Source of the DNA: Riptortus pedestris
Taxonomy: Eukaryota; Arthropoda; Insecta; Hemiptera; Alydidae
Direction of reading: 5' to 3'
Length of the DNA stretch: 64,000 nucleotides
NCBI GenBank assembly: GCA_019009955.1
Contig: CM032233.1
Location: 10,700,001 to 10,764,000, forward strand
A program made the translations under genes and the position numbers. Below are positions 1 to 64,000 of the stretch, one piece after another. Each line of letters begins with the position of its first letter. Position 1 is the stretch's first letter. A model generated the notes under the pieces. That model made no database searches. It saw only the letters and a list, made by a program, of their open reading frames with translations, and was not told the origin of the DNA.

Positions 1-256
1 TTATTTAATTGTTTTATTCTTTTTCTCCTTCTGCCATTTTTTAATGAATTCATTGAGTGCCCTGAGACTTGCTTCATCTTTAACAAGCTCTTCTATGCCT
101 GGGTTGTAATTATATGTGATGTCCTTGAACAGGATCCTACTTCTTGCTTCATCATATAAGTGTGCACTCCATCAGCACGTGTTCTGGCAGTTTCACTTGA
201 GTTCGCCTACAAGCGCAGTGTGGTGATTCTCTCCTCTTGAACCTGTGGAGGATAAT
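1..256 (-). pseudogene. C-terminal end of a non-LTR retrotransposon ORF2 (fragment)
   Basis: The minus strand reads to a TAA stop at 3-1. The last 50 or so codons are open, with DEARSRILFKDITYNYN and then an acidic/lysine-rich tail ending NEFIKKWQKEKKN. Just upstream a shifted frame reads HVLMECTLY, matching the His-x-Leu-x-x-Cys part of the cysteine/histidine motif near the C-terminus of R1/Jockey/I-type LINE polymerases. Frame changes and stops show it is dead. No RT core is visible upstream. The assignment rests on this terminal motif only. Confidence 0.45.
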
Positions 257-1400
257 GGTATATGGACAATCACCGTGTCCTGAGAGGAAACTGTGATAGT
301 AGGACGGTGTCTCAAGCAAATGATTTTTTTAGGGGGACTTATAGATCGCACCTTTCATTTCATAAATACACGCCGGTCTGGGCAAACCTTTGGAAGGTCT
401 TTTCTTTCCCCTTGCACTTGACAACAATAACAGGGACAGCTCTTCCAGCTATGTCGCTCTTCTATGCGGCCTCAGTGTTTCAGCTCCTGTGTCCCACAAT
501 CAGGTTTAACTACCTCCACGTGCAAAGGCCCCTTTTTCCTTGTGCGAGGCAGTCCACTTCAAAACGACTTTTCAACGGCCGCTTCTGTAATGACCTTGTT
601 GGAGTTTCTTGTTGTGAGTGCCACAGAGAGTATCAGGGCACAAGCCATATCTTTTCACTAGCGCTGCTCGTTGTCACTGAAAGGCAAGAGCCCTCTGTTT
701 CAATGGTAAACCCAACACCCCCATGTTTAGCCCTTAAAAGGAGAAACCGCATCGGAGAAAGGTGAATAGGTCCTCCCAGCTAAACTATTTTTGATAAGCA
801 TATAACCTTTTTAAATGGTCCCTACTGGGCCTTCTAAATCATGGATCTTAATTTTACCTACCATTTATTTTCAAAATATATTGTTTGGTGTCCACCCGTA
901 ATTGTTGAGTGGATATATCCGCACGCCATTTTAGGTTTATCGAATCCCTGTAAGTCTTGGTTGTGACTCCTAATGGTAAAGGGTCAATGTGGGTAACTGG
1001 CCTGCCGATTTTTTGTGCTACTTAAAGGGCGTTAGGAGTGGGAGACCAGACTTCGGAGCGTCTCAATTAACCAGACACAACATCCCTGCCAAGCGCCAGA
1101 TAAGCATCTGCCTGTATCAATAACGCACACTCTCTTAAATCAGTTTCGTTTGGAGATAACCCCATACCAGTATTGCCATGCATTAGAGTCCATACAAGAC
1201 TTACTTGTCCTTTTATCTTGCAAGAACCGTACAGTCCTTTTCTATTTTGGCTGTCCCTAGACATCGGACCTATAAGGGGCTTGGAGTCTAGGTGAGGCAG
1301 GTAGGGCTTGCAAATTAAATAAAGAGTCGTCCGGTCCTCCGTCCTATAGTCATTATACTTGTGATGCTTTCCGAGGTTAGGGTTTTGTAATGGGGATCGG
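257..1400. other. GC-richer anonymous stretch, possibly an LTR relic
   Basis: Clearly richer in G+C than the surroundings. Short open frames on both strands match nothing I recognise. The part from about 880 to 1390 has LTR-like features: a TGTCCACCCG start, an AATAAA at about 1317 followed by a GTC/CCG-rich run, and no coding content. I could not find a partner copy in the window, so solo LTR is only a guess. Confidence 0.2.
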
Positions 1401-1472
1401 TGTCTTTATGTGTCTCTGTCTAGTCTTTGTCTGGTTCCGTGCCGTCCGCGTCCGTCCTTACGTACCGTCTAT

Positions 1473-1790
<318 letters not shown>

Positions 1791-2015
1791 AATACTATTA
1801 TTGAATAATCTAATTACTTATGGGTCGCTATCCTTTCAAATTGAAATTAAACTGTTATCATATGATTTGGTAAGTTATAAGTATCAAACAGAACTTGGAA
1901 ATAATTTGAAGAAAGCTAGTAATTTCAACTCCATTACATTCTACCTAGACCTAAGCTTTAGTGAACACGAGTGGGTCACTTTATAATAGAATAACCTTTT
2001 TTTATTTGATTCTAG

Positions 2016-2342
2016 AGTCTGGGTTCTATTGATAGCCTCTACGGCATCGAAAGATATTTGCCGGCGGGCCTTGTTAACCTTCAGCTGTCTAGTTGCATTT
2101 TTTTGTCTCATCAATTTGCCACTGAAGCATTACCAAGGCTAACCAAGTTAAGGAGACTACATCTAGAAGACGGACTGATTGAATGTCCTACGGAGGCCAT
2201 ACTGGATGCAGTATCAAACCTTCCTGAGCTTAGAGAACTAGGTCTGGTTGATGTTTCTGTTAATTCAAGGTTTCCCACAGCTCTGGCTCAGTGTAAGAAC
2301 ATCAAATACCTTCACATCGTACCAATTTTTTTACCCCAAATG
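2016..2342 (+). CDS. Copy 1 exon: LRR segment
   Basis: Acceptor TTCTAG before 2016, donor GTTAGT at 2343; 109 codons, both boundaries phase 0. The peptide begins SLGSIDSLYGIERYLP and contains leucine-rich units such as LPRLTKLRRLHLEDG and LPELRELGLVDV spaced as in LRRs. One codon longer than the copy 2 exon. Confidence 0.8.
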
Positions 2343-2374
2343 GTTAGTACATTCTTTCTCACTAATTTGTATAT

Positions 2375-2428
<54 letters not shown>

Positions 2429-4872
2429 GTATGTAAGTATGTATGCATGTATGTATCAAGGTATTACTATTGATGTATTTAAAAAAGAAGTTTTTTTTTA
2501 AATTCACACATTTATATACTGTAAGCCAATAAAGATAAAAACTTTTAAATTTTGCAGCTGTTTCAATTCCAAATTAGTCCAAACATCTGACTGACAAAAG
2601 CAAATATAGTGTGTCTTCATGATGATATTTTCAATATGATTATGGGAAAGCTAGGATATAATAAAATTGAGAAAGTGCCTCTCTCGGAGCAGCAACAAGC
2701 ATAGTTTCCACCTGCTTCAAACCACACTCTATGATATCATCCACAATCTATTCTCTATTTCTCCAACAAGAATACAATTTCTGGAATAAAATATACATAA
2801 TATATTGTTCAGAATATATTTTTCAGTAATCAACATTTTTTGTAGTACAACATTTATATTTGGTGGGGATAATTTTATCTGGACAGTTTTAGATTGATGA
2901 TATCAAAATTGAAATTCTTTCCATGTCTATTTCTAAATGTATTTAGATAATGAATATTATCTACATGCATACTTTTATTTCCCAAGTTCTGGTATAAGAC
3001 ACTTGTGATCTCATATCACCACGTATTCTCTATTTATATGCAAAAAAAAACTGATGAGTAGAAGGGGAGGTTTACTCAAGGAAGAAAACAAAAATGTATG
3101 AATAACTTGCTTAATACTTGAGTTACCAAAAATGCATGGAACAATTATAGAAAATCAAAAATTTAACAAGATTGATATTATAACATTTTATGATCTGACT
3201 CATAATAAAGGAGTTGTATTGAATTTTCAAACCCTCCATCTCTAAAACACCACTATCCAGTTCCAGAAATATCTCGGTTAATATTCAGTATAGAGAAAAC
3301 ATGTCTATAACAACATTTATAGAAAATTATAAAAATAGCGATATTTCGTTTCATATTGGTTTTTCGGCAAATATGCACATAAAAAAGTTGTTTATTTTGA
3401 TATGTAGAGTAACTTTTGTTATATCCACTTTCGTCGTATTCCGAAGTTTAAATGCGTTATACGCAAAAAATTATAGCGGGAGTCAACAATATTATTTGGC
3501 ACAAAAGACTCAACTAAATAAACCTCGGTATGTGAATTAGCAGTGATGTCTTAATTATCATAAGCTATACCAACATTTCTAGGAATGGACAGGAGTGGGG
3601 GTTGTAAGGAAGGCCTGAAATTAAAAATAGCGGTATTTCATTTTCTACTTGTTTTTATGCAAATACGCACATTGCAAAAGTTGTTTATTTTGTTATTTTA
3701 AGTAACATTTATTATATTCACTTTTACCGTATAACAAAGTATAAATGAGATATACATTAAAAACTAAAGTGGAAGCCAACAATTTTGTTGGGCACTAATG
3801 ATTGAACCGAAGTTAACAAAACTCGGTATGTGTAATAGCATTAATTTTTCCATGATTATAAGCTATATTAAAATTTTTAGGTTCTAACGGGAGTGGGGGT
3901 TATGAAGGAGGTCTGAAATGAAAAATTCGCGATATTTCATTTTCTGTTTGTTTTTCGGCAATCGTGCACATCACAAAAGCTGATTACTTTTTCATTTAGA
4001 GTAACTTTTGTTTTATAATTTTTTTTTGTAAAATAAGGTATGAAGCAAGTAATTTGCGTAGACATATTGACATGCTCAACAATTCTTTCCAATATGAACT
4101 ATTCAGATACGTCACCTGGATAAATTAATTCAAATCCATGTTAAAATTTTATCTTTAATAATTCAAATCTTTATTATTTTTTAACGTCAGTAACAGATTG
4201 GACCAAGTAAAGTATACGGCCTCCCCCCCCCCTTCTCTTCACCCAAACATTAATTCATGAGAAACGCCAGTTGGCCTTTAAGTGTATTTAATGCTTATTT
4301 AATTAAAACGTGAACATTTTTTGAAGAAACATTTTTCGTATTGTGAAGATAATGTAATCAGATTTATTAATATAATTTAATGTATTACAGGATTGAAATC
4401 CTAAATGAGTTTGCACCACTGAGCATAGGGGGTGTGGGGTGGGGGTTACTTCCTTTGTCATATCTCTTCTTCCGCTTCTCTGCCGACCCCATATTAGTCT
4501 ATGTTTACTCGATAATTGATGCTTACACTTTTAGCAATGCAGTGTTATTCTCAGGGATGTGAATATGTTTAATACTCATAAATAAATAATTTAAAAGGAT
4601 GAACACTGAGGAAGTGAACCCGGTTATTTCTGGTATTTATTAATTCTGCTATGTTAATATATGATGTATTTACTGAACACGCCATGAACCAATATGAATA
4701 TACAGTTTACAATCGAGACTCACAAAAGAGTATTTTTAATGGCGGTTATGACATACCTAAAACAGCTGTCACCATTGGGCTTTGTACCGCATCAAGAGAA
4801 AAGAAATTATATTCATACATGGTTTGGATGACAGAATAATTTCTATGATTAATGAGTTTTATGGTCCATTAC

Positions 4873-4915
<43 letters not shown>

Positions 4916-5126
4916 CATAGGAGACGGGAAATATAAAAATATTGAACACAGTGAAACCTTACAGAACAAATAATTTTATTATTAACAAATCCATAGCAAC
5001 GACGGGTATAAATCCTAAACAATGGGACTGGGAATGTCAAAATGTTTTGCAAAGTAAAGCCTTGCCAAAAAAATACCACTTCATGCAGCCTCAAATGAAT
5101 TCCAGGGCGAAGACGGGTACCTTAGC

Positions 5127-5188
<62 letters not shown>

Positions 5189-5939
5189 TCCGCACACGCA
5201 GGGCTGCGTAAACTAAGCGAATTTTCCACGTGAAGATTTACAATAGATAAATGTAGATACTGGGTTCACCGCCAAGAATATTAAGTAAATAAATACAAAC
5301 AGTAATATTTCTGTCAATTTTACATTTTAATAACCTCCGCAATGAAAAGCGTCTGAATTATTATCAAACAGGTTAGCCAACCTCTCAGAGCTGAATAGAT
5401 AGATAGATAGAAATATTCTACACCGGAAAGAAAAACAATCACTTAAATATATCTGATTATAACATATTCATTTTATTGAAAACAATTTACTATAGCTAGT
5501 GCAGTAATTTATAATGAATAAGAATAATGCTTATCTCAATCACTCACCAGAATGTATTTGCATATATCTCACAAAGTAAAAGTTCAATGAAAATGGTATT
5601 TAACCTTGGAATATTAATATGACATAAGTAGGAGTGGGGGTTTACTAAAAGCCGAAAACAATAAAATCTTAATATCTCGTTTAATATTCATGATACAAAT
5701 AATGTGTATAGAACAACATTTATAGATCATTCAATTTGCAATAAGATTAATTTTGTACAGTTTTTTGATCCGGCGTATAGAAACGGAGATATTTCGAATT
5801 TTCTAAATTTCCCCTCTAACCCCCCCCCCTTCCTCTGGTATGCTTTCAGCAATTAAGGAACTGGAACTCTCTTTTTATATATGATAAAATATTAAGCTTG
5901 GTAACAATAAAAAAAAATTGTGACTGCTAGAGCATTAAC

Positions 5940-6009
<70 letters not shown>

Positions 6010-7971
6010 ACACACATATACATATACATATACATACTAGCTAAGGTACCCGGCTTTGCTCGGGAAATCATTGGAGTCTGAATGATGGTTTTTATTTTTG
6101 ATAATGCTTCAATATGCACAATTACACTTCCTGTCGGGGTATATAGTTGTCCCGTGACGGTTAGGCTGAGGACTTATAAAATAGAAATTTTAGTCTTGAA
6201 GAATAAATGAAAATAAGTCCCTAGGCAATCTCCTCACCATTGTTTGACACACTGTGAATAATTCAAATCATAATCATGGATAGCGTTTGTTAGAATTAAA
6301 TATTATCTATGATGTACATATTTCCTGACATAAACCAATCCGAGATTGTGAGCTTAGTTTTATACATAATAGTAAATTTGAGTAGAATGCAATTCCATCA
6401 TTTCACAGGAAATAAGTTTACACAATTAACTGAGTTAACCTCCTAACAACTTCTGCCCCCTCATCAGCATCAACATTGCTTTGCTCAAATTATTTATTTA
6501 AAACATTAAAGAAAATATTTTCTAGTAAATTATATACCTGATGTAAATAAATAACATTGATACCCTAAAAATAATTTAATTTATATTCTAAAAGTGAGCT
6601 GAGGGAAAGAGATTGTAACACTCCCTGCAAACTAAAATCATATTGAGTTGAAACTCATCTTGTCTTTTGTTATAATAAATAACAAAGTTATTTTCTAATT
6701 AAAATAAATGGCAATTGAGATCCGGAGAAGGGGGAGATTAGTTACCTCCCTAATCCAAATCATAATTAGAGCTTTCATATAAACCTAAAGACATAACACG
6801 ATTTGTCATAATATACCTATATTACAAACAATTTAATGAGTAATAATAAAGTTGTTGTGTTGTTGTTCTAGCAATATTGGTAAAGCTTATAGTCATGGGG
6901 GTGTTATTACTAATTCACGTAGCGAGTTTAGTTTAGCTCGTGCCAGTCTTTTGTGCCCAAAATAATTGTTGACTCAGCTATTGGTATTAGCTTATTTCTC
7001 ATTTAATCTTCTGTATACAACCAAAGTGTATATAACAAAAGTTACTGTAATGACAAAATAAACAACATTTGTTATCTGTATCATCGAAAAATTAATACAA
7101 AACTAAATATCCCGGTTTTTCATTTCAGGCTTCCCTTATAACCCCCACTCCTGCTCATTTTTAGCAATGTTGGTACAGCTTGTAATCATGGAAGATTTAA
7201 TGCTAATTTACATATCGAGTTTTTTTAAGTTCCGTTCAAATGGTTGTGCCAAATAAAATTGTTGGCTTCCGCTTTAGTTTTTAGTGAACATCTTGCTATA
7301 TGAACAAAGTAAAATAACAAAAATTACTCTAAATAACAAAATGAAATGCATTTGTCATGTGCATATCTGCCGAAAAATCAATAAGAAACGAAATATCCTA
7401 TTTTTAATTTCAGGCCTCCCTTACAAACCCCACTCCTGATCGTCCGTAAAAATGTTGGTACAGCTTATTATCATGGAGGAGTTAGTGCTAATTCATATAA
7501 CGAGTTTTGTTTAATTCGGTTTAGTCTTTTGTGCCAAATGAAATTGATGCCCACTATAGTTTTTAGCATATAACTCATTTATACTTTGGAATAGAACAAA
7601 AGTGTATATAACAAAAGTTACTCTACGTAACAAACTAAACAACTTTTGTTATGTGTATATTTGCTGAAAAAGCAATACAAAACGAAATATCGCTATTTTT
7701 AATTTCTATAATAAAAGCTAAACATCTATTTATGGAAAGCAAATAACTGTGTTTTGTATTATTATAAATGTTTAAATTTATTTTCAGCCTTTGGAGGTAA
7801 ATGAAAGAAACCACTTGGTGTATGTTGGAGTAAAATCACTGAGTTCAGTCCTAGAACACCTTGTATGGGGATTTACGCTACCAGAAATGATATACACTAG
7901 GCATTATATCTGTAAGCTGGAACAAAGTTTTTAGTTATAATTCTATATAATAATACTTTTATACCTAATAG

Positions 7972-8032
<61 letters not shown>

Positions 8033-9530
8033 TAAATATATCTCTTTATATACCTTCATTTTTCATATATAGTAGTCTTATAAGCTGACCTTTTGGTTTT
8101 AAGTTAAATGTGATTATTAACACTATGCAGTATATTGTTTATGAATGCTCCGAGAACGTTTAAGTAGTATACCATTTTATTTGGTGTACATTTTGAGGAA
8201 CCTATTAAATTGAAATCAACTTGATTTTGTGCATATGTAGCAACCATTTCTCAACTTAGATTATAAGAATGTTGTATATCATTGTGTAGAGGTGATATTT
8301 TTCAAGATCTTGTCTGTTTTCTCATCTCAGTTGTAATATGCATGTTCTCGTGGTGTATTATTCCAAAAAAACAAAAAAAAAAAACAACAACTGTGTGCTG
8401 GAGCCAATTAATTAGCAGGGACAGTTCTACACAGCCTGAATTTGGGCATCTAAAACCAAAGTTAAGCAGAATTACATTTTCTGGTGTATTGAGTGGGATT
8501 TTAGTTTACTTGCTTTACTTCATTCCCATTTTACTATTATCCATTATATGATTTGTTTATGAATTCATTTTAATATTGTACTAGTGGTAACACATGACAT
8601 GTCAGGGTATATATATACCCTAATATAAATATATTTCTCATAGAATAAATTACACTCACTTTTGTTCATCTCATTAAGACAATCTTCACAGAAACCATTT
8701 AAAAGAAGTTAAATTATCACCTTTAAATATATTAGATTTTGTGGAACCTCTTGGGAAGTATAACATGCTATGTAAAGTAAGTAAGTTTATTCATATACCT
8801 CATTAATTAATCAGAAAATGCACGTAAATCAGAGACTAAGTGCAAATGTCCATGCAGATTCAAACTATGCCATTTAGGCCTAACTTATCCTTTGTCAACT
8901 GAAAGGCCTTTGCCGAGTATTTTCCTCACTGCAATACTGTTTTCAGAACTGTAACAGGCATCCGAGACCTTCACACTCTCAAGAGCAATATTTACCCTTT
9001 CCAGTTCCCAGTACCACTTGGATATAGTCAGATGATATGAAGAGATACCACCTAGTGCAAAAGTCATTTCATCTTGAAACTGGTCTACATTTAAACCAAT
9101 TGTGACATTATGTAGTTATTGCCTATATCTCAGTTTCTATACCAAATGCCATAGCAACCTGCCCATTACTCATGGAGTTTTCATAGGCAACATAATTATT
9201 TTTTTTCAGTACTTTTCAGCTGTTAGAAGAACAAAATGTTGAACTTAATTGCAGAATTTAATTTTGTCCACATTGAAAAATTTGTTTACTTCATACCCTC
9301 ATTTCCATTTGTTTGTTTTGTAATAGTGATGAAAGTTTTCTTATGTTTCAGGGAAACGTATGTATCCGATTACTGGTAGTATTACCCCTATAGAAGTTCC
9401 TTGTATGTTAATGACAACCGCTCATCAACAAATAAGAACAATTTCCATAATTAGTCTCCCCGATTTGCAGTTAAATATCTCCAGAGAACTTCCACTTGCA
9501 AAGGTTGTGGTTCAAGAGCATAAGCTATAG
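2016..9530 (+). CDS. F-box/LRR-type protein gene, copy 1: three 3' exons in the window
   Basis: Three exons join in frame: 2016-2342 (phase 0), 7788-7911 and 9352-9530, ending in TAG. They encode about 168 residues of leucine-rich repeats and C-terminus, closely matching the last three exons of copy 2 (30963-34041). Copy 2 carries an F-box upstream, so this copy is presumably also the LRR end of an SCF ubiquitin-ligase substrate receptor, by homology only. All splice sites are GT-AG and no stop interrupts the frame, so it may be functional. The F-box exons are not seen in 1-2015: they lie left of the window or are lost. Intron 2343-7787 is 5.4 kb, against 1.6 kb in copy 2, because Helitron-like elements have entered it; intron 7912-9351 carries an AT microsatellite. 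Confidence 0.7.
2376..2426. repeat. (GT)n microsatellite
   Basis: Pure GT run just inside the copy 1 intron. The equivalent place in copy 2 (31313) holds an AT run. Confidence 0.95.
3300..4110. repeat. Array of ~290-bp degenerate units
   Basis: The block containing GGAGTGGGGGTTGTAAGGAA recurs at about 3589 and 3887. Between repeats are the same AACAACATTTATAGAA-like, CGATATTTC and CGGCAAATATGCACAT blocks. The same units occur inverted at 6850-7710 and 17880-18540. Confidence 0.7.
4878..4909. repeat. Poly(A) tract
   Basis: A run of 32 A residues inside the family B element; possibly the scar of a retroposed insertion. Confidence 0.9.
5130..5184. repeat. (AT)n microsatellite
   Basis: Pure AT run joining the 3' end of one Helitron-like element (5129) to the 5' end of the next (5191). 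Confidence 0.95.
5191..5939 (+). mobile_element. Helitron-like repeat, family A, plus orientation
   Basis: Begins TCCGCACACGCAGGGCTGCG followed by TAAACTAAGC. The same terminus occurs inverted at 15853-15895 and 18735-18778. The body (AGGAGTGGGGGTTTACT, then GATATTTCGAATTTTCTAAA, then TTGTGACTGCTAGAGC) matches 15430-15800 and 59880-60270 on the other strand and 28850-29110 and 32320-32560 on this one. It ends at an AT tract, so the usual 3' palindromic part is missing here. No coding content. Confidence 0.55.
5940..6005. repeat. (AT)n microsatellite
   Basis: About 65 bp of pure AT at the internal AT position of the family A repeat. Confidence 0.95.
6037..7710 (-). mobile_element. Helitron-like repeat, family B, minus orientation
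   Basis: The left end read on the minus strand is CCCGAGCAAAGCCGGG, TACCTTAG, CTAG, followed by AT-rich DNA. The ~285-bp units occur at 6850-7710, with the block ACCCCCACTCCTG at about 7140 and 7425. No 5' terminus is found before copy 1's exon at 7788, so this copy is 5'-truncated. It forms most of the extra length of the copy 1 intron. Confidence 0.5.
7788..7911 (+). CDS. Copy 1 exon: LRR segment
   Basis: Acceptor TTTTCAG before 7788, donor GTAAGC at 7912; 41 codons plus one base. The peptide includes VGVKSLSSVLEHLVWGF. The copy 2 counterpart (32873-32987) starts nine bases further in. Confidence 0.75.
7973..8028. repeat. (AT)n microsatellite
   Basis: Pure AT run in the last intron of copy 1; absent from the matching place in copy 2. 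Confidence 0.95.
9352..9530 (+). CDS. Copy 1 terminal exon with stop
   Basis: Acceptor TGTTTCAG before 9352. The frame runs for 59 codons after the split codon, contains VPCMLMTTAHQQIRTISII and LPLAKVVVQEHKL, and stops at TAG 9528-9530. A weak AATAAA lies at 9688. The same exon in copy 2 is 33863-34041. Confidence 0.75.
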
Positions 9531-10867
9531 TGTATTCATTTTCATCTTCACTGCTGCAGGGATATGCTTCTGCCTTCAGCATTATCTTCATCAGTTTTCT
9601 AATAATATAATACAGATATAATTCTCACTAAACTTACTTATAGTTTGGGATAATCTTTCTGGCAAATCATTTTCAAATATCGATTATAATAAACAAAGAT
9701 TAAAGTTTAAAAGATATTTTGTCAAGAAAAAAAAAATAACTTTGTTCTGTCTTTTGACCGCTTGTTAAAGTTTGTCTGAGTGATAATCACTTCAATTATA
9801 CAGGCAAATTACATTAAATCTTGTTTTGAGAGCTTGGTCTTGCTCCCCTGCTACCTCGTTTTAGGTCTATTAGGCTTTTCTGTTGGTCTTGAATATTTTT
9901 TAATGGGGGTTTACTTCGCAAAATTCACCCACAGGTGCTTAATATCTTGGTCACATTGACTTACACTGCATTTCATCATCTCTATTTCAATATCCTAGTC
10001 TTTATTAAAACTCAGGTTGTCTGTTAAGTTCTATTCTTTACAATGTCTATGTATTTCTTTGCTTCTTCTATGATCTATGATTCTGATATTCTTTTAATTT
10101 ATGGTGTACTTTCTGAATCACTTGGCTTACTTTAGCCAGTATTTTGGGTGTCACCTTTCTACGGTTATAGAGATGCATTCTTTCACGCCCACCTTTATAG
10201 CATTATAAACTTTTTTAGCATTGTTTAAAGTACTGTACTTTCAATTTCAATCTAGATTTACAGCATCAAGAGTTTGGGTTTAAAATTCCGTGTTCAGGAT
10301 TTTGAATTGTCACTCTATTGTTTCAAATATCTCCCTTTTCTGGGCATTAAGTTGTACTTCGATGGAATCAAGTCGTTGGATTTTTATTTTCAAATTATAA
10401 CGTAAATGTTTTGATCAGGAAATTTAATTTTGAAGGCCACTCCTTTCTCTTATCTACTTCCTGATTTACACTCATTTCAATATCAAAACTGAATCCCTGT
10501 CCATCTGTTCCACCTAAACCCCTGGCAAAACATATCATCTTTTATCTCTTCCCCAAGTTTATCTTCTATTTTACAGTTATTTACTCTTTAAATGATTTAT
10601 CACTGAAAATCTTTCGTACCATAGCTACCCTGCGACATCCTTTATTTCTGTGTTTCTCACTTCCAGAAAAAAATAATTCACTATTTGCCTTTAATTTTCA
10701 AAAAATAATTCCTTTACTTGTAATAAGCCTAAATATGATTTATTATAATAAATATAATATTTCCTATAGCCTATCATAGCCATACATGGTTAATTTTTTT
10801 TTTACTTGTGGATTTGTAAATCAGACTAAACATTTTTTTAAAATTACTAAAGAAACACTAAAATAAT

Positions 10868-10905
<38 letters not shown>

Positions 10906-11560
10906 CAAGCTTTTACTTAGGTAGCAACAATTATGCAAATTGTGACAAAGGGAATCGCCCCACGTTGTTGGTCACCAGTAATATAACCCCCCGAGGGGTG
11001 TTTAATTATATTATTCTTATTAAAATACCTTTACTGGGCCATTGAGTTAGTAAAAATGAATGTCAAAAATTCGAATGATGATTTTAATTTAGACTGGTTG
11101 TTGCTCCTCATTTGTGTTCACAAACCTGTGTACTTTGTTTGCATCACTGAAATATGTGTTAAATTTGACCATTGCAATTTGTAATTGAGCAATATATAAT
11201 TTGTATTATAATTAACTTAGTTTAAGATATGGATTTGAAATGAATCAATTCTCTATACTGTGAATAAAATGTAAACTTTACTGTATTTTTTTTTTTTTTT
11301 ACCTTACTTCTATAATTGTCATTAATACTGTTCAGTAAGAGAAACGTTAAATGATTTCTTGAATAAGCTTCAATTAAAGCAACTAAGAAAATGAGTATAA
11401 ACGTATAGATTCAGGTTGGAATAGGTCTGGACACAAATAAAGTAATTAAGTAGTCAATAAATACTAGTTTAGTTAAATATATACCATTTTAAATATCTTA
11501 ACTTTTTTTTCACCTTGCAAGAATAATTAGATAAAAAATAAGTAGATAAAATTGATATTA
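9531..11560 (+). other. 3' flank of F-box/LRR copy 1, duplicated at 34042-36165
   Basis: No coding region seen. The sequence aligns by eye with the 3' flank of copy 2 throughout, with shared phrases such as GGTCTATTAGGCTTTTCTGT and ATAACCCCC-GAGGGGTGTTT. It ends near 11560, where the copies diverge. A (GT)n microsatellite lies at 10870-10903; the other copy has CT/AT runs at 35286-35338 at that place. Confidence 0.7.
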
Positions 11561-12139
11561 AAAACAGTTTACAGTTATCTTTGAATTTCAATAGAGTAAC
11601 TTTTGCAATCTAAGATACAAGAGATTAAAGTTGAGATGCTTGTTAAACCTAAACTTTTTGGAATATATGTCTCAAATCTAAATGTTAAAAATATAACTAA
11701 AAATGATTGGGATGAGTCATGCCATATCATGAATGAAAAGCAGACACTGTGTCCATGTGGCAACGACTAAATTGTACCTCTTTGTACTAAGTTTCACTCT
11801 TTCAGTCCGGGCCCAGCAGTTCAGACCTTTTTTCAACAGGGACAAATTGCTGACCAGGTCATCCAATTTGGCTTGGCTGATCAAATGTGGCTTTTAAATG
11901 TCACTCAGTCAGGATCATATGTATGTTCTATAGCTGCAGCATCACTTTTATTTTCTTCTGTATTTTTTTCTTTGCTGTTTATTGCATTGGATAAAGGAGC
12001 AATTGGTACTAGGGTAATCTGTACTGTGCACTATAGGCTTTAGGGCGAACTGACAATCTGGATACACAATTTTTGACTTGATTATTCTGCAGTAGTCGGA
12101 TATGTACACCATGCAGAAATATCCACCTAAAGGTATGGA
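11561..12139. other. AT-rich spacer, nothing recognised
   Basis: Beyond the duplicated block. Short open frames only, without motifs or splice structure. Confidence 0.4.
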
Positions 12140-13900
12140 TTCTAAACTACTTATGAGCAAAGCAGGGCTATCACCAAGAGGATTGTGAATGTATAGTTTA
12201 AAGGAACGGAGGGTAAAATAGTTGTAAAGGCAAAAAGCTTTTTAAAGGCAAGAATAAGAGAGCATTAGACTGAAATATTTACTATTTTATGGAAAGATGG
12301 GGGTGAATAATACAAGTCACTATTTGAGTTCTCCAAAGAATCAAGTATATATTGAATAAGCAACATATAATACACTTTATAGTAGGCAGCTAATTTTATA
12401 CAACTTAAATCCTAAAGAATACTGATTTAGAAACTAACCTTATGTCTAATTGAACCAAACATTAACAGTTATTGATATAGAGGTTGAAAAAGAAACAAAG
12501 GAAATTTAACTTTATAATATACTTTAGCGGAAAGCCAATAATATATATACAATATAATGATCGATCGGTCCTATATTATGAGTACTCATTTAATAGTTTG
12601 CATAGATAATGCTAGCATTATAAGAAGTAGGTACCTTCGGGAAACATATACTTTCCTTGAAGTGGAGTCTTCTTTCGGTGTTATTTTTTGTTCCCTAGCT
12701 GTCTTCTAGCTGGTGAAAGCTGGTTGCGGTGATCCGTATATGATGGTAGCGTTGCGGGAGATGAAAGATAAACTATTACACTGTAGCGGTAGAACCAATA
12801 CAGGAGAGTGGACAAGCCCCTGCTCTGGAGCGGAATAGATCCCAACTGTGTAACGGGTGAATCCCAACTGAACTGTATCTTTGAAGCGGGGTAAACTTTT
12901 ACTGTAGCGGTAGAAGCGACCCTGGAGAGGGCCAGAGCCCAACTGAGCGGTTATCTCTGAAGTGGGGTACACTATTACTGTAGTGGTAGAACCGTCCCTA
13001 GAGAGGGACCAGACCCAACTGCCTGTTCCGCTTGAAACCAACCGGCGCTTGATAGTTTAAAGGCTTGAAAGGTTATGTACTTATGAGCAAAGAAATACTC
13101 TCACTTAGAGAATTGTGAAAGGAATATTTAATAGCATGGATCATTACATACTTTTGAGCAAAGCAGGGCTATTACCAAAAGGATTGTGAAGGAACAGTTT
13201 AAAAGCATGGAGGGTCATCTCCTAATGAGGAAACCATGACCCTCACATGGAGGATTGAGTGGGACTATAAAAAGATTAGGAGGTTATGCTTCTTCTGAAG
13301 GCAATATTATTCTCACTTTGGGGATAGATTGGGATAGTTTAATGAAATGGTAGATAATTTCCTCCTTGCCTAGAGAATCGTGATGGGAATGTACAAAGTA
13401 TCAAGGGTATATCCTTATGAGCAAAGCAGGATCCTCACTGACAGGATTGTGGAGGGGGACAGTTCGAAGGCTTGTAATAGTCCCCCCCCCCTTTTGCTCC
13501 AATAATATTAAATTATTACTGATTATTAATTAGAAAAAAAATTAACTCGTCGAGGAAAACTTGTTGTTTACTGCAATTAATGTAAAAACAAAACCATTTT
13601 TTATAAAAAAGAAGATAAAAAAAAAGAAGCAACTCTCACCTAGAGGATTAATTGGTATAGTTGAAAGATGAGGAGAGTTAAATCCTTATGAGCAAAGCAG
13701 GACCATCAACTAGAGGCTTTCAAAGGCATTTAAACATATTAAGTGTAAGGTACTTATGACTATAGTAGCACCAGGATCAAGAGGATTGTGAAGAAACAGT
13801 TTAAAGGTATGGTGGTAAAATCCTTATTAGCTTGAAAGACTCCTGAGAATTGAGTCGAAAAATTTAATGATATGGATAGTAAAATACTTTTGCGGAAAGC
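12140..13900. repeat. Degenerate tandem repeat, unit about 75 bp
   Basis: The phrase TTATGAGCAAAGCAGGGCTA followed by AAGAGGATTGTGAA and AGTTTAAAGG-ATGGAGGGT recurs imperfectly at about 12153, 13080, 13150, 13410, 13690 and 13750. Units are diverged and unevenly spaced. A second repeat of similar period is inserted at 12760-13025. No open frame of interest. Confidence 0.65.
12760..13025. repeat. Second, GC-richer tandem repeat, unit about 76 bp
   Basis: ACTGTAGCGGTAGAA starts units at about 12780, 12900 and 12975, each followed by (GA)GAGAGGG-CCAGA-CCCAACTG and TCT-TGAAGTGGGGTA. The minus-strand open frame here is a by-product of the repeat. Confidence 0.65.
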
Positions 13901-15222
13901 AGAGCTATCCGTATATATTCTATACTATAATTCAAACAATTTTTTTAATATATTTATGAGGTATATATTCAACACTGTAATTATTTATAAAAGTTCTAGA
14001 TTTTCTAGGAATTCTATAATTTCAAGATTTTCTTCCTGTAAAACATTTTTTTTTTAATATGCTGTTCTCTTATTTCTCTTCTGTTAAGTTATAGTAAGTT
14101 AATTAGAACAACTTTCTGCACTGTATAATATGTTGCCACCACACCTTACTAAACTAATTGTTAATGCTGGCTGACTAATAGATATATTTAATTAGAAGAA
14201 TTGGTTGCCTTTCTCCTTCTCTTGCCTTTTTCACATATATAATTTCTTAAAGTCGTATTATTTAAGAGTTACTATTTTAGAAGACAAAGGGAACAGAAAG
14301 TGGAATAATGCCTCAGTCATTCCAACATGTGGAAATCTGCTTAGTCTATGCAGCCCTTTTGGGATAGACTTTTTATAGGCCAATTTCCATATACCAAAGT
14401 GCATTTATATTTTCATATTTTTTTTAAAATCTTTATCTGATGTCTTCAGCTTCCTCACAGTCATGACTCTGCACATAAAACAGTTTCATGCAAGAAAGAA
14501 AAAAAAATGTTTTCCCTGATACAGTTTTTCAATGTTTTTTAACATTTCACATAAAATGGAATTTTTAGTAACTGGAATTAAGGTTAACTATGGCTCATAT
14601 CCCCAAAGCTAAGAAATTATGGAATACTTTTATATGACTGCCATATCGTACTATATTACTTTCTTGTTGGGCCTACAAATGCCTTTGTGCTTAATGTTTT
14701 AATTGTTATTCTAGGTAATTGAATTTATTTTGAAGGCACGAATAGCTTTTGGAAGCTTATTTATAATGATTCTTGTTAAATTCAATAATTGTGGATGATA
14801 AATATGAAAGAAGCCTGTTATTATAATTGTATATATTATTTTTTTTTTTTTGAAATTATTTATTTAACTGTCAGTGAATTCATTTTTATTTTGTTTCAGG
14901 TGACTTACCAATTACCACCCCTTGATTCTTTAGGATGTATTTATATTTTAACCAAGTTTGAAATCAAGTGTCACTATTGTTTGCCTTTTTCATGTTTTAT
15001 TACATAATTTGCAATGTACCAATTATAAATGATATTTAGATCCATTAAAATGAGTAGTATTTTTTTAAATCAATATTTTTGTTGAAGTATGGTTTTATGG
15101 ATAAAAAAATGACAGCTCTCAAAACTAATTATGAAGTATGTATGAATAATAATATGAACTAATTATGGTATTTTCTACATATAATTCAATCTGAGGACAG
15201 CCAGGATAAAAAGTTTGGCAAT
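13901..15222. other. AT-rich DNA with one orphan Helitron-like terminus
   Basis: No gene found. At 14316-14352 the sequence GGAAATCTGCTTAGTCTATG followed by CAGCCC matches, on the minus strand, the 5' terminus seen at 15853-15895 and 18735-18778, without a recognisable body. Confidence 0.4.
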
Positions 15223-15346
15223 TTAGCAGATTTCCCTTACGGGAAATCAGCTAATGAGGTTGCACTCATGAAGCGATTTTCGAAATTTTTCTTCAAATGT
15301 CCATCGATCCTACCCAGGAGATGACGAAAATGAGGTCCGTTCAAAA

Positions 15347-15385
<39 letters not shown>

Positions 15386-15895
15386 CTGTATAAATATATA
15401 TATATATATATATATTTGTATGTTACCGCTCTAGCGGTCGGAATTTTTGCCTTATCGTTACCGAACTTGAAATATAATCGTTTTATACAAAAAGGAAGAT
15501 CAAGTTCGTTAATGGCTGAAATCGGACCAGGGGGAGGTGGGGTTTAGTGTGGAGAATTCCGAAAATTCTTATTATTTCCGTTACTAAGCGTCGAATTGAA
15601 AAATTGTATAGAACCAATCTTATTGCAAATGTAATGTTCTATAAATGTTGTTATATACATTTTTTCACTATCTTAATTATTTACTGAGATATTTGCATTT
15701 TTTAGATTTCAGTCTTCAGTAAAGCTCCACTCCTACCCATCTCATATTTTCAATATTCTATTATGTTATGAAGCACTTTATTTGAAGCTTAAATACCAAA
15801 TATTGTTCTCATTGAACTTTTAAGTTTTCAGATAAATGCAAATACGTGGCACACGTGGGAAATCTGCTTAGTTAACGCAGCCCCAACGTGACGGA
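15223..15895 (-). mobile_element. Helitron-like repeat, family A, complete-looking copy
   Basis: Read on the minus strand it starts TCCGTCACGTTGGGGCTGCG at 15895, carries the family A body and an internal AT tract (15348-15413). It ends with the near-palindrome GATTTCCCGTAAGGGAAATC and TGCTAA at 15223. A 5' TC start and a 3' hairpin next to CTAA fit a Helitron-like element, though the hairpin is only 2 nt from CTAA rather than the usual ~10. About 673 bp, non-coding. Confidence 0.5.
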
Positions 15896-17073
15896 CTTTT
15901 TCTTCTTGGTACTGAAATTAGATTTTTTCAAAAATCATTACTGCGAAGTTATGTATTTTTATATGATGATATGGTTTCACATCAATTTAAATTTTAGAAC
16001 TGCTGGACTCAGCAATTACTACTCTCTTAGTGGAAGTCCTATGCTCTTAATATATGAATAGTATGTATATAAATTGTTAATTACTTTCAGCTCTGTAAAT
16101 ATGAGTATAATACAGGTTATTCTTATTATTTATTATGAATAGAAACAAAATTTCTCTCAAACTTTAACAAACTTTATTATATATTTTTTTTTTTTTTTGT
16201 TTTGCCAATAAGCAAATGAAATACTGTGATTTTTAATTTTACACCTCTCTTATACTCCAGCTCATTTGTAAATTTATATACTCAGACACATATATTTTAC
16301 ATATGGTTCAAAAGGAAATAATAGGAAAATCATTTCTAAAAGAAAAATCACTGTAAACTAAACTTTTATTTATTATGCCAATACGTCTAGTTCCATTTAG
16401 CACACTTTATCTATAAATTTTATGATTATGTTCGAATATTTTTGCAAAAGTAGAAGAATGACAAACATACAGATACTCTGTTAAGAAATAAAATATGCCA
16501 GACAGGGCCTCAGGTTTAATCACCGTTTTATATACCATGAGCTTCACCTTCTAAGTGACAGGTTCTTCAATTGGAAAGTTTCAGAAGAGCTAAGAAGTAT
16601 AGAACCAATATAGAATAACTATAAATATTGAAACATGTTTAATGAAAGTGAAGATAAGGTCTCTGAGAATTGCTTATTGGTAGTAATGGAAACCTATACA
16701 GATCCATGGATTAATTGGCATAAGGACATCTGCCTAAGAATCTCTGGGCTAAACAAAAATTGTTGTTGGTTTCCTTAAAAATTACAACTTCCAGATTACA
16801 GTAGCAACTATAAGGTGTGCCCTACAACATCCCAATTTGATCTGAGTCTCTTTATAATAAAGCATATTGCACATTTCTAACCCAGTTGAATGACATTGAA
16901 TTTCCTTTCTTTGGGGAGAATTATAAGCATTAGGTTCATATTTAGAGTGGTTTTTCTTTCAGAAAAGTAGCTATTGAGGTTGGTTACATGAAATATACTG
17001 AAAAATACCTTTTCGAAATAAGTTTCATTGTGAATTTCTCAATTAAATACGTTTAAGATTGTATCCTAGGAAA

Positions 17074-17084
<11 letters not shown>
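15896..17084. other. AT-rich spacer, nothing recognised
   Basis: No coding frames with motifs, no clear repeat. Contains a T-run at about 16188. Confidence 0.4.

Positions 17085-17121
<37 letters not shown>
17085..17121. repeat. (GT)/(AT)n microsatellite
   Basis: Short GT then AT run abutting the CTAG end of the next element. Confidence 0.9.
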
Positions 17122-17122
<1 letters not shown>

Positions 17123-18778
17123 TAGTTAAGTTAACCGGCTTCGGCCAGGAATTCATTAGAGGATGAATGATGATTGTAATTTTTTGTAAGGCTTTACTTT
17201 GCACAATATTTTGACATATCTCCATCCCAGTGTTATGGGTTTGTACCCATTGTTGTTCCCCTGTGTTCATCCATTTAAATAATTTATTTATGATAATTAA
17301 ATAAATTCATATTCCTCAGAATAAAATTACATTGCTAAAAGTATAAGCATCAATTATCATGTAAACATAGACCAATATGAGGTTACCAGGGATGCGGCAG
17401 AACTGATAGGACAAAGGAAGTAACACCTCCCTATGCTCAGTAATGCCAACTCATTTAGGATATCAATCCTGTAATACATTAAATTATATTAACAATTCTT
17501 ATTACATTACCTTCACAATACTAAAAATGTTTGTTCAAATAATTTTCACCTTTTAATTAAATCAAACATTAAATACACTTAAGGCCAAACTGGCATTTCT
17601 CATGGATTAATGTTTGGGAGAAGAAAAAGGGGGGGCAGTATACTTCACTTGGTGCAATCTGTTACTGGCCTTAATTAAATAACATAAATTTGAATTATTA
17701 AGGATGGAATATTAACATACATTTGAATTATTAAGGATGGAATATTAACATAGATTTGAATTATTAAGGATGGAATATTAACATAGATTTGAATTATTAA
17801 GGATGGAATATTAACATAGATTTGAATTAATTTATTCAGCTAAGATAGTTCATACTGGAAAAAATTGTTGTGCATATCAATATTTCTACGCTAATTACTC
17901 GCTTCATACATTGTTATACGAAAAAATGTATAAAACAAAAATTACTCAAAATAAACAACTTTTGTTATGTCCATGTTTGCCGAGATACTAATAAGAAATG
18001 AAATACCACATTTTTTTATTTTATGCTTCCCTTATAACCCCCCTCCCTCCTCCTGTTCGTAGCTAGAAATTTTAATATAGCTTATAACAAGGGAGGTTTT
18101 AATACTAAATTACATACTGAGATTCGTTGAGTTCGGTTCAGTCTTTTATGCCCTTTAAAATTCTTGACTCCTGCTTTAGTTTTTGGTGTATATCTCGTTT
18201 ATACTTTGTTATCCGACAAAAGTGAATATGACAAAATTTCCTCTAAATAACAAAATGAACAACTTTTGTTATGTTCATATTTGCCGAAAAACGAATAGAA
18301 AACAAAATACCGCTATTTTTAAATTCAGGCCTCCTTTACAACCCCCACTCCTGCCCGTCCCTAGAAATGTTGGTATGGCTTGCTACAATGAAAGCGTTAG
18401 TGCTAATACACATACCTAGTTTTATTTATTTTGGTTGGGTCTTCTGTCCCAAATAAAATTGTTCATTTCCGCTATAGGTTTTAGCGTATATCTCGTTTAT
18501 AAATCGGTATACGAAATCTGCTAAAATTGTACAGAATCAATCTTATTGAAAATTAAATTTACTATAAATATTGTTATTTACATTTATTCTCTATCTTGAA
18601 TATTAACCGAGATATTGGCATTTTTATAAAATGTGGGCGGGTAACGAACGGGAGTGAGTTTCCCGCCAAAAGTTAGTTCGGCCGTTTCCGTAACTGTTCG
18701 GCACTCCTATAGAGATTTCTCAATTGTATAACTTTACGTGGGAAATTTGTTTAGTTTACGCAGCCCCTGCGTGACGGA
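17122..18778 (-). mobile_element. Helitron-like repeat, family B, with both ends
   Basis: The 3' end on the minus strand (17122-17165) is CTGGCCGAAGCCGG, TTAACTTAA, CTAG, against an AT tract. The 5' end (18735-18778) is TCCGTCACGCAGGGGCTGCG. Inside are the flank shared with 4130-4600, a 33-bp tandem repeat (17689-17828) and ~290-300-bp units (17880-18540). About 1.66 kb with no Rep/helicase, so non-autonomous if real. It abuts the Ty3/gypsy element on its right. The 5' boundary is uncertain, because three copies all have AAAAAG next to the TC. Confidence 0.5.
17689..17828. repeat. 33-bp tandem repeat, about 4.2 copies
   Basis: TTTGAATTATTAAGGATGGA plus AATATTAACATAG repeats with starts at 17689, 17722, 17755, 17788 and 17821, an exact 33-bp period and almost no divergence. 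It is absent from the matching part of the 3-5 kb element, so it expanded recently. Confidence 0.95.
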
Positions 18779-19592
18779 CTTTTTGTGTTTCCCTCTTAAT
18801 GTCAACAAAATTTGTTGGGATTTTTCCCTCCACTAAAAATTGCAAATAAGTTCCTATATAAGGCTTTTCCTCATACTGTTCGTTAACATGTTTAACTTCT
18901 AAAGGTAAGCGGGATATCTTATCTATAACAGAGAAGTTTGATTCAGCTTTTGACAATGTTCTAGATGCAAAGCAAATGGGTTTTTCAGATCCGTCTGGTT
19001 GAATTTGACTTAACACACTTCCTACCCCGTAGGCGGAACTATCGGTAGCTAACCTCAAAGGTAAATCTGGGTCGTAATGCGCCAAAATAGGAGCTGAAAC
19101 TAATTTGCTCTTAATCAATTTATATGCTTTGTCACATGATAAATTCCATTCAAATGGAGTCTCCTTTCTGAGTAAATGATATAATGGAGATACAATAGTA
19201 GACATACTTGGCACAAATTTAGAATAATAGTTAGCTAAGCCTAGAAAAACTTTTAACTGAGTCACATTAGTGGGTACCGGAGAGTTTACTATAGCCTCAA
19301 TTTTACTAGGTGATGTACTTAGCCCTTGTTTACTTAAAACGTACCCTAAATACTCAATAGATTTACAAAAGAACTGGCACTTATATTTGCTTACTGTCAA
19401 ACCGTGCTGTTTTAAGGTGTCACACACGTGAATCAGTCTCTCTAAGTGTTGTTTGTCATCAGTTCCTGTGACCAAAATGTCGTCTAGGAAACAAACTACA
19501 CCGGGAACGTGAGCAAAAATGCGTTCCATAATACTCTGAAAAATCCCCGGGGCAGACGAGATTCCAAAAGGTAAACGATTATAAATATACAA
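18779..19592 (-). pseudogene. gypsy RT palm to RNase H, internally deleted
   Basis: Contains RLPFGISSAPGIFQSIME, the catalytic CFLDDILVTG, the thumb (FLGLANYYSKFVPSMS) and the RNase H start (LRLATDSSAYGVGSVLSQ). After SVIDK the frame jumps to ISRLPLEVKHVNEQYEE, a segment that normally lies much further on, so most of RNase H is deleted. The last residues are read from the adjoining Helitron-like terminus. Confidence 0.85.
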
Positions 19593-19612
19593 CCCTTTAG
19601 ATGTACTCGTAC

Positions 19613-19951
19613 TTAAGCCTGAGAAAGATCGATTTTCGAAAATGTCTCCCCTTTTTGCAAGTTATTAAAAATATCCTCAATACTTGGAATCGGGTGACGA
19701 TTGACTACTAAGTGAGGGTTCAGCGTTACTTTAAAATCGCCACATATTCTTATATTACCATCCTTTTTCAGAATTGGCACGATTGGAGTCCCCCATTCAC
19801 TGTTACTAACTTGAGTTAAAATCCCATTATTAACTAATCGATCAATCTCAGCTTCCACTTTACTTTTAATCGAAAAGGGTCTGGGTTTGAAAAACATAGG
19901 AATTACATTTTCCTTTAACTTTAATTTGGCTGCCCCCCCCCTTTGTAACAA
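19613..19951 (-). pseudogene. gypsy reverse transcriptase, N-terminal part
   Basis: Reads through the RT finger region (KPRPFSIKSKVEAEIDRLV, then WGTPIVPILKKDGNIRICGD) to motif A KIDLSQA, with the first catalytic Asp present, and then stops. The frame differs from protease upstream and from the RT palm downstream. A short piece between motif A and the next block is missing. Confidence 0.85.
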
Positions 19952-20019
19952 CCTAATGGATCAGTAAATACCTCAGGAAATTTACTGTACAGTTTAGTAA
20001 CGATTTCTGATCCAGTTTT

Positions 20020-21090
20020 TCAACAAGTTATCCTTTTTAACTCAGCTTCATGCTGCACATTTACTTTTAGTTTACCTACAGATTTTATTGGTTGGTTTGT
20101 GTAAGAGCTTAAAACCAAATAAGTGAGCAATAATTCAAGAATGGAGAAATTATCATTATAACATTTCTTAGAAATTACTGAAACATATGCCCCGCTATCG
20201 ACTTCAAAAGGCAAAACTTTATCTTCTATTTTAAGGTTAACCGTGATAGGTTTTATTTTATCCCTTTGTTTGGTTTCCTCATCATTTAAAGCAAATAAAT
20301 TAGCTAAGTCGCTAAAACCCTAGTCATTATCATTACACCCTACGTTCTCAACATACGAGTAGTTTTGCTTATATTTAGGCTTATGATAATTGTTATCAGA
20401 GTTACACTTAGATTTATAGTTCTTTGGTCCATTTGATTTCCTACCGTTAGGAAATGATTTTTGCTGCTGAGACTCACCATTGTTTTTATTCATTCTACAT
20501 ACTTTTTCTAAATGGCCCTTACCGCAGCAATAGCAGTAACACTAAACTTCACTTGCGCGCTGCCCTGGCTTCCGCTGCTGCTTCGTGGCGACGTTGTGAA
20601 GGCTGCTTCCTCCTCCCGCGTTGTGGTAGGTCAAGGCCGCGGTGTCCCTCGTTGCTATCTGAACCGTCTTCTCGTAGGTGAGGTCTTCCTCGCCCCGCAA
20701 CCTCTTCTTTGTGGCGTCGTCCCTCAAACCACTCACAATTCTGTCCCGTAGATGATCCGGCAACTTGTCCTTAAACTCACAGTTGACCGAAAGTTTCTTA
20801 AGGCTCACAATATAATCAGCTACTGATTCGCGTTCTAATTGGGCTCGAAGGCTAAACTTGTACCTTTCCGCAACAAACGAAGGCTTTGGATGTAAATGTC
20901 CTTTAATAGTTTTCACAATGTCATCGTAGCTCATAAATGTGGGTTTGTCAGGTGTACATAAGTCTTGTAACAGATTATAAGTTTTTACACCTACAACCGT
21001 CAGAAGCTTACTAACCTTTTTATCGTTATTAATATCATTGCACATAACAAATACTTCACGCGTCGACATTCGTTTTTTTGTCGTCGCCAC
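20020..21090 (-). pseudogene. gypsy gag and protease remnant
   Basis: One frame runs from ATG at 21090 through a capsid-like region (YKFSLRAQLERESVADYIVS, then FKDKLPDHLRDRIVSGL). It meets a TAG near 20542 and continues into a zinc knuckle GKGHLEKVC with variant CX2CX3HX4C spacing. After another stop at about 20320 it reaches the retropepsin motif VDSGA (about 20195) and stops at 20020. The gag arrangement is typical of arthropod Ty3/gypsy elements. Confidence 0.8.
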
Positions 21091-21100
21091 TAGAGTGTCT

Positions 21101-23333
21101 AGGGGGTTAATGAAATAAAAACTTCCACAACTTCCGCTGTCATTCCTTGAATAAATTCAGGGTGACTTTGTTTAAAAATTACGTAATAAAAATTAAATAA
21201 TCAAAATGCTCTTAGTTTTCATTTCCAATGGAAATAAATGACGTTATTTCCTAGTAAAAAAATATTAAAGGAGGGGGGGGGGGGCTACAGAGATTTATAA
21301 CCATTAATTTGTACTAATCAATTGGTTACTCCCGCTATAGTTTTAGCGTATATCTCGTTTATACTTTCTTTAACGACAAAAATTCCGTCATGAGTACGAC
21401 CTCAATAGCTGATTTCCCTTCAGGGAAATCTGCTAAAAGTGTGTACAATAAAAGCTATTTTAAATAACAAACTAAACACCTTCTGTAATGTGCATGAGAT
21501 AATAAAATGTATCGTGAAATTTCGAGAAAAAAAATCAATGTACAGACAGAGGTTACAATTTTATATATATATACGTTCAATCATCACGTCTTGAGAACAA
21601 TCTCCGTCGCTTATTTCCATTAAGAGAAATCTGCTAAAATGGGAAGAAACCGGGAATTACCAATAGAGTGGGTTGGTAGCACGGTTTTCCCCTCCCAGAA
21701 TTAAGGCGGTTTGTAGGAAGCTATATTTATACTGTTCTTCTATGGTTTTTCTTTGTCGATTAGTATAATTATTCCTGCTGTGAGTGTTTTAAAGTCGTAG
21801 TCTGTATCAAATTCTATACAAGTTCAGTCATATTGCTTTCACAAGTTTCGAAATATGTCTGTTTTGTTTTTTCAATGTAAGTATGACATCTATAACCTTA
21901 ACTACAGCCATTACTCTGTTAATAGCTTTTTTTTTTATTGTTTACTCATCATATAAGGACAAATTATGAGTCCGGCTAAGGGTTTAAGAGTTATGGCTTA
22001 CTAGAATATAATTCATAAAACATTTTGCAGAATTCTCAAAAATGTCATTAACATCACAATATAACCTTCAAAATGAAATACAATTTTTTCTCTCCTGGCT
22101 TTTTCTTTATCAATAATTTGGGACATAGCCGAATACATATAATCTAAGGGACCCGAGGTAATATTTTAATTTACAAATTAAGATCAGATAAAATTATTAT
22201 TAACACAAATCTCCTATTAACAGTATTCGTTTAAATTTTCAAGTAATTATTGATTTCTATAACCTTCACTATTGTCAGCCATTATACTGTCAATTGTTTG
22301 ACTTTGATTTTGTTTTATAACTATTGTAAAAGAAAACATAAAGGGTACTTGCTAAGGATTTTATGATTTTTGACTTATTAGAATATAATCATATAATTAG
22401 ATTATATTTTGCTGGATTCTCGGGAGTTTATACGCACTCATTGTTACCTTCAAAATAAAATTTCCCTCTCCTAGTTGTTTCTTCATAAATCATAAGGGCA
22501 TAGGTGAATAATTGAAATATATTTTATGATTTTCAAATGAAGATAAGAATAAATTAGGATATCATCCGTAGTAGTATACATTTTCAATGAGATTGGTTGC
22601 ATAATATTTCAAATGACTCATAATATTGATGATATTTCGATCTTTTGCCCTCTAAACCATGTTAGTAAATATTGAGTATGATATTGATCAAATAAAAATC
22701 ATGTAGTTAGAACACAAAATGTTAAATAATGGTGATACTCCTAGGAGGTGGTAAAAAGACAAGTTAGATAAAACATGTATAAAATAACATTTATAGAACA
22801 TTTAATTTGCAACAATATTTCATACCAACTGATAATAATGGTGACAATTTCTTCAAATGTCCATCAATCATACTCAGGAGATTAAAAATATGAGCTCTGT
22901 TCAAAACCACACACACTAACACACATTCAAAATTAACGAGGTCATCAGCTACCTCATTCTCACTTTAAACACTAAATAACAACTGAAAAGTTATTCTTGA
23001 TATCGAAATGTTAGAAAGTATTCATGGTTACATAATTTCAATAATGTTGAAAATTGGGGTTCTTGATCTACTTTTCAATAAATGTGTTTAATGTACTTCA
23101 TTGTCATAACCATATTACATTAAACTTCTGTAGAATTAATTTTAATGATTGAAAAACATTTGTATTCTTATATTGTTTAGAAATAATGAATTCTTTTGTT
23201 GCTTTCATTACACAAGTGGACCACCTGTGAGAAGCAATTCTAAAGACTTTGAAACCAGAATTTTGGATCCAAGAAAATCACACACTGTGAAAGATTGCTC
23301 TTAGGCCAAAGTCAAAAAGGAAAGTGGATATCC
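21101..23333. other. AT-rich spacer with repeat fragments
   Basis: No gene. Family A 3' ends recur at about 21390-21433 and 21600-21640: TAGCTGATTTCCCTTCAGGG then AAATCTGCTAA, or a close variant. A family A inner fragment (TTCTTCAAATGTCCATCAAT) lies at about 22848. A run of ten G residues is at 21272. Confidence 0.5.
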
Positions 23334-34041
<10,708 letters not shown>

Positions 34042-35284
34042 CATTTGTTTTCATCTCCGCTGCTACAGGGATATGTTTCTGTCTCCAGCATTCTCTTCGT
34101 CAGTTTTCCAAACCTAGCTAGTACCATGAAATGATCTGAACATAAAGGGTTTTAATAAAGTAATAGCTTAACAGAAAAAAAATGATATAAGGATATTAAT
34201 AAAATTAGGAAATTAATTTAGAAATATTTGGCTTAAAAGTGTGATATGGATTTGGTTCTCAAAAATTCTAAAACTCCTAAAAATTCTAATGCACACTTAG
34301 ATTAGTTATAGATATGTAGATACTAATTCGGATATAATTCTCACTCAACTTATTTATTGTTTGGGATAATCTTTCTGGCAAATCATTTTCTAATATCTAT
34401 GCAGTCATAAAAAACAATTTGTCTGAAAGATACTTAGTCAAAAAAAAAAAAAAACTTTGTCCTGTCTTTTGACCGCTTCTCAAATATTGTCTGAGATTTA
34501 ATCTCTTCAGTTATATGTACAAATTAAATTAACTCTTGTTTTGAGAGCTTGTTCTTGCTCCCATGCTACCCCGTTATAGGTCTATTAGGCTTTTCTGTTG
34601 GTCTTGGATATTCTGTTTTTTGATGGGGGTTTGCTTTGCAAACTTCACCCATGGGTCCTTAATATCTCCATCACATTGGCTTGCACTGCTCTTGTTCGTC
34701 TCTATTTCATTATCCTAGTCTTCATTAAAGCTCAGGTTGTCCCTTAAGTTCTATCCTCTACAACATCTATATTTTACTTTGCTACGTTTATGAGATTCTG
34801 ATATTCTTTTAATTTATGGTGTACTTTCTGAATCGCTTTGCTTACTTTAGCCAGTATTTGGCCTGTCACCTATCTACGGATATAGAAATGCATTCTTCCA
34901 CATCCACCTGTATCTCGTTTATAAAAATGTTTATAAAAAGCATTTTTTAAAGTTCTGTACTTTCAATTTAAAATTTACAATATACAGCATCAAGAGTTTG
35001 TGCATTAAATTTTGTTTCAGGATTTTCAATTTTTACTCTATTGTTTCAAATATCTCCCTTTTCTGGGCTTTAAGTTGTATGTCGATGGTCTCAAGTCGTT
35101 GGATTTTGGGTTTAAAATTTTAAATTTGATGTTTTGATCTGTAAATGCAATTTTGAAGACCACTCCTTTCTCTTACCTCCTTTCTGATTTACACTAATTT
35201 CACAATCAAAACTGAATCCCTGTCCATCTGTTACCCTTAAACCCCTGGCAAAACATATTGTCTTTTATCTCTTCTCCAAGTTTA

Positions 35285-35340
<56 letters not shown>

Positions 35341-36165
35341 AAAAGCAACATTTTAGCTTGCTTCTACAAAGGCAGCAACAATTATATAAATTGTGACCAA
35401 GGGTATCGCGCCATGTTGTTGGCCACCAGAAATATAACCCCCTGAGGGGTGTTTAATTATATTATTCTTATTAAAATACCTTTGCTAGGCGATTGAGATA
35501 GTAAAAATGTGTGTCAAACTTTGAAAAGACAATTTTAATCTAGCACAATTACTTCAGATAAATACTACTTCATCAGTGGAAAGTCCCCCACTATTAATTG
35601 ATAGTAAAAATTTAGATACCCAAATATCCACTGCCAGAAATTAAATAGGAAAACTTGTTAAAACAATCTAAGGGGGTAAAGGTTATACTTACCAAAAAAT
35701 TGTATGTCTGAGTGGTTGTTGCTCCTCATTTGTGTTCACAAACCTGTGTACTAATGTTTGCATCACTGAAATATGTCTTATATTTGACCATTGTAATTTG
35801 TAATTGAGCAATACATAAATTGTATTATGATTAAATAAGTTTAAGACATGGATTTGAAATGTATCAATTCTCAATACTCTGAATAAAATGTAAATATTAC
35901 TGTATTTTGTTTTACCTTACATCTCAAATTGTCATTAATATTGTTCAGTAAGAGAAACTTTAAATGATTTCTTGAATGAGCTTCAATTAAACCGACTAAG
36001 AAAATGAGTATAAACATGTAGATTCAGGTAGAAATAAGTCTGGACACAAATAAAGTAATTTCAATAAATACTAGTTTATTCGTTAAATAGCTTCCATTTT
36101 AAATATCCCACCCTTTTCTTCAGCACGCAAGAATAATTAGATTTAAATAAACGAATAAAATTGAT
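34042..36165 (+). other. 3' flank of F-box/LRR copy 2, duplicated at 9531-11560
   Basis: Aligns with the 3' flank of copy 1 and has no coding region. A candidate polyadenylation signal AATAAA is at 34154-34159. CT/AT microsatellites are at 35286-35338. Homology to copy 1 ends near 36165. Confidence 0.7.
34154..34159 (+). promoter_or_regulatory. Candidate poly(A) signal of F-box/LRR copy 2
   Basis: AATAAA 113 bp after the stop codon. In AT-rich DNA this could be chance. Confidence 0.35.
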
Positions 36166-36256
36166 ATTTAAAACACTAAACTTAAACACTTGAGTTGTTA
36201 GTGCAATGGACATTTTTTTGTTTTTCAGGGGTTTTAAATCATTTTTCATTTTTATT

Positions 36257-36849
36257 ATGAAAAGTATTCAGGATTTTAAAAATTTTGTTCTTCATTAATT
36301 GAAGGAATTTTAAGCATTCCAAACAATAAACTTAATGATAAAGAAATATTTATGATTCTAGATGAAAATAATGAACCTTGGTTTAGGGGCAACGATCTTT
36401 TAGAACTATTGGAGTATGTCCGAAATAGCAAGCAAATAACAAAAATGATACCAATAAATATTAAAAAATATATGATATAGTTCTTCAAAAATGCAGCCTC
36501 ATACTATTTTTATTAGCAAATTAGGTTTTTATTCCTTGGTAATGAAATCAAACATACCTTTAGCTGACAATTTTTAAGAATGGGTTTACAATGTTATAAG
36601 AACAATTGGAGAGAGTACAAGAGAACAGGAGAGTATAAATGGAACTAACAAATGGGAGGCAAAGATAATATAATGAGAGATCAATAGAAAGTTTAAAAAA
36701 TTGTAATGAAATGATGTTTAATACAGCACAACGAGTCATTCATAAATTAATTAAGAAAATAGAAAATATCAAACCAGATGATGTATCTAAAACACAAAGT
36801 GATAAATTAAGACATTACTTCCTATTATTTAAATCAAATGACAACTATG
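36257..36849 (+). pseudogene. BRO/MSV199-type large-DNA-virus gene, two remnants
   Basis: The frame 36300-36480 reads KEIFMILDENNEPWFRGNDL followed by LELLEYVRNSKQ, the pattern of BRO-N/MSV199 DNA-binding domains of insect large DNA viruses and Polinton-type elements: Asp-Glu-Asn, then a Trp-Phe-basic-x-x-Asp core. A second open stretch, 36718-36849, reads AQRVIHKLIKKIENIKPDD then LRHYFLLFKSNDN. That fits the C-terminal domain often paired with MSV199. Stops separate the two and no start is clear. It ends abruptly where F-box/LRR copy 3 begins. Confidence 0.55.
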
Positions 36850-37110
36850 TCTAGAAGATGGACTGATTGAATGTCCTATGGATGCCAAACTAGATGCGGT
36901 ATCAAACCTTCCTGAGCTGAGAGTTCTAAGTCTGGTTAATGTTTGTGTCAATTCAAGTTTTCCCACAGCTCTGGCTCAGTGTGTGAACATAAAGTGCCTT
37001 CACATCGTACCAAGGTTTTCTGAAAGGTTTAGTATATTCATTCTGTCTAATTTGTGTGTGTACATATATATATATATATATAATTATGTATCAAGGAATT
37101 ACTATTGATG
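36850..37110 (+). pseudogene. F-box/LRR copy 3: broken exon
   Basis: 36850-37027 matches the second half of exon 6 (LEDGLIECPMDAKLDAVSNL, then SSFPTALAQCVNIKCLHIVP). The donor is TT at 37028 where copies 1 and 2 have GT. Intron homology continues for about 80 bp, including the AT run, to ATTACTATTGATG and then stops. The 5' half of the exon is replaced by the virus-like fragment. Confidence 0.85.
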
Positions 37111-37130
37111 CAAAGGAAAAAAACTGAAAA

Positions 37131-37208
37131 GCCTATTTTCAACATCTTTGTTGGCCATTTAGGTGCATACCCATTTTCAAATTTTCCTCTATATTTACTA
37201 ATTGCGAC
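37131..37208 (-). pseudogene. Polinton/retroviral-type integrase, C-terminal scrap
   Basis: Twenty-six open codons on the minus strand read ISKYRGKFENGYAPKWPTKM. That is the SH3-like C-terminal segment of rve integrases as found in Polintons (I-S-K-Y, then F-x-x-G-Y, then W). Both ends are cut: a frame break upstream at about 37209 and LRR copy 3 flank downstream. Confidence 0.5.
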
Positions 37209-38000
37209 ATAATAATAATAATAAATTTCGGTTTTCTATTTTGATATCATTATTAGAATATATATTAATTAATATTTCTAACTCATTTTTCTTTTCAACT
37301 TCAATGGTTTCATCTTTATAGTACTGTGATAAGAATTATTATATTCTTTAATTTATTCAACTATAATATTTAAAAGGTTGATTACAAGCTGAGTTATGAG
37401 CGAGTGAAGTTGAAGGTTTTCCTAGATCACAGAGCCCTTATCTCTACTAGAATTTGCACAAGGTCTCACCTCTGCTGTCTGCATCTTCCTCTAAGTTTAG
37501 TCAATGCCTTAATATCAGATGTTTTGGACAGCTCTGCCCATCTATACTCTTCCCAGCTGAAAACTCATAGTCACAAATGAGTGCACATAAGTAAATATTT
37601 CATTTTTATATTGCTTTTTACTAAATATTACAATGTGGGGGCTAATATACCCAACATGGCTGTTTCTAATGAGAGCTGCTTGCAGCAATAAAAAAAATAA
37701 TCAAGAGACTAAATCATCTTTAAGTAAGATCATAAGCCTATTGGATAGCTTGCTTGACAATGTTGCAACCTTAAGAAAAAACATCCGATCCAGGAAGAAA
37801 AAATTAAAAAAAATATCGATTTCTTGAAAAGGAAAAGAAGAAAAATATTAAGAATTCCATATTCAATATTTTTTGGAAGTTTATAACTCATAAAAGCTCC
37901 TCTAAAATATATTATTTTTAGCTTCTTAACCAATCCATCATCAAAATTAGATAATGGTGTGATTGTTTTTTTTTTTAGTTTTTAATCTTTCCACCTTTCT
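37209..38000. other. AT-rich DNA, no gene assigned
   Basis: A minus-strand open stretch at about 37210-37320 (DETIEVEKKNELEILI) may continue the viral remains. A plus-strand frame at 37633-37827 has no motif. Confidence 0.3.
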
Positions 38001-38129
38001 TTGATTTTATCACTTTATCATGTCCTATTTATTCTTCTAGTGCTTTTTGTTTGTTTTGAATTAATTGTGGCACCTGATCCTCCTAAGAATGTTCCTGAAG
38101 TTCCTCATTTGGGAAATATTATTTGTAGT

Positions 38130-38340
38130 ATTCTTCCAACTTCTTTGTTTTCTCTTTCTTGCTAATAAGTTAAAGGAATTCTTACAATTTTTCTATCCTT
38201 TTCATTATTTTTTCAATCTTATCAATTTGTTATTGTTTAGGCAAAAGTTTATATTTATCTTTTGTTATTTGAATTATCACGTCCGTTTTATTTTTGAGAG
38301 CATAGGTGATTCTAGATTTTTGAATATCTGTATAGGAAAT
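38130..38340 (-). pseudogene. Small Polinton-type virion protein remnant
   Basis: Minus strand: SYTDIQKSRITYALKNKTDV then IIQITKDKYKLLP, stop, then QIDKIEKIMKR. The alternation of 'basic, alanine-rich, K-x-x-x-V-x-I-Q-I' units resembles short adintovirus/Polinton virion proteins. It directly follows the PLA2-like gene on the same strand. The family call is by pattern and context only. Confidence 0.35.
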
Positions 38341-38523
38341 TTTATATAGTTTATAAAAACTCATTATTAATTATGTATTTATTAAGAAGAAAATTTTAAA
38401 CTTATTGGAATATATGAATTTCATTATTTTTCGTTCAAACCCATTCCTAATTTTCTTTTAATGTTCAATGGATTTTTAGTTAAATAAGCTGCTGGTCTTT
38501 CTTTTAATTCTCATCTTTTGAAA

Positions 38524-38772
38524 TTACTCTTTGTTTTCTAAAATATTATCTGCAATATGTCTATCCGATACTTCCTTATTATCTCTACAATGTGTATTAT
38601 GAACTTGACAAGGTGCATCAAATTTATTAATAGGTTGATCATCTCTAGCTAGCCTCTCATCTAATTTCATTGATGGACCATAATAGTTATATGCAGGAAT
38701 ATGCATTTCACAATTTAACTTATTTAATATTTTGTTAAATAATCCAGATGCAATAGTTTCATATTTAATTAT
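38524..38772 (-). pseudogene. Phospholipase A2-like virion protein of Polinton/adintovirus type, fragment
   Basis: Eighty-two open codons. After a hydrophobic N-part (GLFNKILNKLNCEMHIPAYN) comes a calcium-loop-like YYGPS, then LDERLARDDQPINKFDAPC. The helix that should carry the catalytic His-Asp reads CQVHN, so His is kept but Asp is Asn, and the loop Cys is Tyr. The tail RHIADNILENK fits the family. Virion PLA2 domains of parvoviruses and adintoviruses act on endosomal membranes; this copy would not. A further weak match (RIKRKTSSLFN) follows after the stop. Old, inactive viral copy. Confidence 0.7.
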
Positions 38773-38799
38773 CTAATGTAGTAAAAAATTATTTATTAG

Positions 38800-39000
38800 C
38801 GTCCACTTTTTGTAACTAAGGCTAATTGGGATGGGGTTTGTACAGGTTGCCACTCTTTTCTAGCCAGGATGGGACTAAGGATTTTACTTAATGAATTACG
38901 TCACTAAATAAATTCCTATTGCTCAGGAGGGAATCAAACCTGCCACTCTAGGTTTACCGTATGAGATTAAGGTCAACGCTTTAACTCACATAGCTAACCT
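38800..39000 (-). mobile_element. tRNA-derived SINE
   Basis: The minus strand from 39000 reads GGTTAGCTATGTGAGTTAAA, then a perfect-looking B box GGTTTGATTCC (38930-38940). The A box is TAGCTATGTGAGTT. Spacing and the following GAGCAATAGGAATT fit the tRNA-like head of a SINE rather than a working tRNA, as the 3' half and acceptor pairing are lost. The tail extends to about 38800. Confidence 0.65.
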
Positions 39001-39039
39001 TCAACACTTTCCCTCATTATTAAATGAATGACTTAATTA

Positions 39040-39352
39040 TTCTAAGTGTTCTTCATAAAAAAGCCCCAACTTATTGCACAGCCCATTGTGGCTCTTCTGG
39101 TGCAATGGTTTTTTTCATTACATCTGCAACTTGGCATTCAGTAGGGACTCTCTTCACATCAATTTCTCCTTCAGAAACCAACTCTCTAGACAAAGAAGTG
39201 TCTAATTTTTATATGCTTCGCTCTATGATGATATTCCAAATTCTGTCCCAGTCTTATGGCAATTTCATTATTGATTTGAAGCTCAGGGATTCTCTTCAAA
39301 CTCGTAATGTCTGAGAGTAGTCTCTTCAGCCATGTCAGTTCTCTTGCTGCTT
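39040..39352 (-). pseudogene. Ty1/copia RNase H C-terminal fragment
   Basis: Minus strand: EAARELTWLKRLLSDI, then NNEIAIRLGQNLEYHHRAKH and IKIRHFFV. These are the conserved RNase H end of copia pol (A-A-x-E-x-x-W-L, then H-x-R-x-K-H-I-x-I-x-x-H). Frameshifted after a stop at about 39196. Only the last part of pol is present. Confidence 0.75.
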
Positions 39353-39417
39353 CATATTTCTTAGGGTTTCAAATAGAACAGAGGTTTAATGGTTCTATCA
39401 AAGTGGATCAGAAAGGA

Positions 39418-39476
39418 TACACAGAAAAAATAGATCAAAGGTCCTTGGTGAGTTGATGCATACTGATGTCCATTTT
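39418..39476 (+). pseudogene. copia pre-integrase scrap, opposite strand
   Basis: Plus strand RSKVLGELMHTDVH matches the junction of the GAG-pre-integrase and integrase core of copia elements. It ends at a poly(T). Facing the opposite way to the RNase H scrap, so two copia pieces are juxtaposed. Confidence 0.5.
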
Positions 39477-39637
39477 TTTTTTTTTTTCATTGCTATCAAC
39501 AGACTTTAATGCTGGGTTTCCTGGCATCTGTACCATACTAACGTCAGGTACATCTACTATAGACCTTTCGGGTCTAGGCTTACCATCAGCTAACCATTTG
39601 AGACGTCTCACTATATGATCAAACCCTTACAATACTA

Positions 39638-40556
39638 GGTTGTTACAAAAGTCCTTGTTCACAAAATTAATTTTATTCAAATGTGAGTACAAAATTTACA
39701 AATCAAATTTATTCTTCAAAATACAGGCGATCATTTTCAACTACTTTAACCCATCTTTCAGCCAAAAGTTGTATTTGATGTTGATACCACTCTGCAGTTT
39801 TCGAGGCAAAGAACTCATCGCATCCAGATTTGACATCATCGAAGTTTTCGAAGCACCGACCTTTCAAAAAATGCGCCATTGACCTGAAAAGTCCATAGTC
39901 AGACGGTGCGAAGTCTGGGCTGTAAGGAGGGTGGGGCAAGAAGCTAATCCCGTTCATTTCTGAAAATTTTTCTTTAACTAATCATGAGCGATGAGCAGGG
40001 GCGTTGTCTTGCTGAAATAACGCTTGGGCTTGCAGATAAGTCATGAGGTGCTGACCTTGAACGGACGTTTTGGACACCAAGCTTTTTGAAATGCCGGCTT
40101 ATTGTAGCATTTGAAACTCCCATTTCTTCGGCTAATCCTCAAGTTGTGACTCAAGTAGCTCTGGATCATCGACAACTGAAGGACGACCTGATCTAGGTTT
40201 ATCTTCAAGGCTTGTATTCCCAGAATTAAACCGCTTGAACCAAAATGCGGCCGTGTTTCGATGCACCACACTTTCCCCTTCCACTGCACAAATTTCCTCG
40301 GCTGAGGCCTTTGCACTAAAACCTTTTTTCCAATAATGCCTAAGAAGGCCGCGGATGACAAATTTTTCTTCCGACATTTCTAGTGAAATTTAATAAACTG
40401 AATGAAAGGCAGGGGCAGTTGGCGTACATAAATAATTAGAGGATTAGTTAATGTAAACATTGACATAAGAATTGTATTCGTCAGAGATGAAATAAGGATT
40501 AAATTAGAGACCTCAATGTAAACAACTTGATATGCACAAGGACTTTTGTAACAGCC
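39638..40556 (-). mobile_element. mariner-family transposon, internally deleted (919 bp)
   Basis: Terminal inverted repeats GGTTGTTACAAAAGTCCTTG (39638) and GGCTGTTACAAAAGTCCTTG (reverse of 40556), flanked by TA on both sides. The transposase on the minus strand starts at 40377 (MSEEKFVIRGLLRHYWKKGF) with the paired-like domain and SGRPSVVDD linker. It then loses the middle, including the first catalytic Asp. It resumes with QQDNAPAH and YSPDFAPSDY, the second and third Asp. Stops and a frameshift are present. Inactive. Confidence 0.9.
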
Positions 40557-40999
40557 TAGTAGTGGCTGACTATCCGCTACGCCCTTCAATCCCTCCTGTT
40601 GCCTTGGAAAAGAACAAATTGGCTATTGATGAACAAAACAGAGGGGACTGTCGATGAGTTAACCTCTCAGTTTGCACTTTTAAAAAAGCATTAAGTTCCA
40701 CCAAAAAATTAAAAAACAAAATAGAATAGAATATCGTTTATTTCCTAATGAATAATAAAATGTAGTAGAGTATTAACAAGTTTCATAAGATATTCAATTC
40801 CCTTTCTACCATCAAATATGCTTCTCTAGAAGGTCTGTAAAAAACCTAATTATTCCTACCTTTTCATTATGAAAATTATTATCACCAGCTAATTCAGATG
40901 GCAATATCAAATATGATATTGAAATTAATTTGTTAAAATTGTTTATGTATAATAATGTTCATTATAATTTACAACTACTATTCCTGTAACTGGAAAATT
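40557..40999. other. AT-rich DNA, nothing assigned
   Basis: No motif found. The first ~60 bp continue the sequence interrupted by the mariner insertion. Confidence 0.4.
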
Positions 41000-41400
41000 C
41001 TCCATTTCTTCAAATATAGGCTTCAATAACTCTTAGTACTTGTCTGATTTTAACGTTAAAACTAAAGTTTTAAAATCATTAGCATCTATTTCAACTTCTA
41101 TATTTCCAACTTGAAAATGTTCTTTCTTTTATCCGAAGAAAATCCATAATGGTAAATCAAATAAAGGTTTGGTTCTGCCATAATGTTTATCAGTTATCGT
41201 CAGTAAATACTTAGGTGCTATGTAACCTATTTTGATAATTTTAAAGAATGTACTCATTGTTAATGAAGAATTAGAGACTTCATTTTCCGCAATTAAAGTT
41301 TCATTTTCTAATACATGTTGACCACCTTCATCTTCATGAGACATGGTTTTTATTAAATTTTTACAATATCTCCTGTTGTCAGAGCATAAGCTGTTTTTGA
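41000..41400 (-). pseudogene. Polinton-type conserved protein remnant (DUF8207-like)
   Basis: Open from 41344 to 41129, then a stop and continuation. The core reads FKIIKIGYIAPKYLLTITDK HYG, then after the stop FQVGNIEVEIDAND. The order I-G-x-I-A-P-K-Y-L, then a G-x-x-x-I-x-I-D strand, is that of a protein common in Polinton-derived arthropod loci. Function unknown. It lies just downstream of the ATPase on the same strand. Recognised from memory of the pattern. Confidence 0.4.
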
Positions 41401-41739
41401 ATGCTGTTCAATAATTCTTTGCTGGCGAATATTTTTAAATGTTTTAACTAAATTGTTTCTATTTTTTTAAGTTCCCTTCTTTTTCGGGAGATTTTTTACT
41501 TTCCACTTATAAAATTAAAAAAATTTAAACTAGGTTTAACTAATTTAGAGTGGAGTTAACTACGTCTTAAATGTATACATATATATATATATGATTATTC
41601 ATCTTTTTATTTAGGTTTATGAATATAAATCTGAATTTCTCAATTCAGCAGTCATTACAATGTTATTTAAATGTTTTCTTTGCTTCAAAATCACTTAAAA
41701 TAAAATCTTTATATAATAAATCCATATAATAGTCTAATT

Positions 41740-42115
41740 AATAAAAATACATCAAAAATTTACATCATTCGTGATGAATTGAGTCTCTAATTTAGAATAA
41801 TACTGATTTAAATAAAATCACAAAATGTTTTAATGTCTTCCCATCACAAAATATTCTTTAATTTTATCTTGATTTTCTAATACACAACCATCGAAAATAA
41901 TTAAACTATTTTCTGGACATTCATCAACATCAGGAATTTCTTCAACATCATTGTAAAAGAATGCAGTGTTATCAACTCATTGTAAATCAAATTTTCTAAT
42001 AATGTTGTTTAAACAGAACCACTTGATCCAACGATATCTTAAAGAATAGTTGAACAAAATTATGATTTGGATTATCATCATGATGAACTTTAATTTTGTA
42101 TTTTTCTTCATTTTA
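41740..42115 (-). pseudogene. Polinton/A32-type DNA-packaging ATPase remnant
   Basis: Around 42003-42036 the minus strand reads IVGSSGSV-stop-TTLLENLI, a P-loop in which the invariant Gly-Lys is replaced by Val-stop. In a shifted frame (41834-41941) follows a Walker B-like SLIIFDGC and ENQDKIKEYFVMGRH, the motif block of FtsK/HerA-type viral packaging ATPases. YLNQYYSKL then follows. Several stops and frameshifts. These enzymes pump genomes into capsids; this copy cannot. Confidence 0.65.
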
Positions 42116-42146
42116 AATAAGTAATTTATATAAAACGAAACTGTTT

Positions 42147-43470
42147 ATGATTGTTAGATCAAATCCTATATTCTTGGATGAAAATGTTAATTATAAAATT
42201 GATCTTGTAGGCTTTTATACGGATAATAACATTCCTAATGTTTTTGAATATTCATCTATAACATTAGAAATTGAACAACCTGATTATTCAAAGATTGATT
42301 ATAAAACCAATATTCTGAAGGTTATTGGTCCTTAACCCGTTTGCTAAGGATGACTGCTGGAGAAGTCGAGGAGAAGCATTCCCTGTGAACGGATGACTTG
42401 TAGAGTAGTCAACGGGAGGGCAGGCCCACCAGACGGCTGACTGCTACAGCAGTCTGGTCTCTAAGACTTGTTTGTCTTTTCACTACGGATGCCTGCTAGG
42501 GAAGTTCTGCTTTGGGAGAGTCTGTAGTAAATAGTATTATATAGTATAGTATTAGTATGTACTATTGCCGCTAGATAGGAGTACACAAGTCATTCTCTAG
42601 CTCCTAATGCTGACAATAGATGGTTTAGGACATTATGAGAAGGCTTGGGATTCCCCAAATTCTATAGTCACCCTGCTCCTCTTCTTCCCTCTCTGATACC
42701 TGCCAGCGCTTTGTTAATAGCTTTTTGTAAGAACGCAAAGAAACATTTTGTCCACATCCGTGTTTCAAAATATACCATACCCAAAAAAACTTTAGGATGG
42801 ATAATTGATAAGATTTATTATTGTGAAACTGTACATTTGTAAATATGTAAATACGTTTTTTAACTCCAAAAGTGCCCTGTCCAAGGTCACGGATCAAAAA
42901 GGAGGATGGAAAACGTAATAACAAAGAAAGGGAGGGAGGCCGGCTGAGAGCTCCATTCAGAGGGCCTAGGAGGGTGGCCTGCCCGGCCGTCCCAATGTCA
43001 TGTCCCGTCCCACTCCCCGACGTAGTGAAAGGGTTAAATATCTTAATATTATATTAAAAGGGGATCAAAAATAATATTAGGTGATGATTCATTCTATATT
43101 AAAGGTAACTAGGTTAACAAGACTGACATTTATTCACCTATTCCTTTTAAATTAGATAATACCATCAGGAAGCTTTTAGGTTTTGAGACTATATCCAAGG
43201 TTGAAATTGAAAAATATTTTTAGAATTCCAGTTTATTCATAATGGAAAAAGCAAAACAAAATTCAGACCATTTGATGTAATAGAAATTCATTGTGATTTA
43301 GTGCAACCAAGTTTTGTAAACTATAATCTTAATGAACATTTACATTGTGGATCAGATATCTTATATTTGTTGATCCAAATATTCCATATCATTCGAAATT
43401 ATTAGAAAGACTTTCAGAAATATTTGACGTTCCCAAGAAAGAAATTAAAAAAAAACATAATAAATAATAA
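42147..43470 (+). pseudogene. Polinton-type penton (minor capsid) gene, split by a MITE
   Basis: 42147-42335 reads FLDENVNYKIDLVGFYTDNN IPNVFEY, an N-terminal pattern of Polinton/adintovirus penton proteins (K-I-D-L-x-G-F-x-x-x-N-x-I-P-N). After the inserted MITE (42336-43033) the match resumes with DNTIRKLLGFETISKVEIEK, then FDVIEIHCDLVQPSFVNYNL and DPNIPYHSKLLERL in shifting frames, to about 43470. Stops occur even in the parts next to the insertion. It faces away from the ATPase. Confidence 0.6.
42336..43033. mobile_element. piggyBac-type MITE (698 bp)
   Basis: Flanked on both sides by TTAA (42332-42335 and 43034-43037). The termini are CCCGTTTGCTAAGG and CCCTTTCACTACGTCGG (reverse), the CCC-TTT start and TTAA target typical of piggyBac. 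GC-richer than its surroundings; no transposase. It splits the penton-like pseudogene. Confidence 0.8.
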
Positions 43471-43973
43471 AAGAGAGGAACTTCTGAATAATATAAATGT
43501 AAATAATATTATATATTTTAATTTAATTCAGTCCTAATAAATTAATAAAATGTTATGACTAATAATCAAGCTATTAACACTTAGAAAGAAGTTTAAATGG
43601 ATATTATTATGTTTATAATAATATTATAAGTTCGATATTTATTATTTTCTCAGAATTCTCATTAACTTTAAAGAAAGAAAGCTTAGAATGTATTAAAATC
43701 ATTTAAGCCCATTTTCAAATAGTCTAGTTAACCCTGGTGAAATATGTATATTTTATATAATTTTACAACTATATGAAAATATGGCATTTCACAAGTACTT
43801 ATAAAGGTACATTAGGAGATACTAAATATAATTTAAATTATATAAGATATTATCTGAGAATGTACGTTATTTATTTTTTTATAGGTCTAACTTTGTTTTT
43901 ATATAAATAAATCTGATATAAATAATAAACAAATACATTGAAAAAAACAAAACAAAAAAGAACAAGTATTATA
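43471..43973. other. AT-rich DNA, nothing assigned
   Basis: Extremely AT-rich; short frames without recognisable motifs. Confidence 0.4.

Positions 43974-44037
<64 letters not shown>
43974..44037. repeat. (AT)n microsatellite
   Basis: Nearly pure AT followed by a short family A-like scrap (GGCCTCATTTTTGG at 44054). Confidence 0.95.
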
Positions 44038-44040
<3 letters not shown>

Positions 44041-44063
44041 ATTTATATCATTAGGCCTCATTT

Positions 44064-45000
44064 TTGGATTGGACAATAGTTTTAAAATATCAAATTCCCT
44101 TAGAATTTATGATTCTTATGTTTCAGGATAGAATAGATTGGGAAGTTATTTTTGAAAGAAGGGATATTTCTAATATACTTACAATAGATCATAAGGAAAC
44201 CTTTGAGGGGTATTATAAAAGGAAATATAATTTAAGTGATACTCCAAAAATGATTAATTACTTAAAATAATAACATTTTTATTCCTAATAAATGGGTTAT
44301 TAAAAGTATTATATTGATGCTGAGAAACAATAATATACACTTTTTTTACTATTGAACAACACTGGACTATATTTTAACAAAGAGAACCAGAAAATAAAAT
44401 TCTTAATCTACGTTGGTAATAATTTTATTAATTGAAAATTTCAATTTGTAATTACTGGTTCTTTCAAATCCTAGAGATGGTAAAAATTATGATCATTATT
44501 CTAAATTAATTCATAAATTTATTTCTATTTTATTTAAAATGATAGAAGTAAAGAAATTTAATAAATTAATTGATAGGATTGAGGATCCTGGTGTTACAAG
44601 TACTGTTAAATTTGGCTTAAATGAATGAAGCAGTAGTATATAATCATAAATATCAAACCTTTAATTTTTCTGTAACCTTTAACAATTTAGGATTAGGATA
44701 TTTACTAATATTACCAATATAGAATGGAGGATCTTTATTAGATAACATTTATTCGAAATTTGAATGGTGATACGGCATTACTATCACTTATTTTTATCGG
44801 GTAATTTAAGTGGCATAGAAGTGAATAGGTTACTTAATAGTGTTTTAAATAAAATGAGAAATAAACCAAGGGCCTCAATGAACTCTACAGATGATATATT
44901 ATTCAGACTTCATATAATACAAATAATTTTCAATGCTTAATTATAATTCATAAATATCTATACCCTATCAATCTTATTATGAAATGATGGAACCCTAACT
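44064..45000 (+). pseudogene. Decayed coding stretches, probably viral, unidentified
   Basis: Open pieces on the plus strand: 44064-44270 (RIDWEVIFERRDISNILTID), about 44484-44630 (SKLIHKFISILFKMIEVKKF), and about 44785-44940 (LSGNLSGIEVNRLLNSVLNK MRNKPRASMNS). Base composition and position suggest further virus-derived sequence, but I cannot name a family. Confidence 0.25.
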
Positions 45001-45099
45001 ATGAAAGAACAAATAAAATTATAATGAGAACTCTACAACAGTGGTTAAGATTAAAAAAAGCTAGATCAAGTTGACAGGTATCAAGACACGCCCCTCTCT

Positions 45100-45127
45100 C
45101 CCCACCACCACCAAATGGGTGGTGGGG
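45100..45127. repeat. GC-rich perfect hairpin
   Basis: CCCCACCACC (45100-45109) and GGTGGTGGGG (45118-45127) pair perfectly around an 8-nt loop, standing out in AT-rich DNA. Confidence 0.9.
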
Positions 45128-46047
45128 AGGGAGTTCAGCACCACAGTGAGCAGTCTGCCATATTTCCAACTGCCAGTTCCTTCTCGTCTCTTGTTTTGTG
45201 GAAGTCGGCCTTTGCCCGGTACGGAAAACCTCAAACTGTTTCTTCTTTTCTCACATCAGGATCTTATTAACCTTCTTACAGGTAATTAGTACATTTATTT
45301 CTCATATTTTATTTCTCATACACAGCTGTAACATTAGCTATTCCACGTTGTATTGCCATTATTTTCTGATCCGGCATATAGTTAGGCACTATTGTTGTTT
45401 TCTAACAAATAAAATATTATTTTGAGTAGGTATTCTGGCAGATGGAAGTAAGTGACTTCTAATGTAGGTAGGATGAAAGAATAATGTAACAATTTATTAA
45501 AACGTAAGAGCGTTTTCGATGCAGTGCATCATCGTCAGTGTCAACAGGGCACTTGTTGTTTGCTACAGTGGAAGGGTAGCCAATTCTTTCATCCTACCAA
45601 CATTAGAAATATTATTTGTAGTCAATATCAATAATCCATTATAATTTGACTTTTAATAATCCCAAATAAGTATGTACGACTTACGTTGTTTACAGAATCA
45701 GATCTAACTTGGAGATTGGCTAGATTCCGCCGAGAAAACATTGCAAAAATTGAAATCGTTGAAGTTTTAAAATTGCTGTGTGCACATTCTAATAAATGTA
45801 AACTTCTACACACAATAATAATAATAATACTCCTGTTGGATAACTTTTAGCGGTATAACTTTGTTTGATACTTTTAAATTTAGCTTTCTTTGCAAACATT
45901 GTTTTTTCCATTTCAATTCTGCCTCGTCATGAAACATATTGGTTTTCATTTGAGCATTATTTAGTGTTGGGTTATTAGGTATCTGTGGTGCTTGACATTG
46001 TTTCTAGATTTAGTAATATTGTTACTTTACATTAGTGTGATAATATA
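45128..46047. other. Spacer between viral remnants and mariner 2
   Basis: Apart from the MITE at 45459-45606, no gene or repeat family recognised. Includes an AAT run at 45815. Confidence 0.4.
45459..45606. mobile_element. 148-bp MITE with 24-bp inverted ends
   Basis: CTAATGTAGGTAGGATGAAA at 45459 is matched inverted at 45583-45606 with one mismatch across 24 bases. Inside is GTTTTCGATGCAGTGCATCA, with the palindrome GATGCAGTGCATC. No coding capacity. Confidence 0.75.
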
Positions 46048-47303
46048 AGGTTGGCAAATAAGTCCTTTCGGTTTTTGTATTCATGTTTTGTTTACAATAT
46101 GTCACATTTATCTGATGCAATTAATCCCAACAGAGGATTGTTTATCCTATTTGTAATATGTAAACAGTGATGTCTGTCGACACTTGTTAAGATTAGGTCA
46201 GTATTGCGTTTGTGATCCAGCTGAGAAGATGGACGGTAATTTATTGCATTATAGGCATATTTTGCTGTATTATTTCGAAAAAGGAAAGGGAGCTGCAGAG
46301 GCTCATTAAAAAATATGCGGGGTCTATGGGGATAAAGCCTCAAAATTGGTTTGCCAAGTTTAGGGCAGGGAATTTTGACATAAACGACGCACCACGACCT
46401 GGTCGTCCACAAGAAATTGAAAGCATTGATGTTAAGGCTATTGTCGATCAAAATCCTTCCCAATCAGTGCGAGACATTGCTGAGGCCCTAGACATATCAC
46501 ATACAAGCGTAGAAAATCATTTGCGGAAGCTCGGCTACGTTTCTAGGCTGGATGTTTGGGTCCCCCACTCTCTGACCGAAGCCAACTTGGCAAAACGCAT
46601 TTCCATTTGCGATTCCCTGCGAAAACGTCAAGAAAACGATCCATTTCTTAAAAGACTTGTGACAGGGGATGAAAAGTGGATTGTCTACGATAATGTGGTG
46701 CGAAAAAAATCTTGGAGACCTAGCAACAAACCACCTGGAACCACATCTAAAGCGGGATTGCACCCAAAGAAGATAATACTTTCTGTATGGTGGGATTTCA
46801 AGGGCCACAAGGTAAATCAATCTATTCCACTCTATACTCCTCACAATTAACAAAATTGAATGAATCAATTTGACGAAAATGCCCAGAACTGGCAAATCGA
46901 AAGGGTGTCGTCTTCCATCATGATAATGCCAGGCCCCACACTTCATTAGTCACCCGCAACAAATTGTTAGCCCTTGGATGGGATCTTTTGCCCCAGCCTC
47001 CCTATTCACCGGACCTTGCTCCTAGTGACTACCACTTATTCCGGTCTCTACAAAATTCCTTAGGTGGAAAACGGTTTGAAAATGAACAGGGTGTCAGGGA
47101 GCACCTTGATCATTTTTTCGCTAATATACCACAGACATTCTATGAGCATGGGATTATTCAGCTGATGGAGAGATGGGGTAAAGTAATAGAAAATAATGGA
47201 CATTACATTGTAGATTAAAATAAAAATTACGTTCAAAATATACAATAGTTTTCTTTTAACTTAAAAAACCGAAAGGACTTTCCGAAAGGATATAGGACAA
47301 CCC
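46048..47303 (+). mobile_element. mariner transposon (about 1.26 kb) with broken transposase
   Basis: Ends AGGTTGGCAAATAAGTCCTT and GGGTTGTCCTATATCC (reverse), TA on both flanks; the inner CTTTCGGTTTTT is shared by both ends. The transposase frame 46212-46850 carries the helix-turn-helix (VRDIAEALDISHTSVENHLR), WVPHSLTE and the first catalytic block VTGDEKWIVYDN. After a stop at 46850 another frame gives HHDNARPHTS and YSPDLAPSDYHLF, i.e. the second and third Asp with 34 residues between (DD34D). It ends in TAG at 47216-47218. The N-terminus is also shifted and a short internal segment is missing. Inactive but better preserved than the 39.6 kb copy. Confidence 0.9.
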
Positions 47304-47800
47304 TATATTTGTCAAATTGCAAACTGTAATAAGTAATGATTTGTAAATATAGATATTGCTCACGAAAGAATTCTGCTTGATTTAGGGCGGGGATGACTAA
47401 GATACTTAGATATTCCAAGAACTGATAAAAGAAATGATTAATTTATGAGTCATGGGCACCGGAAGTGCTTGTCGCTATTACTATACTCATAAAATATGGA
47501 GCACTAATATTTATCAAAACGAAAGAATGCTACTTGATTCAGGATGGGGATGACTAAGATATTTATATCTTCCAAGAAATGATAGACAAAATGACCAATT
47601 TTATGTGACATAGTCACCTGCTTGGTGCTATTACTGTATTGTGGAATATTGAGTGATAAAATTTATCAAACTGCCAATTGTAATAAATAATGAATTCTAA
47701 ATGAAGGTATTACTGGTGACAGAATGCTGCCTGAGTCAGCATGGGGATGACTAAGATACAAAATGTACCACAAACTGACATGCTCATAAAATTGTTCAAA
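47304..47800. repeat. Imperfect tandem repeat, about 180-bp unit, three copies
   Basis: GATGACTAAGATA recurs at about 47391, 47549 and 47746, each preceded by GAATGCT-CTTGATTCAGG-TGGG-like sequence and followed by CCAAGAACTGATA-like sequence. TTTATCAAA(C)TGC-AATTGTAATAA begins units. It starts directly at the mariner's right end. Confidence 0.75.
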
Positions 47801-48011
47801 AGATTTTTTTAAATCATAAAACTATTAGTCACAAAATTTTATTAGGCAGCATCCAGTATGAAATAAAATAGTGAGTATTTAGGATTATTTAGATCTTATC
47901 TAATCTAACATAAATTAATCTACTCTTTACATTTCGATGGGAAACCATTATTATTTCAACTCGAATAAGGATAACAACTATTTTAAACCGAAATTCATCC
48001 AATTATCACTT

Positions 48012-48440
48012 TTATCTCCTTGGGGATAACAACTGAATGACTATACAGTAACTGTAGATTCTACAGGATATTTGTGTTAAGCGATGAAAGTGACGTAATG
48101 AGTTTGTGAATAGGTTAGTCCAAAATTTATAGAGGCGGATCTTTGTAGCTCGAGATACCACTCGGCTTTTAAAATGCTCCAGCAGTCCGTGGTAACATCT
48201 GTTGGCAGAAATTACTCTACGCTGGATCTCTTGGGCAATGTCATCCTGGGAATTCACTTGCGAACCCAAGTGAACAAATTCCTCCACTCTCTCGAAAGTA
48301 AAAGGCCCAATATGAAATTCTGATATTCACTTCACCCAAAATTTATATTCACTAGGGAAATATCAACCGCCCTGTAGACGGGTGCTTTAATAACAAAATT
48401 ATATAAATCATCCGCCTTAGTTTTGTTCATGACATTCTTA
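48012..48440 (-). pseudogene. Non-LTR retrotransposon RT, C-terminal fragment
   Basis: Minus strand: VEEFVHLGSQVNSQDDIAQE, then IQRRVISANRCYHGLLEHF and VSRATKIRLYK. These are the thumb region of RTE/CR1-like reverse transcriptases (F-x-x-L-G-S, then I-x-x-R-I, then K-x-x-L-Y-K). Upstream, NKTKADDLYNFVI in another frame extends it to about 48440. The catalytic core is absent. Confidence 0.75.
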
Positions 48441-49320
48441 AATCTGAGATAATTAAATATGCATGACCGTCTCAACTGTACGCAGAGACAGCAATTAAAC
48501 AGAAAATGTAAAAGTGTTTTATACTTTATTAAGTTGCTGATGGCACAATCTCTGCATAATTTATCCTATGTACAATTTATCTTTACTATAGCTCTAATTT
48601 TTCTCCCTCTCAGATAGTTCTTGTACATTTCTACTTCTACTAGAGATTGAATCTTCAATGCTATCATGTTCTCAAATTTACATACCTCCTAGTTTAGCCA
48701 GCTACTGCAATCACTTAATTTATTTGAATTCTAGAATTGTATTGACACACATTGTACTCCATATTGTTGAATCTCAATAACCTATTGAATCCCGACATAA
48801 TTGGCTTAATCGACCATTTTATAGCCATTTTGAAAATCTTGACATTAGTGGATGATCTATCATATTCAAATCTAACCATGTAATTTGGAAAATTAAATAA
48901 CCAATTTAGAAGCAGTTTTATTAATTTAAATAGATGGAATGGTTCCTTGATGTCGATATGCCTTTATCTTGAGTTTTCAATCAATGATACAAGACAACCT
49001 CTTCACATATGAAGAAATTAAATTTAAAATAGCTTTACCATTTGCTAAGTATATTAAATATAATCCTTTATTTCTTATAAAAGTAATTGGATTTATTAGG
49101 CTTATGTGTATATTGTCTTTCTTAAAAGTTAAATAGTGGTTAATAATATTTACATATTTGATGAATGGCATATTTATTATATATTACCTTTTTAGCTAAC
49201 ACAATCCTTGAAATCTAAATGTTCTACAATATTATAAATACAAATATTGATAATTGCAATGAACTTTCTACAACAATAATCCCCGCCAACTAATGTTCAT
49301 GCCGGTATATAAAGGATGTA
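48441..49320. other. AT-rich DNA, nothing assigned
   Basis: A minus-strand open stretch at about 48715-48890 (YMVRFEYDRSSTNVKIFKMA) has no family match that I recognise. Confidence 0.3.
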
Positions 49321-49324
49321 ATTC

Positions 49325-49520
49325 ATTGTAAAAATATGAAGATCATATAAAAATACTGGGTCCAGAATAATAAGAATATTTCCATAAGTACTTGTTACAG
49401 TCAATAGATAAACTTGAAGATAGAATTAAAATTAAATATGTATTTCAAGTTTTTAATGAAAAGCTTTACCATATAAATTATTCCTAGTAAAGATAGCAGT
49501 TATATAAGAAATTAGGAGGG
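49325..49520 (+). repeat. Local repeat R, copy 1
   Basis: Shares AATATGAAGA-CATATAAAA-TACTGGGTCCAGAATAA through AGATAGAATTAAAATTAAAT and TATAAGAAATTA with 50283-50500. Reads as a broken peptide (FHKYLLQSIDKLEDRIKIKY), so it may come from a coding element. Confidence 0.8.
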
Positions 49521-49714
49521 TAAACTGAAGTTATTATTTATTAGACTGAATGGTGTTCAACTAGGTAAGACAGCATAAAATACGTTTCATAGCTCTCAGT
49601 ATGGAGGAGTATTTCAATAATATATGACAATATATCTTTATAGATTGGAGAAAGAATCCTACTCAGTTGCCATAGGTCATCCAATTTTTTATTGACTGAT
49701 AAGCCTTATTCTGT

Positions 49715-50150
49715 ATTATGCTCTAAATAATATTCATTAATTTGAACTTTTCCTGAAATTTCATCATATTTTCCTTTATCCTCCTCTTCTATATTGCCAG
49801 TTGACCAATTAACTGCATTGCCAATTCCATTAATTAAACGTGTTTAATTCTTTACACGCCCCAACAATTAAATGAGATTATCTTTTTTAAGTGTCTTTGA
49901 TTGTTGTGGGTTCCTAGATCTGTATTGTATTCTTTTTGTCTAAAAATTCTTCAATTCTTTGGAGTTCATCATCCAGTAGAGTGAGAATTGTATTATGCAG
50001 GTAGGTGTAAGTTTTATTATTTGAAAACGAGTCTTGTATTTTTATTCGTATCATTCGTGGAGTGTTGTTCAAGTCAGTAATCTTGTAACTTCTAGGTAGG
50101 GTTGTTAGTTAAGGGTCAATCAATTTCAAATCATTTGGCAATGGTTGCTT
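49715..50150 (-). pseudogene. Possible insect-retrovirus/baculovirus F-type envelope remnant
   Basis: Minus-strand open stretches: SYKITDLNNTPRMIRIKIQD and NTILTLLDDELQRIEEFLDK, a stop, then RLINGIGNAVNWSTGNIEEE D. The last resembles the glycine-rich fusion peptide that follows the furin site of errantivirus env and baculovirus F proteins. Stops and shifts break it. The identification is tentative and rests on that one segment. Confidence 0.35.
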
Positions 50151-50282
50151 TAATATTCTTAAAAAATCTGATTTTTTTTAAACAATACTCTGGAAGTTGG
50201 AAGTTGAATATCATCACATAAAATTTTTTACTGCCAATAATTTTTGAATGGCGGCCATATTTGTTTGGTGAAATGCTACATT

Positions 50283-50500
50283 CAAGTGTTTACACCAACA
50301 TCTAAAAATATGAAGAACATATAAAAGTACTGGGTCCAGAATAAGAAGAACAAACAGAATATTTCCATAAGTACTTAATACAGTCAATAGATAAACTTGA
50401 AGATAGAATTAAAATTAAATATGTATTTCAAGTTTTTAACGAATTGGTTTACCATATAAATTTTTCTTAGTAAATATAGCAGTTATATAAGAAATTAAAC
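50283..50500 (+). repeat. Local repeat R, copy 2 (direct)
   Basis: Same content and orientation as 49325-49520, with a short insertion (GAACAAACAG). Confidence 0.8.
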
Positions 50501-50759
50501 ATAACATTCCTAAATATAACTCAAAAAGGAATATGAGAGTGTGGAATATTTTTTTTAGAGATTATTGAAAAGAAAAAAACATTTTAAATAATATTATTTT
50601 AAGCTATTATAAAGATATAATATTATTGTTTTTTTTTTAATTTTTTATAAAATGTAAAAAGTTTGAGGATTTAAGATCTTCGTTCATAATGAATAGAAAC
50701 TCAACTATGGAATCCAACCGTTTAACAGTTCCATGAATATTGTATATCAAACAATATTT

Positions 50760-50935
50760 AAAAGTATTCCAAATTAAATAAAACTTATCTTTGCTATGAA
50801 AACTTTATATGGTAAAGCTTTTCATTAAAAGCTTTAAATACTTATTTGATTTTAATTCTATCTTCAAATTTATCTATTAACTGTAATAAGTACTTGCCGA
50901 AATATTTGCCTATATTTATAATTGCTGTGAGGATT
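50760..50935 (-). repeat. Local repeat R, copy 3 (inverted)
   Basis: The minus strand gives AAGTACTTATTACAGTTAATA, AGATAGAATTAAAATCAAAT and AAAGCTTTACCATATAAAG, matching copies 1 and 2. Confidence 0.75.
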
Positions 50936-52059
50936 TATTTTTGGTGGATAACAATTATAACAACTTACCAATCTCATGAAAATAAAAAAAAAACGACTAG
51001 TGGAAGGCCATAGAGAAAGATGTAGTAGCTGTTAGTTTAGTTGCCTTTGTGTAGTAGAATTTCACCTGATGAGACATTCTGTGAATGTTAAAGTAGTAGA
51101 GAATTAAAAATGATTTTAACAATATTTGAAGTTTTCATTCTTCTGTTGACCTTCCACCATAGATTAGTTAAAGTGAAATTAAATAGGTTCATATTTTCAC
51201 ATATTTTTTCTTCTTTCCCGATGCATCCGGTTTTTTTGGAACGGTCCAGATTGGGAATTGCAAGGGAAGTTTGAGTGTTGGATTATTTTATTTTTTAATA
51301 ATTTATCAACTTACAAACCTACATCTTTTCTAAGAAATCTCCAGGTATCTATTGTTTATTGAATAGGCGGGTAATCCATGCTTGGTTACTATTTTGTGTT
51401 TTAAAATATTACGCTGTTATAATATATATTAATACTCTTAATATATCGGTATCTATTTTTCCAATTTTGTGTTATTGTCTGAGTAATTTAATTTTATCAC
51501 TTTTTATTCCAGATTCATATGATTTGTTCTAATAATTCAGAGGATATTCGATCAATTATCTCGTTTACGTTAATTACCTCTTCTACTTTCAATGGCACTC
51601 CAGGACTTATGGTCATAATTTGTTTATTTTTATTAAAGATAATGCAGTGTTTCTAGTATGTACTAACCTTCTTTTATTTCGTAATCTTCTGTTTTTTGGG
51701 GGGGAGGATTTAAACTCGGATTCGACCTAATAGGCATTCAGACTACATTATTTCCCAGTTTTAACATAATCCTTTATTTTCTTTATAAAATAATAATCTT
51801 TTGTTACCTTTATTGGTTTTAAAATGTTAGTATCAAAGCTAAATTTCGCTTTGTGTTCAATTAATGTTTTATGATCTAATAAACTGTCATACCTAGGCAA
51901 GAAATCAAATATATAAACTTTTTTTTTCTTATTATTTTTTTTATGGTCATGGATTTAATTTCAGAATATTTTAATATGTATTATTTCATTATATTTATCA
52001 TTCAATATTATTGTTATTAATTAATGTTTGATATATGAAGTATACCATGTTGGGAGGGC
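50936..52059 (-). pseudogene. Possible retroelement protease/linker remnant in AT-rich DNA
   Basis: At about 51765-51905 the minus strand is open: IFDFLPRYDSLLDHKTLIEH KAKFSFDTNILKP. This resembles the C-terminal half of Ty3/gypsy-type aspartic proteases (F-D-x-L-L-G/D-x-x-x-L). Further open pieces follow (EDYEIKEG at about 51690; TISPGVPLKVEEVINVNEII at about 51560-51620). No catalytic Asp-Thr-Gly is visible. It could be the same decayed element as the env-like piece; low certainty. Confidence 0.25.
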
Positions 52060-52594
52060 TGCATATAGGATTTTAAGCTTTAGCCTTTTCAGCTTTATCA
52101 ATATTTTTGGTGGTACATTGTTCAGGAGGTGTCTTGCAATGGAAGTCTGAGCTGCTGGAGGGGGGAAGATGGCTGTGTGATGGATAAATCTCACTTCTGA
52201 GTATGTACTGCCAGTGCTCCAGGGGTGAGGGTCGTTCGGTCCGTCCCCTGGCAGATCGCTCGGCCCTCACAGAGTCTGCTGATGGGTCTGGGGTCCTGAG
52301 GTCATGCTACAGCCACCTCTGTATTTAGAGAAGGGTCTTAGGAGCTGTAGGAGAGTAGGTCAGTGGTATGGGTAAAAGTAGGCTAAATTAGGAAATAAGG
52401 AACTTTGAAGGTCAAGGTCTTTGATAGACAGAAGGCCTGTCCTGGGCGCTGCCTACACTCCACCACCTGTGGCTGACCCTTGGAGGAGGTGCTCGGCTTA
52501 CAGCACCATCTGCAGGCCCCATCTCCGCCCTCTCAACACCGGCTGTTTGCAAGGCTTCAATATATAGATTGATGTCATATATGTTTACTTGATG

Positions 52595-53471
52595 TTAAAT
52601 GATATCATAGATATCTGTTGATTTTATGAATTGCAGTAAGTTCGCTGTTTTGTTTTGGTCATTGACTAGAATTTCATCGAGTCCTCCTGAGATGTTGTAG
52701 AGGTTCCTGTTGTCCTGATACTTAAGACAATCGGTGAGAAGGTGTTTGACACTAACATTAATCCCGCAAGTCTCATAGATCGGAGGTTCCTTCTTCTTCA
52801 TGTGATACAAGTGGGTGAGTCGAGTGTAACCGATCCTAAGACGGGTCAGCACCACCTTGTCCCATCTTTTCTCCGGTACAGATGTTGACCAGGCGCGGCT
52901 AGTGGACTTGATTTCTCAAAGCTTGTTATCACGAACATTAAACCAATCTCTTTCCCTTACACTTCTGATATTTTCTTTAATATTCGATACAAGCTCCTGT
53001 CTTGTGATGAAGGGAAACAATATACTGGTTATACACACTTCTTTAGTGGCTTTGTCAGCTTTTTCATTGCCAGGGATGTTACAATGACTCAGAATCCAAA
53101 TGAGCTGAACCTTAATTTTATTTTTCTTCAGCTCTTCAATTGATTCTTTTATATGAATTATTAATGGGCGTGTCGGGTATAGGTCATGGAGTGATATCAA
53201 TGACAATAATAAGTCAGTTAATATGGTGATAGTGTCAAATGAAGGTATTCAGGGCTTCACTGATTGCAACTAATTCTGCTGTGTAATTCGATGCTATCGG
53301 ATTAAGTTTAAATTTATGGGTACAAGTGTCATTAAAAAAAGCCGCCCCAATGCCGCTTCCTTTAGATCCATCAGTGTATATTTTATTTGATTTTCCTATT
53401 GATGCCATTAATTTTCTGAATTCGGTTAAAAGTATAGCAGGGATTGTATCTTTTATGAGGTATTTCATCAT
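52595..53471 (-). pseudogene. LINE RNase H and C-terminal zinc motif
   Basis: Frames in order: IYTDGSKGSGIGAAFF with the first Asp, then AELVAISEALNTFI with the Glu (53471-53235). LIWILSHCNIPGNEKADKAT follows with the H-x-x-x-x-G-N-x-x-A-D end (53206-52916). The C-terminus has LTHLYHMKKKEPPIYETCGI and VKHLLTDC (C-x2-C-like and H-x4-C) up to 52595. RNase H would remove the RNA template. Frame breaks at about 53230 and 52890. Confidence 0.85.
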
Positions 53472-53633
53472 TGTAGATTAATATGTAGAGGGCTTAGTGT
53501 CCATGGCTCTTTTGCAGAATGAGTATCTGCTAAAATATTAGGTTCTATAATATTTATGGATTGTAGTGACTCGCATATTCTGTATATGAGACTCTTTCTT
53601 TTTAATCGGCAGTTCCTATTGACTAATATCTCG

Positions 53634-55045
53634 CTAAATGATTGGTTCAGGGGGTGAGAGAGAGAGAGAGAGAGAGGAGCAGATGGATGCATAGTAGCTA
53701 ATATTCAATTGGTACCTACGATACTTTAGGAGTGGTTCTCCGAATTCAGACAAGATACTTTGTTCGGGGCTAGACCTGACCGCACCTATTGCTATTCTGA
53801 GACCTGCGTTGTTGATGCTGTCTAGCATTTTTAGAACATTTTCAGAGGCTGAGCCATAGGCCATACAGCCATAATCTAATTTAGATCTTATGAGGGCTAT
53901 ATATACCTGCAGCATGCTTGATCTATCTGACCCCCAAACCGTGTTGCTCAGTATTTTAAAGATATTCAATGTTCTAAGACAATTTTCTTTTAGTTGTTTT
54001 ATGTGTGTGTACCAATTAAGGGTTTTGTCATATATGAGGCCAAGGAATCTCACATGGTCGCTATATTGAATGGGAACATTGTTGATGTGCAAGGGAGGGG
54101 AGGGGGGGAGGGTTTTCAACCTTCCTAGGGGAGGGTTTTCAACCTTCCTAGGGGAGAACAAGATGCATGAGGTTTTGTTTATAGATATGGTAAATCCATG
54201 TTCGTTAACCAGTTGTATAGCTCATTAATGTTCTCCTGCAGAGTTGACTGAAAATCTTCCAGAGAACAGCCGCTACAGTAAACAGCTGCACCATAAGCGA
54301 AAAGTAGTAAATTCGCTGGTGGTTTTATCTTATTTGCTAATTTGTTTATTGTGGTAGAGCACATTCTGGCAGAAAGAACACTTCCTCTCTGAATCCCATT
54401 CTCCTGTGTAAAATTCTCTGATAGGGTGTTGCCAATGCAAACTTGAAAAGTTCGGTTATTGAGAATATTAATTATAAATTTTAAGATATTTCCTTCAATT
54501 CCCATTTTCTTAAAAGATTTGATAATGCACCAATGCCAGGTGGTGTCAAATACACACTTAATTTCTATAAATACAGTCAGTACTTTGTATTTCGCTTCAA
54601 AAGCCTCATGAAAATCACATTCTAGTTTAACTAAGTTGTCTCCAGTACTCCGGCCCTGCATAAATCTGCTCTGCCACTGCGTTTGTAAGCCTTTACTTTC
54701 AATATACCATTCAATTCTTTTTAAAATAATTTTTTCCAGTAACTTACAGAGGGCACACATCAATGATATTATGAGATAGCTCTGGGCTTGATCTTTTGGT
54801 TGGTCATTTTTTAATATTGGTATTCCTATTGATTTGGTCCAGTCTTCAGCAATTACCCCGCACATGAAAATTTTATTCAAGTAGGCAAGAATGATATTTT
54901 GATTTTCAGAAGGCAACTTTTTAATGAACCTCACATAAATATTGTCAGGGCCAGGAGCTGTATCCTTTTGGGTTCTTAGAGCATATGCGTATTCTAAATA
55001 GGATATAGAATTGTTCAGTGGATCAAGGGGATTAATAAAGGGCAC
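53634..55045 (-). pseudogene. LINE reverse transcriptase, inactive
   Basis: Includes KDTAPGPDNI, SRFMQGRSTGDNLV, motif A as FIEIKCVFDTTW where the catalytic Asp should be (Glu here), and GIQRGSVLSARM. Motif C reads LFAYGAAVYC instead of the F/YADD box. The thumb (VRFLGLIYDKTLNWYTHIKQ) is in a second frame from 54161. A 24-bp tandem duplication sits at 54104-54155 and a GA microsatellite at 53656-53676. Both active-site changes abolish polymerase function. Confidence 0.85.
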
Positions 55046-55099
55046 AATGGGTTGGATTTCTTTCAGATGTTTGATTATTAAAAATTCATTTGAGTAGTT

Positions 55100-56235
55100 T
55101 GAGGTTGAAGAAACGTATTCAAAGTATTGACCTAGGTGGCTATGTTAAGGGGACCAGTAATCATTTCTCTACCACTTTGAACACAGTTGATAGTGTTTCT
55201 CGAGTCATTGTGATCCAATATTTTCCTTGCTGTGGCCCAAACTTCAGAGGGGGTGTTTGGTGATTTATTTTTGACAGAAAGTCCTTCCAGGATTCTTTTT
55301 TAGACCTTTTTAGTAAATGCCTAGCCTTAGACCGAATTTCTAAGTAATGTTGGAGGTAGTCAGAGCAGGGGTGATGCTTGAATTTTCTAAGTGCTCATTT
55401 GCATTTTTTAACTGCCTCGTCGCAATCTTTAATCCACTAGGGAACTATGACTCTTTTTCTAGTATGTTTAGTTTTTGGGACAGATGCTTTGGCAGAAGAT
55501 ATAATAGTGTTATTGGTGGATGTAGTAATTGTATTTATATCTAGGTAAGTGAGCTATGCTAGTTGTTGATAATTGACCCTATCTGCTTCGTGCAATTTCC
55601 ATCTGCTGTATTGTTCTTGTCTGTTCATATGGTCAATTAATATGGGGTAATGATGAAAGCCGGATAAGTCTTCTGCTACCCACCATGAAGCTTGAGAAAG
55701 AAGACCTGGGCTTATCAGGGAAAGGTCTATTTATGAATAGTTACCGCTGTCAATGCACAGATGAGTTGGGGAGTTTTCATTAAGAATATACATATGAGAA
55801 GACTCAACTATACGGCCTCTAGGGTCAGTTTGTAAGGAGAAGCAGAGAGTATTATGCCTATTGAAGTCGCCTAGGAGATATACGGGGGGGGGGGGGGGAG
55901 TTGCGATAGTAAGGTATTTAATTGCATTTCAGAACATAAAGAAAACTTATCACTTGAGAGGACCTGTACGGCAACTGCTTGGAGAGGGGTGTTGAGAGTG
56001 ATTTCAACGACCGGGATATGGTTAGCAACTAGTATACATCCACTACTGGAGATTAGATCCTCATGGTGGTCTCTTCTGTATGTAGTAAAGCCATTAAGTG
56101 AGAATGATTTAGTCTCGCTCAGACGAGTTTCCTGTGTGTGTTTGAATTTCATAGTCTCTGATTACATTAATTAAATCGAGCTTATGAGATATTATTCCAT
56201 TGTTTAAGTTCCATTGTAAGATGATGTTTAGGGTG
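55100..56235 (-). pseudogene. LINE apurinic-type endonuclease, broken
   Basis: Minus strand pieces in order: LQWNLNNGIISHKLDLINVI (N-terminal Asn motif), QETRLSETKSFSLNGF with the Glu, ILVANHIPVVEITLNTPLQA, then after a G-run the GDFNRHNTL motif, RGRIVES, IDLSL and HYPILI. This is the metal-dependent nicking enzyme of I/Jockey/R1-type LINEs. A run of 15 G at 55884-55898 shifts the frame. Confidence 0.8.
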
Positions 56236-58328
56236 TTATTTGTGGTGCATGTTGTGTTATCGACGAGATTTTTTTAATTTGTCTTTATAAGTATTATTAA
56301 AGGACCCAGACGAAGAGCTGGGAAATTTGATTTTGCATTATCGTTTGATTCTTTTTTTGATTTATTGGGAGTTGGGTTCAGTTTATTATTTATAACTGGA
56401 TTATTAGAAGAAGTAGATGGGGAATTATCATGAGTTATTTGTTGTTTACTTTTAATTATATGGTTTTCTAAACAACCATATAAGTAAAAGCTGCAATAAC
56501 ATTAATTAGGTTCTCAAAATTATTATTTAAAGCAGGTATGGGCAACCTTTGACATGTTGCGGGTCAAATGTTAATGTACAAATACGTTCTCAGGCCGCTT
56601 TTAAAAGTAGTGCATTTTAAAGTTATGTTTCATTATGTGTTCATAATTTTTAGCGATTGATATCAGACATGAAATTATACACCAATTGTATTATAATACA
56701 ATTTATTAAAATAACAAAATGAAATGAAAAAAATAGGTACAAAATTATAATTAAATCGTAAAATTTGGAATTATCACAAACAACAAAAGTGAAATAGCGA
56801 CACTGAAATCAATGAGACACTTGAGATTGAATTTGGGAAAATAATCCATCAATGTTTGGATTAATTCAACTGATATAAAGATGAAAAATTGTTTCCAAAT
56901 TATCGTCAGTCAGCCTTGTACGATGTTTTGTTTTATTAACTTTCATCATTGAAAAGAACTGTTTGCATTTATAAGTACTGCCAAACGCACAAATCTCTCC
57001 TCATCTTCCTCAATTGGAGTAAGTAGCGTAATATTTTTGTTTAATTGGGTTTTCAAAATGTCTCGTGGGCCGGATCAAACCTTACCGTGGGCTGGTGGTT
57101 GCCCACATATGATTTAAAGTATCAGACGATGATGGGGCAGGAGCTACTTTTGAGTATGGAACTTGCAACATTATTATTGCTTACATTAAATATTTGTTTA
57201 TAAACATTTTCTGCCTGGTAATATGTTAAACGGTCATGATTGTATCGGAGATGGCTCAAATGCATGCACTTTTTCTCTAAGAAAATCAAATATAACGTAG
57301 TCAGGGATTTCCCATTTTTCAAACATGATAATCCATGAATTTGTGCATTTATTGCCATTAACATTATTGAGCATTCGTTGTACCTTGATGACTCCCTGAT
57401 CTTTTAATTCAAATTTAATTTCCTCCTCGCTACAATTTGAGAGCTCAAAGCACACAATGACCCCGCATCAGTAATTTAATGATTTGTGTGCTGTAACAAT
57501 AATATCTATGCCATCAAAAGTTTTAATGTTGTTAAGATTTTAAAAATCTTTTGCATCTTCGATTTCTTAAAGTATGGATCCGTTTCTTAAAGATGTTACT
57601 ACTATATTAGGAGCAAAGCCTTTAATAAATTGGCAAACCTTAAATGGTTTACCGTTATTAAAGTTTTTTTCAGTGTCATTGATGGATATTAGAATGAACT
57701 TTGTACGTCATTTTAATTTTTGGTTAAATAGAGATTTGATGTTTGGGGTTTTTTCTGGGGATGAATTAACATCTACTTTCATGCTTTGTATTTGGTAGAA
57801 AAGAAAAGGAATAATAGAAAGTAAAGGAGATTTGCAAGTATAGACATGTAAGATTGGATAGAAAGAAAGTTTATGCTTCCGTGCTATCTTGTTAATCTGA
57901 AATAATCCCTGAGAGTGGCACAGGACGTCTGCACTATTCAAAGGCTAGCTCAATACTGAATAAAATGTTATTTGTCATTAATACTACCGATTCAGTACTA
58001 TAACTTTTACAGTTAGGTGTTTTTACAATAAAGTCTTCCTTTTGACCCATTATAATTTCGCATAATACCATTGGATTAATATAATCTCTTATGAGCCAGT
58101 GTCTACAAGCAATTTCCTGTTTACTGATCAAAGAAATACGGTAGGGACTTATTTATGGTTTTAATTGAAATCTGGAGGGGGACTTTCTGATGGTTGAGTG
58201 CTTTCGTCTAAAAAAAGGTTCATTAATTGGTCCATAGATTCAGTCAGTTCATTAGTCTTTCATTAATTTGCTTTAGATGATCAATTTGTCTGTTGTTAAT
58301 GTCTCAGCTTGTAAGGTGATCTCCAAGT
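56236..58328 (-). pseudogene. LINE ORF1 (gag-like), interrupted by a hAT element
   Basis: Between 57560 and 57220 the minus strand reads EIEDAKDF-stop-NLNNIKTFDGIDIIVTAHKS, then FELSNCSEEEIKFELKDQGV IKVQRML and AFEPSPIQ. These are the RNA-binding-like core of I-type ORF1 just before its zinc knuckles. A proline/serine-rich, Asn-rich part follows beyond the hAT insertion (56460-56290). The 5' part (58330-57600) shows a polar stretch (ESMDQLMNLF, PSESPPPDF-like in other frames). Confidence 0.6.
56533..57111 (-). mobile_element. hAT transposon remnant with perfect 8-bp target duplication
   Basis: Flanked on both sides by ATTTAAAG (56525-56532, 57112-57119). Ends CAGGTATGGGCAACC and CATATGTGGGCAACC (reverse), the CAG-xx-TGGGCAACC type of hAT termini. 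The minus strand at about 57015-56815 encodes the C-terminal dimerisation domain: AFGSTYKCKQFFSMMKVNKT, then KHRTRLTDDNLETI, stop, then NPNID. The rest of the transposase is deleted. Confidence 0.92.
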
Positions 58329-58408
58329 TTTTTTTTGAAAAATTCCATCAAATGTCCATTGATCCTATCTAGTAGATGATGAAAATGAGGTTCATTAAAT
58401 ATATATAT
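58328..58408 (-). mobile_element. Helitron-like repeat, family A, 3' part
   Basis: CATCAAATGTCCATTGATCC and GATGATGAAAATGAGGTTCA match 15296-15340. It continues into an AT run and is cut at 58408 by the TIR transposon; the other part resumes at 59854. Confidence 0.6.
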
Positions 58409-59853
58409 GAAGACCACAGGCAAAGAACATTCTAAGTCGATTTTTTTCAAAAATGAGGTTTTTGCGCAATCTAGTAGCTAAGGCCGAGTACTACAACCTA
58501 GTCTACTCATCAAGGGGAAAGAACATTCAGTTTCACTGTTATTAAAGCTGGAAAAAATCATATACAGGGAAATATCATTCTATGTTCAACCAGCTGATTG
58601 ATTTACAGTGGAAGAATATTCTATATTACTATCAGCGGTTCAAGTTATATTACTGCAATGGCTACAACAAAGAGGAAATATGGAAGAATATCAGACGCAA
58701 CGAAGAGAATCCGTGCCATGTCACACATGCCTAGTGATCCGTGTAATTGTAAGCGCTTTAAATGCTTTGAAACAATCAAAGAAAAGGAAAGAGAAGAATT
58801 ATTGAAACAATTTAATCTAATGGCGGACTACAATAAACAAATGGAACATTTAACCGGACTTATTAGTGTTTTACCGATCAAACAGCGTAGGCCTCGAGTG
58901 AATGAAGAGGATTCTACTTCTCTTAAAGAATTCTCTTACGAATACAAGGTAAGGATTTAGACAGATGGGAAAGTCAATGAAATCACTGTCTGTCAAAAAG
59001 CATTCATATCATTGCATGGAATTACAAACCAAACAATCAATACAATTAAAAAATCGTTGAATACCACTGGAAAAGCTCCAGTTGATCAACGAGGCAAACA
59101 CAAAAAACAGAAAACATTCGAAACCAAAAGAAACACTGGATAAGGTCCACGAACATCTATCTTCTTTAAAGGAACGAAAATCGCACTACAGTTTAAAAAA
59201 AAAAACAGTAAAGTGTACCTCTCTGAAGATCTAAACATTAATAAACTTTATAAAATGTATTCTGAATTATATCCAAATAATCCAGTATCATACGAATTCT
59301 ACAGAAATGTGTTCAACACCGAATATAATTTTGCCTTTGGATACCCAGGAAAAGATTCGTGCTCTAAATGTGATGAGTTCAAAGCTAGGAACAAAAAATC
59401 TTGAAATGGGAAATACAGACCAGGAACGTGATGAACTCAAAAACTTGACAACGCAGCACATGTTACATCTTAAGAAAGCACTTATTCTTTTATAATAATA
59501 AATATTTACTTATATTCTTTGACTTTTTTAATGTGTTCTTATGTAAAGTTTATAAATTCCCAATAACCTATGTATGAACATAGAATGTTATTTCCATGTT
59601 TCAACTGACTTAGACTGTTTTTTCACTGTTTTTTATGACATTATGTTTGATTTATTTATTTTTTAATAAATATAACCAAAAATGGAGATTGAACAGTTTT
59701 ATTTCGAATTTAAATCTATTAGATCAGTACAAAAAAAATTTATTGTTCAATAAATATCAATTCTCAATTTTCATATGACGTTTCAAAGACTAATTTTCAA
59801 TTTACTCAAAAGTAAGAAAAAGTGACTTAGAATGTTCTTTGCCTGGAGTCTTC
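58409..59853 (+). mobile_element. TIR DNA transposon of unclear superfamily (1,445 bp)
   Basis: Thirty-base inverted repeats at 58409-58438 and 59824-59853, one mismatch: GAAGACCACAGGCAAAGAAC against GAAGACTCCAGG..., both running on to ATTCTAAGTC. Flanks are AT-rich (ATAT on each side), so the target duplication cannot be sized. It carries the N-terminal half of an arthropod-type cysteine-motif protein (58658-59490). The element sits in the AT tract of a family A repeat. Confidence 0.85.
58658..59490 (+). pseudogene. Transposon-borne protein, N-terminal half (CxKCD family of arthropods)
   Basis: ATG at 58658 (MATTKRKYGRISDATKRIRA) runs 100 codons to a TAG. The same frame continues with DGKVNEITVCQKAFISLHGI and GKAPVDQRGKHKK. 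After a frameshift come VYLSEDLNINKLYKMYSELY, then VSYEFYRNVFNTEYNFAFGY and DSCSKCDEFKAR, then another shift into LTTQHMLHLKKA. The block order 'CRKAF-SLHG, LRGKH, YL-ED-N, Y--F-----FGFP--D-C--CD' is that of large uncharacterised arthropod multicopy proteins. Their C-terminal half, presumed to be a DDE nuclease, is missing. Function unproven. Confidence 0.65.
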
Positions 59854-60280
59854 ATATAATTTTGATACTTAATTGTCTGTTACAGCTCTAGAGGTCGCAA
59901 TTTGTATTTGATCGTAACCAAACTCGATATATAACAGCTTCATACAAAACTAAAGGTCAAGTTCGTTAATGGCTGAAATTGAACCAGTGGGGAGGGGTTT
60001 GAGGGGAATTTCGAAAATTCAAAATATATCCATTATACGTCAGATCGAAAAATTGTGTAGAACCAATATTATTACAAATAAAATGTACTATAAATATTGT
60101 GATATACATTTATTCTTTATCTTCAGTATTAACGGATATATTTTCATTTTTTAGTTTTCAGCCTTCGGTAAACCCCCACACAGAATTATGTCATATTAGC
60201 AATAAGTTGTTATATCATGGACCACTTTATTCCAAGCTTAAATAGCAAATATTGATTCCATTGAACGTTAACTGTGTGAG
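59854..60280 (-). mobile_element. Helitron-like repeat, family A, 5' part
   Basis: TGTTACAGCTCTAGAGGTCG, then AGGTCAAGTTCGTTAATGGC and TAAACCCCCAC match 15420-15760 in the same orientation. No TCCGTCACG terminus follows, so it is truncated. Confidence 0.6.
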
Positions 60281-61950
60281 ATACATGCCAAATACTTGGT
60301 GAAATTACATCATAAATTAAGATTTTGTGGGTATATTCCGTGAATAAGGGTGCCAGGTATGAATTAAGTCCATTGGTTTCATAAAATTTTGAGAGTCTTT
60401 ATACCAGCCTTAATTACCCGGTTAAGATATTGAAATTTCAATCTCCTACTTGAAAGCGGGTAAATGCACAAACAAGATTTCCACAGACACTTGACAATTT
60501 CCAAGCCAAATACGAGAGACAAATATTTTATTACTAATATGACAGAGAGCAATCCAACATGGAGACAACTGAACCTAGACAATATGACATATGGGAAAGG
60601 GTTACTAAAGTATTCAGAGATGCTTCCAAGGCGGTTCCCAGGCTTACCGTTGATAGAGCAGAGTTGCCAGTTCCCATGCTTGACAGTTAGTGTTGGTGAG
60701 GTGTGTTCAGATGTTGGAACCTGATATAAAGAACTATATAGCATGACTCCAGGCTGATACAACTCCTACGGTTTGCAGACTATGAGCTGTAATCGGCCTT
60801 TTGCACTCATGACTCCTTCAGAGCCCAAAAATGGTGACAACAGATACAAGTTGCTCCTCATCGATATTGGTCTTCTTTGTTTCAGGCAATGAAATTCATT
60901 TGAGATGAATAACTGCTGCTTATCTCACCACCATAGTTTTTTGCCTGTAAAATACCAGTCGGTTCTACTTTATTCACTGGTCCACTCTACTTTATTAGAA
61001 TCTGCTATCGACCGACAGGGCCAACTCAACTTTCTTTGTTATCTCTTCGGAGGCCAAATAATTTTTGTTACATCTTCTTCAGCCACCTTTATCGGCTCAT
61101 TGTGCAATTCAGATACAATTTGAAAGTGTTAGAAAATCTGGGCCACAGAGGCAAAACTTCTCTATTCACCGCGCGTCTTAGGTGTCCCAATTCACCCCAT
61201 TATACCTACCAGGAACCCACCTCCTTGAGACACACTTTGAAAGCTCCTAAATTTCCCCTAGCCTATGAGGAAATTTTTACTACTAAATTTGACCGGTATC
61301 TAAAGGTTTCTTATCCACAGTAGTTGTTGGGAATCCGACAAAACAAATCTTTTGTCATTGGGATCCTTAATGCCTGCTTCAACATCCTTGCTAATTGGCA
61401 ACTTATCATTGCTGCTTGACCCTCCTGACACGTGGCCAATAATACTTCAGTGATGCTCCTTTTGTCTTACAGCTTACAACTCACATAAATACTACAATGG
61501 CAAACGTAGCTAACATCTAAAAATGGTTGCAGTTCAATATCGAGCGCTAATTCAAAGGAAGTAGAATATAATTGTGGTATTACTAAATCTGCTATGCTAT
61601 TTAACTTATTTACCTACGCAATCGACTTTTCCTGCAATAAAATGTCTGCCACCATTACAAAAAAAAACCGAAAAATCATAGCTGATCAAATGTACTCATT
61701 GACCTGAAAGTTTGGGAAAGAGAAGACAGACCAAGAACAGCCTTCTCTCTCCCAGAATTAAATCACTCCAAAATACCATGACTTGGTCAAACTGTGATAA
61801 AGTTAAACCAACATGGCTGTGCTGATCTGCTCCAATCACCGTTAAATTGTGAATCCAGTTCTACATACTAAAACCACTGGCTTGGTGAGTATGGTTAATG
61901 GACTTAACTAAACGTATAGTTCTCTTGTACTGAGCTATAACTAATAATCC
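60281..61950. other. Less AT-rich DNA, no gene assigned
   Basis: Open frames on both strands (for example 60379-60762 minus and 61036-61323 plus) lack recognisable motifs. A minus-strand stretch near 60790-60845 (FLGSEGVMSAKGRLQL) vaguely resembles the pre-integrase linker of BEL/Pao elements, but nothing around it agrees. Confidence 0.25.
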
Positions 61951-62456
61951 ATGTAGTAATTCTCAATAATAGTGGTAACGGCCTCAGGAAATGGTGTAGT
62001 ACCAGGGTAGGGTGTTTGGGACTACAAATTTGATTGTAAAGAAATATAGTTTCTTACCCAGTTCTTTGTTCGGTGCTCGAATGGAGAGCTTGTTACACTG
62101 GTAGGTGCCCGTGAGCTATAGATAAGGCTGGTCTGGCTCAAGTGAAACTCTTTGCTGGCTCTCTGCTCTCGTACTATGTACAGTCTGCCTCCCTCTGCAC
62201 CCACTCTGCTTCTTCGTCTGTTCACTCACAGTTCTTCACCCTGGAACTGTTTGTCTATAGTACATCTTGGGGACATCCGCTTTGCTAACATCACTAACAT
62301 CAGCATTTATTTCCTTTATAATCTGTTCCATTTTTTCTCTCCTGGTCATTTCCCCAGTAGCTGTAGCCTGTTACTCTACTCAATTTTAAGTTTGTAATTG
62401 TTATTATCAATAAAAGTGTTTTTTAAAAAGGCATTCATGCATACTTTATATTTAAC
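61951..62456 (+). mobile_element. 5' LTR of a Ty3/gypsy retrotransposon (left edge approximate)
   Basis: The right edge is fixed by the primer-binding site at 62457. An AATAAA lies at 62409-62414, about 45 bp before the end, as expected for the R region. The left end could not be set because the 3' LTR is outside the window. GC content is higher than in the flanks. Confidence 0.5.
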
Positions 62457-62474
62457 TGGTGCCCAAACAAGGAC
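62457..62474 (+). promoter_or_regulatory. Primer-binding site, tRNA-Lys type
   Basis: TGGTGCCCAAACAAGGAC differs by a few transitions from the Lys-tRNA complementary site TGGCGCCCGAACAGGGAC, directly after the LTR. Confidence 0.65.
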
Positions 62475-62735
62475 TTAGCAAAAGTTTTCATTTTCAAGTG
62501 TATTTCCCACAATTTTGAAAACTTTGGATTTTAATCCTTAACTGCTTATTACCCAAAGTATAGTGAAGCCTAGCACTTTTACTCATGATCTATTTCCCGA
62601 GTCCGCCAATTACATAGAAGCAGACGACAGCCTGGAGCAGCAAGAAGGAATCTGGAGGAACAGAAGACTCAGGACATCAACATCATCACTGATGAATGAA
62701 TCTGAATTCATCTTCGCAGCAGGAGGACAATTCCA

Positions 62736-63407
62736 AATCTCATAGCAGAGCTATCTGTCATGAGATCGAACCCAAGAGAAGACCCGATAGAATTTCTGAA
62801 TAGACTAGTTGAAAAAAGAACGACAGTAATAACTCGATATAATCTAGACAAGGTAACTGGCTCTCTGCTGGACCAACTGAAACTGTAACTGGATGCCACA
62901 CTAGTACGGACATTTATACACTGTGTACACCCAACCTTAGGAGCACACTTACAGGTATTACAGATACAAGACTTAAACGATGCTAGATCAAAATTAATAA
63001 GCGACTGCAGCATTATATTATCACAATTAAAACTAAACCACTCTATTGAAGTCATGAACAAAATTGACACACATAAACATAAACATAATTTTAGAATTCC
63101 CAATTTTTCTCATCAAATATCTCCCCCTACTCAACCATTTGTGCAAAAACCCTCTGTTCCCAAATGGAATAGTCAAAAAACTATCTTTATGAAGTCCATT
63201 CAACCTAAGCCTAATAAAAATTTCATTTCTCCATATGAAATAACGTATGTTGAGCAAAATAAACAAAATAATTCTGAAACTGATAACAAGTTACAACACA
63301 TGCAAGAACAAATTAGTATATTGACAGACACAATAAACAAACTTACAGGCCATTTTTTAGAAAGAAGTCACCACCCACACAAGCCACTGGATCCAGATTT
63401 GAATTAA
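62736..63407 (+). pseudogene. Ty3/gypsy gag
   Basis: One frame with a single TAA at about 62886. Reads NPREDPIEFLNRLVEKRTTV, then TFIHCVHPTLGAHLQVLQIQ DLNDARSKL, the capsid-like core of insect gypsy gags. A polar Lys/Asn/Pro-rich tail ends at 63407. No zinc knuckle is seen. The 5' start is unclear: the frame upstream (62563-62735) is shifted. Confidence 0.75.
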
Positions 63408-64000
63408 AGGCAACGGATAAATCACTCCCTTACTTTTTGGATGGAAGGAAGGAAATGGTTAATAGATACGGGATATTTAAAGAATTATATAAATCTGGAA
63501 ATAGTGCCACCTCATTGGCGTAGGTTCAAAGAAACAACTTTTGTAAAAACACCAGTGGGCGAAACATAAGGTTCTGAATACATTTTATTTCTGACTAATA
63601 AAATATTCCCCAATAGTTTCTTTATGAAAATGTATCTATTCAAATTTTCCCCTAGATATGACATACATTTAGGACACGAAACCATGAGTAAAATAAAAGC
63701 AAAATGCTTAGCTTTTTCCACAGAGCTGATGACCATTAGTCCCCAACCTATGGAAGTAGACGAGGTAGAATCTATTTATCCAGCAAATCCTGTGACCAAT
63801 TGACCCGTGGATTCAAAGGATGTAGTTAAAGAGCATCCGCATCTCATACAGACTGACCATATGAATGAGGAGGAAATAGTAAAGCTTAATTATGCAATTC
63901 CCAGAAATAATAGTGAACATGATAAATTAAGTAGTATGAATATTTTAAAACATAAAATAGTAACCACTAATGAGTTACCAGTTTGTACAAAAAACTAAAG
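63408..64000 (+). pseudogene. Ty3/gypsy pol, protease and pre-RT linker, cut by window end
   Basis: In shifted frames: NRYGIFKELYKSGNSATSL, FVKTPVG, FMKMYLFKFSPRYDIHLG and MSKIKAKC (protease C-terminal half), then IQTDHMNEEEIVKLNYAIP and ILKHKIVTTNELPVCTK. The last is the conserved I-K-H-x-I-x-T-x-x-x-P-V-x-x-K that precedes RT in the 17.6/gypsy branch. RT would lie beyond 64000. A stop near 63800 and others show decay. Confidence 0.7.

Follow-up and report, generated by a model that had tools for sequence, protein, structure and literature searches.

A broken gene between inverted repeats in Riptortus pedestris points to DUF7869 proteins as DDD transposases of transposons that most likely belong to Sola

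This study asked what kind of gene lies in ruins between inverted repeats at positions 58409-59853 of a 64,000-nucleotide stretch of the Riptortus pedestris genome (the whole stretch is called the window below), and to what kind of element it belonged. The locus is a 1445-bp DNA element with terminal inverted repeats (TIRs) of about 37 bp and ATAT on each side (Table 1). Its best explanation is a dead deletion derivative of a cut-and-paste transposon with a DUF7869 transposase, most likely a member of Sola (Sola2), with which it was compared by printed characters.

The inverted arms, 58404-58445 and 59817-59858, are 42 nt long and 90% complementary. At its outer edge each arm takes in 5 bp of AT-rich flanking DNA, the 4-bp duplication among them, which leaves about 37 bp for the TIR proper. 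The near-perfect repeats reported by the first-pass annotation are borne out, as 28 of the 30 outermost bases pair between the two ends. With a 24-base TIR pattern (up to three mismatches) the two element ends were the sole matches in the window, and there were none in 100 shuffles. A 20-bp motif is repeated inside the ends, with six matches in the element against six across the other 62,555 window positions (up to six mismatches); its copy at 58419 falls within the left TIR. At another locus, L028, it occurs five times on the left and three times on the right (up to six mismatches, TIR copies counted). These subterminal motifs are putative transposase binding sites.

Table 1. Features of the element and its flanks, in window coordinates.
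Feature	Position	Strand	Basis
Left target duplication ATAT	58405..58408	.	Flank comparison among copies; in AT run
Left TIR, starts GAAGACC	58409..58445	+	Inverted-repeat and pattern search
20-bp subterminal motif, three copies at 58419, 58515, 58567 (0, 5, 5 mismatches)	58419..58586	+	Motif scan
Junction of 146-bp deletion, apparent start codon gone	58647..58648	.	Alignment to other loci
Remains of broken transposase gene, about residues 1-277 of P0001 minus the start	58658..59480	+	ORFs, alignment to P0001
Junction of ~1065-bp deletion relative to L079	59480..59481	.	Alignment to L079
Inverted copies of the 20-bp motif, three at 59577, 59607, 59824 (5, 4, 0 mismatches)	59577..59843	-	Motif scan
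Right TIR	59817..59853	-	Inverted-repeat and pattern search
Right target duplication ATAT	59854..59857	.	Flank comparison among copies

The order of protein blocks noted in the first-pass annotation is present in the window frame, as CQKAF, RGKH, YLSEDLN and SCSKCDEF, but the frame is more damaged than was described then. A TAG at 58958-58960 interrupts it, it changes at least three times (near 59115, before 59213 and near 59395), and it has no start. At 58647/58648 the window copy lacks 146 bp that a relative has, the apparent start codon among them; extra bases (128-152) are present at element position 239-241 in 33 of 39 other loci, the remaining six aligning uncleanly there, and the apparent gene start of L028 sits in the stretch that the window copy lost. 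The larger deletion, measured against L079 at about 1065 bp, took residues from about 278 onward, all three catalytic aspartates included. With start codon, frame and catalytic half gone, the window copy is a dead, non-autonomous deletion derivative that can make no transposase. A Pfam scan of its four protein fragments returned weak unrelated matches and no DUF7869, because the part matching this domain has been deleted, and a PDB sequence search with the first fragment likewise gave weak unrelated matches only.

The remaining 255 residues retrieved 24 proteins at E ≤ 0.001, the nearest of which, P0001 (570 aa), shows 80% identity across 95% of the query. Precomputed annotation places Pfam PF25273 (DUF7869) on 19 of the 24; the entry has no function assigned, and its model excludes the N-terminal half, the part present in the window. 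A profile search from 20 aligned relatives found 242 proteins, and a second, more distant clade, reached from an R. pedestris locus, comprised 232. DUF7869 is matched by full-length relatives and by elements of both clades: in direct scans P0013 and the proteins of loci L049, L080, L081 and L082 exceeded the 26-bit cut-off, while P0001, P0005 and P0017 scored just below it (24, 25.4 and 25.9 bits). Organisms named among the matches listed for the first search (best 120 of 242) were Heliothis, Periplaneta, Diabrotica, Nilaparvata and Blattella, and among those listed for the second clade (best 120 of 232) Bacillus rossius, Macrosteles, Anthonomus, Psylliodes, Diatraea, Timema, Homalodisca, Callosobruchus and again Blattella. 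The named organisms among the matches listed are insects throughout, though for most of the proteins listed no organism is named. No relative was confirmed in scans of IMG/VR with P0001 and profile A2, or of prokaryote genomes with profile A2.

The R. pedestris assembly (1.08 Gb, 138 contigs) was then the source of further copies. With the element as query, 116 candidate places came up; the best 40 of these were scored, and of the 40 fetched, the window's own included, 33 have both ends by the TIR test and seven do not. The copies are differing deletion derivatives, 16 of the 40 breaking at 905-908 and resuming at 1059 in window-element positions. L079 (C1:79599800-79602700) joins the right end of the window family to the catalytic half, its left part being missing, and matches P0001 at 60% identity over residues 203-414 and 81% over residues 418-570. 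The DUF7869 model had at least 148 matches genome-wide (best 150 of 390 candidates scored), and none in any of 14 well-known genomes searched as a control; a search with P0001 gave 1152 candidates, of which the best 76 were scored, so that this count is a lower bound. Since there are at least 148 DUF7869 places, many with long open frames, several further element families are likely to be present.

A related family has intact frames. L049, L050 and L051, on three contigs or chromosomes, are 98.6-99.3% identical over 2461-2469 alignment columns. The L049 element measures 2452 bp; ATAT flanks it at either end, and its TIRs, which start GAAGG, are about 30 bp long. Both L049 and L050 hold a single uninterrupted frame of 676 aa, and no other frame in either locus reaches 150 aa; the frame of L051 has one TAG. 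Within the L049 frame (L049:1270-3300) an internal methionine, preceded by 59 residues, agrees better with where the relatives start, and the true product may thus be shorter than 676 aa. In the distant clade, L080 is 2510 bp long, with a TIR starting GAATCAGTG, the duplication AGTT and an open frame of 525 aa, and L082 is 2737 bp long, with a TIR starting GAATTGC, the duplication AAAT and an open frame of 574 aa. At L081:2949-3539, beside a distant-clade DUF7869 element, lies a 196-aa open frame that may be a fragment of a hAT-type transposase. The intact and near-intact relatives in this genome are thus bounded by TIRs and 4-bp duplications, and homologs consistently without such ends, which would have spoken against a transposon origin, were not what was found. 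Their TIRs differ from that of the window element beyond the outermost GAA; at least four TIR types enclose the one protein family, and only this GAA is common to all.

Target duplication length was measured in 38 elements: 33 belong to the window family and five do not. It is 4 bp, exact in 31 of the 38, and the seven elements lacking an exact duplication all belong to the window family. The chance expectation for an exact match is about 0.6% from the base composition of the window, and somewhat higher given the AT-rich flanks. All 31 duplications have the form A..T and 25 of them the form AWWT, the sequences being ATAT (13), AATT (5), AAAT (4), ATTT (3), AGTT (2), ACAT (2), ATCT (1) and AAGT (1). 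Several ATAT cases, the window copy among them, lie in AT runs and alone cannot fix the duplication length, so for the window copy that length rests on other copies. Empty sites were sought by joining the flanks of 16 insertions minus one duplication. For four of the 12 joins searched (L013, L014, L024 and L040) uninterrupted sites were found, at 92-97% across the join, with the best 40 of 13,091 candidates scored. Among the fetched loci, seven of 38 joins match uninterrupted stretches, the window copy's own join at 79-82%. With both ends in 33 of 40 copies, intact relatives bounded by TIRs, and these empty sites, the suggestion that the protein family was borne by a cut-and-paste transposon holds.

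An abundant repeat recurs among the targets. Judged by eye, L014 and L044 (ACAT; window family) and L082 (AAAT; distant clade) inserted within about 2 bp of one point of it, which may be an insertion hot spot. Uninterrupted copies of the repeat lie in the window at 60034-60151, 15560-15709, 5671-5803 and 18523-18672.

The part that the window copy lost is preserved in the relatives, which have an RNase H-like domain with the spacing D-x75-77-D-x41-42-D. The triad, D303, D380 and D423 in P0001 numbering, is conserved in 58, 59 and 59 of 59 alignment rows, respectively, while conservation of E421 is absent in the second clade. AlphaFold2 models of both clades predict the RNase H order, and when the predicted folds were compared with VIA-align, retroviral integrases, Mos1 and Metnase ranked at the top, with IstA also in the best 50. 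hAT and piggyBac were not noticed among these best 50 rows, an absence to which little weight is given. By itself, Foldseek found nothing at E ≤ 0.001, and its hits also include chains of MutS, Argonaute and RNase H. The retroviral integrases, the Mos1 mariner transposase and Metnase resemble the predicted fold, with no PDB sequence match at E ≤ 1 for profile A2. Triad and models together support the earlier proposal that the deleted C-terminal half held the nuclease, a DDE/D-type domain that is presumed to be catalytic.

The first-pass annotation had spoken of a transposon carrying an uncharacterised gene. The gene is indeed enclosed by the TIRs, but it does not look like cargo. Taken together, the triad, the predicted fold, the intact TIR-bounded relatives, the duplications and the empty sites argue that the DUF7869 protein is almost certainly the DDD transposase of its own elements, its activity being presumed from sequence and modelled structure. 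Seen by itself, without its catalytic half, the window copy could be read as a host gene of unknown function that an unrelated transposon had taken up. That this is so is hardly credible, because the protein has a nuclease fold and triad of its own and one protein family lies within four different TIR types; moreover, L049 and L050 hold no frame of 150 aa or more besides that of the DUF7869 protein. As the transposase, the protein would bind the repeated 20-bp subterminal motif with its N-terminal half (Cys motifs and helices) and pair the element ends; its C-terminal RNase H-like D-D-D domain would cut at the GAA...TTC ends, and the cut ends would be joined to a 4-bp A-W-W-T target, which is thereby duplicated. 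In deleted copies the ends and motifs persist; such copies could have been moved in trans, and their number fits this. We infer the chemistry, the end binding and the trans mobilisation from these features.

The superfamily, which the first-pass annotation could not assign from the TIR, can be narrowed by the A..T duplications of 4 bp and the DDD triad, and Sola, specifically Sola2, is the probable home of these elements, a judgement made from printed descriptions rather than from comparison with a Sola transposase sequence. The cited passages give Sola transposons a DDD transposase, 4-bp duplications, TIRs of 11-1124 bp and lengths mostly of 2-9 kb (PMC10741241). The DUF7869 relatives agree in the triad, presumed catalytic, in the 4-bp duplication of 31 of 38 elements, and in size and TIR range (L049, 2452 bp, TIR about 30 bp; L080, 2510 bp; L082, 2737 bp). 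For slime-mould Sola2, AT-rich AWWT duplications are described, e.g., ATAT, AAAT and ATTT (PMC3627910), comparable to the AWWT targets in 25 of the 31 duplications here. However, the slime-mould elements in that description are larger and carry Fanzor1, and for one of them the transposase is 888 aa long, whereas here a protein of about 570-680 aa stands alone. It is possible, though distinctly less probable, that the DUF7869 elements form a separate, unnamed DDD superfamily outside Sola, with duplication length and triad as the sole points of likeness to it. The link to Sola is by description and not by sequence, the TIRs of the four element types agree only in the outermost GAA, and in the openly licensed literature we found no paper naming DUF7869 or PF25273 and none joining GQNKN with transposition. 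On the other side, every printed Sola character that could be compared, as given in the cited passages, is seen in these elements. A separate superfamily would leave the mechanism unchanged and alter only the family, which would then be marked by D-x75-77-D-x41-42-D, GAA ends and A-W-W-T targets, with its transposase listed as an uncharacterized protein in insect gene sets.

Membership in another known superfamily, be it piggyBac, Kolobok, Tc1/mariner, Academ or some other, is very unlikely. The catalytic fold is common to all DDE/D families, and two mariner-type proteins, Mos1 and Metnase, stand near the top of the structural comparison; mariner nevertheless differs from the DUF7869 elements in target duplication and triad spacing. 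According to the cited passages piggyBac and Kolobok are TTAA-specific (PMC9587614) and Tc1/mariner duplicates TA (PMC10741241). These superfamilies are rejected because of the duplications observed: TTAA does not occur among the 31, nor does a 2-bp TA; 4-bp sequences such as AATT, AGTT, ATCT and AAGT were found instead. No other Pfam transposase model matched at E ≤ 1 in eight full-length or near-full-length proteins.

Under the preferred reading, a Sola-like element with a DUF7869 transposase, the window element is of an ordinary kind; what is useful is that the DUF7869 protein can be equated with the DDD transposase of elements with GAA ends and 4-bp A-W-W-T targets. The copies of 98.6-99.3% identity, two with uninterrupted frames, suggest fairly recent movement, which makes these elements suitable for testing a transposase type that has been little studied. 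A mechanism is supplied for a Pfam domain that had no function assigned to it and that is found in proteins labelled 'uncharacterized protein' in insect gene sets, and DUF7869 genes can be masked as transposons rather than counted as host genes.
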